DNA of 64,000 bases from NCBI RefSeq assembly GCF_001746415.1, contig NZ_MEHJ01000001.1, forward strand, positions 2,749,001 to 2,813,000, written 5' to 3'. Shown one piece after another: positions 1 through 64,000 of the stretch. The position numbers and the translations under genes were made by a program. Position 1 is the first letter of the stretch. Each line of letters begins with the position of its first letter. The notes under the pieces were generated by a model that made no database searches, had not been told where the DNA came from, and was given only the letters and a program-made list of their open reading frames with translations. The stretch comes from Streptomyces agglomeratus (lineage in GTDB: Bacteria; Actinomycetota; Actinomycetes; Streptomycetales; Streptomycetaceae).

Positions 1-90
1 GGCCCAGCGTTTCTTGCTTGAGTGTGAACCAGTCTCACTCACCGGACGGGAGTTTCTGTCCCCGGTCCAGATTGCGAGACGTCTATTTCA
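1..90. other. Intergenic DNA left of lysA
   Basis: Ninety bases between the window edge and the lysA stop codon. I see no open frame or strong hairpin here. In Streptomyces, threonine-pathway genes (hom, thrC, thrB) often follow lysA, so a gene may begin just beyond the edge, but nothing in the window shows it. Confidence 0.4.
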
Positions 91-1482
91 TCAGCCGACA
101 TCGAGACGCAGGAGATCTTCCTCCGTCTCGCGCCGGACAATCACCCGCGCCTCACCGTCGTTCACGGCCACGACCGGCGGGCGCAGCGAGTGGTTGTAGT
201 TGCTGGCCATGGAACGGCAGTACGCGCCGGTCGCGGGCACGGCGATGAGATCACCGGGCGCGAGGTCGGCGGGCAGGAAGGCGTCCCGCACCACGATGTC
301 ACCGCTCTCGCAGTGCTTGCCGACGACGCGGACGAGCATCGGCGCGGCGTCCGAGGTGCGCGAGACGAGCGCCACGCTGTACTCGGCGTCGTACAGGGCG
401 GTGCGGATGTTGTCCGACATGCCGCCGTCGACACTGACGTACGTACGCAGCCCCTCCAGCGGCTTGATCGTGCCGACTTCGTAAAGCGTGAAGGCGGTGG
501 GGCCCACGATGGCGCGTCCGGGCTCGACGGAGATGCGGGGCGTGGCGAGCCCGGCGGACTCGCACTCCCGGCTGACGATCTCGTTGAGCGCCTTGGCGAT
601 GTGGTGCGGCTCGCTGGGGTCGTCCTCGGAGGTGTACGCGATGCCGAGGCCGCCGCCGAGGTCGATCTCGGGCAGTTCGACGCCGTGTTCGTCGCGTACT
701 TCGGCGAGCAGCTGCACCACGCGCCGGGCGGAGACCTCGAAGCCGGCCATGTCGAAGATCTGCGAGCCGATGTGCGAGTGGATGCCGATGAGCTCCAGCC
801 CGTCGAGCCGCAGGGCGCGCCGTACCGCTTCGGCGGCCTGGCCGTCGGCGAGCGCGATGCCGAACTTCTGGTCCTCGTGGGCGGTGGCGATGAACTCGTG
901 CGTGTGGGCCTCGACGCCGACGGTCACGCGGATCTGCACGCGCTGGCGCTTGCCCATGCTCTGCGCGATGTGGGCGACGCGGACGATCTCCTGGAAGGAG
1001 TCGAGGACGATCCGGCCGACCCCGACGCGTACGGCCCGCTCGATCTCCTCGACCGACTTGTTGTTGCCGTGGTAGGCGATGCGCTCCGCGGGCATACCGG
1101 CGTCGAGGGCGGTGGTCAGCTCCCCGCCGGAGCAGACGTCGAGGTTGAGCCCTTCCTCCCGGAGCCAGCGGACGACGGCGCGGGAGAGGAATGCCTTGCC
1201 CGCGTAGAAGACGTCGGCGTCCGGCCCGAAGGCGTCGGCCCAGGCGCGGCAGCGGGCCCTGAAGTCGCTCTCGTCGAGGAAGTAGGCGGGGGTGCCGAAC
1301 TCCTCGGCGAGGCGGGTCACCGCGAGGCCGCCGACGGACACGACACCCTCGTCGTCGCGCCGTACGGACCGCGCCCAGACCTTCTCGTCGAGGAGGTTCA
1401 GGTCGGCGGCCGGGGCGGTGTAGTGGCCCTCGGGGTACACATCGGCGTGACGGGGCCCGGCGGGGTGTGCGGAACGGCTCAT
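91..1482 (-). CDS. lysA: Diaminopimelate decarboxylase LysA
   Basis: Pyridoxal-phosphate enzyme that decarboxylates meso-diaminopimelate to L-lysine, the last step of lysine synthesis, in the cytosol. The 463-residue product has the usual length. The PLP lysine is in DVFYAGKAF (about K96). The family motifs HSHIGSQI, the glycine-rich GGGLGIAY and the C-terminal CESGD (catalytic Cys at the dimer interface) are all present in order. I chose the ATG at 1482 (MSRSAHPAGP) because the longer open frame upstream runs back into the neighbouring gene. That gene ends only 16 bp upstream on the same strand, so the two are probably co-transcribed. High confidence. Confidence 0.97.
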   Translation of the reverse strand: MSRSAHPAGPRHADVYPEGHYTAPAADLNLLDEKVWARSVRRDDEGVVSVGGLAVTRLAEEFGTPAYFLDESDFRARCRAWADAFGPDADVFYAGKAFLSRAVVRWLREEGLNLDVCSGGELTTALDAGMPAERIAYHGNNKSVEEIERAVRVGVGRIVLDSFQEIVRVAHIAQSMGKRQRVQIRVTVGVEAHTHEFIATAHEDQKFGIALADGQAAEAVRRALRLDGLELIGIHSHIGSQIFDMAGFEVSARRVVQLLAEVRDEHGVELPEIDLGGGLGIAYTSEDDPSEPHHIAKALNEIVSRECESAGLATPRISVEPGRAIVGPTAFTLYEVGTIKPLEGLRTYVSVDGGMSDNIRTALYDAEYSVALVSRTSDAAPMLVRVVGKHCESGDIVVRDAFLPADLAPGDLIAVPATGAYCRSMASNYNHSLRPPVVAVNDGEARVIVRRETEEDLLRLDVG

Positions 1483-1498
1483 GGTCCTTCTGTCTCTC

Positions 1499-2701
1499 TC
1501 ACAGATGTTCGGGTGCGGTGATGCCGAGCAAGGACAGGCCGCCGGCGAGCACCGTTCCGGTGGCCTCGGCGAGGGCCAGCCGGGAACGGTGGGCGACCGA
1601 GGGTTTCTCGTCGCCGAGAGGCAGGACGGGGTGGGTGTCGTGGAAGCGGAAGAACGCCTCCGCCGTCGTGTCCAGGTGCCGCGCGAGCCGGTCGGGCGCG
1701 CGGTGGCGGGCTGCGGCTTCGAGGACGGCGGGGTAGTCGCCGAGGGCACGCAGCAGCTCACCGTGCCCGGCGCCCGACGCGCCCGCACGGCTCACTCCGC
1801 CTTCGCCGCCTGGTCGTCCTTCGTCCCGGCCCGGTGCGACTTCGGCGCCCGGTGCGACTTCGGCGCGGGGTGCGACTTCGGCGCGGGGTGCGAGAGGCTC
1901 GGCCGGTGCGACTTCGGCGCCCGGTGCGAGGGGCTCGGCCGGTGTGAACCCGAGCCGGGCGGCGCTTCGGAGCAGGGCGCGGGTACGGGCGTGGGCGTAC
2001 CGGACCCGGAAGAGGGGGTTGGTCTCTCGCTGGACGAGGAGGTCGTCGGGGGTGGCGGTGGCGGTGGGCCAGATGAGGTGCCACACGGCGGCGTCACGCC
2101 CGAGCCGGGCGACGAGCGGGTCGGTGTGAGCGGGCTGGGCGTGGGCGTCGCGCCGGGGGGCGGGACGGCCGCCGAACCGGGGGGCGGGATGGCCCAACGG
2201 GGCGGAGGGGTGGACATCCGGCCGGGGGCCGGGGTGGACGTACACCTGCGCCTCTCCCTCCGGGCGAACGACGCTCGCACCCATCGCATGGGCCAGCCGG
2301 GCGACCGCGTCGGCGAGGGGCCCGCTGCCGACTTGGACGACGTGGGTGTCGAGGGCACTGCCGTGCCCGTAGGCGGGGCCCTGGGCGAGGACGGTACGTA
2401 CGACGGAATCGTGCGCGTCCCGCGCGAGGGTGAAGTTCAGGAATCCGGGCCCGGTGACCTCGACGGCAACGATGGCCTCCTCCCCCACGAGCCGCGCGCG
2501 GAGGATCTCCGCGACCTCGCGGGCGGGCCGGCGGGCGGGGCCGGCGAGCTTGAGGGCGACGTTGGTGGCGTAGTCACCACGGCCACCGGGCCGCGGCCGC
2601 TCGACGGCTGCGAGCTCCGGCACCGGCGCCCGCAGCCCGTCCTCGTCCGCGGCGCGACGCACGGCGCGCAGCACGGTACGAGAGAGCTCTGCGGGGGTCA
2701 C
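1499..2701 (-). CDS. nrtL: ArgS-related anticodon-binding protein (NrtL type)
   Basis: About 400 residues related to arginyl-tRNA synthetase. The N-terminus carries the ArgS additional-domain signature GDYATNVALKLAG, followed by VTGPGFLNFTL. The C-terminus is an alpha-helical DALR-like anticodon-binding domain ending ITAPEHL. Between them the nucleotide-binding core is degenerate. I see neither HIGH nor KMSKS, so it cannot be a normal synthetase. A run of APGAEV/APRAEV units from tandem DNA repeats sits before the DALR domain. The GTG at 2701 (VTPAELSRTV) matches the family N-terminus; an ATG at 2752 is possible. The gene lies directly upstream of lysA, as is usual in actinomycetes. The exact role is unknown; tRNA binding is inferred from homology. 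Confidence 0.85.
   Translation of the reverse strand: MTPAELSRTVLRAVRRAADEDGLRAPVPELAAVERPRPGGRGDYATNVALKLAGPARRPAREVAEILRARLVGEEAIVAVEVTGPGFLNFTLARDAHDSVVRTVLAQGPAYGHGSALDTHVVQVGSGPLADAVARLAHAMGASVVRPEGEAQVYVHPGPRPDVHPSAPLGHPAPRFGGRPAPRRDAHAQPAHTDPLVARLGRDAAVWHLIWPTATATPDDLLVQRETNPLFRVRYAHARTRALLRSAARLGFTPAEPLAPGAEVAPAEPLAPRAEVAPRAEVAPGAEVAPGRDEGRPGGEGGVSRAGASGAGHGELLRALGDYPAVLEAAARHRAPDRLARHLDTTAEAFFRFHDTHPVLPLGDEKPSVAHRSRLALAEATGTVLAGGLSLLGITAPEHL
1833..1942. repeat. 18-bp tandem repeats inside the ArgS-like gene
   Basis: Imperfect tandem copies of GGTGCGACTTCGGCGCCC. Some copies vary to GGGGTGCGACTTCGGCGC or carry an inserted GAGGGGCTCGGCC. They encode repeated APGAEV/APRAEV/EPLAP units in the linker between the ArgS-like N-terminus and the DALR domain. 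The unit length is a multiple of three, so copy-number change keeps the frame. Confidence 0.85.
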
Positions 2702-2949
2702 GGCACAAGCGTATGGGAGAAGGGGGGGCCTCACGCGAACCGGTTTCGCCATGCGGGCACCCCAGGGACCGCTGATCACCCCGGCCACAAGCTCACCGTC
2801 GATTAAGCCGACGCCCCTCACCGGGCCGGACCGACGACGATCGCCGACGGCGCACCCCCACCAGGGCGGCGGGCAGCGTGTACGTCAACGGTCGCGGGCA
2901 GCGCGTACTCCCCGAGTCGGGCAGCGGCCTCCGGCCGGTCGCCGGGAGG

Positions 2950-3411
2950 TCAGCCGACCGAACGCCCGGCCGGTCCGGCTTGCTCGGCCTGCTCGGCCTG
3001 CCCCACTTCGTGTCGCCCGTCGGCGGACGGTGGGTTGGCCTGGCGCATCAACTGCCGTACGAGCCTGACGAGCTCGGCGGGTTCGAAGGGCTTGGAGAGG
3101 AAGACGTCGACCCCGGCGGCGAGGCCGCTCTCCACCTCGTACTGCGTGCACGCGCTGATGATCGCGACGGGCAGATGGCTGGTCCGGGGGTCGTCCCGCA
3201 GCCGCGCGGCCGTACGCAGCCCGTCGAGCCGTGGCATGACCACATCCAGGGTGACGACATCGGGGCAGACGCGATGAACGATGTCCAGCGCCTCGGCACC
3301 ATCGGCCGCGGTCACCACCTCGAAGCCCTCCAGCTCGAGATTGACCCTGATCAACTGCCGGATGACCTTGTTGTCGTCCACAACAAGCACGCGGCCGGAC
3401 ACGCCTGGCAC
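2950..3411 (-). CDS. Single-domain (CheY-like) response regulator
   Basis: About 153 residues, nearly all one receiver domain. The acidic pair is in VLVVDDNK, the phospho-acceptor Asp (about D56) in TLDVVMPRLDG, and the conserved Lys (about K107) in FLSKPFEPAEL. There is no DNA-binding output domain. The last 30 residues are low complexity (GQAEQAEQAGPAG). No histidine kinase is adjacent, so its partner is elsewhere. The start is GTG at 3411 (VPGVSGRVLVV) or GTG at 3402, and neither has a convincing Shine-Dalgarno. It probably works by protein-protein contact, as other stand-alone receivers do. Confidence 0.88.
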   Translation of the reverse strand: MPGVSGRVLVVDDNKVIRQLIRVNLELEGFEVVTAADGAEALDIVHRVCPDVVTLDVVMPRLDGLRTAARLRDDPRTSHLPVAIISACTQYEVESGLAAGVDVFLSKPFEPAELVRLVRQLMRQANPPSADGRHEVGQAEQAEQAGPAGRSVG

Positions 3412-3581
3412 AACTCGAGAGTAGGTCGCCCCCCACCACCGCGTCCGGCTTTTGCCGACTTCCACCCCGGAGGAGGGACGGCGAGGCCCTCGCCCCACCG
3501 AGCCCCACCACCCCGGAGGCCCCGGCCTGCTCAGGAACCTACGACCGACCCACCACCGACCCACCGCCGGCTCCCAAAACC

Positions 3582-3593
3582 TGTTCATGAACA
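3582..3593. promoter_or_regulatory. 12-bp palindrome upstream of tRNA-Arg
   Basis: TGTTCATGAACA is a perfect palindrome lying 53 bp before the tRNA gene and upstream of the divergent response regulator. It may belong to either promoter. No regulator is identified. Confidence 0.35.
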
Positions 3594-3645
3594 CCCGGCC
3601 GGAGCTGGTAGTGTTCAACCCGTCGCCGCTTAACCACGGCGGTAC

Positions 3646-3717
3646 GCCCCCGTAGCTCAGGGGATAGAGCAACGGCCTCCGGAGCCGTGTGCGCAGGTTC
3701 GAATCCTGCCGGGGGCA
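3646..3717 (+). tRNA. tRNA-Arg (anticodon CCG)
   Basis: Complete 72-nt cloverleaf without an encoded CCA. The acceptor stem GCCCCCG pairs with CGGGGGC and the discriminator is A. The D arm is GCTC-AGGGGATA-GAGC. The anticodon stem ACGGC/GCCGT closes the loop CTCCGGA with anticodon CCG at 3679-3681. The T arm is GCAGG-TTCGAAT-CCTGC. It decodes CGG arginine codons. A terminator follows within 20 bp. Confidence 0.96.
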
Positions 3718-3735
3718 CTTCGCAGGAAGTGCCCA

Positions 3736-3774
3736 AAGACCCCGCCATCAGCGCTTCGCTGAGAACGGGGTCTT
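3736..3774 (+). terminator. Terminator after tRNA-Arg
   Basis: AAGACCCCG at 3736-3744 pairs with CGGGGTCTT at 3766-3774 around a 21-nt loop that itself folds (AGCGCTTCGCT). It lies just past the tRNA 3' end. Confidence 0.75.
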
Positions 3775-3951
3775 CGCGTATGTGCGGCCGCATGCCGCTC
3801 GGAGCGGTGGGGTGACGGACTCCTTGGACTGTTCGTGGACGAGTCTTGGCGCGTCCGCGCAGGTCGGGGCGCGTCATGGCGAGAGCCTCGGAGTGTGCCG
3901 GCGTGAGCGCGTCACTGGTACTCGCGTAACAGGTTGTCGGTCCGGAAGTCC

Positions 3952-4248
3952 TCAGCCCGTGGCTTTGGCGATGATGCGGTCCATCTCCTCCCGGTCGAAG
4001 GCCCGCAGCGTCGTGGTACGGACGTTGCCCAGCCCGCCCACTTGCAGGAGCATCGCCGTGGCGGTCTCGTCGTCGGGTGCCTCTACGACGGCCACGAGGT
4101 CGTACGAACCGACGGTCCAGTAGATGTTCAGGAGCTTCGCCCCGAGCTTTTGCGCCGCTGCGGCGAACGCCTCGGCGCGCTGCGGGGTGTCCCTGTAGGC
4201 CCGGATCCCCTGATCGGTCCAGTTCAGCAACGTGACGTACGTCGGCAT
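3952..4248 (-). CDS. GYD domain-containing protein
   Basis: 98-residue protein starting MPTYVTLLNWTDQG, which is the GYD-domain N-terminus. The signature GSYDLVAVVEAPDDETA is in the middle, where the family's G-Y-D reads G-S-Y-D. The fold is a ferredoxin-like alpha/beta dimer and the family has no established function. The length equals one whole domain, so the gene is complete. It stands alone, with about 180 bp of non-coding DNA separating it from the tRNA terminator. Confidence 0.88.
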   Translation of the reverse strand: MPTYVTLLNWTDQGIRAYRDTPQRAEAFAAAAQKLGAKLLNIYWTVGSYDLVAVVEAPDDETATAMLLQVGGLGNVRTTTLRAFDREEMDRIIAKATG

Positions 4249-4466
4249 GGTCTTTCACTCCCAAGGTTCGGCACAACACATCGTGTGTCAATTCTGGGCA
4301 TTGTGTGCGCACCGCGCATAAGGAGCGCGCCATAACGAGTGATGCGAGCGGTCGACGTCCAACTCCCTCAGCGGTAGGCAGGCCGATCGGGATCGTGGGG
4401 GCCCCCTTGGTGCGTGCTTCCCTGGGCCGCTTTGTGCGTCGCCGTGCCCAGTGGGGGCGGTGTGGG

Positions 4467-5771
4467 TCAGCGGTGTGTGTGGTGGCCTGCGGCTGCCAGT
4501 AGTGCGCCCACGCCCAGCACGCCGGCGATCGCCGCGAAGACGGTGGCGTAGCCGCCGGCCGCCGTCGCCAGTTGCGGGCCGGCGCTCGCGCCGGTGAACA
4601 GGGCGAAGGTGTAGAGGGCGACCGCCGCGCCGCGCGCCGGGCCCGCCTGCGCGCCGATCGCCTCGACCAGCGCCGGCGCCGTCACCGCGATGGCGAAGAC
4701 GAAGACGAACAGCAGCGCGCCCAGCAGTACGACGCCGAGGTCGCCCCCGCGCGCGAGCGTCGCGGAGGCCGCGCTCACCGTGGCGGCGAGCAGCAGGGCG
4801 CCGACCACGCGGCGTACGGCCGGCAGCCGCACGAGGAACGGGGTGACCAGCGGCACCAGCACCATCGCGGGCAGCGAACCGGCGCGCAACAGCAGCATCG
4901 CGTCCGGGTCGCCGGTCAGTCGGGCCGGGCCGGCCACCTGGAGCCCCGTGTAGACGGCTACGAAGCCGCACAGCAGCGTGACCGTGGACAGCAGCAGTAG
5001 GACGAGGGACGGCTTGGTGAGCAGTCTTCCCATCGCGCGGTAGGCGTCGAGCGCGGAGGGGGTGGCCGAAGCGGTGTCCTCGTCCAGTACGCCGCGCAGC
5101 AGCAGCGCGCCGCCGACCATCGCCGCCGCGCAGGTCAGGAACACCGTTCGCCAGCCGGCCCCGTCGGACACCGACTGTGCGTACACCTGGCCGAGCACAC
5201 CCGCCGAGAGGAACGAGCTGGTGAGCCAGGTCATGGCCGCCACTCGCCGGGCCGGCTCGATGCGCTCGGCGATGTAGGCGAAGGCGGGTGGCGCGAAGGT
5301 GGCCGCACTCAGTCCTTGTACGACGCGGATGGTGCAGCCCACTGCCAAGTTGGGCGCGGCGGCCACTGCCGCCGTCGTGAGCGCGGTGAGGAACAGGCCG
5401 AGGACAATCAGCTTCCGGCGTCCGAAGCGGTCCGACAGCGGACCCCAGAAGAGGAATCCGGCGGCGTAACCGAAGCCGAAGGCGGTCGTGGTCCAGCCCG
5501 CGGCGGTGGCCGTCGTCGACCACGACTCCGCCAGCAGGCCGAGCACCGGGAGCACCGTGTAGAGCTGACCGACCATCAGGACGCCCACCGCGCAAAGGGC
5601 GGGCACCGTTCTGCGGAATGACGCGGCCTCGACCTGGACATCGGGCCGGGGCGCGGCGGCCTGCGTGGACGGCTTGGTCGTGGGGAGCGGCTTCGCCGAG
5701 GGTGTGCCGGTCGAGTCGGTGACCTCGGTGGAGTCGGTCGAGTCGGTGGAGTCGGTGATCATGGCCGCCAT
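4467..5771 (-). CDS. MFS transporter, probable drug exporter
   Basis: About 434 residues with the twelve hydrophobic segments of a major facilitator. The motif-A loop reads GPLSDRFGRRKL between segments 2 and 3. It resembles the arabinose-efflux/drug-exporter group of proton antiporters. The cytoplasmic N-terminus carries a Thr-Asp-Ser repeat (TDSTDSTDSTEV) from 9-bp DNA repeats. I chose ATG 5771; ATG 5762 fits equally well, and a TTG at 5798 would lie inside the operator. The gene is divergent from a TetR gene. A TTGACA -35 box on this strand (5793-5798) sits in the centre of the inverted repeat, so TetR repression is likely. The substrate is unknown. Confidence 0.9.
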   Translation of the reverse strand: MAAMITDSTDSTDSTEVTDSTGTPSAKPLPTTKPSTQAAAPRPDVQVEAASFRRTVPALCAVGVLMVGQLYTVLPVLGLLAESWSTTATAAGWTTTAFGFGYAAGFLFWGPLSDRFGRRKLIVLGLFLTALTTAAVAAAPNLAVGCTIRVVQGLSAATFAPPAFAYIAERIEPARRVAAMTWLTSSFLSAGVLGQVYAQSVSDGAGWRTVFLTCAAAMVGGALLLRGVLDEDTASATPSALDAYRAMGRLLTKPSLVLLLLSTVTLLCGFVAVYTGLQVAGPARLTGDPDAMLLLRAGSLPAMVLVPLVTPFLVRLPAVRRVVGALLLAATVSAASATLARGGDLGVVLLGALLFVFVFAIAVTAPALVEAIGAQAGPARGAAVALYTFALFTGASAGPQLATAAGGYATVFAAIAGVLGVGALLAAAGHHTHR

Positions 5772-5775
5772 GCAA

Positions 5776-5820
5776 CCAACCAACCAGTTGGATGTCAACG
5801 TGTTCCAACTGATTGGTTGG
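5776..5820. promoter_or_regulatory. TetR-type operator in the MFS/tetR divergent region
   Basis: CCAACCAACCAGTTGGA at 5776-5792 and TCCAACTGATTGGTTGG at 5804-5820 form an inverted repeat with 17-bp arms, one mismatch and an 11-bp spacer. Each arm also contains the smaller palindromic pair CCAAC/GTTGG. The spacer holds the TTGACA -35 box of the MFS promoter. The TetR ATG is 13 bp past the right arm. Confidence 0.8.
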
Positions 5821-5833
5821 GTAGTGTGGGGTC

Positions 5834-6463
5834 ATGGCAAGAGACACAGCAGTGACGAGGCAGAAGCTCCTGGGAGCGGCTCGCCAGGAGTTCGCCGCCC
5901 TGGGCGTGGCGGGGGCCCGCGTCGACCGCATCGCGGAGCTGGCCGGGGTCAACAAGGAGCGCGTCTACGGCCACTTCGGCAGCAAGGACGGCCTGTTCGC
6001 GGCGACCGTCGGCGCGGCCATGGACGAGCTCACGGAAGCCGTCGGCACACCGGGCGACGACGTGGCGCAGTGGGTGGGCTCGGTGTACGACTTCCACCGC
6101 GAGCGCCCGGAGCTGCTGCGGCTGCTCCTGTGGGAGGCACTGCACCACCCGGAACCGGACGTCGTCGGCGAGCAGGACCGCGCGGCGGGCTACTCGCTGA
6201 AAGTCGACGCACTCGCGGAGCGGCTGGGCCTCGCGCCGGGGCCGGAGGCCGCCGTGACGCTGCTCTCGCTCATCGGCCTGGCCGCCTGGCCGAGTGCCGT
6301 ACCGCAGCTGTCCCGCCTCATCGTCGGATCCCACGTGGCTGAAGGGGAGTTGGGGTCAGTCGTACGCGACTGTGTTGTCCAGCTGGCCGGGCGCATGGCA
6401 GGCGGCGGGTCGGCGTCCGAGCGGGCTGGCAGCGGACATGAAACGGCCGTCGCGGATCGGTGA
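5834..6463 (+). CDS. TetR-family transcriptional regulator
   Basis: 209 residues. The N-terminal TetR helix-turn-helix spans about residues 10-55, with VDRIAELAGVNKERVYGHFGSKDGLF as recognition region. The C-terminal ligand domain is all helical with no recognisable subfamily. There is no Shine-Dalgarno before ATG 5834, so the transcript may be leaderless. It probably represses itself and the divergent MFS exporter through the 45-bp inverted repeat between them, and is released by the exported compound. The regulatory logic is inferred from arrangement. Confidence 0.9.
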   Translation: MARDTAVTRQKLLGAARQEFAALGVAGARVDRIAELAGVNKERVYGHFGSKDGLFAATVGAAMDELTEAVGTPGDDVAQWVGSVYDFHRERPELLRLLLWEALHHPEPDVVGEQDRAAGYSLKVDALAERLGLAPGPEAAVTLLSLIGLAAWPSAVPQLSRLIVGSHVAEGELGSVVRDCVVQLAGRMAGGGSASERAGSGHETAVADR

Positions 6464-6918
6464 GGACCCAGCCCCAGTGCGCCCTCACCGCGGGGCGAGG
6501 GGAGGGGTACGTAAGGGGATGGCCGTCCGTCGAGGGTTCCGCCGGATGTTCACCCCGTCCGGCGACGGCGCCGGAGGTGCAGCGCGGGCGTCACCGGCCC
6601 CGGGCGGCGGTCCCGGCCACCGCACGCAGGCACCCACCGTCGCCCCGGCGAAGACCGCCACCAGCGCCGCCCGGCCGACCGCGCCTGTAGCCCAGCAGGT
6701 TGCAGGCGCAGGCACGCAGGCAGACCACCAGAGTCGGGAGGAGACGGGACGGGGCCGAACGGGACGGGAGCAGACAGCCGGGCCGGGTCAGTGCCCCCCA
6801 CATGTCGTGGGGGTATGGCCTGCCCCTGCTTGCCTACCCCCCGCTTGTACGTCCCTACCTGCCCGTCCTACCCGTCCTCCATCCGGTCGCCCGTCAAACC
6901 GTGTGGCATTGACGCACG
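6464..6918. other. 455-bp intergenic region, no gene seen
   Basis: Lies between convergent tetR and the phospholipase C gene. Open frames exist on both strands but lack codon-position bias and ribosome-binding sites. No strong terminator hairpin was found. The right half (about 6790-6880) is C/T-rich on the plus strand. Confidence 0.5.
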
Positions 6919-8979
6919 TCAGACCGTGCGCGTCGCCGGGTCGCTCACCCCCGGGGCGCCGGTCTCCACGTGGCCGGCGAAGCGGCGCAGGAAGGTGGCG
7001 TGGGTGTCGGAGACCACGGTCACGTCGTACCAGCGCTTGGTGGCACGCAGGTCCACGGTGTGCGTCACCGTGGCGCCCGCGCGCACCGCGAACGTCTGCG
7101 GCTGGCCGCCGTAGGCGTTGCTCACCGTGAGGTTGGCGGTGGTGGCGCCCGGGTTCGTCAGCGTCAGGTCGAGGCTTCCGGTGGTCGCGTTGTGGCGGGC
7201 GGTGGCCTCGGGGCACGCGGTCTTGGCGGGGCTGCGGAAGGTGCGCAGGAAGCCGTTGGGGCCGTGGACGGTGAGGTCGTGCGTGCCCTTGGAGTACGCC
7301 GAGTTCCACGTGTCGGAGATCTTCTTGCCGGCCTCGGCGGTGTACGTCCACGGCGCGTCGGTGCGGTTCGCCGAGGTGACGTAGAACTGCGCCCCGGCCG
7401 CCGCGCCCGGGCTGAAGGTGAGGGCGATCCGGCCGTCGGCCGTGTTGACCGCGCCGTCCACGTACGGCGCGTAGGGCAGCGCGCGGGCCGGGCGCGCGCC
7501 GGGCTCCTGCCGGGGCAGGGTGCCGACGGCGGGCGGGGTCGGCCGGTAGTCGGGGTGGCGCTCGCGGTCCGGCGGCTCGTACCCGGCGGCGTCGGGCAGC
7601 TCGGCGGGGCGCGCGTCGGGAGTGGCGAAGTCGAAGGCCGAGGTGAGGTCGCCGCAGACGGCGCGGCGCCACGGCGAGATGTTGGGTTCGTTGACGCCGA
7701 AGCGGCGTTCCATGAAGCGGATGATCGAGGTGTGGTCGAAGACCTCGGAGCAGACGTAACCGCCGGTGCTCCAGGGGGAGACGACGAGCATGGGGACGCG
7801 CGGGCCGAGGCCGTAGTTGCCGGCCGCGTACGACGTGCCCCCCGCGTACTGCTCGGTGGTGGTGTCGACGGTCGACTTGCCCTGCGCGGCGGAGGCGGGC
7901 GGGTACGGCGGCACGACGTGGTCGAAGAAGCCGTCGTTCTCGTCGTACGTGATGAACAGGGCCGTGCGGCTCCACACCTCGGGGTTGGAGGTCAGCGCGT
8001 CGAGCAGCTGCGCGATGTACCAGGCGCCGTAGTTCGAGGGGAAGTTGGAGTGCTCGGTGAATGCCTCGGGAGCGGCGATCCAGGAGATCTGCGGCAGCTC
8101 GCCCGCCCGGACGTCGGCCTTCAGGTCGTCGAGGTAGCCGTCGCCGTTCTTGACGCTGGTGCCGGTACGGGCCTTGTCGTAGAGCGGGTCGCCGGGCTTG
8201 GCGTTGCGGTACTGGTTGAAGTACAGGAGCGAGTTGTCGCCGTAGTTGCCCCGGTAGGCGTCGTTGATCCAGCCCCAGTGACCCGCCGCGTCCAGACCGT
8301 CGCCGGTGTCCTGGTAGATCTTCCAGGAGACACCGGCCTTCTCCAGCCGCTCGGGGTACGTCGTCCAGCCGTACCCCGACTCCTCGTTGCCGAGCACCGG
8401 GCCGCCGCCGGCGCCGTCGTTGCCCGTGTAGCCCGTCCACATGTAGTAGCGGTTCGGGTCGGTCGCCCCGATGAACGAGCAGTGGTACGCGTCGCAGACC
8501 GTGAACCTGTCGGCGAGCGCGTAGTGGAAGGGGATGTCCTCACGCGTGAGGTAGGCCATCGTCGTCGGCGTCTTGGCGGGCACCCACTGGTCGTACTTGC
8601 CCTTGTTGATCGCCTTGTGGCCGCCGGCCCAGTCGTGGTTGAGGCCCTGGAGGAACTGCATGCCGAGATCGTCGGCCGTCGGGTGGAACGGCAGCGTCAC
8701 CTTCTTGCTGCCGTCCGCCTGGTGCCAGACCGACTTGCCGCTCGGCAGCGTCACCGGGCGCGGGTCTCCGAAGCCCCGTACGCCCTTCATCGCGCCGAAG
8801 TAGTGATCGAAGGAACGATTCTCCTGCATCAGTACGACGATGTGGTCGACGTCCTGGATCGTGCCGGAGACGCTGTTGGCGGGAATCGCGGCGGCCCGGT
8901 CGATGCTGCTCGACAGGGCGGCGAAACCGGCGGTCGCGCCGGCGATCTGGAGGAAGCGGCGCCTATTGAGTTCTGGCAT
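6919..8979 (-). CDS. Phosphocholine-specific phospholipase C, Tat-exported
   Basis: 686-residue secreted phosphoesterase (acid-phosphatase-like phospholipase C family) that would hydrolyse phospholipid head groups to release phosphocholine. A twin-arginine signal (LNRRRFLQIAGATAGFAAL) opens the protein, so it is exported folded. The catalytic-domain hallmark MQENRSFDHYFGAM follows at about residue 53, with downstream blocks TYDENDGFFDHV and SPWSTGGYVCSEVFDHTSIIRF. The C-terminal 200 residues are two beta-sandwich domains usual in this family (RTFRSPAKTACPEATARHN and after). The gene is monocistronic. Phosphate control is common for such genes, but I do not see a clear PHO box. Confidence 0.94.
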   Translation of the reverse strand: MPELNRRRFLQIAGATAGFAALSSSIDRAAAIPANSVSGTIQDVDHIVVLMQENRSFDHYFGAMKGVRGFGDPRPVTLPSGKSVWHQADGSKKVTLPFHPTADDLGMQFLQGLNHDWAGGHKAINKGKYDQWVPAKTPTTMAYLTREDIPFHYALADRFTVCDAYHCSFIGATDPNRYYMWTGYTGNDGAGGGPVLGNEESGYGWTTYPERLEKAGVSWKIYQDTGDGLDAAGHWGWINDAYRGNYGDNSLLYFNQYRNAKPGDPLYDKARTGTSVKNGDGYLDDLKADVRAGELPQISWIAAPEAFTEHSNFPSNYGAWYIAQLLDALTSNPEVWSRTALFITYDENDGFFDHVVPPYPPASAAQGKSTVDTTTEQYAGGTSYAAGNYGLGPRVPMLVVSPWSTGGYVCSEVFDHTSIIRFMERRFGVNEPNISPWRRAVCGDLTSAFDFATPDARPAELPDAAGYEPPDRERHPDYRPTPPAVGTLPRQEPGARPARALPYAPYVDGAVNTADGRIALTFSPGAAAGAQFYVTSANRTDAPWTYTAEAGKKISDTWNSAYSKGTHDLTVHGPNGFLRTFRSPAKTACPEATARHNATTGSLDLTLTNPGATTANLTVSNAYGGQPQTFAVRAGATVTHTVDLRATKRWYDVTVVSDTHATFLRRFAGHVETGAPGVSDPATRTV

Positions 8980-9056
8980 GGGTGTGGGGCCTCTTGGGGT
9001 GTGAGGAGACAGAAGCGCTCAGAATGTTCCAAGAGGACCCGGTGGAAAGGAAGAGG

Positions 9057-9070
9057 CGGTGACGTCACCG
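9057..9070. promoter_or_regulatory. 14-bp perfect palindrome upstream of phospholipase C
   Basis: CGGTGACGTCACCG is perfectly self-complementary. It lies 78 bp upstream of the phospholipase C start and past the 3' end of ku, which suits an operator. The regulator is unknown. Confidence 0.4.
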
Positions 9071-9162
9071 TGAAAAGTGGCGGTATACGTCGCCAACACG
9101 GCTGCGGGGGCAACGGAATTCGGAGACCGAAGGTCGCGGACCGGAGCGCATTCGACCGGCGG

Positions 9163-10248
9163 TCAGGCCGATGTGCGCTTCCTGGGGGCTGCCTTCTTGG
9201 CGGTGGTCTTCTTCGCCGCGGCGGCCTGTGACTGCTTCTGCCCCGCGGACTGCTTCTGCCCGGACGACCGCTGTTCCCGGGCAGCCGAAGCGGTCTTCTT
9301 CGCCGCGGTCGTCTTCTTCTCCGGCGCGGTCTTCTTCTCCGCCGCGGTCTTCTTCGCCGCCGGCTTCCTCCCGGTGTCCGCCGAGCCTCCCGCCGCCCTG
9401 CCCCTCCCCTTGCCCGCCATCTGCGTGACCTCGGCGACCCCTTCGGCCGCGGGCTCCTCGCCCTCCTCGCCGCGCGACTCCTTCGCCGCCCGCACGCTCT
9501 TCTCCAGCGCCGCCATCAGGTCGATCACCTGGCCGCCGCCGGCCGCCGGAGCCGACTCGGCCGGGAGCTCGCCGCCGGACGCCTTGGCGGCGATCATCTC
9601 CTCGACCGCCTCGCGGTAGTCGTCGTGCAGCGATTCGAGTTCGACGTCCCCGAGGGTGTCCATCAGGGCGTCCGCCAGGTCCAGTTCGGCGTCGCGGACC
9701 GTCACCTTCGCCTCCGGGGCCACCCCCTCCGGTTCGCGTACCTCGTCGGGCCAGAGCAGGCCGTGCATGGCGATGACGTCGTCCACGACGCGCAGCATGC
9801 CGAGCCGCTCCCGCCCGCGCAGCGCGAACTTGGCGATGGCCACCTTGTCGCTGCGCTTGAGCGCCTCGCGCAGCAGGACGTACGGCTTCGCGGCGGGCGC
9901 ACCGCTCGCGGACAGGTAGTACGCCGAGTCCATCTGGAGGGGGTCGATCCGGGACGCCGGTACGAAGGCGACGATCTCGATCGTCTTGGCCGTGGGCAGC
10001 GGGAGTGCGGCCAGGTCGTCGTCCGTGATGGGCATGATTCCGCCGCCCGGCTCCTCGTACCCCTTGCCGATCTCGGTGGCCGGGATCTCCTCGCCGTCGA
10101 GCTCGCAGACCTTGCGGTAGCGGATCCGGCCACCGTCGGCGGTGTGGATCTGGCGGAACGAGATCGAGTGGTGCTCGGTGGCGTTGACCAGCTTGATCGG
10201 GATGCTGACCAGGCCGAAGGAGATGGCGCCGTTCCAGATGGATCGCAC
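9163..10248 (-). CDS. ku: Ku protein of non-homologous end joining
   Basis: 361-residue bacterial Ku that would form a homodimeric ring on double-strand DNA ends and recruit the end-joining ligase. The start MRSIWNGAISFGLVSIPIKL is the family N-terminus and the Ku core covers about residues 1-255. The last 100 residues are a Lys/Ala-rich tail (EKKTAPEKKTTAAKKTA), an extension that binds DNA in other actinobacterial Ku proteins. The start lies 52 bp from the divergent polymerase gene, giving a compact NHEJ locus. High confidence. Confidence 0.96.
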   Translation of the reverse strand: MRSIWNGAISFGLVSIPIKLVNATEHHSISFRQIHTADGGRIRYRKVCELDGEEIPATEIGKGYEEPGGGIMPITDDDLAALPLPTAKTIEIVAFVPASRIDPLQMDSAYYLSASGAPAAKPYVLLREALKRSDKVAIAKFALRGRERLGMLRVVDDVIAMHGLLWPDEVREPEGVAPEAKVTVRDAELDLADALMDTLGDVELESLHDDYREAVEEMIAAKASGGELPAESAPAAGGGQVIDLMAALEKSVRAAKESRGEEGEEPAAEGVAEVTQMAGKGRGRAAGGSADTGRKPAAKKTAAEKKTAPEKKTTAAKKTASAAREQRSSGQKQSAGQKQSQAAAAKKTTAKKAAPRKRTSA

Positions 10249-10300
10249 GTTTCGCCCCCTTGAGACGCATTTATTGATGATTACGTGGGATTCTCATCGT

Positions 10301-11194
10301 ATGTCGCCTATCACGGAGGTGGAGGGGCGGCGCCTGGCGCTCAGCAATCTGGACAAGGTCCTCTATCCGGCCACCGGGACCACCAAGGGCGAGGTGCTGC
10401 ACTACTACGCCACGACCGCGCCCGCGTTCCTCCCCCATCTGCGCGACCGGCCCATCTCGTTCCTGCGCTATCCGGACGGCCCCGACGGGCAGCTGTTCTT
10501 CACCAAGAACCCGCCGCAGGGTACACCCGACTGGGTGCGGACGATGGAGGTCTGGCGCTCCGAGGGCCAGCTCGCGCGGCAGGTGATCATCCAGGACCTG
10601 CCGACGCTGATGTGGGCCGCGAACCTCGTGGTGGAGTTCCATACGCCGCAGTGGCTCGCCCCCGAGCCGGGCATCGCCGACCGGCTGGTCCTCGACCTCG
10701 ACCCCGGGGCTCCGGCGAGCGTCGCGGAGTGCTGCGAGGTCGCGCTGTGGCTGCGGGAGCGGCTGGCGGCGGACGGCATCGAGTCGTACGCGAAGACCTC
10801 CGGCTCCAAGGGGCTGCATCTGCTCGCGGCGCTGGAGCCGACGCCGTCCGAGGACGTCTCCGCGTACGCGAAGGCGCTCGCACTGGAGGCGCAGGAGGCC
10901 CTCGGGGAGCTGGTCGTGCACCGGATGACGCGGGCGCTGCGCCCCGGGAAGGTCTTCGTCGACTTCAGCCAGAACGCCGCCGCGAAGACGACCGCCGCCC
11001 CGTACACCCTCCGGGCGCGGGTCGAGCCGACCGTGTCGGCGCCGGTGACCTGGGACGAGGTCGAGGAGGGCCGGGCGGCCCCGGCGGGGCTCGTCTTCCG
11101 GGCGGCGGACATCGGCGTACGGCTGGAGCGGTACGGCGACCTGCTCGCCCCGCTGGTCGACCCGGACCACGCCCATCCGCTGCCGGGGGTGTGA
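10301..11194 (+). CDS. ligD: NHEJ DNA polymerase/primase (LigD polymerase-domain protein)
   Basis: 297-residue stand-alone counterpart of the LigD polymerase domain (archaeo-eukaryotic primase fold). It would fill gaps and add nucleotides, with a ribonucleotide preference, during end joining. Hallmarks are ALSNLDKVLYP near the N-terminus, the metal-binding pair in LVLDLDPG (about D132 and D134), and the SGSKGLHL nucleotide-binding motif. ATG 10301 (MSPITEVEG) matches the family start; an ATG at 10277 is in frame but adds only eight residues. Its stop overlaps the start of the ligase gene by 4 bp. Together with divergent ku these form a split LigD system. Confidence 0.94.
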   Translation: MSPITEVEGRRLALSNLDKVLYPATGTTKGEVLHYYATTAPAFLPHLRDRPISFLRYPDGPDGQLFFTKNPPQGTPDWVRTMEVWRSEGQLARQVIIQDLPTLMWAANLVVEFHTPQWLAPEPGIADRLVLDLDPGAPASVAECCEVALWLRERLAADGIESYAKTSGSKGLHLLAALEPTPSEDVSAYAKALALEAQEALGELVVHRMTRALRPGKVFVDFSQNAAAKTTAAPYTLRARVEPTVSAPVTWDEVEEGRAAPAGLVFRAADIGVRLERYGDLLAPLVDPDHAHPLPGV

Positions 11195-12111
11195 CCGCCG
11201 TGGTCACGGTCGTACCGCCCGTGGACGTCATGCGGCCCCGGGCGATCCCGGAGATCCCGGCGGCGGACGGGCTGCCGGGCGGAGTGCAGTACAGCGTCAA
11301 GCTGGACGGTTTCCGGTGCGTGGCGTTCGCGCGCGGCGGGCGCGACGGCGCGGCCGGGGCCGTGCTCCAGTCCCGCTCCGGGCGGAACATGGCGCGGGAC
11401 TTCCCGGACATCACGGCCGCGATCGGCGCGCTGCCGGCCGGGCTGGTGCTGGACGGGGAGGTGTGCGCGTGGGCGGACGGGGCGTTCGCCTTCGCACAGC
11501 TGATGCGGCCGCACGCGGCGCGGGTGGCGGACGGGGTGGTCGTGGCGTACGTCGCCTTCGACGTACTGGCCGTGCCGGGGCGCGATGTGCGCGAACTGCC
11601 GCTGGTCCAGCGGTGGGAGCTGCTCGGCGCCGCGCTGGAGGGGGCGGGCCCGCAGGTGCAGAGGGTGCTGGCGACGACCGACCGCGAGCAGGCGGCGCTC
11701 TGGTACGAGGCCCTGGTGGGCCAGGGGGTGGAGGGGCTGGTGTGCAAGGGGCTGGCTTCGCGCTACCGGTCCCGGGACACCAAGTCCTGGGTGAAGGTGC
11801 GGCATTCGGACACGCGTGACGCGGCCGTCGTCGGTTACACCGGGACCGCGCGGCACCCCCGGGCGCTGGTCCTCGTACTGCCGGGTGACGCGGACCCGCT
11901 GCTGTCGACCCCGCTGACACCGCCGGTGCGGGCGCAGGCGCGGGAGGCGCTGGCGGGGGTGCCGGACGAGGGGGAGGAGCGGATCGCGGCGATCGGGCTG
12001 GGGGACGTGCCGTACCGGCGGGTGGGGGCGGGACTGGTGGCGGAGGTCCGCCAGAACGTCGGGCGCCACGCGACGTCCGCCGTCCAGCGTCTGCGGTACT
12101 CGGACCGCTGA
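11191..12111 (+). CDS. ATP-dependent DNA ligase (NHEJ)
   Basis: About 306 residues, a minimal ATP-dependent ligase of the LigD/LigC type. The nucleotidyl lysine is in SVKLDGFR (motif I, about K37). Motif III is VLDGEVCAW, motif IV VEGLVCKG and motif V SWVKVR. An OB-fold C-terminus follows. It would seal nicks after Ku bridging and polymerase processing. The GTG at 11191 shares GTGA with the polymerase stop, indicating translational coupling. Alternative starts at 11200 and 11230 exist. Confidence 0.92.
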   Translation: MTAVVTVVPPVDVMRPRAIPEIPAADGLPGGVQYSVKLDGFRCVAFARGGRDGAAGAVLQSRSGRNMARDFPDITAAIGALPAGLVLDGEVCAWADGAFAFAQLMRPHAARVADGVVVAYVAFDVLAVPGRDVRELPLVQRWELLGAALEGAGPQVQRVLATTDREQAALWYEALVGQGVEGLVCKGLASRYRSRDTKSWVKVRHSDTRDAAVVGYTGTARHPRALVLVLPGDADPLLSTPLTPPVRAQAREALAGVPDEGEERIAAIGLGDVPYRRVGAGLVAEVRQNVGRHATSAVQRLRYSDR

Positions 12112-12213
12112 GCGGGGCGGCCCGCGCGGGGCGGGGGCGGTGCTCCTTCCCGGTCCGCTTGGTGCAGACTCGACAGCAGGGCACGCACTGATCACGGCAC
12201 GGAGGGACCATCG

Positions 12214-12516
12214 ATGATCATTTTCGGCACCAAGAGCTACCTCTACCAACTGGCCATACTCACCCTCGTGTGCGGGCACTGCGGCAACCCCGCCGCGCAC
12301 ACGCTCAAGAAGCGCGTCAGCAAGTTCACGCTGTTCTTCGTCCCCCTGTTCCCGTTCTCGACGAAGTACACGACCCAGTGCACCTTCTGCGGCACCCAGC
12401 AGCAGGTGAGCAGGGAACAGGCGGAGCAGCTGGAGGCCGCGCAGACGCAGGGTGGCGGCGCCGGCCGGGACCACCTCCAGGCACCTCAGCCCGGGCAGAA
12501 CCCGTATCAGCGCTGA
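12214..12516 (+). CDS. Small zinc-ribbon membrane-associated protein
   Basis: 100 residues starting MIIFGTKSYLYQL. Two CxxC knuckles (C20-x2-C23 in CGHC, C56-x2-C59 in CTFC) would bind one zinc. A hydrophobic stretch between them (FTLFFVPLFPF, about residues 38-48) may touch the membrane. The C-terminus is Gln-rich. Small proteins of this type are common in streptomycetes and have no known function. The start has a weak GGAGGGACC ribosome-binding site at about 12200. Confidence 0.85.
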   Translation: MIIFGTKSYLYQLAILTLVCGHCGNPAAHTLKKRVSKFTLFFVPLFPFSTKYTTQCTFCGTQQQVSREQAEQLEAAQTQGGGAGRDHLQAPQPGQNPYQR

Positions 12517-12555
12517 TCCGGGCCGCCCCGCGAAGCAGAAAAGCCGCTTTCTCGT

Positions 12556-12615
12556 ACATAAGGTTTACAGCCATAAGGTCTACGGACATTAGGTTTACGG
12601 ACACAAGGTCTACGG
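12556..12615. repeat. Four 15-bp tandem direct repeats
   Basis: Copies at 12556-12570, 12571-12585, 12586-12600 and 12601-12615 follow the consensus ACATAAGGTYTACGG. They alternate T and C at position 10 (GGTTTAC, GGTCTAC, GGTTTAC, GGTCTAC). The block is visibly AT-richer than its surroundings and ends 37 bp before the TTG start of the lipoprotein gene. Its position suits a regulator-binding array. Confidence 0.85.
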
Positions 12616-12652
12616 AACGACCGCACGACCTCGGCCCGCCGGGAGGGGAGCC

Positions 12653-13438
12653 TTGAGCGCGCACCGCCCGGCCCGTGCGGCCCTGCTGCTGCTGACCGCT
12701 GCCGCGGTGCTGGCGGCCGTGCCCGCCCTGACCGGCTGCGCCGACGCGGGCGAGCTGGAGAGCGCCGGGCCCACCCCCACCGCCGTCGGCCCCACCCGCC
12801 TGTGGCCCGACCGCCCTGCCGCCACCATCCCTCCGGTGGACTACGGCGAGGGCGAGACGGAGACGGTGCGCGGGATCAGGGTGCCGGGCGACGACGTGCG
12901 CAGGGTGCGGCCGGTGGCCGTCGCCCAGGCGGAGCAGGCGGCCCACCCGGACGCTCTCAGCGGGCCCGACGGGATGTACGAGGAGACGGCCGGGCAGCTG
13001 GAAGCGTGCGACACACGGCCGAAGACCTGCCCGGTGCTCAAGGCGTACTACCGCGACCTGACGGGCGACGGAAAAGCGGAACTGATCCTCGGCGTCTCCC
13101 TGCCCAAGGGCCAGCTCGTGGTGCGCTGCTACCTGGCCGAGAAGGGCCGGCTGACCCGCATCATGGGCACCAGCGACGCCGTCATCGGGGTCTCGCTCGC
13201 GGGCCGCGACCTCATCATCCGGGCCCCTTCGAACCTCCCGGGGTACGAGTTCAGGACGGCCTGGTCCTGGGACGGTCACCAGCACGCCATGCTGCCCACG
13301 CGCGACGAGATCCTGCGGGTGCACAAGGAGGGCGGCGAGCCGCTGCCCTCCCACACCCACTCCCACACGGCCCCCGACCCCAACCCCGCCCCCGCCACGT
13401 CCGCGCCCACCCCCACCGGGCCGGGCGGTACACCGTGA
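12653..13438 (+). CDS. Putative lipoprotein paired with a sensor kinase
   Basis: 261 residues. The lipoprotein signal has a hydrophobic stretch ALLLLTAAAVLAAVPAL and lipobox LTGC (Cys about 27). The exported part contains a DLTGDGKAELILGV segment resembling one FG-GAP/VCBS repeat strand pair and a Pro/His-rich tail. The TTG start at 12653 is supported by GGGAGGGGAG at about 12641. The gene ends 7 bp before a histidine kinase. This recalls the CseA lipoprotein that tunes the CseC kinase, but I see no sequence identity to claim orthology. It likely modulates the neighbouring kinase. Confidence 0.8.
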   Translation: MSAHRPARAALLLLTAAAVLAAVPALTGCADAGELESAGPTPTAVGPTRLWPDRPAATIPPVDYGEGETETVRGIRVPGDDVRRVRPVAVAQAEQAAHPDALSGPDGMYEETAGQLEACDTRPKTCPVLKAYYRDLTGDGKAELILGVSLPKGQLVVRCYLAEKGRLTRIMGTSDAVIGVSLAGRDLIIRAPSNLPGYEFRTAWSWDGHQHAMLPTRDEILRVHKEGGEPLPSHTHSHTAPDPNPAPATSAPTPTGPGGTP

Positions 13439-13445
13439 GGCACTC

Positions 13446-14762
13446 GTGAAGCCCCGCCTGCCCGCCTGGACCGTGCGCCTCACCTGGAAGGCCGCGGCCT
13501 TCATCACCGTGATGTGCTGCGCGCTCGCGGCACTCCTCGGCGCGCTCGTGCACGTCTCCGTGACGCACCAGACGCTCAACCAGGCCCGCGAGAAGGCGCT
13601 CACCCGACTGGAGGAGGCGACGCGGGCGTACGAGGCCGGTGATCCGCTGCCGCCGGACACCGGCATCGACCCGGAGGGACTGCCCGGCTCGCTGCGCGAG
13701 CTCGCCCTGTCCGGCCGGCACGGGACGCTCGTCAGCGAGCACGACGGCCGCCCCACGATGTGGGCGGCGGCGCCGGCCGGCCGGCGCGCCATGGCCGCCG
13801 AGATCGACTACAGCCAGGGCGTCGCCACGATCATGGGCCTGGACCGGGCCATCGTCGGCTCGTCGCTCCTCGCCATCTCCGCGACGCTGCTCGTCGGCGT
13901 CTTCGCCGTCACCCGGGTGACCCGCCGCCTGCACCAGACCGCCGGGGTGGCCCGCCGGATCAGCGCGGGCGACCTCGACGCGCGTGTCAACGACCCGCGT
14001 ACGAAGGACCCTTCGCGCCCCGAGGACGAGGTGGCCACGGTCGCCGGCGCCCTGGACGCGATGGCCGCGACCCTCCAGGGAAAGCTCCAGAGCGAGCAGC
14101 GGTTCACCGCCGACGTGGCCCACGAACTGCGCACCCCGCTGACCGGTCTGCACGCCGCTGCGGAGCTGCTGCCGCCCGGCCGGCCCACCCAGCTCGTCCA
14201 GGACCGGGTGCGGGCGATGCGGCTGCTGACCGAGGACCTGCTGGAGATCTCGCGGCTCGACGCGGGCAGCGAGCAGATCAGCCCGGAGGCGCACCGGATC
14301 GCACCGCTCGCCGAGCGGGTGGCGCGGGGTCCGGGACGGGGGCCGGGGGTACCGACGGAGGTCCGGATCGTACGGGACGCCTGCGTGGAGACCGACCGGC
14401 GGCGACTGGAACGGGTCCTGGGCAATCTGATCGGCAACGCGCACCAGCACGGCCGCGAGCCGGTCGTCCTGACCGTGGACGGGCCTGTAGTGACCGTACG
14501 CGATCACGGCGACGGCTTCCCCGAGTACCTCGTGCGGCACGGCCCGCAGCGGTTCAGGACCGAGCCGCACAGCGGCGGCAAGGGGCACGGTCTGGGCCTG
14601 ACGATCGCCGTGGGGCAGGCGGAGGCCATCGGCGCGGAACTCACCTTCGCGAACGCGCCGGACGGCGGGGCCGTCGCGACGCTGAGGCTGCCGGAGGTGC
14701 CGCAGGACGCGGCAGACGGCGCGAGCCCGGCGCACCCGGACGGCCCGGCACACGCAGAGTGA
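13446..14762 (+). CDS. Membrane sensor histidine kinase
   Basis: 438 residues. Transmembrane helices lie at about 17-37 and 137-156 and flank a roughly 100-residue extracytoplasmic sensor region. A HAMP domain (about 155-210) is followed by the phospho-acceptor box VAHELRTPLTG (about H226). The ATPase has an N box NLIGNAHQHG, G1 DHGDGFP and G2 GHGLGL. No response regulator gene is next to it, so its partner is elsewhere. The lipoprotein gene immediately upstream is probably co-transcribed. The ATG at 13446 is the first codon fitting the membrane topology. Confidence 0.93.
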   Translation: MKPRLPAWTVRLTWKAAAFITVMCCALAALLGALVHVSVTHQTLNQAREKALTRLEEATRAYEAGDPLPPDTGIDPEGLPGSLRELALSGRHGTLVSEHDGRPTMWAAAPAGRRAMAAEIDYSQGVATIMGLDRAIVGSSLLAISATLLVGVFAVTRVTRRLHQTAGVARRISAGDLDARVNDPRTKDPSRPEDEVATVAGALDAMAATLQGKLQSEQRFTADVAHELRTPLTGLHAAAELLPPGRPTQLVQDRVRAMRLLTEDLLEISRLDAGSEQISPEAHRIAPLAERVARGPGRGPGVPTEVRIVRDACVETDRRRLERVLGNLIGNAHQHGREPVVLTVDGPVVTVRDHGDGFPEYLVRHGPQRFRTEPHSGGKGHGLGLTIAVGQAEAIGAELTFANAPDGGAVATLRLPEVPQDAADGASPAHPDGPAHAE

Positions 14763-14888
14763 CGGATTGCGATCAGTCAGTGTCGAAATTAGTGTGAATC
14801 GGGCGAGTCGAGGACCGGTTCGTCACGGACCGGAGTCCCCCGCCGCCCTTCGCCGCGGCGAAGGCCGCTCACCCCGTCAGGAGCCAAC

Positions 14889-15257
14889 ATGCCCCTGCTC
14901 CCCCGGTCTCCGCTCCCCAGGCTCGGCCTGTACGCAGCCGCCGGCGCCCTCGCCGCACTCACCGCGGCGAGCCCCGCGCTGGCGGCGGCGGAACCCGTGC
15001 AGCCCCCGACCGAGACGTCCCACACGTACAAGGGGCGCGTCATAGCCAGGTCCGGGCTGCTGCTGCGCGACAAGCCCACCCGCAGCAGCCGGGTCATCGG
15101 CAGCAAGCCGTACGGCGCGATCGTCCACATCTTCTGCAAGACCCGCGGCGGCAGCGTGCACGGGAACGACCGCTGGTACCTGCTGACCGACGGCACCTGG
15201 GCCTGGGGCTCGGCGCACTACATCGCGAACATCGGCGCCGCCCCGCGCTGGTGCTGA
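14889..15257 (+). CDS. Secreted SH3-like domain protein
   Basis: 122 residues with a Sec signal peptide (LGLYAAAGALAALTAASPALA, cleavage after about residue 33). The remainder is one bacterial SH3-like module (YKGRVIARSGLLLRDKPTRSSRVIGSKPYG) ending in a Trp-rich strand and a terminal Cys. Two cysteines (in FCK and the final residue) could form a disulphide. Such domains bind cell wall or proteins. No enzyme domain is present. The SEDS/PBP pair follows, but a gap of more than 100 bp suggests a separate unit. Confidence 0.85.
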   Translation: MPLLPRSPLPRLGLYAAAGALAALTAASPALAAAEPVQPPTETSHTYKGRVIARSGLLLRDKPTRSSRVIGSKPYGAIVHIFCKTRGGSVHGNDRWYLLTDGTWAWGSAHYIANIGAAPRWC

Positions 15258-15373
15258 CCGGCCGTCACCGCGCACCGCTCACGCCCGGAGGGTTCGCCGC
15301 ACCCACGCGAACTCCTCGGGCGTGAGCCGACATATACGTACATACGGCCCGCTCGCTTGCTACGTTGCCTGAC

Positions 15374-16753
15374 ATGACCGCAACGACGGTGGACGCTCCC
15401 CCGCCCGAGGTACGCCTGCCCAAGCGGCGCGGCGTGGAATTCTCGCTCCTCGTCGGCGCCGTCCTCATCGCCGTGTTCGGCTACATCGACGTGGGCCTCA
15501 CCAAGAACGGCGCAGTGCCCCCCGACGCCGCGGGCTACGGCGCGGGCCTCGGCGTCCTCGCCCTCCTCGCCCACCTCGCGGTCCGCTTCCGCGCCCCGTA
15601 CGCCGACCCGCTGCTGCTGCCCATCGCGGTCCTCCTCAACGGCCTCGGCCTGGTGCTGATCTACCGCCTGGACCTCGAAACGCCGAAGGACCAGGCGGCC
15701 CCCACCCAGCTCATCTGGTCCACCCTCGGCGTGGCGCTCTTCATCGGCGTCGTGGTCCTGCTCCGCGACCACCGCGTCCTCCAGCGCTACGCCTACCTCT
15801 CGGTCGCCGCCGCCCTGGTCCTGATGACGGTGCCGATCTTCTTCCCCGCCATCAACGGCGCGAAGATCTGGATCCGCGTCGGCGGCTTCTCCTTCCAGCC
15901 GGGCGAGTTCGCGAAGATCCTGCTCGCCGTCTTCTTCGCCGCCTACCTCGCCGCGAACCGCAACGCCCTCGCCTACACCGGCCGCAAGATCTGGAAGCTC
16001 CAGCTCCCCACCGGCCGCGTGCTCGGTCCGATCGTCGCGATCTGGCTGCTCAGCGTCGGCGTACTGGTCCTGGAACGCGACCTCGGCACCTCACTTCTCT
16101 TCTTCGGCCTCTTCGTGATCCTGCTGTACGTCGCGACCGGCCGCACCGGCTGGATCGCCGTCGGCCTGCTCCTCGCGGCGGTCGGCGCGTTCGTCGTCGG
16201 CTCGCTCGAACCGCACGTCCACAGCCGCGTCCAGGACTGGCTGCACCCCTTCGCCTCCATCGACGCCGGCCAGGGCCCCGGCCAGCTCGCCCAGTCGCTC
16301 TTCGCCTTCGCCGCGGGCGGCATGCTCGGCGCGGGGCTCGGCGCGGGCCAGTCCGTCCTCATCGGCTTCGCCGCCAAGTCCGATTTCATCCTGGCGACGG
16401 CGGGCGAGGAGCTCGGCCTGTCCGGACTCACAGCGATCTTCCTGCTGTACGCCCTGCTCGTCGCCCGCGGTTACCGGGCGGGCCTCGCGCTGCGCGACCC
16501 GTTCGGGCGGCTGCTCTCGATCGGCCTCGCCTCCATCCTCGCGCTCCAGGTCTTCGTGATCGCGGGCGGTGTCATGGGGCTGATCCCGCTGACCGGCATG
16601 GCGATGCCGTTCCTCGCGCAGGGCGGCTCGTCCGTCGTGACCAACTGGATCATCGTGGCGCTGCTGATGCGGGTCAGCGACTCGGCCCGCCGTCCACAGC
16701 CCGAGCACGTCGAGACCGGCGTCATCGCGCCCATCGTGGAGGTCGACCAGTGA
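15374..16753 (+). CDS. SEDS-family peptidoglycan glycosyltransferase (FtsW/RodA/SpoVE)
   Basis: About 459 residues with ten or more transmembrane helices. SEDS proteins polymerise lipid II into glycan strands and work with a class B PBP. Family blocks seen are the GFSFQPGEFAKILLAVFFAAYLA stretch (split here by length), the Gln-rich extracellular GQGPGQLAQSLFAFAAGG and the C-terminal MAMPFLAQGGSS. ATG 15374 lies directly after a TACGTT -10-like box, so the mRNA may be leaderless; a TTG at 15365 is also in frame. It overlaps the downstream PBP gene by 4 bp. This is probably not the main division FtsW, since no dcw genes are nearby. Confidence 0.93.
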   Translation: MTATTVDAPPPEVRLPKRRGVEFSLLVGAVLIAVFGYIDVGLTKNGAVPPDAAGYGAGLGVLALLAHLAVRFRAPYADPLLLPIAVLLNGLGLVLIYRLDLETPKDQAAPTQLIWSTLGVALFIGVVVLLRDHRVLQRYAYLSVAAALVLMTVPIFFPAINGAKIWIRVGGFSFQPGEFAKILLAVFFAAYLAANRNALAYTGRKIWKLQLPTGRVLGPIVAIWLLSVGVLVLERDLGTSLLFFGLFVILLYVATGRTGWIAVGLLLAAVGAFVVGSLEPHVHSRVQDWLHPFASIDAGQGPGQLAQSLFAFAAGGMLGAGLGAGQSVLIGFAAKSDFILATAGEELGLSGLTAIFLLYALLVARGYRAGLALRDPFGRLLSIGLASILALQVFVIAGGVMGLIPLTGMAMPFLAQGGSSVVTNWIIVALLMRVSDSARRPQPEHVETGVIAPIVEVDQ

Positions 16754-18207
16754 TCCGCTACATCAGACGGGCGGCCGGGTTCTGTCTGCTGCTGCTCGTC
16801 GCGCTGTTGCTGAACGCCGCCCGCGTCCAGGTCTTCCAGGCGGAATCGCTTGACGACAATCCCGCCAACCGGCGTAAGACGATCGGCCGTTACGAGCAGA
16901 AGCGCGGCAACATCGTCGTGGACGGGAAGCCGGTCACCGGGTCCAGGGACAGCGGCGAGCAGCTCCGGTACGAAAGAACGTATCTGCACGGACCGTTGTA
17001 CGCGCCCGTCACCGGCTACGCCTCCCAGACGTACGGCACGACCTTCGTCGAGAACGCCGAGGACGACGTCCTCTCCGGCACCGACCCGCTGCTCGCCCCG
17101 CTCCCCCTGTGGAACGAGATCACGCGCTCGCGCCAGCCGGGCGGCAACGCCGTGACGACGATCAGGGGCGCGGTGCAGCGGGCGGCGTACAGCGGGCTGG
17201 GCGGCAGGAAGGGCGCCGTCGCCGCGGTCGAGCCGTCGACGGGGAAGATCCTCGCCCTGGTCAGCAGCCCGTCGTACGACCCCGAGCAGATCTCCGGGAC
17301 GGGGCGGCGGGTCACGGACGCGTGGGCGCGGCTGAACGGCTCGCCGAGTCAGCCGATGCTCAACCGGGCGATCCGGCAGACGTACCCGCCGGGGTCCACC
17401 TTCAAGATCGTGACGGCTGCGGCGGCGCTCGACACCGAGGTGGTGACGGACATCGGCGCCCCGACGAAGACCCCGGAGCCGTACGTCCTGCCCGGCACCA
17501 GCACCACCCTGCCCAACGAGGCGAGCGGCTGCCGGGACGCGTCGCTGGAGTACGCGATCCGGGTCTCGTGCAACACGGTGATGGCGGAGCTGGGCGTGCG
17601 GGTGGGCATGGCCGGAATGCTCGACACGGTGCAGAAGTTCGGTTTCAACGACGACGGCCTGAGGGTCCCGTCCCGGGTGTCCGCGAGCAGTTTCGACACC
17701 AGCATGACCGCCGACCAGCTCGCCCTGTCCTCCATCGGCCAGTACGACACGAGGGCGACACCGCTCCAGATGGCGATGGTGGCCGCCGCGGTGGCCAACG
17801 GCGGCGAGCTCAAGTCCCCGTACCTGGTGGACAGGACGACGGACGCGGACGGCGACGTCGCCTCGCAGTACAGCCCGAAGTCCCTGCACCAGGCGATGAA
17901 CCCGTCCACCGCCACCCAGCTCCAGCAGATGATGGTCGACGTGGTGGAGAACGGGACGGGCACGAACGCGGCGATCCCGGGCGTCCGGGTGGGCGGCAAG
18001 ACGGGCACGGCGCAGCACGGGACCGACAACACGGGTACGCCGTACGCCTGGTTCATCTCCTGGGCGCACGAGGACGGCGACAGCCAGCCGGCGGTCGCTG
18101 TGGCGGTCGTCGTGGAGGACGCGTCGGCGGACCGGGCGGACATCAGCGGCGGCGGCAGCGCGGCGCCGATCGCGCGGGCGGTGATGCGGGCGGCGCTGGC
18201 CGACTGA
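16750..18207 (+). CDS. Class B penicillin-binding protein (PbpA/FtsI type)
   Basis: 485-residue transpeptidase that cross-links peptidoglycan outside the membrane, probably as partner of the SEDS protein. One N-terminal membrane anchor (about 8-24) precedes a short pedestal. The three active-site motifs are complete: SxxK in PPGSTFKIV (about S216, K219), SxN in RVSCNTV (about S273) and KTG in VGGKTGTAQ (about 417). The start GTG 16750 shares GTGA with the upstream stop, showing coupling. The length is shorter than FtsI, as for the PbpA group. Confidence 0.94.
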   Translation: MIRYIRRAAGFCLLLLVALLLNAARVQVFQAESLDDNPANRRKTIGRYEQKRGNIVVDGKPVTGSRDSGEQLRYERTYLHGPLYAPVTGYASQTYGTTFVENAEDDVLSGTDPLLAPLPLWNEITRSRQPGGNAVTTIRGAVQRAAYSGLGGRKGAVAAVEPSTGKILALVSSPSYDPEQISGTGRRVTDAWARLNGSPSQPMLNRAIRQTYPPGSTFKIVTAAAALDTEVVTDIGAPTKTPEPYVLPGTSTTLPNEASGCRDASLEYAIRVSCNTVMAELGVRVGMAGMLDTVQKFGFNDDGLRVPSRVSASSFDTSMTADQLALSSIGQYDTRATPLQMAMVAAAVANGGELKSPYLVDRTTDADGDVASQYSPKSLHQAMNPSTATQLQQMMVDVVENGTGTNAAIPGVRVGGKTGTAQHGTDNTGTPYAWFISWAHEDGDSQPAVAVAVVVEDASADRADISGGGSAAPIARAVMRAALAD

Positions 18208-18284
18208 CCCGCCGCCGAACCGCCGCCGTCTCAGTCGGCGAAACGGCCGGAGTGCGCCGCTCGTACGCCTTTATGGTGCGGGCC

Positions 18285-18767
18285 ATGACTACCGAACCCG
18301 CAGCCGGCCCCGCCTACGAACTCGCCCAAGTCAACATATCCCGCCTCAAGTTCCCGCTCGACTCGCCCGAGCTGAAGGACTTCGTGGACGCCCTCGACCC
18401 GGTGAACGCGGCCGCCGACAGCGCCAACGGGTTCGTGTGGCGGTTGCAGAGCGACGGGGGCGACGCGACGGACCTGCGGATCTTCGGGGACGACTGGCTG
18501 ATCGTGAACATGTCGGTGTGGCGCGACACCGACGCCCTGACCGCCTTCATGTACCAGGGGCGGCACCGGGAACTGCTCGGCCGCCGCAACGAGTGGTTCG
18601 AGCGCGTCAAGGAGGCGATGACGGCGCTGTGGTGGGTGGAGGCGGGCCGCCGTCCGACGGTGGCGGACGCCGAGAAGGCGCTCGTGCGCCTGCGCGAACA
18701 GGGCCCGACGCCCGATGCCTTCACGCTGCGTACGCCGTTCCCGCCCCCCGGCGGCGCTCCGGCGTGA
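18285..18767 (+). CDS. DUF3291 domain-containing protein
   Basis: 160 residues matching DUF3291: the start YELAQVNISRLKFPLDSP, then DPVNAAADSANGFVWRLQ and the C-terminal WWVEAGRRPTVADAEKAL. The fold is probably a dimeric alpha/beta barrel related to monooxygenase-like proteins. The function is unknown. I chose ATG 18285 (MTTEP); ATG 18273 adds four residues. The stop abuts the stop of the convergent neighbour with no spacer. Confidence 0.88.
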   Translation: MTTEPAAGPAYELAQVNISRLKFPLDSPELKDFVDALDPVNAAADSANGFVWRLQSDGGDATDLRIFGDDWLIVNMSVWRDTDALTAFMYQGRHRELLGRRNEWFERVKEAMTALWWVEAGRRPTVADAEKALVRLREQGPTPDAFTLRTPFPPPGGAPA

Positions 18768-19646
18768 TCAGCCGATCGGCTGCCGTGATTCCTCGCGCAC
18801 CTTGAGTGTCGTCTCGGCGATCTTTTCGAGGTCCACGGACGCGGGGTCCTGCTTCGAGGTCTCGGGGGTGACGACGGCAACCGAGGCGCCCGTGTTCTCG
18901 TCCGCCCAGGCGCACATCGGCATGGTCACCGTGGCCCCGCTCTGCGTCGAGGTGAGCACCTGGCAGGTCAGCGTGATGCCGGAACCTGCCGGGGTGACGT
19001 CCTTGGCCGGAACGGCCACAGCGGCGCCCTCACCTTCCTCGGCGCCCGCCATCATCTTCGCGCGGGCGCTCTCGGGGTCCTTGAACTGCCCGTACATCCC
19101 CGAGATGACCAGCACGCCGAGCTCGGCCGGCGTACCGGACGTGTACTGGCCGACGACCGGCCGGGGATTGCGGATCTTCGAGTCGTACGTCCCGGCCAGC
19201 GCCTCCTTGCCCTTGGTCTGCGACAGGTCCTGCGCCAGCTTGAACTCGCCGTCCAGCATGGTCTTGGGCACGGTGAGCCTGTACTTCGCCGCCGGGAAGC
19301 CGGCACCGGTGGTCACGGCGTTGGCCTCGAGAACGCGGGGCACGACGAACCCGATGAGCCCGATGCCCACCAGGCAGGCGGCGACGATCGCGATCACCTT
19401 GCCGGCCCCGCTCTTGCGCGGCGGCGGCATCATCGGGGGCTGCCCCATCGCGGGCTGCCCCATCGGGGGCTGCCCCCATCCGCCCTGGCCGGGGTACTGC
19501 TGCGGCGGATGGGGCTGGCCCGGGTACGACTGCTGCTGCGGAAACTGCGGCTGCTGCGGCTGCGGGTACGGCTGCCCACCGTACGGATTCGGCTGCTGCG
19601 GGGGCCCGTACGGGCTGGGGGGCTGCTGGGGCGGCGGCATGCTCAT
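18768..19646 (-). CDS. Membrane protein with Pro/Gln-rich cytoplasmic N-terminus
   Basis: 292 residues. The first 77 are a low-complexity Pro-Gln-Gly-Tyr region (PPQQPPSPYGPPQQPNPYGG and GQPPMGQPAMGQPP repeats). One transmembrane helix (about 83-104, VIAIVAACLVGIGLIGFVVP) follows. The extracytoplasmic domain of about 185 residues has two Cys (TCQVL and MCAWAD) that may form a disulphide. This plan is common in streptomycetes. No function is known. Confidence 0.82.
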   Translation of the reverse strand: MSMPPPQQPPSPYGPPQQPNPYGGQPYPQPQQPQFPQQQSYPGQPHPPQQYPGQGGWGQPPMGQPAMGQPPMMPPPRKSGAGKVIAIVAACLVGIGLIGFVVPRVLEANAVTTGAGFPAAKYRLTVPKTMLDGEFKLAQDLSQTKGKEALAGTYDSKIRNPRPVVGQYTSGTPAELGVLVISGMYGQFKDPESARAKMMAGAEEGEGAAVAVPAKDVTPAGSGITLTCQVLTSTQSGATVTMPMCAWADENTGASVAVVTPETSKQDPASVDLEKIAETTLKVREESRQPIG

Positions 19647-19714
19647 GCTGGGAACGCTACTTCACGTACGCGCGCACGCCCGCGCCGCCCGATCCCCCGG
19701 CCACGGGCGCCCGT

Positions 19715-20818
19715 TCAGGCCGCGCCGTCGGCCATCGCCTTCTCTATCTCCGCTACCCGCGCCGCGTCCTCGGCCTCGAAGCGCTGCCGGTCCAGCGCTT
19801 CCGCGATCTCCTCGTCCTGGGTCATGAGGAGATCCAGACTGGAGTCGCCCATCTCGAACACCCCCATGTCGAGGTACGCCCTCTGCAACCGCTCGCCCCA
19901 CAGCCCGATGTCCTTGACGCACGGCACGATGCGGCTGAAGAGGAGCTTGCGGAAGAGGTGCAGGAACTCGGACTGCTCGGAGAGCTCCTGCGCCTCCTGC
20001 CGGGGGATGCCGAAGTTCTCCAGCACCTCCACGCCGCGCAGCCGGTCGCGCATGAGGTAGCAGCCCTCGATGACGAACTCCTCGCGCTCGCGCAGTTCGG
20101 CGTCGGACAGCTCCTTGTAGTAGTCGCGCAGCGCCATCCGGCCGAAGGCCACGTGCCGGGCCTCGTCCTGCATGACGTACGCGAGGATCTGCTTGGGCAG
20201 CGGCTTGTCCGTGGTGTCACGGATCATGCCGAACGCGGCGAGTGCGAGGCCCTCGATGAGGACCTGCATGCCGAGGTACGGCATGTCCCAGCGGGAGTCG
20301 CGGAGGGTGTCGCCCAGCAGGCCCTGGAGGCTGTCGTTGACCGGGTAGAGCATCCCGACCTTCTCGTGGAGGAAGCGGCTGTATATCTCCGCGTGCCTGG
20401 CCTCGTCCATGGTCTGCGTCGCGGAGTACAGCTTCGCGTCGAGATCGGGGACCGACTCGACGATCCGGGCCGCGCACACCATCGCGCCCTGCTCACCGTG
20501 CAGGAACTGGCTGAACTGCCAGGAGGAGTAGTGCCGGCGCAGGTCGCCCTTGTCCTTCTCGGTCATCTTCGCCCAGTGCCGCGTGCCGTAGAGGCTCAGT
20601 GCCTCGTCGGGCGTGCCGAGCGGGTCGTACGGGTCGACCTCGATGTCCCAGTCGATGCGGGTGGCGCCGTCCCACTGTTTGTCCTTGCCCTTCTGGTACA
20701 GCGCGAGGAGGCGGGCACGGCCTTCGTCGTACTCCCAGCTGAAGCGCGCGGCACCGGAGGCCGGTACCTGCCAGAGCGGGTCCGACGGGGCATTCGTGTA
20801 GAGCTCCTGCGTCGACAC
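19715..20818 (-). CDS. Ferritin-like non-haem diiron protein
   Basis: 367 residues, mostly helical. Metal ligands appear in the right order: E in FLHGEQGAM (about 109), ExxH in TMDEARHAEIY (about E139, H142), E in VLIEGLALAAFG (about 189) and ExxH in MQDEARHVAFG (about E219, H222). This is the four-helix diiron pattern of R2-like oxygenases and desaturases. The substrate is unknown. It is divergent from an AurF-type diiron gene across a 200-bp region. Confidence 0.86.
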   Translation of the reverse strand: MSTQELYTNAPSDPLWQVPASGAARFSWEYDEGRARLLALYQKGKDKQWDGATRIDWDIEVDPYDPLGTPDEALSLYGTRHWAKMTEKDKGDLRRHYSSWQFSQFLHGEQGAMVCAARIVESVPDLDAKLYSATQTMDEARHAEIYSRFLHEKVGMLYPVNDSLQGLLGDTLRDSRWDMPYLGMQVLIEGLALAAFGMIRDTTDKPLPKQILAYVMQDEARHVAFGRMALRDYYKELSDAELREREEFVIEGCYLMRDRLRGVEVLENFGIPRQEAQELSEQSEFLHLFRKLLFSRIVPCVKDIGLWGERLQRAYLDMGVFEMGDSSLDLLMTQDEEIAEALDRQRFEAEDAARVAEIEKAMADGAA

Positions 20819-20913
20819 TGACGCCTCCCTGACTCATATCCCTTGAGACACCGGACAATTGGCAGACTCACACGTTGGTAGACGACGGGTCAACAAGTCG
20901 TGCACGGGGGATT

Positions 20914-20936
20914 GACTGCCTTGCTGACAAGCAGTC
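20914..20936. promoter_or_regulatory. Inverted repeat in the diiron divergent region
   Basis: GACTGC at 20914-20919 and GCAGTC at 20931-20936 flank TTG...CAA, giving an operator-like dyad. It overlaps a TTGACT -35-like hexamer (20912-20917) upstream of the AurF-type gene. The TetR encoded after that gene is a candidate ligand. Confidence 0.45.
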
Positions 20937-21018
20937 TCATAAGACGTATCCGCCGGGCAGCAGCCACCCGGGGGACGACCCCCGGACCCCCGAACACCAC
21001 TCGTGAGGTGCCCCCGCC

Positions 21019-21948
21019 ATGACGACAGTGACCGAACGCGACGTACTCAGGGACGCACTCGGCCTCCTCAAGGACCGTGAGCAGGTCGCCGAGCGCCTGC
21101 TGGAGTCGTCCGCCAAGCACTCCTTCGACCCCGAGACGGAACTCGACTGGGCCGCCCCGGTCGAGGAGGGCAAGTGGTTCTGGCCGCCCGAGCTCGTGTC
21201 GCTCTACGACACCCCGCTGTGGCGGAAGATGTCCGAGGAGCAGCGCATGGACCTGGCCAGGCACGAGGCCGCGTCGCTCGCATCGCTCGGCATCTGGTTC
21301 GAGATCATCCTCATGCAGCTGCTGGTCCGGCACATCTACGACAAGTCCGTGACCAGCAATCACGTGCGCTACGCGCTCACCGAGATCGCCGACGAGTGCC
21401 GGCACTCGATGATGTTCGCCAAGATGATCCAGAAGGGCGGCGCCCCCTCGTACCCGGTGCCGCGCCTCTACCACAACCTCGCGCGCGTCCTGAAGACCGT
21501 CTCGACGACGCCGGGTTCGTTCGCGGCGACGCTCCTCGGCGAGGAGATCCTCGACTGGATGCAGCGGCTGACGTTCCCGGACGAGCGCGTCCAGACCCTC
21601 GTACGCGGCGTGACCCGCATCCACGTGGTCGAGGAGGCGCGCCACGTCCGGTACGCCCGCGAGGAACTGCGCCGCCAGATGGTGACCGCCCCGGCCTGGG
21701 AGCGCGAACTGACCCGGGTGAGCTGCGGTGAGGCCGCCCGCGTCTTCTCGACGTGCTTCGTCAACCCGAAGGTGTACGAGAACGTCGGCCTCGACCGCCG
21801 GGAGGCCGTCGCCCAGGTGAAGGCGAGCGGCCACCGCACGGAGGTCATGCAGAGCGGCGCCAAGCGGCTCACGGACTTCCTGGACGACATCGGCGTGCTC
21901 CAGGGCGTCGGCCGCCGGCTGTGGAAGAGCTCGGGACTCCTCGCGTAA
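21019..21948 (+). CDS. AurF-family diiron oxygenase
   Basis: 309 residues of the p-aminobenzoate N-oxygenase (AurF) family, which use a mu-oxo diiron centre to oxidise amines or other substrates. The ligand pattern is complete: E in WFEIILMQ (about 95), ExxH in ADECRHSMMF (about E126, H129), E in LLGEEILDW (about 175), H in TRIHVVEEARH (about 202) and ExxH (about E206, H209). There is no biosynthetic cluster around it, so the substrate cannot be assigned. It is transcribed towards a TetR gene 29 bp downstream, which is probably in the same unit. Confidence 0.9.
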   Translation: MTTVTERDVLRDALGLLKDREQVAERLLESSAKHSFDPETELDWAAPVEEGKWFWPPELVSLYDTPLWRKMSEEQRMDLARHEAASLASLGIWFEIILMQLLVRHIYDKSVTSNHVRYALTEIADECRHSMMFAKMIQKGGAPSYPVPRLYHNLARVLKTVSTTPGSFAATLLGEEILDWMQRLTFPDERVQTLVRGVTRIHVVEEARHVRYAREELRRQMVTAPAWERELTRVSCGEAARVFSTCFVNPKVYENVGLDRREAVAQVKASGHRTEVMQSGAKRLTDFLDDIGVLQGVGRRLWKSSGLLA

Positions 21949-21977
21949 TCGGTCAAATGGGGGGCTACGCTGCCGAC

Positions 21978-22715
21978 ATGACCCCGGCAGCGACCACCCC
22001 AGCCACCCCCGCGTACCGCCGACTCAGTGTCGAGGAGCGTCGCCGTCAGCTCCTCGGCGCCGCGCTGTCCCTCTTCGCGCACCGCGCGCCCGAGGACGTC
22101 TCGCTGGACGACGTGGCGGAGGCGGCCGGGGTGTCCCGGCCGCTTGTGTACCGCTACTTCCCGGGCGGCAAGCAGCAGTTGTACGAGGCCGCGCTCGGCT
22201 CCGCCGCCGACGAGTTGAAACTGTGCTTCGCCGAACCGCAGACCGGGCCGCTCACCCGGCGGCTCATCCGGGCCCTGGACCGCTACCTGGCCTTCGTCGA
22301 CCAGCACGACGCGGGGTTCAGCGCGCTGCTCCAGGGCGGCAGCGTCGCCGAGACCTCCCGTACGACCGCGACCGTCGACGGGGTGCGGCGGGCAGCGGCC
22401 GAGCAGATCCTCACCCATCTCGGCGTCGCGGGAACGGCCGGGCCCCGGCTGCGGATGATGGTCCGCACCTGGATCACGGCCGTCGAGGCGGCCTCGCTCA
22501 TCTGGCTGGACGAGGACAAGCAGCCGCCGGCCGATGAGCTGCGGGACTGGCTCGTCGACCACTTCGTCGCGCTGCTCACGGCGACGGCGGCGACGGACCC
22601 CCAGACGGCGGCCGTGACCCGCGCGGCGCTGGCGACGGAGACGGCCGACGGCCCCGCCGGGGTGCTGGCGCGGCGGGTGATCCCCGTGATCGCCGAGGCG
22701 ACGCACCTCCTCTGA
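21978..22715 (+). CDS. TetR-family transcriptional regulator
   Basis: 245 residues. The N-terminal helix-turn-helix (SLDDVAEAAGVSRPLVYRYFPGGKQQLYE, about residues 37-65) is typical. The C-terminal domain is helical. ATG 21978 has no Shine-Dalgarno and follows TACGCT at 21966-21971, suggesting a leaderless transcript in addition to readthrough from the AurF-type gene. It likely controls the divergent diiron genes, a guess from position. Confidence 0.9.
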   Translation: MTPAATTPATPAYRRLSVEERRRQLLGAALSLFAHRAPEDVSLDDVAEAAGVSRPLVYRYFPGGKQQLYEAALGSAADELKLCFAEPQTGPLTRRLIRALDRYLAFVDQHDAGFSALLQGGSVAETSRTTATVDGVRRAAAEQILTHLGVAGTAGPRLRMMVRTWITAVEAASLIWLDEDKQPPADELRDWLVDHFVALLTATAATDPQTAAVTRAALATETADGPAGVLARRVIPVIAEATHLL

Positions 22716-22793
22716 CCCGTGTGCGGCGGGTGATCCGGGCGGGCACGCGGGCGCCGCACGTCCCGCGACGGCCGTCCCTGCGAGACTGGGCCG

Positions 22794-23069
22794 GTGAGAA
22801 GCGAGAACACGCCCTTCGTGGGCGGCCCCCTGGACGGGCGGGTGCTGCCGGTCCTCGTCGGGCCGACCGGACATCCGCCGAAGTGGTACGAGGTGCCCGT
22901 ACCGGACGACGACGGCGGGCCGCCGACCGTGCACGCCTACGTCCGGGTTCCCGCCGGGTACAGCAAGCGGCTCGGGCTCCAGCGCGGCTGGAAGTACGAG
23001 TACGCGCCGGGCGGCCGGGAGCGTCAACGGCCCAGGTGGCCCTGGTCGAAGCCGGACAGCACCGCATAA
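22794..23069 (+). CDS. Conserved small hypothetical protein
   Basis: 91 residues, [23 protein letters not shown] at the start with a [21 protein letters not shown] segment later. It is rich in Pro and aromatic residues and has no membrane segment. Codon-position bias is strong. GTG 22794 follows a GAGACT -10-like box by 7 bp, so it may be leaderless. I do not recognise a functional domain. Confidence 0.75.
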
Positions 23070-23153
23070 GATCGGCGGTTGTGCCGGACGTGGCCGCTGT
23101 GACCGGAGGAGCGGCCACGGCACGGTGACCACGGTTACCACAGGGGGTGCGCC

Positions 23154-26027
23154 TTGGAGGCGCTGCGTCAGGACGATCCACGCCGAATCGGGCCGTACGC
23201 CCCGCTGTTGCGCCTGCGCGAGACCGCGAGCGCCGTGCAGTACCTGGCGCACGGCCCCGACGGCGCCACGGCCGTGGTCGCGGTGGCCCGGCCGGAGCTG
23301 GCCGGCCTGCCCGCCTTCCGCCGCCGCTTCCAGGCGGAGGCGCAGACGGCCGAACGGCTGGCCGGTGGCTGGGTGCAGCCCCCGCTCGGCTCCCGTACGG
23401 ACGCACCCGGCGGCCCGGACGCCCCTGACGGCCCCGGCCAACACCCGGACGGCTCCGACGGCCCGGCTCTCTGGACGGCGACCGCCTACGTTCCGGCGCT
23501 GACCCTCGCCGAGGCGGTCGCGCTGGCCGGGCCGCTGCCGGAGCGGACGGTACGCGTCCTGGGCGCCGCGCTCGCCGAGACGCTGTCCCGGGTGCACGCC
23601 ACCGGCGCCGTACTCCACGGCCTCGCCGCCGACACCGTGCTGCTGGCCTCCGACGGGCCGCGCCTGGCGGCGTTCGGCGCGCTGGGTGCGGCGGCGGCCG
23701 CCGAGGCGGGCCCCGGCGGGCAGCTGTCCGTACGCCTGGGCTACCTGACCCCGGAGCAGCTGGCGGGCCGGGAGCCGGGCCCCGCGTCCGACATCTTCGT
23801 CCTCGGACTGCTCCTGGCGTACGCCGCCACCGGGGCGATCCCGTGGGCGGCGGGCCCGCAGGACGCCGCCGCCGACCGCATCGCGCACGCCGAGCCCGAA
23901 CTCGCCGCCGTACCGGAGGAGTTGCGTGCGCTGATCGCCAGGTGCCTCGCCAAGTCCCCGGCGGACCGGCCGGCTTCGGGTGCCCTGGCGGCGGACCTCG
24001 CGCTGGAGGGCGCTGCGGCCGTGGCGCGGCCCGGCTGGCTCCCGCACCCGGTCACCACCGCCCTCGCCACCCAGGCGTCCCAGGCGTCGTGGGCCCGCCC
24101 CGGACCCCTGACCACGCCCCCGGGACCGCCGCCGGCCGGCGCCACCGTGGGCGGCGCCGCGGTCCTCGAACCGGTGGGGCGGCCGGCGGTCGCGCCGGCC
24201 GGCGCCGTGCGGGGCGGGGCGCCGGAGTCGGCGGTGCGGCGGAGCGGCGAGGTCCTCGCGACCGGCCGCGACGCGGGGGCGGATGTCTCCGGTGGGCTGA
24301 CGCGGCGTCTCGTGCCCCGGCGCGGGGCGGACGCGCCCGCGGAGGAACTCGGCCGCGTGCCCCGGCCCGGCGCGGACGGATCCACCGAGGACCTCAGCGG
24401 CGCGACCCGGCGTCTCGTGACACGACGCGAGGCCGGACTCCCCGTGGAAGGGCCGTCACCCGGGGACACCGCCGGGCAGGCGCCGGGCGCAGGCGGCGCG
24501 GCGGCGCTCGTCCCCGCGCCGTCACCTTCCTCGTCGCACCCCGCCGCCGCGCTCACGCTGCCGCCGGCCACCGTGGGCGCGTACGCCCCCGCCCCCACGC
24601 GGCTCACTCCTCCCACCCCCCACACCCCTTCCGCTCCCACGCGCCCCACCGCTCCCGCCGGAGCGGTGCTGGGCGGCCGGCTGGGCGGGCTCAGCAGGCG
24701 TGGCCTGTTCGCCGGGCTCGCGGCGGGGGCCGCGGGACTGGTCGTGGGCGGGGCCGGAGCGCTGGCCCTCTCCGGTGGCGAGGACGACGCCCCGCCGCCC
24801 CCGACGGCCGACCCCAAGCCCGCCGCCCGCCGCACGGCGCTGCCGGGCGTCGCCCCCGACCCGCTCTGGCACTACCAGCACCCCGTCGCGCTCCCCGCCG
24901 GCGGCCCGCCCGCCCGCCTGTGGGGCGACCGGCTGCTGCTGATCCCGGGCGAAGAGACGACCACCGCGCTGGATCTGCGTACCGGCCGACCGGTCTGGGA
25001 ACAGAAGGCCGCCGGCACGAAGTACGGCCCCGAGGCCGCCGACGACACCCACTGCTTCGTCGTCACGTCAGCCGACTTCGTCTGGCTGTCCGCGAAGGAC
25101 GGGCGGGCCGTGCACCGCGTGCCGCACGCCGCCCTCCTGACGAAGGGCCGGAAGGACACCAGAGCCACCCTGGGCGGGCGCGTGGCGGCGGAGGGCCCGG
25201 TCGTCTGGTTCTCCGGGCGGGTCGAGACCCTCGGCAAGGGCGGAAAGGGCGGGAAGAAGGACAGGGTGACGCGTACGCGGACCTACCTCCTCGCGTACGA
25301 CATGGCCGCACGCAAGGAGCTGTGGCGCACGGAGATGCCGAACGGGCGGCCCGGCCCGGTGCCCCGCTACGAGGCGGTCGGCACCCGCCCGGACAGCCTG
25401 CTGGTCCGCCAGGACACCGGCTCCCTCACCGCGGACCAGCGGAAGAACGCGAAGGGCAGGTCGGCGTTCGTCCTCGTCGACCGCAGGACCGGCAAGACGC
25501 TGTGGCGCAAGTTCCTGCCCGGCGTACGCCTCGACGCGGGCGCCACCGACGACCCGTCCGGCCGGCTCTACGCGGCGGTGGGGGGAGAGCTTCAGGCGTA
25601 CGACACCCGTGGCGGCAAGAAGCTCTGGAAGCTCAGGAACGCCTCCGGCCCCGCGGACGACGCGCCGTTCGGCTTCGGCCGCGGCGTCGTGGCGGGCAAG
25701 ACGCTGTACGTCCCGAGCGGTTCGAACAAGGTGTACGCCGTCGACACGGCATCCGGCGCCCAGCAGTGGAAGCGCGCCACCGAGTACCCCGGCCGGGCCA
25801 CTCCCCGCGTCGCCCTCAGCGGCAGCGGCCGCACCGTGCTGGCGCTCAACGACACGCAGGCCACCGCGATCGGCGCGCGCGACGGCCGGCGGCTGTGGAA
25901 GTTCCAGGACTCCGGCGTGACGGCGCCGGGCGCGGAGGACGCCTGGGCGTCGTACCGAGCGCAGACCTCCGGCAACCGGGCCGTGCTGTGGCGCGGTCGC
26001 AACTTCTACGCACTGCCCCTCGACTGA
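23154..26027 (+). CDS. Degenerate protein-kinase-like domain fused to a PQQ-type beta-propeller
   Basis: 957 residues. Residues 1-285 resemble a Hanks-type Ser/Thr kinase (IGPYAPLLRLRETASAVQYLA, later LGYLTPEQLAGREPGPASDIFVLGLLLAYAATG and RCLAKSPADRPASG). The ATP-binding Lys region reads TAVVAVARPE and the catalytic loop reads LHGLAADTVLL, so HRD and DFG are missing. A Pro/Ala-rich linker (about 290-510) leads to a membrane helix (about 517-542). The extracytoplasmic rest is a PQQ-like beta-propeller with repeated W-K/R strands (GGKKLWKLRNA, TGKTLWRKFLPG). The TTG start has AGGGGG upstream. Probably a pseudokinase receptor. Confidence 0.85.
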   Translation: MEALRQDDPRRIGPYAPLLRLRETASAVQYLAHGPDGATAVVAVARPELAGLPAFRRRFQAEAQTAERLAGGWVQPPLGSRTDAPGGPDAPDGPGQHPDGSDGPALWTATAYVPALTLAEAVALAGPLPERTVRVLGAALAETLSRVHATGAVLHGLAADTVLLASDGPRLAAFGALGAAAAAEAGPGGQLSVRLGYLTPEQLAGREPGPASDIFVLGLLLAYAATGAIPWAAGPQDAAADRIAHAEPELAAVPEELRALIARCLAKSPADRPASGALAADLALEGAAAVARPGWLPHPVTTALATQASQASWARPGPLTTPPGPPPAGATVGGAAVLEPVGRPAVAPAGAVRGGAPESAVRRSGEVLATGRDAGADVSGGLTRRLVPRRGADAPAEELGRVPRPGADGSTEDLSGATRRLVTRREAGLPVEGPSPGDTAGQAPGAGGAAALVPAPSPSSSHPAAALTLPPATVGAYAPAPTRLTPPTPHTPSAPTRPTAPAGAVLGGRLGGLSRRGLFAGLAAGAAGLVVGGAGALALSGGEDDAPPPPTADPKPAARRTALPGVAPDPLWHYQHPVALPAGGPPARLWGDRLLLIPGEETTTALDLRTGRPVWEQKAAGTKYGPEAADDTHCFVVTSADFVWLSAKDGRAVHRVPHAALLTKGRKDTRATLGGRVAAEGPVVWFSGRVETLGKGGKGGKKDRVTRTRTYLLAYDMAARKELWRTEMPNGRPGPVPRYEAVGTRPDSLLVRQDTGSLTADQRKNAKGRSAFVLVDRRTGKTLWRKFLPGVRLDAGATDDPSGRLYAAVGGELQAYDTRGGKKLWKLRNASGPADDAPFGFGRGVVAGKTLYVPSGSNKVYAVDTASGAQQWKRATEYPGRATPRVALSGSGRTVLALNDTQATAIGARDGRRLWKFQDSGVTAPGAEDAWASYRAQTSGNRAVLWRGRNFYALPLD

Positions 26028-26262
26028 GGCCACCGGGGCGCGGAAGGCACCCGGGCCCCGCGTTCACGGCGTCCCCGGGCGCGGGAGGCACACGTGCCGC
26101 GCGTTCCCGGAGCGCGGGAGGCACGCCGGTCGCTGTTCTCATTGGCCCTCGACGGGTGATGGTGTTGGACCATCCCGCCCAGCAGCCCGCCCCTCGCCCG
26201 GGCGGTGACGCACATCATCACGTAGGGGCCGGACCGCCCGGCCGCGAACCGGAGGTGATGAC

Positions 26263-27480
26263 GTGTCGGGCAGACTCTCCCAGTCCGTCTGTACGGTGGC
26301 GCTGGCCGCCGCCACAGTGCTCACGGCACTGCCGGTACCGGCCACCGCCGCCGTACCGGGCGCCCCGGTCCCCCGGCCTCCCTCCCCACCGTCGCCCGCG
26401 CCCGCGCCCCCCGCGCTGTCCGGGCGGGCGACGACCGTTCCCCAGTTGCTGACGGAGCTCCAGAAGCTGTACCAGCGGGCCGAGGAGGCCAGTGAGACGT
26501 ACAAGGCGACGGAGGAGACCGTCAAGGAGCAGCTCACCGAGGTCAGGAAGGTCACCTCGGGCCTCTCCAGGGCGCGGGTCGTGCTCGCCGAGAGCCGGGG
26601 CGCGGCGGGCCGCCTCGCCCGCGAGCAGTACCAGGGAACGACCGGCCTCTCCCCGTACCTGCGGCTGCTGCTGGCCAGAAACCCGCAGCACGCGCTGACG
26701 CACGGCCACGTACTCCAGCGGGCGGCCGAGGACCGGGCGGCGGCCATCGCGCGGCTGGAGAGCCGTGAGCGGCGGGCGGACGAACTGGCGACCAGGGAGC
26801 GCGCGGCGCTCGACAAGCGGCAGACGCTCGCCAGGAAGCAGCGGGAACAGCGCGACGAGGTACGGGCTCGGCTGGGCGAGGTCGAGGAGCTGCTGGCCAC
26901 GCTGACGGAGGAACAGCTCGAAGAGGTGGCGCGGCTGGAGGAGCGCAGAACCGGCGCCGCCCAGCGCGACCTGCTCGCCTCGGGCGCGCTCGGCAGCCCC
27001 GGCTCGGCCGCCGCGCGGGCGCCGTCGCGGCTGGGCGGGCGGGCGCTGGAGTACGCCGTACGGCAGATCGGGAAGCCGTACGTGTGGGGGGCGGAGGGGC
27101 CGGGCTCCTTCGACTGCTCGGGTCTCACGTCGCAGGCGTGGGCGCACGCGGGCCGGGAGATTCCGCGCACGAGCCAGGAGCAGTGGCGGCGGCTGCCGAA
27201 GGTGGCGTTGCCGGACCTGCGCCCCGGTGACCTGGTGGTCTACTTCCCCGAGGCCACCCACGTGGCGATCTACCTGGGCGACGGCCTGGTCGTACAGGCG
27301 CCGCGCCCCGGCGCCCGCGTGAAGGTCTCACCCATCGCGGCCAACCCCGTGCTGGGCGCCGTCCGCCCGGACCCGAGGCTCAAGCCCCTGTCGTCCTACA
27401 CCCCGCCGAAGCTTCCGCGCGGTGCCTCGGCGGGCTCGGACGCGGGTTACGCGTCGCAGGCGGCCCCGGTTGCCGGATGA
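26263..27480 (+). CDS. Secreted NlpC/P60 peptidoglycan endopeptidase
   Basis: 405 residues. A signal peptide (about 1-30) and Pro-rich stretch lead to a long coiled coil (about 60-230, KLYQRAEEASETYKATEE onward) of the RipA/CwlO regulatory type. The C-terminal NlpC/P60 domain has its catalytic Cys in FDCSGL (about C285) and His in THVAIY (about H333). It would cleave stem peptides in the cell wall. GTG 26263 has a perfect GGAGGTGATGAC ribosome-binding site. I see no ydaO-type riboswitch in the 235 bp upstream. Confidence 0.94.
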   Translation: MSGRLSQSVCTVALAAATVLTALPVPATAAVPGAPVPRPPSPPSPAPAPPALSGRATTVPQLLTELQKLYQRAEEASETYKATEETVKEQLTEVRKVTSGLSRARVVLAESRGAAGRLAREQYQGTTGLSPYLRLLLARNPQHALTHGHVLQRAAEDRAAAIARLESRERRADELATRERAALDKRQTLARKQREQRDEVRARLGEVEELLATLTEEQLEEVARLEERRTGAAQRDLLASGALGSPGSAAARAPSRLGGRALEYAVRQIGKPYVWGAEGPGSFDCSGLTSQAWAHAGREIPRTSQEQWRRLPKVALPDLRPGDLVVYFPEATHVAIYLGDGLVVQAPRPGARVKVSPIAANPVLGAVRPDPRLKPLSSYTPPKLPRGASAGSDAGYASQAAPVAG

Positions 27481-27562
27481 TCCGGCCCGTCCGGGACCTG
27501 AGGACAGGCCGGCAGCCGGCGGGGCATGCGGAGGGACGGCGCCTCGGGGGTACGGGAAGGCA

Positions 27563-28240
27563 GTGGTCAGCACCCGCGTCATCGACACGGCGCGCCGCGA
27601 CGGCGCCGAGCCGCGTCACGTCTGGTACACGTCCTACGGCTCCAACACCCACCTGGACCGTCTGACGTTCTACCTCGCCGGCGGACGCCCACCTGGAGCC
27701 TCCCGGACGTACCCGGGCTGCCGGGACCGGCGCCCTCCGGCGGCATCCGTCCCGGTGCGGCTGGACGGCGCCCTCTACTTCGCCACGCGGTCTCCGGTGT
27801 GGGCCGGCGGGCGGGCGTTTTACGACCCCGAGGCCGGCGGGCGGGTTCTCGCGCGGGCCCACCTGGTCACCGTGGAGCAGTTCTCGGACATCGCGGCCCA
27901 GGAGATGTACCGGGAACCGGGCGTGGACCTCGACCTGAGCGGCGTTCTCAGCAGCGGCAGGGCCGTGCTCGGAGCCGGGCGCTACGAAACGCTCATCTGC
28001 CCCGGCACGGTGGACGGCGTACCCGCCCTCACTTTCACGGCCCCCTGGGGCGTCAACGACGTCCCGTGGGTCAAGCCCTCCGCCGCCTACGTCCGTTACC
28101 TGGCCACGGGGCTGCTCGGCGCGGGCGGGTTCGACGGAGCGACGATCGCGAGCTACGTGGCGAACTGCCCAGGTGCGGCCGGTCACTGGACCGCGAGAGA
28201 GGTCGAGCACCTCATCGGGCGGGGACGACCGGGCCCGTGA
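27563..28240 (+). CDS. YGSN-motif (gamma-glutamylcyclotransferase-like) protein
   Basis: 225 residues. The N-terminal WYTSYGSNTHLDRLTFYLAG holds the YGSN turn that defines the gamma-glutamylcyclotransferase-like fold. GALYFATRSPVWAGGRAFYDP and a GRYETLICPGTVDGVPALTF segment follow. Streptomyces relatives are sometimes labelled histone deacetylase in databases, which nothing here supports. The GTG at 27563 has GGGAAGG upstream. A strong terminator follows directly after the stop codon. Confidence 0.8.
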   Translation: MVSTRVIDTARRDGAEPRHVWYTSYGSNTHLDRLTFYLAGGRPPGASRTYPGCRDRRPPAASVPVRLDGALYFATRSPVWAGGRAFYDPEAGGRVLARAHLVTVEQFSDIAAQEMYREPGVDLDLSGVLSSGRAVLGAGRYETLICPGTVDGVPALTFTAPWGVNDVPWVKPSAAYVRYLATGLLGAGGFDGATIASYVANCPGAAGHWTAREVEHLIGRGRPGP

Positions 28241-28274
28241 GAAGACCCCCGGCCCAAAGGGGGCCGGGGTCTTC
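28241..28274. terminator. Strong bidirectional terminator
   Basis: GAAGACCCCCGGCCC at 28241-28255 pairs with GGGGCCGGGGTCTTC at 28260-28274 (15-bp stem with one offset, loop of four). It starts right after the YGSN gene stop and can also end transcripts arriving from the crystallin-like gene on the other strand. Confidence 0.88.
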
Positions 28275-28333
28275 GCCACCCTGGGTCAGATGGCCGGTCA
28301 GCGGCCCGTCACGCGCCGCCGTACTTCTCGTCA

Positions 28334-28486
28334 GTGGTGGACATGCTCGTCGGTGCTCAGCAGCGCCTGCTGATCTACCCAGAACAAGGGTTCATGATCC
28401 GACAGGAATTCCCCCATTCAGTCACGGCGGCTTACGAGCGGCTGCGCGCCCAAGGGTTCACGAGCTGCCTTGTTCCCACACTCTGA
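28334..28486 (+). CDS. Possible small ORF in low-GC islet
   Basis: A short frame beginning GTG-GTG-GAC-ATG and ending TGA at 28486. From the ATG at 28343 it would give 47 residues (MLVGAQQRLLIYPEQGF at the start, GFTSCLVPTL at the end). Codon use is visibly less GC-rich at third positions than in the flanking genes. There is no clear ribosome-binding site. It could be the 3' end of a decayed acquired gene. Low confidence. Confidence 0.25.
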   Translation: MVDMLVGAQQRLLIYPEQGFMIRQEFPHSVTAAYERLRAQGFTSCLVPTL

Positions 28487-28561
28487 TCACGCCCGCAACC
28501 ATCTGTTAGCCATCCGCCACTGCGGCCAATAACGAGCCGGGCGGCGGTCCACTCGGCGCCC

Positions 28562-29122
28562 CTAAGGATCCCCACCGGGCTGCTTGTATGCCTTCCATGA
28601 GTAATTCTCGGCGCCTTGGGGACCCAAGTTCATGATGTCACTGAAGTAGTCCGTGAAGTCGAGGGGTGGGCTGAATACTACTTCTGGATAGACTCGAAGG
28701 ACCATTCCATCCGGGATGAGTGCAGAACCAAGCGGGACTTGGGGGCGCGTTTCCTCGAAAGGAAAATTGTACGGCCCGACGACCCGAGCCGCACCAGCCA
28801 TTTGCGGACCTTCGTAGAGAACGATCTTTCTGATCTCGGGAGGAGGATCGGACGTTTTGTAGACGACGGCCGAACTTGCTGTCCTTGCCCACCCACCGAG
28901 ATCCGGGGCATCTTGATCGACGTCCAGATGGCCACCCTGGAAGTGCCAGTGTTCATAGAGGCGCACCACCAAACCCGAGGGCACCTTGACGGAACAAATG
29001 ACGTCGTTTCCGATGCTCAAGTCCGATGAATCATAGAACCCTTCGGCGAGGAACTGGCCCAGGCCGAGGAAGTTCTTGTCTGCGAAGAGAATGACACGGT
29101 CGCCGGATTCGCTGCCAGGCAT
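28562..29122 (-). CDS. Beta/gamma-crystallin-fold protein
   Basis: 186 residues. Two Greek-key-like motifs make one crystallin domain: VILFADKNFLGLGQFL with SIGNDVICSVKV, then VVRLYEHWHFQGGHLDV with GWARTASSAVV. A second, weaker pair (IVLYEGPQMAGAARVV and MVLRVYPEVVF) follows. The Ca-binding signature (N/D)(N/D)xx(S/T)S reads NDVICS, with Cys in place of Ser/Thr, so calcium binding may be altered. No signal peptide is seen. ATG 29122 has AGGAG seven bases upstream. Codon use is much less GC-rich than in the neighbours, suggesting recent acquisition. Confidence 0.8.
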   Translation of the reverse strand: MPGSESGDRVILFADKNFLGLGQFLAEGFYDSSDLSIGNDVICSVKVPSGLVVRLYEHWHFQGGHLDVDQDAPDLGGWARTASSAVVYKTSDPPPEIRKIVLYEGPQMAGAARVVGPYNFPFEETRPQVPLGSALIPDGMVLRVYPEVVFSPPLDFTDYFSDIMNLGPQGAENYSWKAYKQPGGDP

Positions 29123-29426
29123 ACCGATGCTCCTAGCGTGGGATACTGCTCGCGAAGACGGTCAGGTCTTTTTCTCGGGCGCGACCGCCCAAAACGACTG
29201 CTGCTCTGCTGCACCCCGCCGGCTTGCTTCAACCCGCGGCCCTCTGACAGGAAGCCCTCCATCTCAGGATACGTTGCGGGTTCTCCGATGTCGCGGGCGC
29301 CCTTCGGGCCGTCAGACACAATTGACCAAATGAGATGGCCTCTAATTAAGTGAGGCTGGCGACGCGCCTGGGCGAACTTACAAGGCGGATGTCGGCGGTC
29401 CGGAACCAACCGCGCCCCACCAGCGC
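29123..29426. other. Non-coding low-GC DNA upstream of the crystallin-like gene
   Basis: About 300 bp between the crystallin-like gene and the conservon-side terminator. It contains the crystallin ribosome-binding site and presumably its promoter. Frames crossing it have no codon bias. I see no integrase, transposase or flanking direct repeat. Confidence 0.5.
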
Positions 29427-29460
29427 AAAGACCCCCAGCCGATAGAGGCTGGGGGTCTTT
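29427..29460. terminator. Terminator of the conservon operon
   Basis: AAAGACCCCCAGCC at 29427-29440 pairs perfectly with GGCTGGGGGTCTTT at 29447-29460 around a 6-nt loop (GATAGA). The A/T ends give a U-tract-like tail in both directions. It lies downstream of the monooxygenase gene that closes the conservon operon. Confidence 0.9.
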
Positions 29461-29585
29461 GCCGCTAGGACTCACATCAACAGCCGCAGTCACTCACGGC
29501 CGGGCCGCCTGTGGGCCGTCCGTGACCGGCCGGCAACAGCCGGCAACGACCAATGACGACTACCCAGCCGCTGGTCAGAAGCCCT

Positions 29586-30821
29586 TCAGGCGCCGGCGAC
29601 CGAGGCCAGGTAGGCGTTCGTCTTCTCCGGGTCGTAGAAGAAGTTCTCGAAGTCCGCCGGGTCGTTGAACCCGTTCGCGAAGCGGTCGGCGACCGGCTGG
29701 AGGCCGCCCGCCGCGCCGATCAGGTTCAGGACGTGCTCCGGCGGGACGCCCAGCATGGCGTTGGTCCACTTGGTGACGTGCTGCGCGGTGTCCCAGTACC
29801 GGTCGAACGTCGACCGCATCCACGCCTCGTCGAACGGCTGGTCACCGTGCGACGTGATCGACGAGAGGTACGACGCGGCACACTTCGACGCCGAGTTGGA
29901 GCCCTGCCCGGTGATGGGGTCGTTCGCTACGACCACGTCGGCGACGCCCAGGACGAGGCCGCCGGACGGCAGCCGGCCGATGGGGTTGCGCACCGTCGGG
30001 GCGTACCGGCCCGCCAGGGTCGCGTTGGCGTCGGTCAGTTCGACCTTCGTCGCGCGCGCGTACTCCCAGGGCAGGAACTTCTCCATCAGTTCCAGCGTGA
30101 GCGACAGGTGCTCCGCCGGGTCCTTGACGCCCTTGAACGCGTCCACCGGGCCGCCCGGGACGCCCTCCCAGAAGAGGATGTCCGCGCGGCCGGAGGTGGT
30201 GAGGGTCGGCATGACGAAGAGTTCGCCGACGCCGGGCACCAGGTTGCAGCGGACCGCCTCGAAGTCGGGGTGCTCGGGGCGCGGGCCGAGCCCGTGGACG
30301 TACGCCACGGCGAGAGCGCGCTGCGGGGCGTCGTACGGCGAACGGGACGCGTCGCGCCCGAACATCGAGACCAGCTCGCCCTTGCCGGCCGACACCATGA
30401 CCAGGTCGTACGTACGGGAGAAGTAGTCGAGGTCGGAGACGGCCGCGCCGTGGATGACGAGCTGGCCGCCGCGCTGCGCGAACGTCTCCATCCAGCCGGC
30501 CATCTTCACGCGCTGGTCGACGGACTGGGCGTAGCCGTCGAGCTTGCCGACCCAGTCGACGGCGCGGGACGAGTCCGGGGCTGCGACGGAGACGCCCAGG
30601 CCCTCGATCTTCGGGGCCTGCGACTCCCAGAAGTTGATCTGGAGGTCGCGCTCGTGCTGGAGGGCGGTGTGGAACATGCACTGCGTCGACATGACCCGGC
30701 CCGACCGGATCTCGTCCGCCGTGCGGTTCGACATCAGGGTGACCTCGTACCCACGGGTCTGGAGTCCGAGGGCGAGCTGGAGACCGGACTGACCGGCTCC
30801 GACTATGAGTATCTTCCGCAT
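29586..30821 (-). CDS. Styrene/indole monooxygenase-like flavoprotein
   Basis: 411 residues related to StyA, the FAD component of two-component styrene/indole monooxygenases, which epoxidise aryl alkenes using FADH2 from a separate reductase. The Rossmann motif GAGQSGLQLALGL is at the N-terminus, with LPSGGLVLGVADVVVANDPITGQGSN as the C-terminal FAD block. No reductase (StyB) gene is nearby. It starts 40 bp after cvnD on the same strand, so it is probably the fifth gene of the conservon operon, a place where some conservons carry a cytochrome P450. The substrate is unknown. Confidence 0.88.
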   Translation of the reverse strand: MRKILIVGAGQSGLQLALGLQTRGYEVTLMSNRTADEIRSGRVMSTQCMFHTALQHERDLQINFWESQAPKIEGLGVSVAAPDSSRAVDWVGKLDGYAQSVDQRVKMAGWMETFAQRGGQLVIHGAAVSDLDYFSRTYDLVMVSAGKGELVSMFGRDASRSPYDAPQRALAVAYVHGLGPRPEHPDFEAVRCNLVPGVGELFVMPTLTTSGRADILFWEGVPGGPVDAFKGVKDPAEHLSLTLELMEKFLPWEYARATKVELTDANATLAGRYAPTVRNPIGRLPSGGLVLGVADVVVANDPITGQGSNSASKCAASYLSSITSHGDQPFDEAWMRSTFDRYWDTAQHVTKWTNAMLGVPPEHVLNLIGAAGGLQPVADRFANGFNDPADFENFFYDPEKTNAYLASVAGA

Positions 30822-30861
30822 GGCGGGGTTCTCCGTTGAGTAGCTGTTCGGGGGTGCGGCG

Positions 30862-31572
30862 CTATTCGGGCGTGACGGCGAGCGCGTGGCCGACGAGGGC
30901 GAGCAGCGACTCGACCACCGTGATCCGCTTGCGCGCGTCCATGATCACAACCGGTACGTGCGGCGGCACGGTCAGGGCTTCCCTGACGTCGTCGGCCTCG
31001 TACGCCGTCGTTCCCTCGAAGTGGTTCACGGCGACGATGTACGGCAGCCCGCAGCTCTCGAAGTAGTCGAGCGCGGGGAAGCAGTCGGACAGCCGGCGCG
31101 TGTCGGCCATGACGACCGCGCCGATCGCGCCGCGCACCAGGTCGTCCCACATGAACCAGAACCGCTGCTGGCCGGGCGTGCCGAAGACGTACAGCACGAG
31201 GTCGTCGTCGAGCGTGACGCGGCCGAAGTCCATCGCGACGGTCGTCGTGGTCTTGTCGGGCGTCGCGGAGAGGTCGTCGGTCTCCTCGCTGGCGGTGGTC
31301 ATCACCGCCTCGGTCTGGAGCGGGGTGATCTCCGAGACGGAGCCCACGAACGTGGTCTTGCCGACGCCGAAGCCGCCCGCGACCACGATCTTGGTGGCTA
31401 TGGGGGCCCGGGTGCGGTCGGTCTGCCAGTCCCGGGCGCCTTCGTCCGCCTGCGGCGGGAGGGCCGGCAGCCCGTGCTGCTCCGGCAGGGGCGCCCCGGG
31501 CTGCGACGGGATCGCGGACGTGTGCCCGGTGCGGGCGGGGAAGGTCTCGGTCTCAGAGACGACGGAGTCCAC
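30862..31572 (-). CDS. cvnD: Conservon GTPase CvnD (Ras-like ATP/GTP-binding protein)
   Basis: 236 residues. A Pro-rich N-terminal extension precedes a small-GTPase fold: P-loop GGFGVGKTTFVGS (about residues 67-74), a Thr-rich switch I (TPDKTTTTVAMDFG), switch II FGTPGQQRFWFMW and base-recognition-like AVNHFEG, where the usual NKxD is altered. Conservon GTPases sit at the membrane with CvnA-C and transmit its state. The GTG at 31572 overlaps the cvnC end by 20 bp. Gene order and overlaps match other conservons. Confidence 0.93.
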   Translation of the reverse strand: MDSVVSETETFPARTGHTSAIPSQPGAPLPEQHGLPALPPQADEGARDWQTDRTRAPIATKIVVAGGFGVGKTTFVGSVSEITPLQTEAVMTTASEETDDLSATPDKTTTTVAMDFGRVTLDDDLVLYVFGTPGQQRFWFMWDDLVRGAIGAVVMADTRRLSDCFPALDYFESCGLPYIVAVNHFEGTTAYEADDVREALTVPPHVPVVIMDARKRITVVESLLALVGHALAVTPE

Positions 31573-31960
31573 TCAGCACCCTTTCGAGCAGCGCGCGGTT
31601 CGGCTGGCCGGGCGTGTGCCCGGTCCCGTACACACGGATCTTTCCCTGGTCGGCCAAGTCGCTGAGGAGCACGCGGACCACGCCCAGCGGCATCTTCAGC
31701 AGTGCGGAGATCTCCGCGACCGTACGCATACGGCGGCACAGCTCGACGATGGCGCGCATCTCCGGCATGACACGGGTCTGGAGGCCGCCGTTGGTCAGCT
31801 CGCGCCGCTCCTCGGCCGCCTCGATCGCCGCCACGAAGGTCTCGACGAGCAGGACGTGCGTGAAGCGGGTACGGCCGCCGGTGAGCGAGTACGGGCGTAC
31901 GCGGGCGGGCCTGCGGCCGTCGCCCCGTACCGGAAGTTTGGCGGTGGTGGACGGCGTCAC
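31553..31960 (-). CDS. cvnC: Conservon protein CvnC (DUF742)
   Basis: 135 residues matching DUF742. The N-terminal VRPYSLTGGRTRF is the family hallmark. A winged-helix-like segment follows (MRTVAEISALLKMPLGVVRVLLSDLADQGKIRVYG). DUF742 proteins bridge the roadblock protein and GTPase in conservons. It overlaps cvnB by 4 bp and cvnD by 20 bp, so it is translationally coupled to both. Confidence 0.93.
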   Translation of the reverse strand: MTPSTTAKLPVRGDGRRPARVRPYSLTGGRTRFTHVLLVETFVAAIEAAEERRELTNGGLQTRVMPEMRAIVELCRRMRTVAEISALLKMPLGVVRVLLSDLADQGKIRVYGTGHTPGQPNRALLERVLSGLRRL

Positions 31961-32442
31961 AGGGCGCTCTCCAACGATTTGCGCAGCTCACTGCGGAGTT
32001 CGGGGGTGAGGACGTGGCCGGCACGGCCGACGAAGAGCGCCATGTGGTACGCCACGACGCTCATGTCGCAGTCCGGCGAGCCGTGCACGCCGAGCAGCGA
32101 GCCGTCGCTGATCGACATCACGAAGACGCTGCCCGACTCCATCGCGATCATCGTCTGCTTGACGCCGCCGCCGTCCATCAGCTTCGCCGCGCCCTGGGTG
32201 AGGCTGGCGAGTCCCGAGACGATGGTCGCGAGGTCGGCGCTCGAACCCTTCGGGCCGTCCTGGCGGACGGCGGGGGTGGCCGGTCCGAGGTTCTGCTCCG
32301 GGTCGGAGGACAGGAGGAGCAGCCCGTCGGACGAGACGACGGCGACCGAGAGGAGACCCGGCACCTCGTCCACGAGGTTGCTCAACAGCCAATGGAGATT
32401 GCGGGCTTCGCTACTCAGCCCGAACGTGCTGGACGCAGTCAA
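31957..32442 (-). CDS. cvnB: Conservon roadblock/LC7 protein CvnB
   Basis: 161 residues of the roadblock/LC7 (MglB-like) fold, which acts on small GTPases as regulator or activator. Seen: NLHWLLSNLVDEVPGLLSVAVVSSDGLLLLSS at the N-terminus, split over a beta-hairpin, and MESGSVFVMSISDGSLLGV in the core. TTG 32442 shares TTGA with the cvnA stop. The operon context confirms the role. Confidence 0.94.
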   Translation of the reverse strand: MTASSTFGLSSEARNLHWLLSNLVDEVPGLLSVAVVSSDGLLLLSSDPEQNLGPATPAVRQDGPKGSSADLATIVSGLASLTQGAAKLMDGGGVKQTMIAMESGSVFVMSISDGSLLGVHGSPDCDMSVVAYHMALFVGRAGHVLTPELRSELRKSLESAL

Positions 32443-35400
32443 CTGCGTGCCTCCTCAACTGTGTCCCCCTTGGTTTCTGTCTCTGGATCGGTGACTTCTT
32501 CTGTGTCTGTGCGGTCCTCGCTGGCCGAGATCTCCGCCTCGACATCGCGGCGGCCCTTGATCGCGCCCTGGTGGAAGCCACCGAGCCGACGCCGCAGGGC
32601 GTCGGCGTCGACGCTGCCGGAGCGCTCGGCGGGCTCCGCCGGGCCGGACTTGACGACCTTGGGGGTGCGCTTGGGCAGCCCCTTGTCGGTGACGGGCTCG
32701 ATCCTGGTCGTGGCGGGGGTGACCGATGCGGCTGTTCCGGCCTCGGCGGCGGCGTCGGTGTCGTCGGCACTACGGGCGGCCACCTCCGAGTCGGCGTCCA
32801 TCTCGCCCGCGGGCGCCGTGGACTGCTGGGGCAGCCGCATGGTCCACGTCGGTTCGTCGACCGGCGCCCCGGTGTCCGCGTTCCCGTCCGCGGCGCGTTC
32901 ATGTGCGTCGGGGCCGATGGCGTAGGGGTCGGGCACGGTCGGCGTCGCAGCGGCGGGCACGGCGGGCCGGGTGACTTCGGTGGCTTCGCCGGCTGCGGAG
33001 GCTCCGGTGGCTGAGGTGGCTCCGGTGGCTTCGGTGCCACCGTCCGCCGCTTCGGCCCGCTCGGCCTGCGCCTCGGGCGCGTCGTCGGCCGCCGGCTCCA
33101 CCTCGGGCTCGACCTCGGCCTCGGCCTCGGGCCGGGCGTCCTGCTCCGACTGCTCCACGTCCTCACGGATCGTCCGCTCGGCCGCCTCCACGAGCGGGTC
33201 CTTCCGGCCCTCCCGCAGCGGATCGTCGAGCGCCGAACGTCCGGGCAGAGCATTGGAGTTGGCCTCGGCGACCGATCCCGGCAGGTTCAGCGTGGGCGCG
33301 TCCCCCGCCACCGGCACTGCGGGCGGCGCGGCCATCGGCGGGGCGGAGGGCAGGAGGGCGTCGGGCAGTACGACGACAGCGGCGACGCCACCCTGCTTCT
33401 GCTCGCGCAGTGTCACCCGTACGCCGTGCCGGGCCGCCAGCAGCGCGGCCACGTGCAGGCCGATGCCGCCGTCGGTGCCGTCGCCCGGCTCGTGCGAAGC
33501 GGGTTCGGCGAGCCGCGCGTTCAGCTCGGTGAGCCGGTCCGGCGGTACGCCGATGCCCTCGTCCTGGACGGAGAGCATGACCTCGCCGCTCTCCAGGAGC
33601 CAGCCGGACAGCTCGACCTTCGCGTCCGGCGGGGAGAACGAGGTGGCGTTCTCCAGCAGTTCGGCGAGAAGGTGGCTGAGGTCGTTGGCGGCGAAGCCCG
33701 CGACCTGGGCGTGCGGCGGAATGGACTGGATCGCCACCCGCTCGTACCGCTCGATCTCACTGACGGCGGCGCGCAGCACGTCGACGAGCGGCACCGGGCC
33801 CTGCTGTCCCTGGCCGTGCTCCGTACCGGCCAGGACCAGCAGGTTCTCGCCGTGGCGGCGCATGACAGTAGCCATGTGGTCGAGCTTGAAGAGGGTCGCG
33901 AGGCGCTCCGGGTCCTGCTCGCGCTCCTCCAGGCTCTCGATCACGCCGAGCTGGCGCTCGACGACGCCCAGCGTGCGCAGCGAGAGGTTGACGAAGGTGG
34001 AGTGGACGGTGTGGCGCATCCGCTCCAGCCGCGCGGCGGTTTCGGCGACCTGCTCCTGGAGTTCGGCGCGCTGGGTGGCGAGGGTCTCGCGCTGGCCGAT
34101 CAGGTGCGTACGGTCACCGGACAGCTTCTCCGCGCGGGCGCCGACCTCGGCGAGCCGGGCGTGGAGGGTGTTGAGGGAGCGTACGACCTGGGCGAACTCG
34201 TCGTTCCGGCCGTTGAAGCGCACCGGTTCGACGGCCTCGCCACCGGGCTCCGGTTCGGCGGCCAGGCGCGCGGCGCCGAGGCGCAGTACGGCCAGCGGGC
34301 GGGTGAGCGTACGGGCGACTGCTGTGCTGACGCCGACGGCGAACAGCAGGCAGGCGCCGGCCAGGGCGATGCGGATCTCCAGCTCCGTGACGTCGTCGTC
34401 GCGGAGCTGGGAGAGCCGGTTGACCTGCGCCGAGCCGAGGGAGGACTCGACGCCGCGCATCAGGTTGATACGGGCCGACAGCGCTGCCTCGGCCTTGGCG
34501 CGGTCGGTGCCGAGCTCCGCGTCGGAGAGCTGGGGCTGGTCGGTGAGGCGCGCGAGGAACTGCTCGGCGGTCTTGACCTCGGGTCCGGTGACGGTGGTCT
34601 TGAGGGACTCGCGGGCGGTGTGCCCGGCGGCCTGGTCGAAGTCGGCGAGCGCGGCGAGTTCGCGCACACGCGACTGCTGGGCCGCGGCGGTGAGCGCGTT
34701 ACGGGCGCGCACGCTCTCGGAGTCCGGGTCCTCCGGGACGGGCACCAGGAGCCCGGTGACGGGGTCGACGCGGTTGCCGGTGCTCTCGCGCGGCACCGAG
34801 AGGGCGGCGAGCAGCAGTCCGCGGGTCGCGGCCGCCTGCTCGGTGGCGTGCCCGAGCGAGGCCGGGGCGCGGGTGGCCTCGGCGGCGCGCGGAGGGGTCT
34901 TGTCGGCGAGCTCGTCGGCGAGGTCCTGGAGCTTCTCGATCGCCCCGGTGTACGCCTTGTGGGCCTCCAGCGCGGTGCCCTTGCCGGTGAGGGCGTCCCG
35001 GCGGATGCCGGGGATCCTGGCGAGGTCGCGGCGCAGGGCGGCCGGGGCCGCGGGCTCTATCTCGTCCATCTGGCGGTCGACACGGGCGCTGCGGCTCGCC
35101 GAGAGCCCGGTGTCTTTGCCGCTGTCCCCGTCGTCCGCCCCGGCGCCGGCCTCTTCGCCGCCGCCGCGTCCGGCGGCGATGAACGCGGTGACGTCGTCGC
35201 GTTCGTCGGCGAGGGAGTGGGCGAGGGTGACTGCCTGCCGGTTCAGTTCGGCGAGGGTGACCAGGCGCTGGGACTCGGAGAGTTCGGAGGAGGCGCTGAG
35301 GATGGCGGGGGTACCGGCCGCGAGGACGGTGACGCCGACGACGGCCACGCCGGCGACCAGCCGGCTGCGTACCCGTACGGTGCGTTCGGTCCGCTCGCCA

Positions 35401-35447
35401 ATACCGCTATCGCCCCGAGGCCGCTTTTTCTGCACCGGTGCTCGCAT
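32439..35447 (-). CDS. cvnA: Conservon sensor kinase-like protein CvnA
   Basis: 1002 residues. TM1 lies at about 28-50, followed by a helical extracytoplasmic nitrate/sulphate-sensing-like (NIT) region (about 55-355) and TM2 (about 358-380). A HAMP segment and coiled coil (QRETLATQRAELQEQVAE) precede an ATPase domain with N box ELLENATSFSPPDA and G1 VQDEGIGVP. There is no canonical HisKA box; VHSTFVNLSLRTL takes its place, as in other CvnA proteins. The last 300 residues are acidic, Ala/Glu-rich and probably disordered. ATG 35447 begins the operon cvnA-B-C-D-monooxygenase. Confidence 0.94.
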   Translation of the reverse strand: MRAPVQKKRPRGDSGIGERTERTVRVRSRLVAGVAVVGVTVLAAGTPAILSASSELSESQRLVTLAELNRQAVTLAHSLADERDDVTAFIAAGRGGGEEAGAGADDGDSGKDTGLSASRSARVDRQMDEIEPAAPAALRRDLARIPGIRRDALTGKGTALEAHKAYTGAIEKLQDLADELADKTPPRAAEATRAPASLGHATEQAAATRGLLLAALSVPRESTGNRVDPVTGLLVPVPEDPDSESVRARNALTAAAQQSRVRELAALADFDQAAGHTARESLKTTVTGPEVKTAEQFLARLTDQPQLSDAELGTDRAKAEAALSARINLMRGVESSLGSAQVNRLSQLRDDDVTELEIRIALAGACLLFAVGVSTAVARTLTRPLAVLRLGAARLAAEPEPGGEAVEPVRFNGRNDEFAQVVRSLNTLHARLAEVGARAEKLSGDRTHLIGQRETLATQRAELQEQVAETAARLERMRHTVHSTFVNLSLRTLGVVERQLGVIESLEEREQDPERLATLFKLDHMATVMRRHGENLLVLAGTEHGQGQQGPVPLVDVLRAAVSEIERYERVAIQSIPPHAQVAGFAANDLSHLLAELLENATSFSPPDAKVELSGWLLESGEVMLSVQDEGIGVPPDRLTELNARLAEPASHEPGDGTDGGIGLHVAALLAARHGVRVTLREQKQGGVAAVVVLPDALLPSAPPMAAPPAVPVAGDAPTLNLPGSVAEANSNALPGRSALDDPLREGRKDPLVEAAERTIREDVEQSEQDARPEAEAEVEPEVEPAADDAPEAQAERAEAADGGTEATGATSATGASAAGEATEVTRPAVPAAATPTVPDPYAIGPDAHERAADGNADTGAPVDEPTWTMRLPQQSTAPAGEMDADSEVAARSADDTDAAAEAGTAASVTPATTRIEPVTDKGLPKRTPKVVKSGPAEPAERSGSVDADALRRRLGGFHQGAIKGRRDVEAEISASEDRTDTEEVTDPETETKGDTVEEARS

Positions 35448-35821
35448 TCTTGCTTGACTCGTCTGCTCACGTGGCCGAGGTGACGACCGGTCACACGAGA
35501 ACGCCCCACCCCGGTAGTGACTCGAATGGCTTCAGACCATTCCAGCGCTTATGGGAAGAAGGCGCGCATCACCCGCTCCGCCACCTGAACGAGTGAACAT
35601 CAATCGGGAGTTGGCGAACAACTCCCCATGCGATTCGTCTCACGCGCGCGCGGAGCGCCGGTTGGAAGTTCGGCCCGGCCTTTGGCAGGATGCGCCCCCG
35701 CAGCTTCACGGAGTAACCCATTCCGCCCATAAACCCGTGCTTCACCTGCTGGTACGGGCCAATTGAGCGCCGCCGGAAAGCCGTCGGGCCACACGTCGGC
35801 GGCTCGTGCAGACTGGGTCGC
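35448..35821. other. 374-bp divergent intergenic region
   Basis: Lies between cvnA (minus) and the PP2C-like gene (plus) and should hold both promoters. CAGACT at 35809-35814, eight bases before the PP2C ATG, suits a -10 box for a leaderless mRNA. I see no extended inverted repeat. Confidence 0.5.
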
Positions 35822-36604
35822 ATGCGCTTCGAACTGGCCACGGCCCCCGGTGACCCCGAACGCCCCAATGAGGACTGGGCGTCTGTCGCCCTGCCTGCCG
35901 CCGGCCAGGGTGGGGCGCTCGTCCTGCTGGACGGGGTGACGCCCCCGGCGGGCGACTACGCGTGCGTTCATTCCGTCCCCTGGTTCACTGCCCGGCTCGG
36001 CGGCGCACTGCTCGAATTGTCCGCTTCGCGGCGTGATTTGACCCTTGCCGAGGTCCTGGCGGAGGCGATTCGCCGTACCGCCGACGCCCACCGCGACACC
36101 TGTGACCTTTCTCACGTACGGACGCCCCAGGCGACGGTGGTCCTGGCACGCTGGGGCACGGACGAGATCGAGCACTTGGTGCTGTCGGACTCGGCACTGC
36201 TGCTGGAGTCCCCCGACGGCACCGTGCGCGCGGTACTCGACGACCGCCTCGACCGCGTCCCGCCGGAGGTGCTCGCCTCACTCGTGGCCACGGACGCCCT
36301 GCGCAACGCGGAGGGCGGCTTCTTCACGGCGGCGGCGGACCCGGCGGTGGCCGGGCTGGCGGTGACGGGCGTGACCGCGCGGGCGCAGGTGCGGTCCATG
36401 GCGGCGCTCAGTGACGGGGCGTCGCGCTGGGTGGACATGTTCGGCGAGGGGGACTGGGCCGAGTGCGTGGGTGTACTGCGCAAGGAGGGCGCGCAGGGCC
36501 TGATCGACCGCGTACGGACGCGGGAACGCGGCGAGACCGCGTCGCCGCTGATGCGGCGGTGGAAGCGGCACGACGACGCGGCGGTTGTCTTCGTGGAGCT
36601 GTGA
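35822..36604 (+). CDS. PP2C-like phosphatase domain protein
   Basis: 260 residues of the metal-dependent PPM/PP2C fold. An N-terminal Glu-Asp pair (RPNEDWASV) and LLDGVTPPAG supply metal ligands. SDSALLL and ALSDGASR (conserved Asp) follow, and the C-terminal Asp is in KRHDDAAVVFVEL. It would dephosphorylate Ser/Thr proteins. The first catalytic-Asp strand is slightly atypical (LLDGV rather than VADGMGG). Likely leaderless. The stop lies inside a 21-bp direct repeat. Confidence 0.85.
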   Translation: MRFELATAPGDPERPNEDWASVALPAAGQGGALVLLDGVTPPAGDYACVHSVPWFTARLGGALLELSASRRDLTLAEVLAEAIRRTADAHRDTCDLSHVRTPQATVVLARWGTDEIEHLVLSDSALLLESPDGTVRAVLDDRLDRVPPEVLASLVATDALRNAEGGFFTAAADPAVAGLAVTGVTARAQVRSMAALSDGASRWVDMFGEGDWAECVGVLRKEGAQGLIDRVRTRERGETASPLMRRWKRHDDAAVVFVEL

Positions 36605-36676
36605 GGTCTACGTGAAGCCGTGAGGAGCCACGTGGAGCTGTGGAAGGGGCCACGTTGGAGCTGTGAGGTCTACGTG
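36594..36676. repeat. 21-bp direct repeat across the PP2C stop codon
   Basis: TGGAGCTGTGAGGTCTACG plus TG occurs at 36594-36614 and again at 36656-36676. A partial copy (ACGTGGAGCTGTGGA) lies between them. The first copy includes the last codons and TGA of the PP2C-like gene, so the 3' end has been partly duplicated. Confidence 0.8.
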
Positions 36677-36758
36677 GAGCTGAGGACTACGGCCCCCTGC
36701 CTTGCGTTCGAGGACACCCCGCACGGCGCCCGGTGGTCCGGGGGGCCGGCCGCCGGCC

Positions 36759-37253
36759 TCACCCCTCGGCCCGCGCGTTCAACTGATGCAGCAGCCGCGC
36801 CAGTTCCGCGACCTCAGCCCGGTCCCAGTCCGCCAGCTTGCGTACGTACCGGGCGCGCCGCGCGTCCCGCACCCGGCGGAAACGGGCCCGTCCCTCGTCC
36901 GTGAGCGCGACCAGCGAGGCCCGTCCGTCCGCCGGATCGGGCTCGCGCGTGACCAGGCCGAGGTCCTCCAGGGCCCGCAGCTGCCGGCTCATCGTCGCCT
37001 TGCCGACGCCGAACCACGCGGCCAGTTCCGTGGCCCGCTGCCGGTCCGCCTCGTCGAGACGTACGAGCAGCCCGTACGCCGCCGGCTCCAGCTCCGGGTG
37101 GACTTCGCGGGCCATGTCGCCGGAGGACGCGCGAGCCCGGCGCAGAAAGACCGCCAATTCCCGCTCCAGGGCGAGGAATACGTGGTCCACACCACTCGCC
37201 TCCGGTGTGCGCCCGTCATCCGCTCTTCCGCTTCCGTGCACGTCAGAACTCAT
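36759..37253 (-). CDS. MarR-family transcriptional regulator
   Basis: 164 residues. The winged helix-turn-helix is at about 65-120 (RATELAAWFGVGKATMSRQLRALEDLGLVTREPDPADGRAS, with the wing DGRAS). Flanking helices form the dimer interface. It is divergent from the GH25 lysozyme gene across 222 bp, which it may control. The ligand is unknown. Confidence 0.9.
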   Translation of the reverse strand: MSSDVHGSGRADDGRTPEASGVDHVFLALERELAVFLRRARASSGDMAREVHPELEPAAYGLLVRLDEADRQRATELAAWFGVGKATMSRQLRALEDLGLVTREPDPADGRASLVALTDEGRARFRRVRDARRARYVRKLADWDRAEVAELARLLHQLNARAEG

Positions 37254-37475
37254 TGCGCGCTTTCCTCACCCTGAAGTTTTCTTTCACCAGCGGCCATTGC
37301 CGCAGCTCGGCCAGTATTTCGCAGGAGTAGACCAACGGCGGAACCCGGACCCCCTTCCGCGCCCCCGGTCTACGTGCGTAGCTTCATGGATGACATGTCC
37401 ACACCAGGGACTTTGTCGACAGGTCACCCCACGGCCTGTTTCTGCTTCCCCCACCGAGCCTTTCGGAGGCACGCA

Positions 37476-38360
37476 ATGCCCGTGCACAGATCCGGAACGG
37501 CCCGCCGCCCGCGCACCGCGGCGGCCGGGATTCTCCTCGCCCTCCTCTCCGCTCTCGCGCTCGTCCTCACCCTCCCCGGCGCGGCCACCGCCACCGTCGC
37601 CGCCACCAACGCCGATGCCGACGCCGACGCAGGCGCAGGCGCAGGCGGAAAGCCCGAACGCGGATCGGCCCACATGGGCATGGGAGTCGTCGAGCACGAC
37701 GGCCAGGGTGACCTGCCGCGCGACACCCGTGTCACGCAGACCGAAGGCGTGGACGTCAGCAGCCACCAAGGCAACGTCAACTGGTCCACCCTGTGGAGCA
37801 GCGGTGTGAAGTGGGCCTATGTGAAGGCCACCGAGGGGAACTACTACAAAAACCCCTACTTCGGGCAGCAGTACACCGGCTCGTACAACGTGGGCATGAT
37901 CCGCGGCGCGTACCACTTCGCCACACCGAACGACTCCAGCGGTGCCAACCAGGCCAACTACTTCGTCGACAACGGCGGCGGCTGGTCGCGCGACGGCAGG
38001 ACGCTGCCCGGGGCGCTGGACATCGAGTGGAACCCGTACGGCGCGCAGTGCTACGGCAAGACGCAGAGCGCGATGGTCGCCTGGATCCGCGACTTCCTCA
38101 CCACCTACAGGGCCCGCACCGGCCGCGACGCCGTCATCTACACGGCGACCAGCTGGTGGAAGACCTGCACCGGCAATTACGGCGGCTTCGGCTCCGTCAA
38201 CCCGCTATGGATCGCCCGGTACGACACGACGGTGGGTGAACTGCCGGCCGGCTGGGGCGTACAGACCATGTGGCAGTACACCTCCACCGGTCCCACCGTC
38301 GGCGACCACAACAAGTTCAACGGCGCCCTCGACCGTGTCCAGGCTCTCGCTTACGGCTGA
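37476..38360 (+). CDS. Secreted GH25 lysozyme (N,O-diacetylmuramidase type)
   Basis: 294 residues. A long signal peptide (LLALLSALALVLTLPGAATA) is followed by an Asp-Ala repeat (NADADADAGAGAGG). A GH25 domain starts at EGVDVSSHQGNVNWSTL. Catalytic acids are the first-strand Asp (GVDVS) and the DxE pair in GALDIEWNP. AYVKATEGNYYKNPYF and MWQYTSTG complete the barrel. It cleaves the beta-1,4 bond in peptidoglycan like cellosyl and mutanolysin. ATG 37476 has GGAGG 6 bp upstream. No wall-binding domain is attached. Confidence 0.93.
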   Translation: MPVHRSGTARRPRTAAAGILLALLSALALVLTLPGAATATVAATNADADADAGAGAGGKPERGSAHMGMGVVEHDGQGDLPRDTRVTQTEGVDVSSHQGNVNWSTLWSSGVKWAYVKATEGNYYKNPYFGQQYTGSYNVGMIRGAYHFATPNDSSGANQANYFVDNGGGWSRDGRTLPGALDIEWNPYGAQCYGKTQSAMVAWIRDFLTTYRARTGRDAVIYTATSWWKTCTGNYGGFGSVNPLWIARYDTTVGELPAGWGVQTMWQYTSTGPTVGDHNKFNGALDRVQALAYG

Positions 38361-38438
38361 CCGGTCCTGGTCCCGCATCCGGTGCCGGGAGCGTCGCGGT
38401 CCGGGTGCGGAGCCGGTGCGTATGTCCCGGCCAGTGCC

Positions 38439-38981
38439 TCAGGCGCCGTCGACCGGCAGCTGGGCGACCGCTCCGACCACCGCCAGCAGGGACGATCCGT
38501 CCGCGAGTTGATGCGTCGTCGCGGTGGCGATGAAACCGGCGTCGCTCAGGTGCGTCAGCAGCAGGCCCTTGACCTTGGCGACCTGCGCCGCGTCCGGGGG
38601 GTCGTAACAGAGCACCAGGCTGCCCGTCGGCCGGAGCAGCCGGGTGACGGCCTCCAGCTCGCGGGTGGCCGGTCCGGTCCAGAAGACGTTGACGTCGATG
38701 GCGAGGATCTTGTCGTAGCGTCCGAGCGCGTCGGGATCGGCGTCGGCGAGGGCGGTACGGACGAACCTGACCCGGCCCGCCGACACGGCCTCGGCGTTGC
38801 GCTCGCTCGCCGCCGCGACAGCCACGTCGGAGCGGTCCAGCCCCACCAGCTCACCGCGCGGCAGGCGCTCCAGGATCAGGCCGGCCGCCACACCGCGCCC
38901 GCAGCCGATCTCCAGTACGCGGTCGTCGGGGCGTACGTCGAGAAGCCCGACGGCCACCGTGAGCCGCTCCGGAACGCCCAT
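38439..38981 (-). CDS. Class I SAM-dependent methyltransferase
   Basis: 180 residues. Motif I is VLEIGCGRGVAAG and the acidic ribose-binding residue is in VGLDRSDVAV. Later strands read YDKILAIDVNVFW and GSLVLCYDPPDA. It is short, a bare Rossmann domain without a substrate cap. The target is unknown. It lies 111 bp past the hairpin following lon and may have its own promoter. Confidence 0.87.
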   Translation of the reverse strand: MGVPERLTVAVGLLDVRPDDRVLEIGCGRGVAAGLILERLPRGELVGLDRSDVAVAAASERNAEAVSAGRVRFVRTALADADPDALGRYDKILAIDVNVFWTGPATRELEAVTRLLRPTGSLVLCYDPPDAAQVAKVKGLLLTHLSDAGFIATATTHQLADGSSLLAVVGAVAQLPVDGA

Positions 38982-39092
38982 GCCGCCACCTCGCCCTCGC
39001 CTGTCGCCTTTCCCGCCGTTCGCGCTCTACCTCCGTTGTATCCGATTACCTGCCCTTTCGCGCGGAAGCCCGCTGTCGTCCGGCGCAAGCGG

Positions 39093-39129
39093 AGGCCCCC
39101 GCTCCCTCGGGCGAGGGGTCGGGGGGCCT
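39093..39129 (-). terminator. Terminator after lon
   Basis: AGGCCCCCG at 39093-39101 pairs with CGGGGGGCCT at 39120-39129 (one extra G). Inside, CCCTCG and CGAGGG pair around GG, giving a long double-stem hairpin. It lies 29 bp beyond the lon stop codon on the lon strand. Confidence 0.78.
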
Positions 39130-39157
39130 GCCACAGCCGGGCCACCGGCGGCGTCCG

Positions 39158-41560
39158 TCACGCCGCCGCCGGCACCCGTACCTCTGCCGGAGCCAGCGCG
39201 ATCTCCAGTACCTGGCGCACGTCCGTCACCGGGTGGATCTCCAGCTTGTCGAGGATCTCGGCCGGCACGTCGTCCAGGTCGGCCTCGTTCCGCTTGGGGA
39301 TCACGACCGTCGTCGTGCCCGCCCGGTGCGCCGCCAGCAGCTTCTGCTTCAGACCGCCGATCGGCAGGACGCGCCCGGTCAGGGACACCTCACCGGTCAT
39401 GGCCACGTCCGTACGGACCAGCCGCCCGGACAGCAGCGACGCGAGCGCCGTCGTCATGGTGATGCCGGCGCTCGGGCCGTCCTTCGGGACCGCGCCCGCC
39501 GGGAAGTGGATGTGGACGCCCCGGTCCTTCAGGTCGCCGACCGGAAGCTCCAGCTCAGCGCCGTGCGAGCGGAGGAAGGAGAGCGCGATCTGGGCGGACT
39601 CCTTCATGACGTCGCCGAGCTGGCCCGTGAGGGTCAGCCCCGCGCCGCCCGTCTCCTCGTCGGCCAGTGACGCCTCGACGAAGAGCACGTCGCCGCCCGC
39701 CCCCGTGACCGCGAGCCCGGTGGCCACGCCGGGGACCGCCGTACGGCGCTCCGACGGGTCCTGGGCCGACTCCGGTACGTGGTGGGGCCGGCCGATCAGG
39801 GCGCGCAGGTCACCGTCCGTGATCGTGAACGGCAGCTCCTGCTCGCCGAGCTCGTGCTTGGCCGCCACCTTGCGCAGGAGGCGCGAGACCGAGCGCTCCA
39901 GGTTCCGTACGCCCGCCTCACGGGTGTACTCCCCCGCGAGCTTGCGCAGCGCGGACTCGTCCAGCGTCACCTCGCCCGGCTCCAGGCCCGACCGCTCCAG
40001 CTGGCGCGGCAGCAGGTGGTCGCGGGCGATGACGACCTTCTCGTCCTCGGTGTAGCCGTCGAGCCTGACCAGCTCCATACGGTCGAGCAGCGCCTCCGGG
40101 ATCGCCTCCAGGACGTTGGCGGTGGCGAGGAAGACCACGTCGGAGAGGTCCAGCTCGACCTCCAGGTAGTGGTCGCGGAAGGTGTGGTTCTGGGCGGGGT
40201 CGAGCACCTCCAGCAGCGCTGCCGCCGGGTCGCCCCGGAAGTCGGACCCCACCTTGTCGATCTCGTCGAGGAGGACGACGGGGTTCATCGACCCGGCTTC
40301 CTTGACGGCGCGCACGATCCGCCCCGGGAGAGCCCCGACGTACGTACGGCGGTGTCCGCGGATCTCCGCCTCGTCGCGTACGCCGCCGAGCGCGACCCGT
40401 ACGAACTTGCGGCCCATCGCGTGCGCGACCGACTCGCCCAGCGACGTCTTGCCGACGCCGGGCGGCCCGACGAGGGCCAGCACGGCGCCGCCGCGACGGC
40501 CGCCGACGACGCCGAGGCCCCGGTCGGCCCGGCGCTTGCGCACCGCGAGATACTCGGTGATGCGCTCCTTCACGTCCTCCAGACCGGCGTGCTCGGCGTC
40601 CAGGACCGCCTTGGCGCCCCGGATGTCGTACTGGTCCTCGGTCCGCTCGGTCCAGGGCAGCTCCAGGACGGTGTCCAGCCAGGTGCGGATCCACGACCCC
40701 TCCGGCGACTGGTCGGAGGAGCGCTCCAGCTTGTCGACCTCCTTGAGGGCGGCCTCGCGGACCTTCTCGGGGAGGTCGGCGGCCTCGACCCGGGTCCGGT
40801 AGTCGTCGGACTCGTCCTCGCCGTCCTGACCGTTGATCTCGCGCAGTTCCTTGCGTACGGCGTCGAGCTGGCGGCGCAGCAGGAACTCGCGCTGCTGCTT
40901 GTCGACGCCTTCCTGCACGTCCTTGGCGATGGACTCGGCGACGTCCTGCTCGGCGAGGTGCTCGCTCAGCCACTTCACGGCGAGCCTGAGGCGGACCACC
41001 GGGTCGGCGGTCTCCAGCAGCTCGACCTTCTGGGCGGTGGTGAGGAAGGGCGAGTAGCCGGAGTTGTCGGCGAGGGCGGACACGCCGTCGATCTGCTGGA
41101 CGCGGTCGACGACCTGCCAGGCGCCGCGCTTCTTCAGCCAGCTGGTGGCGAGCGCCTTGTACTCCTTCACCAGCTCGGTGACCGCTCCGGGGAGCGGGTC
41201 GGGCACCGTCTCGTCGACGCCCGTGCCCTCGACCCAGAGCGCGGCGCCGGGTCCGGTGGTCCCGGCGCCGATCTGGACGCGGCTGCGGCCGCGGATCAGG
41301 GCGCCGGGGTCGCCGTCGGAGAGCCGCCCGACCTGCTCGACGGTGCCCAGGACGCCGGTCGCGGCGTACGTGCCGTCGATGCGCGGAACGAGGAGGACCT
41401 GTGGCTTGTTGCCGCTGGAGCGGGCGGCGGCCTGCGCGGCCTCCACCGCGGCGCGTACGTCGGTGTCGGACAGGTCCAGGGGCACCACCATTCCGGGCAG
41501 CACGACCTCGTCATCGAGCGGCAGCACGGGCAGGGTGAGCGGGTTGGACGTCGATGCCAT
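39158..41560 (-). CDS. lon: ATP-dependent protease Lon (LonA)
   Basis: 800-residue hexameric AAA+ serine protease that degrades misfolded and regulatory proteins. The N-terminal substrate domain (about 1-300) starts LPVLPLDDEVVLPGMVVPL. Walker A is GPPGVGKT (about 365-372), with Walker B VVLLDEIDKV. The protease has the catalytic dyad S697 (KDGPSAGITM) and K740 (GLKQKLLAAHRAG). ATG 41560 follows a weak purine-rich AAGGGGAGATC site. A HAIR-like HspR site lies just upstream, suiting heat-shock control as reported for streptomycete lon. Confidence 0.97.
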   Translation of the reverse strand: MASTSNPLTLPVLPLDDEVVLPGMVVPLDLSDTDVRAAVEAAQAAARSSGNKPQVLLVPRIDGTYAATGVLGTVEQVGRLSDGDPGALIRGRSRVQIGAGTTGPGAALWVEGTGVDETVPDPLPGAVTELVKEYKALATSWLKKRGAWQVVDRVQQIDGVSALADNSGYSPFLTTAQKVELLETADPVVRLRLAVKWLSEHLAEQDVAESIAKDVQEGVDKQQREFLLRRQLDAVRKELREINGQDGEDESDDYRTRVEAADLPEKVREAALKEVDKLERSSDQSPEGSWIRTWLDTVLELPWTERTEDQYDIRGAKAVLDAEHAGLEDVKERITEYLAVRKRRADRGLGVVGGRRGGAVLALVGPPGVGKTSLGESVAHAMGRKFVRVALGGVRDEAEIRGHRRTYVGALPGRIVRAVKEAGSMNPVVLLDEIDKVGSDFRGDPAAALLEVLDPAQNHTFRDHYLEVELDLSDVVFLATANVLEAIPEALLDRMELVRLDGYTEDEKVVIARDHLLPRQLERSGLEPGEVTLDESALRKLAGEYTREAGVRNLERSVSRLLRKVAAKHELGEQELPFTITDGDLRALIGRPHHVPESAQDPSERRTAVPGVATGLAVTGAGGDVLFVEASLADEETGGAGLTLTGQLGDVMKESAQIALSFLRSHGAELELPVGDLKDRGVHIHFPAGAVPKDGPSAGITMTTALASLLSGRLVRTDVAMTGEVSLTGRVLPIGGLKQKLLAAHRAGTTTVVIPKRNEADLDDVPAEILDKLEIHPVTDVRQVLEIALAPAEVRVPAAA

Positions 41561-41581
41561 GATCTCCCCTTCGGCAGTGAA

Positions 41582-41602
41582 CTTGCGTTATGCCGACTCA
41601 AT
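41582..41602. promoter_or_regulatory. HAIR-type HspR binding site upstream of lon
   Basis: CTTGCGT (41582-41588), a 7-bp spacer and ACTCAAT (41596-41602) match the HAIR consensus CTTGAGT-N7-ACTCAAG at 12 of 14 positions. It lies 22 bp before the lon start, within the likely promoter. Confidence 0.75.
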
Positions 41603-41750
41603 GCTCGGCCGCGACCGAATGTTCCCGCCGTCCGGACGCGTTCGCTGTGGGCGATCAAGCCATCCCCGGAAGCCCGGACAGGGGTGACGTCAACGGCTCT
41701 GCGTAATACCCTAAGTGCACACTCATCCATTACACGAGGAGCGTGCCGCC

Positions 41751-42413
41751 ATGCCCGTCCCAGCCTTCGACTCCCCCGCCGACGCGATCCGCGCATGGGT
41801 GGACGGATGGGTCGTGTCGCGTGGCGCGGCGGACCCCGTCCCGCAGCCGTGGGGCCTCACGGTCGACGTCGGGCTGCCCCACCACGCCACCCGGCACGTC
41901 CTGACCGACGCGGACGAGGCGACGGTCCGCAAGCTGGCCGAGGCGTACGGCGCGCCGGCCGTCGCCCTCAAGGTGTTCCTGGAGCCGGAGACCGTGGCGC
42001 CCTGGCTCGGCCCGGAATGGGTGTCCGACGGCCCGGGCTGGCTGATGACGACACCGCTGGCCGGTCGGCCGGGACGCGAAACGCCGGCCGCTCCCGACGG
42101 GTACGCGCTCAAGTCCTGGCGACGCGGAGGGGTGACGCGCGTGCTCGTCGTCGCCCCCGACGGTGGTTTCGCCGCGCGCGGACAGGTCGCCCCGACGGGC
42201 GGGACGGCCGTCGTGGACCAGGTGGAGACGGCGCCCGCGCACCGGCGCAAGGGGTTGGGCGCGCTGGTGATGAGCGTGCTCCATGAGGCGGCGTACGCAC
42301 AGGGCGCCACGGTCGGGATCCTGGGCGCGACGACGGACGGGCGGGGGCTGTACGAGTCGCTGGGCTGGCAGGAGTGCGCCCCCTTGGTCGGCGTGACGTA
42401 CCGGGCGGCGTGA
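41751..42413 (+). CDS. GNAT-family N-acetyltransferase
   Basis: 220 residues. The acetyl-CoA site is in the C-terminal half: VVDQVETAPAHRRKGLGALVMSVLHE with the R-R-K-G-L-G pyrophosphate loop (about residues 163-168), and later YESLGWQE. The N-terminal half is a degenerate GNAT-like or unknown domain. ATG 41751 has ACGAGGAG upstream. The acceptor is unknown. It is divergent from lon. The stop lies in a 17-bp tandem repeat. Confidence 0.88.
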   Translation: MPVPAFDSPADAIRAWVDGWVVSRGAADPVPQPWGLTVDVGLPHHATRHVLTDADEATVRKLAEAYGAPAVALKVFLEPETVAPWLGPEWVSDGPGWLMTTPLAGRPGRETPAAPDGYALKSWRRGGVTRVLVVAPDGGFAARGQVAPTGGTAVVDQVETAPAHRRKGLGALVMSVLHEAAYAQGATVGILGATTDGRGLYESLGWQECAPLVGVTYRAA

Positions 42414-42438
42414 CGTACCGGCCGAGGTGACGTACCGG
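42394..42438. repeat. Three 17-bp tandem repeats across the GNAT stop codon
   Basis: TGACGTACCGG begins at 42394, 42411 and 42428, each followed by a variant of GCGGCG/CCGAGG. The middle copy supplies the TGA stop of the acetyltransferase gene. Copy-number change here would alter only the 3' untranslated region. Confidence 0.8.
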
Positions 42439-42745
42439 TCGAGGTGAGCGGCGGAATCGACGGCCGGCCCCGGCCCTCACGGGCGTTTCGGCGCCAGGGA
42501 CGGCCGAGCGGGACCGCGCGGCGCCGGACTCGCGCCCGCCGTCGCGGCGCCGCCTTCGGCCGAGGGAGAGCCTGCTCGGCCGACCGGCCCGGACGCCGGG
42601 TACTGGCCGAAAATCGCCTCACTCTCCCGGTGCGGCTTCTTACCGGAAGGTTTGTTTCCCGGCCTCGCGCGACGCCAGGATGGCCTCCGGATCAGAAGGA
42701 AGCAGCAGCAGCCGCAGCACCGAACCGTCACCGGGAGGTTCCCCC
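42414..42745. other. 332-bp intergenic region, no gene seen
   Basis: Lies between the acetyltransferase and the spermidine-synthase-like gene. Apart from the tail of the tandem repeat I see no gene or terminator. Frames running through it have weak codon bias. The promoter for the downstream gene is probably in the right half. Confidence 0.5.
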
Positions 42746-43483
42746 ATGGCCATCCAGGCTCCGTACGCCGTCACAGTCGACCGGCGCGAGGGCCCGTACG
42801 GCGAAGTCGTCCTGCGCGAGCGCGGGGCGCACTTCGAGATCATCGCCAACGGCTGCTTCCTGATGGACACCTCCGACGGCCGCTCCGAGCGCCTCCTGGT
42901 CGACGCCGCCCACGACGCCCTCTCCGCTCCCCAGCCCCCTTCCCCCTCGGACACCCCGTCCGCTCCCTACGCTCCCTCCCTCCTCATCGGCGGTCTCGGC
43001 GTCGGTTTCTCGCTCGCCCGCGCCGCCGAGCAGTCGCGCTGGGGGCGGATCGTCGTCATCGAGCGTGAGCGGGCGGTCATCGACTGGCACCGCGAGGGGC
43101 CGCTGAGCCGGATCTCCGGTGCCGCGCTCGCCGATCCACGATGCGAGATCATTCACACCGATCTCGTGGATTACGTCAGGGAAAACCGAATCGGGAGCGC
43201 TGGTACGTACCAGGACACGTACGACGCGCTCTGCCTCGACATCGACAACGGCCCCGACTGGACCGTCACCGACGACAACGCCAATCTGTACTCCCCGCAA
43301 GGGCTTGCGGGGTGCATGAGGCGGCTGAGACCAGGGGGAATCCTCGCCGTCTGGTCGGCCCAACCGTCCCCCGCCTTCGAGGACGCATTGCGGAATGCCG
43401 GATTCAACTTGGTTCGGACGGAAGAGATCCAAGTTGCCCGGGGCGTTCCTGACGTGGTCCATCTCGCGGTTCGCCCTGCGTAG
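42746..43483 (+). CDS. Spermidine-synthase-like methyltransferase-fold protein
   Basis: 245 residues related to polyamine aminopropyltransferases. The cofactor loop is LLIGGLGVGFSLARA (about 80-94), with acidic VVIERERAVIDWH and DALCLDIDNGPDW downstream. In true spermidine synthases an acidic gate binds putrescine; here DIDNGPDW replaces the usual DxxDP motif, so the substrate is uncertain. ATG 42746 has GGGAGG upstream; a longer in-frame start at 42680 lacks a ribosome-binding site. Confidence 0.85.
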   Translation: MAIQAPYAVTVDRREGPYGEVVLRERGAHFEIIANGCFLMDTSDGRSERLLVDAAHDALSAPQPPSPSDTPSAPYAPSLLIGGLGVGFSLARAAEQSRWGRIVVIERERAVIDWHREGPLSRISGAALADPRCEIIHTDLVDYVRENRIGSAGTYQDTYDALCLDIDNGPDWTVTDDNANLYSPQGLAGCMRRLRPGGILAVWSAQPSPAFEDALRNAGFNLVRTEEIQVARGVPDVVHLAVRPA

Positions 43484-43557
43484 CCGGGACGCTGTCAGTG
43501 CATCTACGCTGCTGCCCTACACGTGGGATCTAGCAGAGAACTCCCAGGGGCGGGGCA

Positions 43558-44295
43558 ATGGAGCAGACACACACCAGCCACAACGGCCTCGCGGCCACTC
43601 CGGGCGCCCAGCGCCGGGTGCTGGTCGTCGAGGACGACGCGACCATCGTCGACGCCATTGCCGCGCGACTTCGCGCCGAGGGCTTTCAGGTGCAGACGGC
43701 CGTCGACGGACCGGCGGCGGTGGACGCCGCCGAGGCGTGGCAGCCGGACCTGATGGTTCTCGACATCATGCTGCCGGGCTTCGACGGCCTGGAGGTCTGC
43801 CGGCGCGTGCAGGCGCAGCGGCCGGTACCGGTCCTGATGCTGACGGCACGCGACGACGAGACCGACATGCTGGTCGGGCTCGGTGTCGGCGCCGACGACT
43901 ACATGACCAAGCCGTTCTCCATGCGTGAGCTGGCCGCCCGGGTGCACGTCCTGCTGCGCCGCGTCGAGCGGGCGACCCTCGCCGCCTCGACGCCCCGCAG
44001 CGGCATCCTCCGCCTGGGCGAACTGGAGATCGACCACGCGCAGCGCCGTGTGCGGGTGCGCGGTGACGACGTACACCTGACGCCGACCGAGTTCGACCTG
44101 CTGGTCTGCCTGGCGAACACGCCGCGGGCCGTGCTCTCGCGCGAGCAGCTGCTCGCCGAGGTGTGGGACTGGGCGGACGCTTCGGGAACCAGGACCGTCG
44201 ACAGCCACATCAAGGCGCTGCGCCGCAAGATCGGCGCCGAGCGGATCCGTACCGTGCACGGCGTGGGCTACGCGCTGGAGACACCACCCGCATGA
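43558..44295 (+). CDS. OmpR-family response regulator
   Basis: 245 residues. The receiver has its acidic pair in VVEDDATIV, phospho-Asp in MVLDIMLPGFDG (about D69) and Lys in YMTKPFSM (about K118). The C-terminal winged helix (about 150-243) has LTPTEFDLLVCLAN and TRTVDSHIKALRRKIG. Its stop overlaps the kinase start by 4 bp, so the two are a complete two-component system. It lies upstream of kgd, but no functional link is shown. Confidence 0.95.
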   Translation: MEQTHTSHNGLAATPGAQRRVLVVEDDATIVDAIAARLRAEGFQVQTAVDGPAAVDAAEAWQPDLMVLDIMLPGFDGLEVCRRVQAQRPVPVLMLTARDDETDMLVGLGVGADDYMTKPFSMRELAARVHVLLRRVERATLAASTPRSGILRLGELEIDHAQRRVRVRGDDVHLTPTEFDLLVCLANTPRAVLSREQLLAEVWDWADASGTRTVDSHIKALRRKIGAERIRTVHGVGYALETPPA

Positions 44296-45482
44296 CCGGG
44301 CCGGCGAGCCGGTCGGGCAGCCGGCCGGGGAACAGACCAGGGAACAGGCTGTTGATCAGGCTGATGCACAAGCTGTGGAACCGGCCGAGGAGCGGACCGG
44401 AGAACCGGCCCGGCAGCAGGCTGCGGCCCTTCTCGATCAAGACCAAGCTCGGCACCCTCGTCGTCGTCTCGGTCTTCATCACCACCGGTCTGATCCTCGT
44501 CGCCCTGCGCACCAAGACCGAGCTGCGCTTCATCACGGTCTTCTCGGTCATCGCCTCGATGCTGATCACCCAGTTCGTGGCGCACAGCCTGACCTCCCCG
44601 CTGGACGAGATGACGACGGTGGCCAAGTCCATCGCGCACGGCGACTACACCCGGCGGGTGCGCGGCGCGGGCCGTCGCGACGAGCTGGGCGAGCTGGCGG
44701 CCACGATCAACCGCATGGCGGACGATCTGGAGGCCGTGGACCGCCACCGCAAGGAACTGGTCGCCAACGTCTCCCACGAGCTCAGGACCCCCATCGCGGG
44801 CCTCAGGGCGGTACTGGAGAACGTCGTGGACGGGGTCTCCGCCGCGGACCCCGAGACGATGCGCACGGCGCTCAAACAGACCGAGCGCCTCGGCCGGCTG
44901 GTCGAGACGCTGCTGGACCTCTCCCGCCTCGACAACGGCGTCGTACCGCTCAAGGCCCACCGATTCGAGGTCTGGCCGTATCTCTCGGGCGTGCTCAAGG
45001 AGGTCAACGTGATCGCCTCGCAGCGCGGTCTGGCCTCCGGCTCCGGTAGTCATACGCGTACGGACGTCCACCTGCACCTGGACGTCTCGCCGCCCGAGCT
45101 GACCGCGCACGCGGACGTCGAGCGCCTGCACCAGGTCGTCGCGAACCTCCTCGACAACGCGGTCAAGCACAGCCCGCCGCACGGGCGCGTCACCGTGCGC
45201 GCCCGGCGCGGTGCGCAGCCCGAGAGCCTGGACCTGGAGGTCCTGGACGAGGGGCCGGGCATACCGGAGTCCGAGTGGCACCGGGTCTTCGAGCGATTCA
45301 ACCGGGGCAGCCTGCCCGCCCCGCACGGTCCGGGCAGCGACGGCGGTACGGGGCTCGGCCTCGCGATCGCGCGCTGGGCGGTGGATCTGCACGGCGGACG
45401 CATCGGGGTGGCCGAATCCGTGCGCGGCTGCCGGATCCAGGTCACTCTTCCGGGGAAGCCCGCTACTCGTCAGTTGACGTAG
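44292..45482 (+). CDS. Sensor histidine kinase, partner of the adjacent OmpR regulator
   Basis: 396 residues. The N-terminal 45 are an Arg/Pro/Gly-rich cytoplasmic tail with imperfect repeats (RPGNRPGNRL). Two close transmembrane helices (about 52-71 and 80-99) leave only a short external loop, so it is probably an intramembrane sensor. HAMP is followed by VANVSHELRTPIAG (about H162). N box is NLLDNAVKHSPPHG, G1 DEGPGIP and G2 GTGLGL. ATG 44292 shares ATGA with the regulator stop. Confidence 0.95.
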   Translation: MTGPASRSGSRPGNRPGNRLLIRLMHKLWNRPRSGPENRPGSRLRPFSIKTKLGTLVVVSVFITTGLILVALRTKTELRFITVFSVIASMLITQFVAHSLTSPLDEMTTVAKSIAHGDYTRRVRGAGRRDELGELAATINRMADDLEAVDRHRKELVANVSHELRTPIAGLRAVLENVVDGVSAADPETMRTALKQTERLGRLVETLLDLSRLDNGVVPLKAHRFEVWPYLSGVLKEVNVIASQRGLASGSGSHTRTDVHLHLDVSPPELTAHADVERLHQVVANLLDNAVKHSPPHGRVTVRARRGAQPESLDLEVLDEGPGIPESEWHRVFERFNRGSLPAPHGPGSDGGTGLGLAIARWAVDLHGGRIGVAESVRGCRIQVTLPGKPATRQLT

Positions 45483-45746
45483 GGTCGAACCGGAAGGACA
45501 CGTTCTGCGTGTCTTCTCTTGGGGGTTCGGCCCAAAGTGGGCCGTAACCACGGTCCGTCCTGTCCGGACCGCAGCGGATTACACCGGAACCACGCTTGTT
45601 TCCCGCCATTCCAGGCGCCGAAACCAGCGCTCCGATGTGACTTACGCGACGGAAGGCCCGCCCGGCCTGCACCTCTCGGCCGGGGAGGCGTAGCCTTTAT
45701 TTCCGCTGTCCATCACCTTGCGAAGCGGAAGAGGGCGGTTAACGCC

Positions 45747-48700
45747 GTGTCGTCTCAGTCCCCCAGTAGCCCGAGCGTCTCGACCGACCAAGACGGGCAA
45801 GGGAAGAACCCTGCCGCTGCCTTCGGTCCCAATGAGTGGCTCGTCGACGAGATCTACCAGCAGTACCTCCAGGACCCGAATTCGGTCGACCGCGCCTGGT
45901 GGGACTTCTTCGCCGACTACAAGCCCGGTTCCACCCCCGCGGCGGAGAAGACCGCCACGCCCGAAGCCGATGACGTGACCGGGGCCGCCGCACAGCCGGC
46001 CCAGGCCGCTCCGGCACCCGCCGCGCCCGCCACCCCGGCGACGCCCGCGGCCACCCAGCCCGCCCCCGCCGCGGCGAAGCCCGCCGCCCAGGCCCCGGCC
46101 CCCGCCAAGGCCGCTCCGGTCACGGCTCCCGCCGCCAAGCCCGCCTCCGCCCCCGCACCGGCCGCCGCACAGCAGGCCGGCGCGAAGGCCAAGGCCGAGC
46201 CGAAGGCGGACGCCGCCAAGGAGGTCCCCGAGGGTCCCGAGTACGTGACGCTGCGCGGCCCCTCCGCCGCCGTCGCCAAGAACATGAACGCCTCGCTGGA
46301 GCTGCCCACGGCCACGTCCGTGCGCGCCGTCCCGGTGAAGCTGCTGTTCGACAACCGCATCGTCATCAACAACCACCTCAAGCGCGCCCGCGGCGGGAAG
46401 GTCTCCTTCACGCACCTCATCGGGTTCGCGATGGTGCAGGCCCTCAAGGCCATGCCGTCGATGAACTACTCCTTCGCGGAGAAGGACGGCAAGCCGACCC
46501 TGGTCAAGCCCGCGCACGTCAACCTGGGCCTGGCCATCGACCTGGTCAAGCCCAACGGCGACCGCCAGCTCGTCGTCGCGGCCATCAAGAAGGCCGAGAC
46601 GCTCAACTTCTTCGAGTTCTGGCAGGCGTACGAGGACATCGTCCGCCGCGCCCGCGCGAACAAGCTGACGATGGACGACTTCACCGGCGTCACCGCGTCG
46701 CTGACGAACCCCGGCGGCATCGGCACCGTCCACTCCGTGCCCCGCCTGATGCCCGGACAGGGCCTCATCATGGGCGTCGGCGCGATGGACTACCCGGCCG
46801 AGTTCCAGGGCACCTCGCAGGACACCCTGAACAAGCTGGGCATCTCCAAGGTCATGACCCTGACGTCGACGTACGACCACCGGGTCATCCAGGGAGCCGC
46901 CTCCGGCGAGTTCCTGCGGATCCTCTCCAACCTGCTCCTGGGCGAGAACGGCTTCTACGACGACATCTTCGAGGCCCTGCGGATCCCGTACGAGCCGGTC
47001 CGCTGGCTGAGGGACATCGACGTCTCGCACGACGACGACGTCACCAAGGCCGCCCGCGTCTTCGAGCTGATCCACTCCTACCGGGTCCGCGGCCACGTCA
47101 TGGCCGACACCGACCCGCTGGAGTACAAGCAGCGCAAGCACCCCGACCTGGACATCAACGAGCACGGCCTCACGCTCTGGGACCTGGAGCGCGAGTTCGC
47201 CGTCGGCGGTTTCGCCGGCAAGTCGATGATGAAGCTGCGCGACATCCTCGGTGTGCTCCGCGACTCGTACGTCCGGACCGTCGGCGTCGAGTTCATGCAC
47301 ATCCAGGACCCGAAGCAGCGCAAGTGGATCCAGGACCGCGTGGAGCGCCCGCACGCCAAGCCGGAGCGCGAGGAGCAGCTGCGCATCCTGCGCCGCCTGA
47401 ACGCCGCCGAGGCGTTCGAGACGTTCCTCCAGACCAAGTACGTCGGCCAGAAGCGCTTCTCCCTGGAGGGCGGCGAGTCCGTCATCCCGCTGCTCGACGC
47501 GGTCATCGACTCCGCCGCCGAGTCGCGCCTGGACGAGGTCGTCATCGGCATGGCCCACCGCGGCCGCCTGAACGTCCTCGCGAACATCGTCGGCAAGTCG
47601 TACGCGCAGATCTTCCGCGAGTTCGAGGGCAACCTCGACCCGAAGTCGATGCACGGCTCCGGCGACGTGAAGTACCACCTGGGCGCCGAGGGCACCTTCA
47701 CCGGCCTGGACGGCGAGCAGATCAAGGTCTCGCTCGTCGCGAACCCCTCGCACCTGGAGGCGGTCGACCCGGTCCTGGAGGGTGTCGCCCGCGCCAAGCA
47801 GGACGTCATCAACAAGGGCGGTACGGACTTCACCGTCCTGCCCGTCGCGCTCCACGGCGACGCGGCCTTCGCCGGCCAGGGCGTCGTCGCCGAGACGCTG
47901 AACATGTCGCAGCTGCGGGGCTACCGCACCGGCGGCACGGTCCACATCGTCATCAACAACCAGGTCGGCTTCACCGCCGCCCCGGAGTCGTCGCGTTCCT
48001 CCATGTACGCGACCGACGTGGCCCGCATGATCGAGGCGCCGATCTTCCACGTCAACGGCGACGACCCGGAGGCCGTGGTCCGCGTCGCGCGGCTCGCCTT
48101 CGAGTTCCGCCAGGCGTTCAACAAGGACGTCGTGATCGACCTCATCTGCTACCGCCGCCGCGGTCACAACGAGGGCGACAACCCGCAGTTCACCAACCCG
48201 CAGATGTACACGCTGATCGACGTGAAGCGCTCGGTGCGCAAGCTCTACACCGAGTCCCTCATCGGTCGCGGCGACATCACGCTGGAAGAGGCGGAGCAGG
48301 CGCTCCAGGACTTCCAGGGCCAGCTGGAGAAGGTCTTCGCGGAGGTCCGCGAGGCCACCTCGAACCCGGCTCCCGCCCACACCCCGGAGGTCCAGGCCGA
48401 GTTCCCGGTGGCCATCGCCACGGCGGTCTCCCAGGAGGTCGTCAAGCGGATCGCCGAGTCCCAGGTCAACATCCCCGACCGGATCACCGTCCACCCGCGC
48501 CTGATGCCGCAGATGCAGCGCCGCGCGGCCTCGGTGGAGGACGGCACGATCGACTGGGGCATGGGCGAGACCCTCGCCATCGGCTCGCTGCTGATGGAGG
48601 GCGTCCCGGTCCGGCTGTCCGGCCAGGACACCCGCCGCGGTACGTTCGGCCAGCGCCACGCGGTGCTCGTCGACCAGAACACCGGCGAGGACTACACCCC

Positions 48701-49598
48701 GCTCCAGTACCTCTCCGACGACCAGGCCCGCTACAACGTCTACGACTCGCTGCTCTCCGAGTACGCGTGCATGGGCTTCGAGTACGGCTACTCGCTCGCC
48801 CGGCCCGAGTCGCTGGTCATGTGGGAGGCCCAGTTCGGTGACTTCGTCAACGGCGCGCAGACCGTCGTCGACGAGTTCATCTCCTCGGCCGAACAGAAGT
48901 GGGGCCAGACGTCCGGCGTCACGCTCCTGCTTCCGCACGGTTACGAGGGACAGGGCCCGGACCACTCGTCGGCCCGTCCCGAGCGCTTCCTCCAGATGTG
49001 CGCCCAGGACAACATGACGGTCGCGATGCCGACCCTGCCGTCGAACTACTTCCACCTGCTGCGCTGGCAGGTCCACAACCCGCACCACAAGCCGCTCATC
49101 GTCTTCACCCCGAAGTCGATGCTGCGTCTGAAGGCGGCGTCGTCCAAGGCCGAGGAGTTCACCACCGGCGGCTTCCGCCCGGTGATCGGTGACTCGACCG
49201 TGGACCCGGCCGCCGTCCGCAAGGTCGTCTTCTGCGCCGGCAAGGTCTACTACGACCTGGAGGCCGAGCGTCAGAAGCGCGGCACGACGGACACCGCCAT
49301 CATCCGCCTCGAGCGCCTGTACCCGCTGCCGGGCAAGGAGCTCCAGGAGGAGATCGCGAAGTACCCGAATGCCGAGAAGTACCTGTGGACGCAGGAGGAG
49401 CCGGCGAACCAGGGGGCGTGGCCGTTCATCGCGCTCAACCTGATCGACCACCTCGACCTGGCGGTCGGCGCCGACATCCCGCACGGCGAGCGGCTGCGGC
49501 GCATCTCGCGTCCGCACGGCTCGTCCCCGGCCGTCGGCTCGGCCAAGCGCCACCAGGCGGAGCAGCAGCAGCTGCTCAACGAGGTCTTCGACGCCTGA
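45747..49598 (+). CDS. kgd: Multifunctional 2-oxoglutarate dehydrogenase E1/E2 (Kgd/SucA type)
   Basis: 1283 residues, the actinobacterial fusion of an E2-type succinyltransferase domain with the thiamine-dependent E1. It decarboxylates 2-oxoglutarate in the TCA cycle. The N-terminal segment [20 protein letters not shown] and a Pro/Ala-rich linker (about 65-160) replace a lipoyl domain. The E2 active-site His is in [10 protein letters not shown] (about H378). The E1 ThDP motif begins NGDDPEA (about 770), with [11 protein letters not shown] downstream. GTG 45747 has GAGGGCGG upstream. A perfect terminator follows. Confidence 0.97.
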
Positions 49599-49613
49599 TC
49601 AGAGCCCGTACGC

Positions 49614-49657
49614 CCGGAGGGCCCGGTACCGCGTCGCCGCGGTACCGGGCCCTCCGG
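49614..49657. terminator. 20-bp perfect hairpin between kgd and fxsT
   Basis: CCGGAGGGCCCGGTACCGCG at 49614-49633 pairs without mismatch with CGCGGTACCGGGCCCTCCGG at 49638-49657 around TCGC. It sits between two convergent genes and can act in both directions. It lacks a U-tract, as usual in Streptomyces. Confidence 0.88.
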
Positions 49658-49677
49658 CGTGCGGCCGGGGAAACCCG

Positions 49678-52600
49678 TCAGCCGAGGTACGCCTCGAAGT
49701 CCCAGTACGGGCGGGTCCGCTGACGCGCGGACAGTGTGTGCGGGTGCTGGGCGCCGAGGGTCCGGGTGAGGGTGAGCAGCGCGTCGGCCTCCACCTTCTC
49801 GGCCTCCTCGTGCTCCCGCAGGGCCCGCAGATCGGCGGCGAGCGCCGTCTGGCAGGACAGGGTGAGCGGGTGTTCGTCGCCGAGCACCCGGCGGGACCTG
49901 CGCAGGGTGTCCCGGCTGAGGTCGGCGGCGTCCGCGACCCTGCCGTTGAAGTTGCGGCCGCCGGAGGCGTTGAGGGCGCAGCCCAGTACCCAGGGGTGGT
50001 CGGCCCCGAGGGTGGCGGTCAGGCCCGCGAGCGCCGACTCGAACATGGACATGGCCTCGCTGCGGTCACCGGCCGCCTGCATCACCAGACCGGTGTTGGC
50101 GAGCATGCCCGTGGCGACGGGGTGCGCGGGGCCGAGCAGTGCCCGGTATCCGGCCTCCGCCTCGGCGATCAGATCCTTCGCCTTGGCCAGGTCGCCGTGC
50201 TCGCGCTGGAAGTTCCCGTAGTCGTTGATGAACGACAGGGTGCTGTAGTGGGTCCTGCCGTGGACCTGCTCCAGCTGTTCCATCAGGCTGTCCATGAGCG
50301 GCCCGATGTCCTGCTGGAAGCCGCCTTCGCGCCGCCGGGCGAGCGCCAGGTGCGTGCGCGCGGCCAGGGTCTGCGGGTGCAGCGGGCCGAGCACCTGCAC
50401 GTGGAGCCGCACCACCGGCTCCTGCCGGGCCACCGAGTCGCGGTACTGGCCCAGCAGCCGCAGCCCGTGGGCCACCGCGTTGCCGGAGTTGAGCGTGGTG
50501 ATGTGCCGGGTGCGCAGGGCGTTCTGGCGCCTGCTGAGGGTTTCCAGGTCGAGTTCGTACGCCTCCCGGTAGCGCCCGAGCAGGCGCAGTCCGACTCCGA
50601 GGTTGTGCCGGGCGTTGAGGGAGGTCAGCTCGTTCTCGCCGAGCAGCCGTTCCTCGTCGGCCAGCACCTGCCGTTGCAGTTCCAGCGCCTCCTGGTAGCG
50701 GCCGAGCCTGCGCAGTCCGCTGGCGAGATTGCCATTGATGCTGAGTTCGCCGAGTTCGTTGCGCGGCTCGGCGGCCCGGAGCCGCTGCATCATGGCGCTG
50801 TCGAGTTCGTAGCCCTCGCGGAAGCGGCCCGCCGAGCGGAGCAGGTTGCTCTGCTGGGTGGTCAGGTCGAGCATGTTCGGGGCCAGCGGGTCCATGAAGA
50901 CGGTCCAGTGGTTGCGGATCTTCTCCGCGAGCCGGGTGCCGGCCGTGAACTCGCCGCTGCGCCGGCAGTACTGGAGACAGTTCAGTACGGCGGCCTGCAC
51001 ACGGGCGTTGGAGCTGCTCAGCGCGCCCGACGGCTCCAGGTGCGGCAGCAGCTCGGCGTACTGCGGCCACTGCCTGCTGTCGAGCGGGTTGCCGGGGTCG
51101 GCCTCGGCCAGCAGCGTCCGTACGGCCTTGCGGTAGGTCTCGCGGTTCTCGTCGCTGGTGAGCCGGGACACCATGTCGTGGACGAGCCGGTGCATGTGCA
51201 CGGACTCCTGGTGGGGTCCCATCTCCGTGTTGACGGGGCCGCGGCTCTCGCGGGTGAGCACCGAGTACGTGACGAGGGTGTCCAGTGCCCGCGTCCAGGC
51301 GGTCAGGTCGGTGCTCATCCAGCGCAGTTCCTCGGGGAGGTCCGCCTGCGGGTACGCGCGGGCCAGCCCGAGCGGGATCCTGCCCGGGGCGAAGGACGCG
51401 CACAGGCTGAGCACTTCGACGGCCTGCGGCTGGGTCCGGCGGAGCCGGTTGATGAGGATCGACCACGAGGTGAGCGAGGAGTGGGGGAACCCGTCCCCGG
51501 CGGGCTCCTCGACGGTGGAGAGCCGTCCCTCCCGGACCATGCGCAGGTACTCCGGGACCTCCATCCGGGTCTCGCCGAGGAGGGAGGCGGCCTGGACGAG
51601 CGACAGGGGTACGTCGCCGAATTCCGCGGCCACCTCGTCCGCCTGCGCGGAGGTGACGTGCGGGGCCCGGCGCATCAGGTAGCCGGTGGACTCCGCGCGG
51701 TCGAAGCTGGGCACGTCGAGTACGTCCGTGTGCTCGCCCCACCCTCTGTTGCGCGAGGTGACGATGGTGTGGCCCGGACCGTGCGGCAGCAGGACGCCCG
51801 CGCCGTCGGTGTCGTCCCAGCCGTCGAAGATGACGAGCCAGCGGCTGTACGGTTCGCCGCGCCGCAGGGCGTCGCGCACGGCCCGGATGCGCTCACCGGG
51901 CTCGTTGCCGCTGCGCAGCCCGAGTTCCACGGAGAGCTCGCCGAACCGGTCGCGCTGGATGTTGCGGTCGTCGGAGTTGACCCACCAGATGACGTCGTAG
52001 TCGGTGCTGAAGCGGTGGGCGTACTCGGCGGCGATCTGGGTCTTGCCGATGCCGGACATGCCGAGCAGGGTGCAGGCGGAGTTGCCGCGTTCGGCTTCCG
52101 TCAGCCGCTCCTGGAGCTCGGTGAGGATGTCGTCGCGGCCGGTGAAGCGCCGGTTGCGGCGCGGGACCTCGCCCCAGACCTCGGGCGGGGTGTTGGGGAA
52201 GCGGGAGCCGCTCGCCGGGGGCTGGCGGCCCGTGGTGCGCCGGTAGTCGATGCCGAGCCGGCCGAGGAGCCGCTCCTCGGCCTCCTCCTCGCCCGTACTC
52301 CAGAGGCTGACGGGTTCCAGGACGGCCGTGGCCGGGGGCAGCTGGCGGTTGGTGAGGTTGACGGCCGCGAACCGGTCGGCGTTGTCCGCGACGTATCCCC
52401 GCAGTACGTCGTTCCACTCGCCTGCCGCCCGTGGCCCCAGCTCGAAGAACCAGTCGTTGAGGACGAGCAGCACCCGGCCGGTCGACATCAGGAGATCGCC
52501 GAGCGATTCCTCCAGCGGCACCTCGCGCGGCGGGTCCCAGCGCTGGAGCGTGACCCGCCGGCCGTGGAACTCCAGGCGCTGCGCGATCCAGTTGGCCCAC

Positions 52601-52701
52601 GGACGGTGGTAGCCGGGGAAGACCACGAGGAAGCGCTCCGGTCCCCCCTGGCCGTCACGCCCTGCCGCACCGGCGCCGCCCGACCGCCGCTGATCCACCA
52701 T
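49678..52701 (-). CDS. fxsT: FxsT-type TIR/NB-ARC/TPR protein of the FxSxx-COOH system
   Basis: About 1007 residues. A TIR-like domain (about 21-135) includes RFLVVFPGYHRPWANWIAQR and a GEWND helix. A STAND/NB-ARC ATPase (about 185-440) has P-loop GMSGIGKT (about 214-221), Walker B WLVIFDGWDD and sensor TSRNRGW. The last 400 residues are tandem tetratricopeptide-like repeats (RRLGRYQEALELQRQVLADE, RLLGRYREAYELDLETLSRR). STAND proteins switch on oligomerisation when a ligand binds, and TIR domains often cut NAD. ATG 52701 (MVDQRR) has GGGAGA; a start at 52761 is also open. It closes the cluster. Confidence 0.87.
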   Translation of the reverse strand: MVDQRRSGGAGAAGRDGQGGPERFLVVFPGYHRPWANWIAQRLEFHGRRVTLQRWDPPREVPLEESLGDLLMSTGRVLLVLNDWFFELGPRAAGEWNDVLRGYVADNADRFAAVNLTNRQLPPATAVLEPVSLWSTGEEEAEERLLGRLGIDYRRTTGRQPPASGSRFPNTPPEVWGEVPRRNRRFTGRDDILTELQERLTEAERGNSACTLLGMSGIGKTQIAAEYAHRFSTDYDVIWWVNSDDRNIQRDRFGELSVELGLRSGNEPGERIRAVRDALRRGEPYSRWLVIFDGWDDTDGAGVLLPHGPGHTIVTSRNRGWGEHTDVLDVPSFDRAESTGYLMRRAPHVTSAQADEVAAEFGDVPLSLVQAASLLGETRMEVPEYLRMVREGRLSTVEEPAGDGFPHSSLTSWSILINRLRRTQPQAVEVLSLCASFAPGRIPLGLARAYPQADLPEELRWMSTDLTAWTRALDTLVTYSVLTRESRGPVNTEMGPHQESVHMHRLVHDMVSRLTSDENRETYRKAVRTLLAEADPGNPLDSRQWPQYAELLPHLEPSGALSSSNARVQAAVLNCLQYCRRSGEFTAGTRLAEKIRNHWTVFMDPLAPNMLDLTTQQSNLLRSAGRFREGYELDSAMMQRLRAAEPRNELGELSINGNLASGLRRLGRYQEALELQRQVLADEERLLGENELTSLNARHNLGVGLRLLGRYREAYELDLETLSRRQNALRTRHITTLNSGNAVAHGLRLLGQYRDSVARQEPVVRLHVQVLGPLHPQTLAARTHLALARRREGGFQQDIGPLMDSLMEQLEQVHGRTHYSTLSFINDYGNFQREHGDLAKAKDLIAEAEAGYRALLGPAHPVATGMLANTGLVMQAAGDRSEAMSMFESALAGLTATLGADHPWVLGCALNASGGRNFNGRVADAADLSRDTLRRSRRVLGDEHPLTLSCQTALAADLRALREHEEAEKVEADALLTLTRTLGAQHPHTLSARQRTRPYWDFEAYLG

Positions 52702-52772
52702 GTACACGTCTCCCTGTCTTGCGCCCCGTACCAGCACTCGCCGACCGAACGTAACGGTCACTTGACACAGTG

Positions 52773-54056
52773 TTACCCACAGATCCGCTGAGTCGCTCCG
52801 AGGCTCGCGTGGTGCTCTCGCATCTCACCGGCGAACTCCCGGCCCTCTACGGTCAGTTCATCGGATTCCAGCAGTACGGACAAGGCTTCCGCGACGTGTC
52901 CGCGATGCAGCTCGAACTGGTGCGCGGCCCGCCGCCGCCAGGCGGGCGGGGAGCCGGCCCCGGTCGCGGCCCGCCGCCACAGGTCCGTGAGCGCCAGATG
53001 CGCGTACGCGCCCTGGAGTACGCCCGACACGGGACGCGGGTCGGGGCGCCAGCCGACCGGGTGCAGGTCCTCCCCGCCCGGCCGGTACAGCGGTACGCGT
53101 TCGTGGAGGGCGGCGAGCTTCGTGTGATGGGTCTCGTGAACGAGCACCTCGGCGAACTCGTGGGGCCCGGCCGGCGGAGAGGCCAGCAGGCCGCCGGGCG
53201 CCGCCCGGAGTGTGGCGCTCGCCGGCTGGTCCTCGCCGCGCCGCGGCGCCGCCGGAGCCAGCGGCACGACGACGCGCTGCACGGCCAGTATCTCGGCGGC
53301 CCGCCCCGGGTCCGTCGTGTCGATCAGTTCGAGGGAACGCCGCCAGAGGTGCGCCCAGAAGTCGTGGCTGACACCGTCCCGTTCGGCCACGGGCGGGGCG
53401 GAGCTGCCCGGGATCCGGGGCGGGACCCGGTACGGGTGCAGGTCGTCGAGGACGGCGGTGGTGCCGGGCAGGGTGCGCAGGCCCGACCAGCCGGGTCCGC
53501 CGCCCAGGAGTCCGGCGCGGCCACCGGTGCCCCGCCGCAGCAGGGCGAACGTACGACCGCCTCCGGTGATGCGTACGCACCTGCCGCGGGCGTGCAGGGT
53601 CGCCCGGTGGGCGGGGCAGCGCAGGGAGCCCAGGCCGGGCAGGGGGAGCCGCCCGCCGGGTGCGTCGAGGGTCAGGCGCAGGTCGCAGCCGGCGCGCAGA
53701 GCCGCGGTGACGGCTATGGAGCCGAAGTGTGCGAGGTGCCGGTCCAGCAGGGGGCCCGCGGGTGCCGTGAGGGACTCGGCCAGCCAGGCGCCGGTCAGCG
53801 GGTAGTCGACGACCGCGCGGACCTCGGCGGGGTCGCGCAGTTCCGCGTGCTCCAGCAGCCGCCAGTGCCTGGCGAAGCGTTCCCGTACCGCCGGGTCGAC
53901 GGGGGCCGGCTGCCGGTCGAGGCGTACCAGCAACGACTTGAGCAGCAGGAGCCGGCGGGCGTGCAGACCGGCCTTCAGTGCGGCGGTGGCGGCCGGGGCG
54001 GGCCGGGTGCGGGCCAGCCGGCCGAACACGGCGGCGGGGATCGGGGTCATGGGCAT
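52773..54056 (-). CDS. HExxH-motif peptide hydroxylase-like protein of the FxSxx type
   Basis: 427 residues. The HExxH motif is EVLVHETHHTKL (about 307-311) in the C-terminal half, with a further conserved region GVLQGAYAHLALTDLWRR. Relatives in FxSxx loci are labelled HEXXH-motif or aKG-HExxH peptide beta-hydroxylases. The motif could be zinc-protease-like or bind iron for 2-oxoglutarate chemistry. It lies between the small peptide and fxsT on one strand. Peptide hydroxylation is inferred from family naming and context, not from ligand evidence here. Confidence 0.8.
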   Translation of the reverse strand: MPMTPIPAAVFGRLARTRPAPAATAALKAGLHARRLLLLKSLLVRLDRQPAPVDPAVRERFARHWRLLEHAELRDPAEVRAVVDYPLTGAWLAESLTAPAGPLLDRHLAHFGSIAVTAALRAGCDLRLTLDAPGGRLPLPGLGSLRCPAHRATLHARGRCVRITGGGRTFALLRRGTGGRAGLLGGGPGWSGLRTLPGTTAVLDDLHPYRVPPRIPGSSAPPVAERDGVSHDFWAHLWRRSLELIDTTDPGRAAEILAVQRVVVPLAPAAPRRGEDQPASATLRAAPGGLLASPPAGPHEFAEVLVHETHHTKLAALHERVPLYRPGGEDLHPVGWRPDPRPVSGVLQGAYAHLALTDLWRRAATGAGSPPAWRRRAAHQFELHRGHVAEALSVLLESDELTVEGREFAGEMREHHASLGATQRICG

Positions 54057-54143
54057 CCCGGCTCCTCCCTTCCTGCCGTCGTCCAGGGCTGGTCCCTCCG
54101 ACCGGTTGGCCGTGCCACCGATCTGACCGGAAAGCGACTGCGT

Positions 54144-54347
54144 TCAGCCTCTGGTCGAGTCCTCCCCCGCCCACCACGACTCGGCGAGCTCCCGGGTGCG
54201 GTGCAGCACCTCGTCGACCGCACGCCGGACCTCCGGGTCGTCCATGACACGTAAAGTCCGCAGGTCGGCGTCGGTGAGGTCGGGTACGGCCGGAGGGGGC
54301 CCGGCGTCCTGCCCCGGGCCGGCAACCGCGGTGTTCCAGTGCGACAC
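54144..54347 (-). CDS. Small FxsA-like precursor peptide candidate
   Basis: 67 residues, MSHWNTAVAGPGQ at the start. The segment VPDLTDADLRTLRVMDDPEV followed by RRAVDEVLHR resembles the leader of FxSxx-COOH precursors (PDLT...L..L..LDDP...A...VL). The tail AESWWAGEDSTRG lacks the FxSxx ending. GTG 54347 is preceded by GGGAGGAG six bases upstream, one of the best ribosome-binding sites in the window. It lies between the vWA-type gene and the HExxH gene, same strand. A modified peptide is the likely role. Confidence 0.72.
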   Translation of the reverse strand: MSHWNTAVAGPGQDAGPPPAVPDLTDADLRTLRVMDDPEVRRAVDEVLHRTRELAESWWAGEDSTRG

Positions 54348-54447
54348 GCTTGACTCCTCCCTGCCGGCACCCGTCCCGCACGGCCGCAGCGGCTGCCCAG
54401 TTCTTCCCGACAGCGGGGAAACAGAAACATGTTCGACTTCACTCCGG

Positions 54448-57400
54448 TCAACCGGCCTTCGCCCCGGTGAACGGCCACCAGGGGGGCGCCGGGCGGCGCC
54501 GGTCCGCCTCCTCCGGACTCTGATCGTCAGCCCGGGCTCCGGCTCCCCGGCGCCGCTCCGTCAGCCGCTCGATCCGCTCTCGCGGCGCCGCGGCCTCCGC
54601 CCAGTCCACCTCGACCAGGGAGGAGATCAACCGCTGCCACCGCTCGTGCGCACGCTCGAACGACCTGCGGGCGGCCCCGGTACGGCCCATGAGTTCCAGC
54701 ACACAGCCCTGCGCGTACACGGCCCGTGCCGCTGTCCGGGAGCCCGGCCGGGTCCCGTGCGCACCGTCGGCGTCGCGCTGAGCGCTCTCGTACGCCTGGA
54801 GGGCGTCCGACAGAAGCGTCGCGGCCGATACGCGGGCGAGTTCCAGCCGCGCGCGGCCGACCACCAGCCACGCCTCGGCCCGTACGCCGGTGTCCGTCAG
54901 CCGCTTCGCGGCCTCCTCCAGCAGGTGGCGGCCCTCGTACAGGTCCGGCAGGAAACCGACCCGCTGGAAGCGGAGCGCCAGCGCGCTGCCGAGCAGCAGG
55001 TGCAGCCTGCTGCGGGACGCGGAGCGGGCGGGCATCCCGGCGAGCGCCTCGCGCAGGACGCTTTCCGCCCGGCCCACGGTGTCCTCGCCGGCCGTGTCCG
55101 GTTCGGCGGCGGCGCGGCGCAGCAGCGACTCGCCCCATTCGGTGAGGAGTTCGCAGCGCCGGGTGCTGTCGGGCGGTGCGAGGCCGGAGGCACTCTCGTA
55201 CGCACGGTCGGCTGACGCGGGGTCGCCCGCCGCGTCGTGCAGCCGGGCCTGGGCGGTCAGGCAGCGCAGCCGCAGCGCCGGGTCCTCGCCGGCGGCCCGC
55301 GCGGCGCGGGCCAGGACCTCGGCGATGCCGGCGTGCGGGGCGTCCGCGGCGCGCAGGGCCTCGGCGAGGTCGAGGAGGGCGGGGCAGCGGAGGCTGTCGG
55401 GGGCGTCTTCGGCGTCCAGCATGTCGCACCCCGAACGGAGTTCACGTACGGCCTCTTCGGCCCGGTGCAGGGCGAGCAGCAGCCGCCCCCGGCGCAGCCG
55501 CAGCGTCCGGCGGGACGCGGCCAGCCAGAGGCCGGGGTCTCCCGCGAGCGCGTCCAGGCCCGCGGCGAGGTGCTGGTCGTCGCGCGTCTCGCGCCACAGG
55601 GCGTGGTGCGCGGCGGCGAGTTCCAGGCAGGCGTCGGCACGGGCCGGGCTGCCATCCGGCGCGCGGTCGCGGGCCTCGGCGAGGGTACGGGCCGCGCGCA
55701 GCAGCAGTTCACGGCCGCGCTCCGAGCCGCGCACAGCCGGAGCCCCCGCCTCCGCGAGCAGCACCCGGCCCAGCACCAGCCCGGCCCGCGCCGCGCCGGT
55801 CCCGTGGTCGGGCGCCCTGTCCGGTCCGGGGCCGCCGGGGGCCGGGCCACCGGCCCGCAGCGCCGCCTCGGCGCGTTCGCGGGCGCGGCGGAGCAGCGAG
55901 GGGTCGGCCTGGGAGCGCCACTGGCCCAGGAGGCGCTCGGCCTCGGCCAGCGGTACGGGGGTGATGAGGTCGGGCAGGTAGAAGCGCAGCACCCGGGCGG
56001 GGATCTCGGCGAACAGCTCGGGCTCGGCGCCGGTTCCCTCGTCCTCCCCCGCGCCCCCGTCCGCGCCCGGCCCCCAGGGAAGTCCGGGGTCCGTGGCGGC
56101 GCCGAGCTCGGAGAGCCTGGCCGCGGCCAGCGCCGAGAAGTTGCGGGCCCCCTTGCCGAAGTGCCGCTCGACGTACGAAGAGCAGTGCTTGAGCACGAGG
56201 GCGGCGGCGTCCTGCCCCAGCGAGTTCAGCAGCAGCTCCTGCACCCCGTCCGCGTACACGTAGCAGGGCGTCCCCGATCCCGGTTCCGTTCCGGGCAGCT
56301 GCCTGAGCAGCCCGCCGAGCAGCACTTCGGCGAGTTCCATCGGGCCGGTGTCGGGCAGCATCGCCCGCTGCACGAGCTGCATCACGGGCAGGGTCAGGGG
56401 CGCGGCCGCGAGGTGGACGGCGAGCCGGACACCGCCGCGTGAGGCGTTGGCCCGGAAGGCGCGCAGCAGTTCGTCGGCGCTGCGGCCGGGCTCGGGAGCG
56501 GGCTCCGCGGCGGGCGGGGCGAGTTCCTGGGCGAGGACGTCCGCCGGCCCGTGGGCGTCGGTCCAGGCCGCCCAGCCACGCACCGTACTGCCGCCGTGGT
56601 CGGACAGCAGCCGCGCCCACGAGCCGAACGCCTCGGGCGTGGGCGGCAGTACGGGCACGGGCCTGGCCGTGGCCTCCAGCGGCTCCCACGGTTCCTCGTC
56701 GGGGACGAAGGCCGTACGGCCGCCGGAACCCGCCGCCCGCACCAGCAGCCCCGGTTCGGCGGGCAGCGCCGTACGGGCCCACAGGCGGGGCGGCAGCGGC
56801 TGGACGACGGCCAGCGGGGAGCTGCGCGGCCACTGGTGGATGAGCCGCTGCGCCCGGCCCTGCTGCCACAGCGGGCCGACGCAGTCGCTGACGACGAGGG
56901 TGAGCCTGCGGCCCGTCGGGTCGTGGAACTGGTCGGCGGGGCGCAGCCGGGTATGCCCGCCGGGGCCGGTCGTGGTGCCGATGAGGGGCGCGCCGCCGTC
57001 CCCGGCGTCGTACAGCTGATGGACCTGTACGTCGCGGAAGACCCCGGACTGCTGGCACGCCTGCCGCAGTTCCTCGACCATCCGCTCCCAGACGGCCATC
57101 GCGGGCCCGGCGTCCATGAGCAGCTGGATGTCCACGCTGCGGCGTTCGGAGGGGCGCAGCACGGGGCACAGCACGCCGGTCATGGCGCTGCGTTCGGCCG
57201 TGGCGTCCTCGTCGAGGCGCCCGCCGGCCGCCGGCCGGGCCGCGGTGGTCGTGTAGTGGCGCAGGGGCCGCAGGGCGCGTTGCAGGCCGAGCAGCCCGGG
57301 CAGCGCGGCGGCCGCGGGGGCGCGTACCGGGAAGCCCGGCCGGGCGGCCCCGGCCGCGGCCCGGGGGCCACCGGGGCCGTCGCCGCCCCCGCCGCCGGGT

Positions 57401-57675
57401 GCGTAGAGCGACACGGGACCGGACGCCGGGGACGGGCCGGGGTCGTCCGCGCCGGTGCCGGCGCCGGGACGGCCGGGCGGTGCGGTCGTCCGGCCCTCCC
57501 GGCCGGACCGGCCGCCGCCGGTGTCCTCGCCCGGCTCCCGGGGGTCGCCGGAGGCGCCCGTCGGCGTACGGTCCGACGGAAGCCACTGAGCCAGCCAGAC
57601 GGCGTCCGCGACCTCCTCGGCCGTGGGGTCGAGGCCGCCGCTCCTCAGCCTGCCGACAAGTTCCCCCAGGTCCAT
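54448..57675 (-). CDS. SAV_2336-like vWA-domain protein of the VMAP ternary system
   Basis: 1075 residues. The N-terminal conserved helix ELVGRLRSGGLDPTAEEVADAVWLAQWL marks the SAV_2336 N-terminal family. A Gly/Pro-rich linker leads to a vWA-like domain (about 180-300): SVDIQLLMDAGPAMAVWERM, then TLVVSDCVGPLW. The MIDAS DxSxS reads DAGPA, so metal binding is probably lost. The last 500 residues are Ala/Arg-rich helical repeats of TPR type. The start lies 7 bp after the MoxR gene, so the two are coupled. The function is inferred from the vWA-MoxR pairing. Confidence 0.83.
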   Translation of the reverse strand: MDLGELVGRLRSGGLDPTAEEVADAVWLAQWLPSDRTPTGASGDPREPGEDTGGGRSGREGRTTAPPGRPGAGTGADDPGPSPASGPVSLYAPGGGGGDGPGGPRAAAGAARPGFPVRAPAAAALPGLLGLQRALRPLRHYTTTAARPAAGGRLDEDATAERSAMTGVLCPVLRPSERRSVDIQLLMDAGPAMAVWERMVEELRQACQQSGVFRDVQVHQLYDAGDGGAPLIGTTTGPGGHTRLRPADQFHDPTGRRLTLVVSDCVGPLWQQGRAQRLIHQWPRSSPLAVVQPLPPRLWARTALPAEPGLLVRAAGSGGRTAFVPDEEPWEPLEATARPVPVLPPTPEAFGSWARLLSDHGGSTVRGWAAWTDAHGPADVLAQELAPPAAEPAPEPGRSADELLRAFRANASRGGVRLAVHLAAAPLTLPVMQLVQRAMLPDTGPMELAEVLLGGLLRQLPGTEPGSGTPCYVYADGVQELLLNSLGQDAAALVLKHCSSYVERHFGKGARNFSALAAARLSELGAATDPGLPWGPGADGGAGEDEGTGAEPELFAEIPARVLRFYLPDLITPVPLAEAERLLGQWRSQADPSLLRRARERAEAALRAGGPAPGGPGPDRAPDHGTGAARAGLVLGRVLLAEAGAPAVRGSERGRELLLRAARTLAEARDRAPDGSPARADACLELAAAHHALWRETRDDQHLAAGLDALAGDPGLWLAASRRTLRLRRGRLLLALHRAEEAVRELRSGCDMLDAEDAPDSLRCPALLDLAEALRAADAPHAGIAEVLARAARAAGEDPALRLRCLTAQARLHDAAGDPASADRAYESASGLAPPDSTRRCELLTEWGESLLRRAAAEPDTAGEDTVGRAESVLREALAGMPARSASRSRLHLLLGSALALRFQRVGFLPDLYEGRHLLEEAAKRLTDTGVRAEAWLVVGRARLELARVSAATLLSDALQAYESAQRDADGAHGTRPGSRTAARAVYAQGCVLELMGRTGAARRSFERAHERWQRLISSLVEVDWAEAAAPRERIERLTERRRGAGARADDQSPEEADRRRPAPPWWPFTGAKAG

Positions 57676-57682
57676 CCGGCAC

Positions 57683-58714
57683 TCACCTCGGGCGGTCGAG
57701 TGGTCGCATGAGCATTTCGGCGATGCGTTCGCGCGTGACGCGCTCCGCGCGAGGGGCGTGCTGGGTGAGGTAGAGGGCGTTGAGCAGCTGGTCGGCGGCG
57801 ATGATCTCGCCGGGTTCGCGGCCGAGGAAGCGTTCGATCAGGTCCCGTCCCTCGGTCGCCGCCTCACTTCCGAGGTGCGCCTCGACCATGGCGGTGAGCT
57901 GCTCCTCGCCGGGCGGTTCAAGCTCCAGCTGGATGCAGCGGCGCAGCAGCGCGGCGGGGAAGTCCCGCTCGCCGTTGGAGGTGAGGACGATGAACGGGAA
58001 GGTCGTGCAGCGGACCCGGCCGCCGCGCACCGGCACCTTGCGGCCGTCGTCGGTCAGGACGTCGACGACCGGCTCGCGGTCGGCGATCCGCTCCAGCTCG
58101 GGGATGGCGAACTCGCCTTCCTCCAGGGCGTTCAGCAGGTCGTTCGGCAGGTCGAGGTCGCTCTTGTCGAGCTCGTCGACGAGCAGCACACGCGGCTGCT
58201 CGGACGGCAGCAGCGCGGTGCCGAGCGGTCCGAGGCGTACGTACGAGCCGATGCTCGACGCCGCCGCCGACGGCCCCGCGCCCTGCGCCCGCTCCAGCTG
58301 TACGTCCTGGAGGCGGCCGATGGCGTCGTAGCGGTAGAGCCCGTCCTGGAGAACGGAGCGGCTGACGATGGGCCAGCGCAGCACGCGCCCGAGGCCGAGC
58401 TCGTGGGCGACGGCCTGCGCCAGAGTCGACTTCCCGGTGCCCGGGTTGCCGGTCACCAGCAACGGCCGGCGCAGGTACAGGGCCGCGTTGACCGCGTCGA
58501 CCTCGGCGGGTCTGGGGTGGTGGTTCTCCACCAGCCGGCGCTGGACGCCGAGCCTGCGGGCCGCGCTCGGGTCGGTGGCCGCGGGGTCCGTGGAGCCGCT
58601 GCCGTCGGTGTCCTGGCCCACGGAGGCGAAATCACGCCACGGGGGCGGGCCGGGTAACCGCTGCACTCCGTCGTGCGGCAGCCCCGCGCCGCGATAGATC
58701 CGCCAGTCTGTCAC
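57683..58714 (-). CDS. MoxR-type AAA+ ATPase
   Basis: 343 residues. Walker A is GNPGTGKSTL (about residue 90), Walker B VLLVDELDKSD, sensor 1 FIVLTSNGERDFP and arginine finger ALLRRC. MoxR ATPases remodel or assemble client complexes, normally with a vWA protein partner, here encoded 7 bp downstream. GTG 58714 (MTDWRIYRG). The gene lies 149 bp after the trypsin-VMAP gene, perhaps with its own promoter. Confidence 0.93.
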   Translation of the reverse strand: MTDWRIYRGAGLPHDGVQRLPGPPPWRDFASVGQDTDGSGSTDPAATDPSAARRLGVQRRLVENHHPRPAEVDAVNAALYLRRPLLVTGNPGTGKSTLAQAVAHELGLGRVLRWPIVSRSVLQDGLYRYDAIGRLQDVQLERAQGAGPSAAASSIGSYVRLGPLGTALLPSEQPRVLLVDELDKSDLDLPNDLLNALEEGEFAIPELERIADREPVVDVLTDDGRKVPVRGGRVRCTTFPFIVLTSNGERDFPAALLRRCIQLELEPPGEEQLTAMVEAHLGSEAATEGRDLIERFLGREPGEIIAADQLLNALYLTQHAPRAERVTRERIAEMLMRPLDRPR

Positions 58715-58863
58715 TGATTTTCACCTCGCGGGTAGGTGGGGACGGGAGCCGGCCCGGCGGTCCGGGGGGCTGACGTTACCGTTCAACTCCCTTTCTGCCG
58801 ACCCCGGTTCAGGGCCGGTTGCCGGGTTTCGGCCGGGCCCGCCCGCCCGTGCCTGACGGGCCG

Positions 58864-60939
58864 TCATGTGCCGGGCCCGGACAGCGGCGGCGGAACCTGG
58901 AGCGGCACGCCGTCGTACGGCGGACGGTCGGGCGGATCGAAGAGTACGGCGACGGAGTCGGCCCAGGCCGCCTCCGCCACCGTGTCGGGTGTCGCGTCGG
59001 GGTCCATCGAAATGATGCGCAGGGAACGTATGTGCCGGTGCAGGCCGTCCACGCCGTCGGCGCGCACCAGCAGTTCGTCGGCGCGCGCGTGGAACTCCCG
59101 GCAGTCGCCGTGCTCCCGGCCGCATCTGCGCCACAGCGCCAGCGGATGCCCGGCCGCGAGCGCGGCGGCCATCGCGTCGAACCCGTCGCCGCTGCCGACC
59201 GGTCCGCAGTACACGGGCACGGTGCCGTCCTCGGCGTCGGACAGCCTGGCGTACGCGGCCCTGCGGGACTCCCGGCGGGCGCCTGGGCCGTGCCCCGACG
59301 CGGGCACCTCGCCGCGCAGCGGCACGACGGTGAGCGGCCCCCGCACGGCGGCCTTCCACCGCCGGCGCCATTCGGGGCTCGCCGGGCGGTCGCGGCGCCT
59401 GCGGTCCCGTATGACGACGATACGGCGCTCCCCCAGCGCCATGCTGTGCTCGTCGAAGAGATCGTCCTCGGGGGAGAGCCGCCAGGTGTCGAGGGGCTCG
59501 TCGAACAGTTCGCGCGGCAACAGGGCCTCGACCGCCGCCAGATGCTCCCCGCTGTCGCCCCGGCGCAGGGCGTCCGCGAGCGGTTCGCGGAGCGTCTCGC
59601 GCAGCTCGGCGCGGGGCACCCCGCGGTCGTCCCCGGAGAGCGGGCTGACGGTCCGCCCCTCGTAGAGGAGCTTGACGCGCCACGGGTAGCGGTCGCCGTA
59701 GTGCACCGGGTCGATCTCCACGAGTACGTCCGCCCGCGCCTGCCCGGCCGGGCGCTCCCGTACGAAGCCGGACCCGAACGCCGGTGCTGGAGCCTCCGTT
59801 TCCGGCAGCTCCAGCACCTGTGCGATCTCCTCGCGGATGGCCTGGTGCGCGGACTCGCCCTGCGTGGTGATCCACTCGGCGAGCTCCCCGAGCGCGGCGC
59901 ACTGGGGCCCGTCGGAACGGCCCCGGCCCTGCCCGGCGAGATGCCTGACGACTTTGGCGGCGTACAGCAGCACCGCGTCGACGTCGAGATCGTGTCCGCT
60001 CTCCTGGCCGCGCAGGTCGTGCAGCAGGCCGACGCCGTCGCGCCAGGTGCGCGGGTCGTGCTCGATGGGTGACTGGTAATCGCTGTGCAGGACACGGCGC
60101 TTGACGTCGTCGACGAGGACCATGACCTCGCCGGGCCCGGTGGGCGGCGACAGCTCGGCGAACCGGCCGAAGAGGTGGGCGCGCGCGGCGGGCAGGAACC
60201 CGGGGGCGCCCTTGCGCCGCCGGTCGGCCTGCGCCCGCACCCAGCCGCCGGGGGCCGCGGTGCTGCGGAAGCGGCGCAGGTGGTGGCGGTCGTGCTCGCG
60301 CAGGACGGTGTGCAGAATCTCGCCGCCCCGCAGGTCGTGCAGTTCACGCAGGGCGGTGATGGGTACGGCGGCGCCCTCGTGCTCCCCGCGCCCCTTGTTC
60401 ATGCCGATGACGGCGCCGTGCCTCAGGTCGACGACGGGCCCGCCCGAGCAGCCCTCGACGGGCAGACTGCCGCGCAGCAGCAGCGCCTTGCCGTCGGTGG
60501 CGTGCGCCTTGCCGACGCCGTGCCGTATGCCGAGGTCGCCGGTCTCCCTGGACCAGCCGTGCAGGCTCACGTCGGCGGGGATGGCGGGGGGCCGCTCGCT
60601 GAGCCAGACGCAGGCGGCGTCCTGGGCGTCGGGGACCCGGACCAGGGCGATGTCGGGGAACTCCCAGCGGTACGGGGGCTCTTCGGGGTCGGCGGGCCGG
60701 GGCTTGGCGAGGACCACTTCGCCCGTGGTCGTACCGCCCTGCCAGGTGATGCCGAGTGCGCGCTCACCCCTCCACACGCCGGCCGCCCCCTTCCCCACCA
60801 CATGGGCACAGGTCAGCACCCAGCCGGGGGCGATGAAGAAACCACTGCCCCAGTAGCGGGCGCCGTGCGGGTCATACCCGCCTCCGGGCGCGGCAATGCG
60901 TACGAGCGAGGGGCGCACGATCTCGTCGAAGACGTTCAC
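58864..60939 (-). CDS. Trypsin-like protease fused to a VMAP-C domain
   Basis: 691 residues. An N-terminal trypsin-like domain (about 1-205) has an intact triad: H46 in LTCAHVVG, D96 in FPDIALVRV and S165 in VEGCSGGPV. The rest matches a vWA-MoxR-associated-protein (VMAP) helical middle and C-terminus, with LLPRELFDEPLDTW and the RRIVVIRDRRRRDRP strand. No signal peptide is seen, so the protease acts in the cytosol. In ternary conflict systems the protease is the effector, switched by MoxR/vWA. The gene lies 7 bp after the Trypco1 gene. Confidence 0.88.
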   Translation of the reverse strand: MNVFDEIVRPSLVRIAAPGGGYDPHGARYWGSGFFIAPGWVLTCAHVVGKGAAGVWRGERALGITWQGGTTTGEVVLAKPRPADPEEPPYRWEFPDIALVRVPDAQDAACVWLSERPPAIPADVSLHGWSRETGDLGIRHGVGKAHATDGKALLLRGSLPVEGCSGGPVVDLRHGAVIGMNKGRGEHEGAAVPITALRELHDLRGGEILHTVLREHDRHHLRRFRSTAAPGGWVRAQADRRRKGAPGFLPAARAHLFGRFAELSPPTGPGEVMVLVDDVKRRVLHSDYQSPIEHDPRTWRDGVGLLHDLRGQESGHDLDVDAVLLYAAKVVRHLAGQGRGRSDGPQCAALGELAEWITTQGESAHQAIREEIAQVLELPETEAPAPAFGSGFVRERPAGQARADVLVEIDPVHYGDRYPWRVKLLYEGRTVSPLSGDDRGVPRAELRETLREPLADALRRGDSGEHLAAVEALLPRELFDEPLDTWRLSPEDDLFDEHSMALGERRIVVIRDRRRRDRPASPEWRRRWKAAVRGPLTVVPLRGEVPASGHGPGARRESRRAAYARLSDAEDGTVPVYCGPVGSGDGFDAMAAALAAGHPLALWRRCGREHGDCREFHARADELLVRADGVDGLHRHIRSLRIISMDPDATPDTVAEAAWADSVAVLFDPPDRPPYDGVPLQVPPPLSGPGT

Positions 60940-60946
60940 GGCGCGC

Positions 60947-61417
60947 TCATACCGCGCCGCGGGCCGAAGGACCGGGGCCGGACCCCGGCCCGGCGGCCGG
61001 GTCCGCGACCGGTTGCGCCCCCGGAGCCCCGGGCGGTCCGGCGGCCGGTGGCGCCGCCGGGTCGGCGGCCGGATCGCCGGGCGGCCCTGCGACCGGTTCG
61101 GTCCACGTGAGGGAGACCGAGACGGACGCCCTGCCGCCGCCGTCGGCGAGAACGCCGATCACCTTGCCGGACTGGGCCGACAGTTCGATGCCGAAGGTCA
61201 CCGCGACCTGGACGGGCGCGGTGGGGTCCAGCCCGGCGCGCAGCGACCGCACCACGCCCTGGACGACATCGGTCAGTCCGCCCGCCATGGAGACGACCCG
61301 GTCACCGATCCCGGTGTCCCGGTAGCCGCCGCCCCGTTCGAGCTCCTGCGCCTCGCTGACACGTGCCCAGACGACGGTCCCGTCGTCGAGCCGAACCTGT
61401 GCGATCCCATTGGCCAC
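60947..61417 (-). CDS. Trypsin-co-occurring (Trypco1, CU044_2847-like) protein
   Basis: 156 residues. The first 107 form a Trypco1 domain (VRLDDGTVVWARVSEAQ, VAVTFGIELSAQSGKVIGVLADGG, then SVSLTW). A Pro/Ala/Gly tail follows. This domain is named for its gene neighbourhood with trypsin-like proteases, which is the case here: it begins the cluster and ends 7 bp before the protease. It probably helps recognition or docking. The biochemical role is unknown. Confidence 0.86.
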   Translation of the reverse strand: MANGIAQVRLDDGTVVWARVSEAQELERGGGYRDTGIGDRVVSMAGGLTDVVQGVVRSLRAGLDPTAPVQVAVTFGIELSAQSGKVIGVLADGGGRASVSVSLTWTEPVAGPPGDPAADPAAPPAAGPPGAPGAQPVADPAAGPGSGPGPSARGAV

Positions 61418-61500
61418 AGCGTCCCCCGCTCCCCCACGCGATGAATGGTGAAGGTTAATCGCTGCTGGGTACGAGCGCGAGGGACTCGGCGATCAGTGCC

Positions 61501-61506
61501 TATCCT
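61501..61506 (+). promoter_or_regulatory. -10-like hexamer for the DUF6104 gene
   Basis: TATCCT lies 51 bp before the TTG start of the DUF6104 gene, in the divergent region with the conflict cluster. No good -35 is seen. Confidence 0.3.
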
Positions 61507-61556
61507 GGCTGGGAACAACCGCTGTCCACCCCTGTCCCACCCCACGGAGCAACACC

Positions 61557-61742
61557 TTGTACTTCACCGATCGCGGCATCGAGGAGCTGGAGAAGCGGCG
61601 CGGCGAGGAGGAAGTCACCTTCGAGTGGCTCGCCGAGCAGCTGCGTACGTTCGTCGACCTCAACCCGGACTTCGAGGTTCCGGTCGAGCGCCTCGCGACC
61701 TGGCTGGCCCGTCTGGACGACGAGGACGACGAGGACGAGTAA
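61557..61742 (+). CDS. DUF6104 family small protein
   Basis: 61 residues, MYFTDRGIEELEKRRGEEEV at the start and an acidic tail (DDEDDEDE). It matches the small acidic actinomycete family DUF6104, of unknown function. The TTG start at 61557 has ACGGAGCA as a weak ribosome-binding site. A stem-loop terminator begins three bases after the stop. It is divergent from the conflict cluster and is probably a housekeeping gene unrelated to it. Confidence 0.88.
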   Translation: MYFTDRGIEELEKRRGEEEVTFEWLAEQLRTFVDLNPDFEVPVERLATWLARLDDEDDEDE

Positions 61743-61745
61743 CAC

Positions 61746-61783
61746 CCCTGCGCCCGGGGGCGGCGCACCACGGGCGCAGGGGC
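61746..61783. terminator. Terminator after the DUF6104 gene
   Basis: CCCCTGCGCCCG at 61746-61757 pairs perfectly with CGGGCGCAGGGG at 61772-61783 around a 14-nt loop. It lies between convergent genes. Confidence 0.82.
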
Positions 61784-61828
61784 GCGAGGCCGGGCACAGA
61801 CGCGGGCACCGGCGCCGGCCGCACCGCG

Positions 61829-62677
61829 TCAGTCCCGGGCGCGCAGCCGGTCGTAGGCCAGCCCGAGCGCCCCCTGCGCCACCAGCACGCCGCCCGCGAA
61901 CGCCCAGCCGCCGCTGCGCCGCCGCAGGCCCCACAGGGCGAGCGCGACACCGGCCGCCAGCTGGGCCCCGTTCAGCAGGCGGGCCCTGGGGCCGCGCACC
62001 CAAGGGCCGACGGGACCGCTCTCCACCACGTCGAGTTCCGCGCGCACGGCGTCGCGCCACCCGGACCACTCCACCGACTCCGCACCCGGCTGCACCCGCG
62101 CCGCCTCCCGCAGCCGGTCGGCCGGTTCGCCCGGGGACAGGCCGGCGGGGAGCACGACGCCGAGCCGGGACAGTACCGCCATCAGCCCGAGCAGCCTGGC
62201 CCTGCCGTCGGCGTCGGGGTCGGGCCGGGTGAGCGCCGCCAGGGATTCCATGTCCAGTACGGGGTCGAGCCCGAGCCGCGCCGCGAACGTACGCATCGCC
62301 TCGTCCTCCCCCACCGGCGTGCCGTCCGCGAGCCATTCGTAACCGACCTGGCGGCGGAAGCCCGAAGCGAGCGTGAAGCCGGTGCGGTCGGCGTCCCACC
62401 AGAGGGCGAGAACCGGCCATGTGACGCCGACGGCGAGCGCCGTGGCCCAGCCCGCCAGCACCCGGTCGACCGGTTCGCCGTCGTCCAGCCACGGTTTGCC
62501 CTCGGGAACGACGACGCTCCAGCGCCCCGCCGGGGCGGAGCCGCTCGCGTCGCAGGCCGGTGCCAGGAGCAGCCGCTCCCGCAGCAGATGGGCCGCCGGG
62601 CGTACCGCCTCCGGCTCGGCCCCGCACAGCAGCAGTGCTCCCACGGGGCCCGAGCCGTATCCGGATGTCGCGTTCAT
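61829..62677 (-). CDS. Conserved hypothetical protein with C-terminal membrane segment
   Basis: 282 residues. An N-terminal globular region has VVVPEGKPWLDDGEPVDRVLAGWATALAVG and a Trp-rich middle (VLALWWDADRTGF). Two hydrophobic stretches at the C-terminus (LLNGAQLAAGVALALWGL and GWAFAGGVLVAQGALGLAYD) form a hairpin in the membrane. ATG 62677 follows TAGCGT by about 7 bp on this strand, suggesting a leaderless mRNA. I do not recognise a functional family. Confidence 0.78.
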   Translation of the reverse strand: MNATSGYGSGPVGALLLCGAEPEAVRPAAHLLRERLLLAPACDASGSAPAGRWSVVVPEGKPWLDDGEPVDRVLAGWATALAVGVTWPVLALWWDADRTGFTLASGFRRQVGYEWLADGTPVGEDEAMRTFAARLGLDPVLDMESLAALTRPDPDADGRARLLGLMAVLSRLGVVLPAGLSPGEPADRLREAARVQPGAESVEWSGWRDAVRAELDVVESGPVGPWVRGPRARLLNGAQLAAGVALALWGLRRRSGGWAFAGGVLVAQGALGLAYDRLRARD

Positions 62678-62744
62678 GCCCTCACGCTAGGGCACTTTGC
62701 CCCCTGGTGGCGCGTATGAGTGGGCCGCTCGCGCCGTCGGCGCC

Positions 62745-62801
62745 TTGACTTCGCAAGTCCGCGATATATCGTGTTTCTGGAAAGACGCGATATGTTGCGT
62801 C
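62745..62801. promoter_or_regulatory. Promoter and PadR-type operator of the DUF4097/padR operon
   Basis: TTGACT at 62745-62750 and TATCGT at 62767-62772 (16-bp spacer) resemble a sigma-70-type promoter. The -10 overlaps a perfect palindrome CGATATATCG at 62762-62771. A second dyad, GACGC...GCGTC, spans 62784-62801 around GATATGTT. Both suit binding by the PadR regulator encoded in the same operon. Confidence 0.65.
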
Positions 62802-62826
62802 CGTCCAGCCAGATCGGGGAGGACAC

Positions 62827-63696
62827 ATGACAGAGCCGGCATGGGCGGTCGCCGAGCCGCGAAAGCTCACCTTCGAAGACCCGGTGACGGCGCTCCAGGT
62901 GCGCATCGTCAACGGAACCGTGAACGTCGTCGGCGTCGAGGAGGGCCCGGCCCGCCTCGAAGTGACGGAGATCGACGGCCCGCCGCTGACCGTGACCCAT
63001 CAGGACGGCACCCTCACCGTCACGTACGAGGACCTGCCCTGGAAGGGCTTCCTCACGTGGCTCGACCGCAGGGGCCCGCAGCGCAGCGCGGTGGTCTCCC
63101 TCGCGGTCCCCGTGAACTCCTCGGTGGCGGTCGGAGTCATCGGCGCGGGCGCCGTCGTCTCGCGCATCGGGGGACGTACGGACGTACGCGGCGTCACCGG
63201 TGACATCACGCTCGTCGGCCTCTCCGGCGCCGTGCGCGCCGACACCGTCGCGGGCGGCGTGGAGGCGCAGGGCGTCACCGGCGAGCTCCGCTTCCACTCC
63301 GTATCGGGGGACCTGACCGTCGTCGACGGCTCGGGAACGTCCGTACGGGCGGACTCCGTCAGCGGCGACATGGCCGTCGACGTCGACCCCGCCGGGAAGC
63401 CGGCCGACATCTCCCTCACCTCGGTCTCGGGCGAGGTCGCCATCCGGCTGCCGCACCCGGCCGACGCCACGGTCGAGGCGAACACGGCGAGCGGCTCCGT
63501 CTCCAACGCCTTCGAGGACCTGCGGGTCAGCGGGCAGTGGGGAGCGAAGCGGATCACCGGCACCCTCGGGACGGGCAGCGGCCGGCTGCGCGCGACGACC
63601 GTGTCCGGCTCCATCGCCCTGCTCCGCCGCCCGCCGGCCGGTGCGGACCCGTACGAGACGGACCCCGAAGCCCCGGCCGACAAGAAGGTGCTCTGA
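62827..63696 (+). CDS. DUF4097 beta-repeat protein
   Basis: 289 residues. DUF4097 is seen as a run of short beta strands with the repeated pattern V-(S/R)-G-(D/E) (GVTGDITLVGLSG, HSVSGDLTVVDGSG, DSVSGDMAVDVD, TSVSGEVAIRL), likely a right-handed beta-helix. No signal peptide or membrane anchor is seen. In many bacteria such proteins are paired with PadR regulators, as here. ATG 62827 has GGGGAGGA upstream. Confidence 0.88.
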   Translation: MTEPAWAVAEPRKLTFEDPVTALQVRIVNGTVNVVGVEEGPARLEVTEIDGPPLTVTHQDGTLTVTYEDLPWKGFLTWLDRRGPQRSAVVSLAVPVNSSVAVGVIGAGAVVSRIGGRTDVRGVTGDITLVGLSGAVRADTVAGGVEAQGVTGELRFHSVSGDLTVVDGSGTSVRADSVSGDMAVDVDPAGKPADISLTSVSGEVAIRLPHPADATVEANTASGSVSNAFEDLRVSGQWGAKRITGTLGTGSGRLRATTVSGSIALLRRPPAGADPYETDPEAPADKKVL

Positions 63697-63697
63697 C

Positions 63698-64000
63698 ATG
63701 CCCCCCGTTTTCGCCCACGGCCGACTGCGCCTGTACCTCCTCAAGCTGCTCGACGAAGCCCCGCGCCACGGTTACGAGGTGATCCGGCTCCTGGAGGAGC
63801 GCTTCCAGGGCCTGTACGCCCCGTCCGCCGGCACCGTCTACCCCCGCCTCGCCAAGCTGGAGGCCGAGGGCCTGGTCACGCACGCCACCGAGGGCGGCCG
63901 CAAGGTCTACTCGATCACCGACGCGGGCCGCGCCGAACTGGCGGGCCGCGGCGGCGAGCTGGCCGACCTGGAGCTGGAGATCCGCGAGTCGGTCTCCGAG
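63698..64000 (+). CDS. PadR-family transcriptional regulator (cut by window end)
   Basis: The first 101 residues are in the window. The winged helix-turn-helix is clear: LYLLKLLDEAPRHGYEVIRLLEE, then SAGTVYPRLAKLEAEGLV and the wing EGGRKVYSIT. The reading frame is still open at 64000. The start lies one base after the DUF4097 stop codon, so the two are co-translated. It likely represses its own operon through the palindromes at 62762-62801. Confidence 0.92.
   Translation, partial: MPPVFAHGRLRLYLLKLLDEAPRHGYEVIRLLEERFQGLYAPSAGTVYPRLAKLEAEGLVTHATEGGRKVYSITDAGRAELAGRGGELADLELEIRESVSE

Follow-up and report, generated by a model that had tools for sequence, protein, structure and literature searches.

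The locus described here bears on what a modified peptide does in a VMAP system. The window analysed (the whole stretch of 64,000 nucleotides from Streptomyces agglomeratus, RefSeq assembly GCF_001746415.1, contig NZ_MEHJ01000001.1) contains the genes of a vWA-MoxR-VMAP ternary system followed by those of a peptide module. This linkage is already published and is not new here: according to the accessible part of Kaur et al. 2020 (PMC7159879), peptide-processing modules adjoin about 20% of the actinobacterial VMAP systems, for which a conflict role was also proposed there. The accessible part of PMC10910872 reports that vWA-MoxR-VMAP genes also adjoin type III CRISPR loci. What differs in our case is that the cluster has no radical SAM (rSAM) gene and no FxSxx core. 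A limited literature search found no functional test of the proposed conflict or self-destruction role of the VMAP-ternary systems, and no published description of the chromosomal slot or of the coreless type presented below. Do the two halves of this cluster belong together, and how might a peptide module operate without an rSAM enzyme?

Gene content and order of the cassette

The first-pass annotation of this DNA had placed seven genes in a given order on a single strand. Profile matches and codon-position GC, which agrees with all seven reading frames, confirmed the order, the coordinates and the common (minus) strand (Table 1). The assignment of the first four genes to a VMAP-ternary system was also verified, by their matches to Trypco1, VMAP-C/Trypsin_2, AAA_5 and NF041121, and the core follows the VMAP-ternary order, i.e. 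VMAP-C, then MoxR, then vWA (60939-54448).

Table 1. Genes of the cassette, in gene order, and the two genes bordering its chromosomal slot.
Feature	Position	Strand	Profile matches and remarks
DUF6104	61557..61742	+	PF19599 126.8 bits; upstream slot border, outside the cassette
Trypco1 (CU044_2847 family)	60947..61417	-	PF19493 57.6 bits, NF041216 53.5 bits; cassette gene 1
Trypsin-VMAP	58864..60939	-	VMAP-C PF20028 139.8 bits, Trypsin_2 PF13365 53.4 bits
MoxR-type AAA+ ATPase	57683..58714	-	AAA_5 PF07728 32.1 bits
SAV_2336-type vWA protein	54448..57675	-	NF041121 457.1 bits
Small protein, 67 aa	54144..54347	-	TIGR04268 18.9 bits (leader part only)
HExxH protein, stand-alone, without radical SAM domain	52773..54056	-	TIGR04267 149.5 bits (cutoff 40)
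FxsT: TIR - NB-ARC - TPR	49678..52761	-	NF040586 750.7 bits; TIR_2 45.3, NB-ARC 29.4, TPR_10 109.3
2-oxoglutarate dehydrogenase E1 (kgd/sucA type)	45519..49598	+	PF00676, PF16870, others; convergent; downstream slot border, outside the cassette

By ORF coordinates, the intergenic gaps measure 7, 149, 7, 100, 87 and 11 bp from Trypco1 onwards, so that only three of the four junctions claimed at 7-71 bp are that tight. The likely start of FxsT is the in-frame ATG 52701, the point from which several homologues align; counted from there, its gap to the HExxH gene is 71 bp. No terminator-like site was found in a search of all junctions. The only two matches overlap one another and lie inside the coding sequence of VMAP, against 1.7 expected from shuffled sequence; the absence of sites at the junctions is weak evidence that may favour a single transcript. 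PADLOC returned only weak partial matches on the cassette.

Loci for comparison were taken from HExxH matches of at least 100 bits (105 among the matches listed) and from VMAP matches without a nearby HExxH gene (the 40 first taken among the 94 matches listed). A tally of types by a simple rule left 18 rows unassigned and included three stretches of the own genome (L145-L147); among its type-C loci, L075 and L112 are overlapping stretches of one genome, while L139 and L140 carry an rSAM gene. A second set, made of the best 80 of 122 loci, all from Streptomyces, overlaps the first one, 12 of whose 19 window-type (type-A) loci recur in it. Among these best 80 of 122 loci, the complete seven-gene order on one strand occurs in 61 of the 78 type-A loci; another 15 end before MoxR, with the HExxH match at most 3.4 kb from the end of the available sequence, and two have no same-strand Trypco1 match. 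The seven-gene arrangement is more than chance.

A chromosomal slot with several alleles

The slot was surveyed in the 108 genomes that have both borders (DUF6104 and kgd) on a single contig, its types being assigned by our judgement from the gene matches. Fifty-four slots are filled, 16 by the window type (type A), 24 by a type with both rSAM and HExxH genes (type B, two of them without the VMAP core), 10 by a YxD-like type with rSAM only (type E) and four by the core only. Loci L095 and L109, of type D in the rule-based tally, are counted here as type B. The other slots hold an HExxH gene alone (four, one of which has lost the first His of HExxH), fewer than 600 bp (41) or other short sequence (nine). 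Counted by module, 48 slots combine the core with the peptide module, four have the core alone, two the peptide module alone, four the HExxH relic only, and 50 neither. FxsT is present in the 50 slots holding rSAM and/or HExxH, the four relics aside, and it was not found as a separate gene in the four core-only slots, where three weak matches (79-97 bits) and one lack of any match were recorded. The slot L285 contains an FxsT fragment only. In type E, the peptide gene was found in 8 of 10 loci (the one scanned scored 85.8 bits against NF041709, cutoff 55), and profile search found none in L272 and L274.

At this slot the window version represents a single allele; related strains have a different version there, or none at all. 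Together they make a natural allelic series: rSAM plus hydroxylase (FxSxx-like), rSAM alone (YxD-like), hydroxylase alone (the window), neither (core only), and empty. Because these alleles separate the parts genetically, the role of the peptide for the protease/TIR machine is directly testable.

The four lone HExxH genes, with one first His lost, the FxsT fragment of L285 and the 41 slots below 600 bp could also suggest that the peptide half of the window is decaying, the loss of rSAM and core being the first step of cassette loss. We regard such decay as very improbable for three reasons. First, the HExxH and WRxDxRP motifs are intact in 20 aligned type-A rows. Second, of the 86 distinct type-A rows of FxsT, 85 have the P-loop lysine and the remaining one has a gap. 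Third, the type-A clade is old, since the identity of HExxH proteins to that of the window falls to 41% (12 sequences aligned).

Shared history of the VMAP core and the peptide module

Over 45 slot alleles, the distances of MoxR and FxsT are correlated at 0.92 (partial correlation, 0.92), versus 0.12 for MoxR and kgd and 0.08 for FxsT and kgd, which indicates that both modules share a history foreign to the flank. The MoxR-FxsT correlation also holds within types A (0.91, n = 16), B (0.90, n = 20) and E (0.88, n = 9). The earlier proposal that the two modules belong together is borne out by these values, and chance adjacency, named at the time as the refuting outcome, is rejected. Both halves are present in 48 of 54 filled slots. 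Each half does occur alone in the slot (four core-only and two peptide-module-only cases), but two independent systems adjoining by chance are hardly credible in view of the correlations, the joint occurrence and the association published in the accessible part of PMC7159879.

Type A is a clade with conserved gene order. Within it, MoxR and FxsT track kgd (0.68 and 0.64, respectively), so much of the type-A conservation is plain vertical inheritance. The many type-A loci, all members of one clade at a single slot, are not independent of each other. In quick midpoint-drawn trees, type E requires two changes on the MoxR tree, and type B two changes on the FxsT tree (with a long-branch warning); by these trees, type A may have lost rSAM, or other lineages may have acquired it.

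The largely vertical inheritance within type A and the strong tie of VMAP systems to multicellularity (Table 1 of PMC7159879, accessible in part, with 694 of 716 organisms) would both suit a cassette that serves mycelial development or programmed death, and not anti-phage defence. This remains an unlikely reading, albeit one of some weight, because a cassette that is present or absent at one fixed position (41 of 108 slots below 600 bp), and whose history differs from that of the flank, resembles conflict genes more than it does a core developmental pathway.

The small protein, the HExxH enzyme and the missing radical SAM gene

The last three genes had been attributed to the FxSxx system, which holds for FxsT (NF040586 cutoff, 300 bits) and for the peptide leader, but not for the F-x-S core and the rSAM gene, both absent. 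The small protein, whose GTG start is preceded by GGGAGGAG, matches TIGR04268 (FxSxx-COOH) below the cutoff of 28 bits, over model positions 1-35 of 44, and its C-terminal end is ELAESWWAGEDSTRG, not FxSxx; NF041709 (YxD tail) gave no match up to E=1. When the 67-aa peptide was searched against proteins, the sole match was that of the window itself, with the Pfam label PF27839, which a direct Pfam scan of the small protein did not report. Among the best 80 of 122 loci, 71 of 72 type-A peptides have the Trp, by reading (L243 lacks it), and just three of the 72 end in aromatic-x-S/N/D-x-x. Beyond the Trp, neither the sequence nor the length of the tail is constant (4-60 aa among the measured rows). 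The codon-position differences indicate coding constraint in the type-A leader (103/98/218 in 870 codon pairs) and no protein-level constraint in the tail (39/34/37 in 111 codon pairs from six close relatives). The small protein has an FxSxx-COOH-type leader and one conserved Trp, without an FxSxx or YxD core. If confirmed, retention of the leader without its core would be an uncommon outcome for RiPP systems.

The HExxH protein of the window carries HETHH and WRPDPRP motifs. It matches PDB 22nu (E=1.3e-21) and, over its C-terminal catalytic part, PDB 8s5f (ChlH, E=3.5e-11), and it scores 100.4 bits against the inactivated-hydroxylase form FxsBH (NF040587), below the cutoff of 225. Judging from its sequence, it appears to be an intact relative of the alpha-KG-type peptide beta-hydroxylases. 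The original proposal of 2020, a zinc metallopeptidase that cuts the small protein, looks quite improbable: Kaur et al. describe the HExxH protein as a zincin-like MPTase (PMC7159879) and PflC is proteolytic on a substrate without leader (PMC12636437), yet the window protein falls well inside the alpha-KG-HExxH family, the solved ChlH is matched over the catalytic part, and the characterised members named in PMC12636437 hydroxylate (both papers accessible in part).

No rSAM gene was found in the cluster, and the type-A relatives gave no rSAM match at their loci. As for a cognate FxsB in the window's own genome, no match exceeded the cutoff: the best FxsB/YhhB-like rSAM (G000:C2:346955) reaches 338 bits, less than 370, and lies outside the cassette, and in the 20 kb stretch that contains it the best leader-profile match (E=0.01) is about 9 kb off. 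Among the matches listed for the ten type-E genomes, TIGR04267 had no match in five, matches only elsewhere in three, and one weak match, with no position listed, in each of G023 and G063. The HExxH-labelled matches of L268-L270 (53-79 bits) overlap the rSAM match and were taken as an out-of-frame artefact of the query, the frame of which runs on upstream of HExxH.

That rSAM of 338 bits, though below cutoffs, could act in trans if the small protein were an ordinary RiPP precursor, from which the HExxH enzyme (perhaps with rSAM) would mature a C-terminal peptide released as a toxin or signal. The leader homology to FxSxx-COOH agrees with this possibility, as does the ability of HExxH relatives to modify, and even cleave, RiPP precursors (accessible part of PMC12636437). 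Nevertheless, we consider it unlikely, in view of the variable tail free of coding constraint in six close relatives and of the rarity (3 of 72 type-A peptides, best 80 of 122 loci) of aromatic-x-S/N/D-x-x endings.

Motifs of FxsT and the VMAP core

The FxsC TIR-like protein is a component of the FxSxx-COOH system. In FxsT, the TIR glutamate column, which we take from TIR motifs to be the catalytic one, has Glu in the window and comprises 74 E, 11 D and one gap in the 86 distinct type-A rows, with E in 22 of 25 type-B and 6 of 10 type-E distinct rows. As this column is not strict, NADase activity seems doubtful in part of the FxsT family.

The trypsin-like domain of the trypsin-VMAP has its His, Asp and Ser positions, which are conserved in 16 type-A rows and in the aligned type-B rows (L081 is truncated before His and Asp), and no signal peptide was apparent in the translation read by eye. 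The MoxR protein has the Walker A, Walker B and LLRRC motifs, and its N-terminal WRIYRG and PPWRDF, also read by eye, fit both motifs defined for VMAP-system MoxR proteins, WxhapG and PsWRxa (PMC7159879, accessible in part). The vWA protein retains both aspartates (LLMDAGPAM and VVSDCVG), its MIDAS serines are degenerate (DAGPA in place of DxSxS) and its C-terminal region is weakly TPR-like (TPR_2 E=0.046). Over 100 rows, a canonical [DE]xSxS motif was found in 25 of 26 rSAM-bearing versus 8 of 74 rSAM-less loci (Fisher, 1.3e-15). The tree yields only 2-3 independent pairs for this association (sign test not significant), which is also broken by L268, L269 and L270 (rSAM with degenerate MIDAS) and by L276 (DxSxS without rSAM); a canonical MIDAS going with rSAM does not stand up and serves as a lead only.

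A proposed working of the cassette

From the gene identities, the conserved order, the absence of rSAM and FxSxx, the shared module history and the intact catalytic motifs (that of TIR in part), we propose, with a probability of roughly 0.4 for the whole, that the window carries a co-inherited VMAP-ternary conflict cassette with a RiPP-derived signalling module devoid of cyclophane chemistry. We infer every functional step, including the residue modified and the outcome in cell arrest or death. In the resting cell, MoxR and vWA would keep the trypsin-VMAP protease inactive by holding it, together with Trypco1, in a complex. The HExxH enzyme, with alpha-KG and Fe, would oxidise (or restrain) the leader-only small protein, possibly on the conserved Trp or close to it, and the small protein would serve as a ligand or licence for the TPR arms of FxsT, of the vWA protein or of both. 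This ligand would be released or altered when the cell is disturbed, for instance by infection; FxsT would then oligomerise via NB-ARC and its TIR domain would signal. Finally, MoxR would remodel the complex, and the VMAP protease would damage the cell, thereby halting spread in the mycelium.

More tentatively, and with less likelihood, a RiPP leader may have become a stand-alone switch. Having lost the cyclophane-forming enzyme and the core peptide, the leader with its Trp and the alpha-KG/Fe hydroxylase would persist as a module of two parts, perhaps a sensor of oxygen, iron or 2-oxoglutarate, and would license the TIR-STAND protein and the protease complex. This module would belong to one allele of a Streptomyces slot in which entire immune-like cassettes, differing in peptide chemistry (FxSxx, YxD, coreless, none), replace one another.

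Comparison with known systems

As far as PMC7159879 is accessible, the window resembles the FxSxx-type VMAP-ternary systems by the order VMAP-MoxR-vWA, the association of Trypco1 with the trypsin, the vWA protein without fused AP-ATPase and the separate TIR-AP-ATPase-TPR protein downstream of the peptide genes; moreover, relatives with rSAM plus HExxH occupy its slot in 24 of 108 genomes. Unlike these systems, which carry an rSAM gene according to the same text, it has neither rSAM gene nor FxSxx motif. In the RxD/acidic-type systems the AP-ATPase is fused to vWA, and the window fits neither of these two descriptions in the accessible part of PMC7159879.

It shares FxsT and a peptide leader with the FxSxx-COOH cyclophane RiPP systems (TIGR04268, TIGR04269 FxsB, NF040586), but lacks their core and FxsB. 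Relative to the YxD-tail cyclophane RiPP systems (NF041709), whose homologous cassettes with VMAP core, rSAM and FxsT fill 10 slots, the content is reversed: the YxD cassettes have rSAM and no HExxH, whereas the window has HExxH and no rSAM. Lastly, while the window enzyme differs from the alpha-KG-HExxH peptide beta-hydroxylases (ChlH 8s5f; PflC/PosC) in standing alone beside a VMAP system, with a presumed substrate without cyclophane motif, it shares with them the family sequence, the HExxH motif and WRxDxRP.

The cassette and its relatives

Profile matches and codon-position GC place seven reading frames on one strand in the order Trypco1, trypsin-VMAP, MoxR, SAV_2336-type vWA, small peptide, HExxH protein and FxsT (TIR/NB-ARC/TPR). 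The first-pass annotation was largely right in its observation: genes, order and families are as it proposed, and its count of four tight junctions is wrong by one. The analysis found no radical SAM (rSAM) gene in the window cluster or among its type-A relatives, and PADLOC named no clear system in the cassette.

Location of the cassette, its slot and related loci
Feature	Location	Strand
Seven-gene cassette	window 61417-49678	minus
vWA gene	window 57675-54448	minus
Slot border, 2-oxoglutarate dehydrogenase (kgd)	window 45519-49598	
Slot border, DUF6104	window 61557-61742	
FxsB/YhhB-like radical SAM gene (L145)	G000:C2:346955-348010 (window genome)	
Type-E loci	L174, L186, L268-L275	

The same 121 Streptomyces genomes were searched for both families. 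Among the matches listed were 105 HExxH proteins scoring at least 100 bits (those scoring lower were dropped) and 150 VMAP-C proteins; 57 of these 105 lie within 15 kb of a listed VMAP-C. Type A, the window's arrangement (seven genes, HExxH, no rSAM), comprises 20 loci counting the window, and several of these lie at the ends of contigs; type B adds rSAM (23 loci), and its peptides carry an aromatic-x-S/N near the C-terminal end in 19 of 23 cases (absent in L099, L110, L117 and L133). Type C has a vWA with an FxsT-like part fused (31 rows, two being overlapping stretches), label D was given to 16 rows with rSAM and no detected vWA, and 18 further rows were given no type. In a second set (the best 80 of 122 loci, all Streptomyces), 78 loci are type A without rSAM, and L262 and L265 have rSAM. 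Of these 78, 61 have the full seven-gene order, 15 are truncated ahead of MoxR and two lack a same-strand Trypco1 match. The sets overlap, 12 of the 19 first-set type-A loci recurring in the second.

One chromosomal slot with alternative contents

Type-A cassettes and the majority of type-B ones share one site, between DUF6104 and the convergent kgd gene, which is near 18/19 type-A and 20/23 type-B loci. Both border genes were searched in the 121 genomes, and 108 have them on one contig, separated by less than 600 bp (41), 0.6-2 kb (7), 2-8 kb (10), 8-20 kb (48) or more (2). By our own reading of their content, 54 of the 108 slots are filled, with 16 type A, 24 type B, 10 type E and four VMAP core only. 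Either half can be absent, since besides these four core-only slots, two of the 24 type-B slots (L095 and L109) hold a peptide-rSAM-HExxH-FxsT module adjoining DUF6104, with no VMAP, MoxR or vWA match. Type E (VMAP core, rSAM and FxsT) is the mirror image of the window in the same slot, having rSAM without HExxH, whereas the window has HExxH without rSAM. Its peptide, detected in 8 of 10 loci, has a Y-x-D/N-like tail, and that of L186, the sole one scanned, scores 85.8 bits to the NCBI YxD-tail RiPP family. Four slots of about 1.5 kb hold an HExxH gene only (L042, L043, L135 and L142, the last with its first His replaced by Phe), and nine of 0.6-4.6 kb have neither core nor HExxH, one with an FxsT fragment. 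A single locus therefore provides rSAM plus HExxH, rSAM alone, HExxH alone, neither, or is empty.

The neighbouring 2-oxoglutarate dehydrogenase uses alpha-ketoglutarate, the co-substrate of the HExxH family, which is probably a coincidence. DUF6104 is seen in 51 complete type-A loci of the second set (L188-L267); 29 of them have it on the strand opposite to that of the cassette and 22 on the cassette's own strand, a pattern suggestive of a small inversion.

Shared history of the two halves

The proposal that the two modules belong together was upheld by this neighbourhood check and by tree distances, in which MoxR stood for the core, FxsT for the peptide module and kgd for the flank. The MoxR-FxsT correlation is 0.91 (48 cassettes), or 0.92 in the 45 with the flank available, versus 0.12 (MoxR) and 0.08 (FxsT) with kgd; the partial MoxR-FxsT correlation is 0.92 (n=45). 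The halves therefore share a history unlike that of the flank, kgd alone being a thin proxy for the chromosome. Within type A, the flank correlates as well (MoxR 0.68, FxsT 0.64), so that the type-A clade is mostly vertical; within types B and E, the values are lower (0.24-0.39). On each of the two quick trees (MoxR and FxsT), type A forms a single supported group; B and E do not do so on both.

Catalytic motifs

The HExxH and WRxDxRP motifs are intact in 20/20 aligned type-A rows. The trypsin His/Asp/Ser positions and the MoxR Walker motifs are retained in types A and B (L081 being a cut row). Of 86 distinct type-A FxsT rows, 85 have the P-loop lysine and one has a gap at that position. The TIR glutamate column reads E 74, D 11 and gap 1 in these 86 rows, and E in 22/25 type-B and 6/10 type-E rows; as it varies across types, it is uncertain whether the TIR domain is enzymatically active. 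In 16/17 type-A rows the vWA MIDAS departs from DxSxS (exception L097); it is canonical in most type-B rows. A tie between canonical MIDAS and rSAM was rejected, tree-aware counting being not significant and later loci contradicting it.

A peptide without a core

The peptide had been called FxSxx-like; the TIGR-type FxSxx-COOH model of NCBI matches only its leader (model positions 1-35 of 44), at 18.9 bits, below the cutoff of 28. Types A and B share this leader, and type E has a more distant form of it. By reading, a Trp follows the helix in 71/72 second-set type-A peptides (best 80 of 122 loci), and tails range from 4 to 60 residues (64 rows measured). Six close relatives, of which two are almost identical, were compared in 15 pairs; differences at the three codon positions are 103/98/218 in the leader (870 codon pairs) and 39/34/37 in the tail (111 codon pairs): the leader is under coding constraint, and none is seen in the tail.

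Some variable type-A tails (L048, L051, L057, L193, L200 and others) contain an F[SP]-[AV] stretch, for example TFSVGLA, AFSAGPA or MFPVASA. The window genome has elsewhere a radical SAM gene (L145) below both NCBIfam cutoffs, and no convincing leader-like peptide was found in the 20 kb stretch around it.

Proposed role and comparison with known systems

We take the cassette to be a regulated self-harm system. Beyond the observed families, gene order, motifs, absences and shared history, we infer its target, modification, trigger and outcome; the leader-only protein and its hydroxylase would govern FxsT and the MoxR-vWA-VMAP complex. A conflict role is favoured by the slot polymorphism and by the CRISPR-linked vWA-MoxR-VMAP genes described in PMC10910872; the association of VMAP with multicellular bacteria in PMC7159879 would agree with a possible developmental role.

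The HExxH protein, read as a metallopeptidase by Kaur et al. 2020 (PMC7159879), matches the family that NCBI now names alpha-KG-HExxH peptide beta-hydroxylase, and its sequence matches the solved relatives 22nu and 8s5f (ChlH). Characterised members described in PMC12636437 hydroxylate, PflC and PosC cleaving as well.

The VMAP/peptide-module linkage is known already: Kaur et al. 2020 (PMC7159879) describe peptide-processing modules adjoining about 20% of actinobacterial VMAP systems, and the central point of the first-pass annotation is therefore in print. As far as literature searches show, this specific version of the cassette is new, as is the allelic series at the slot. According to Kaur et al., the RxD and acidic types have the AP-ATPase fused, and the FxSxx-type VMAP systems have a radical SAM gene, a vWA with fused TPRs and a separate TIR-AP-ATPase downstream. 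The window cluster differs from these FxSxx-type systems in that it has no radical SAM gene and its peptide is not FxSxx.
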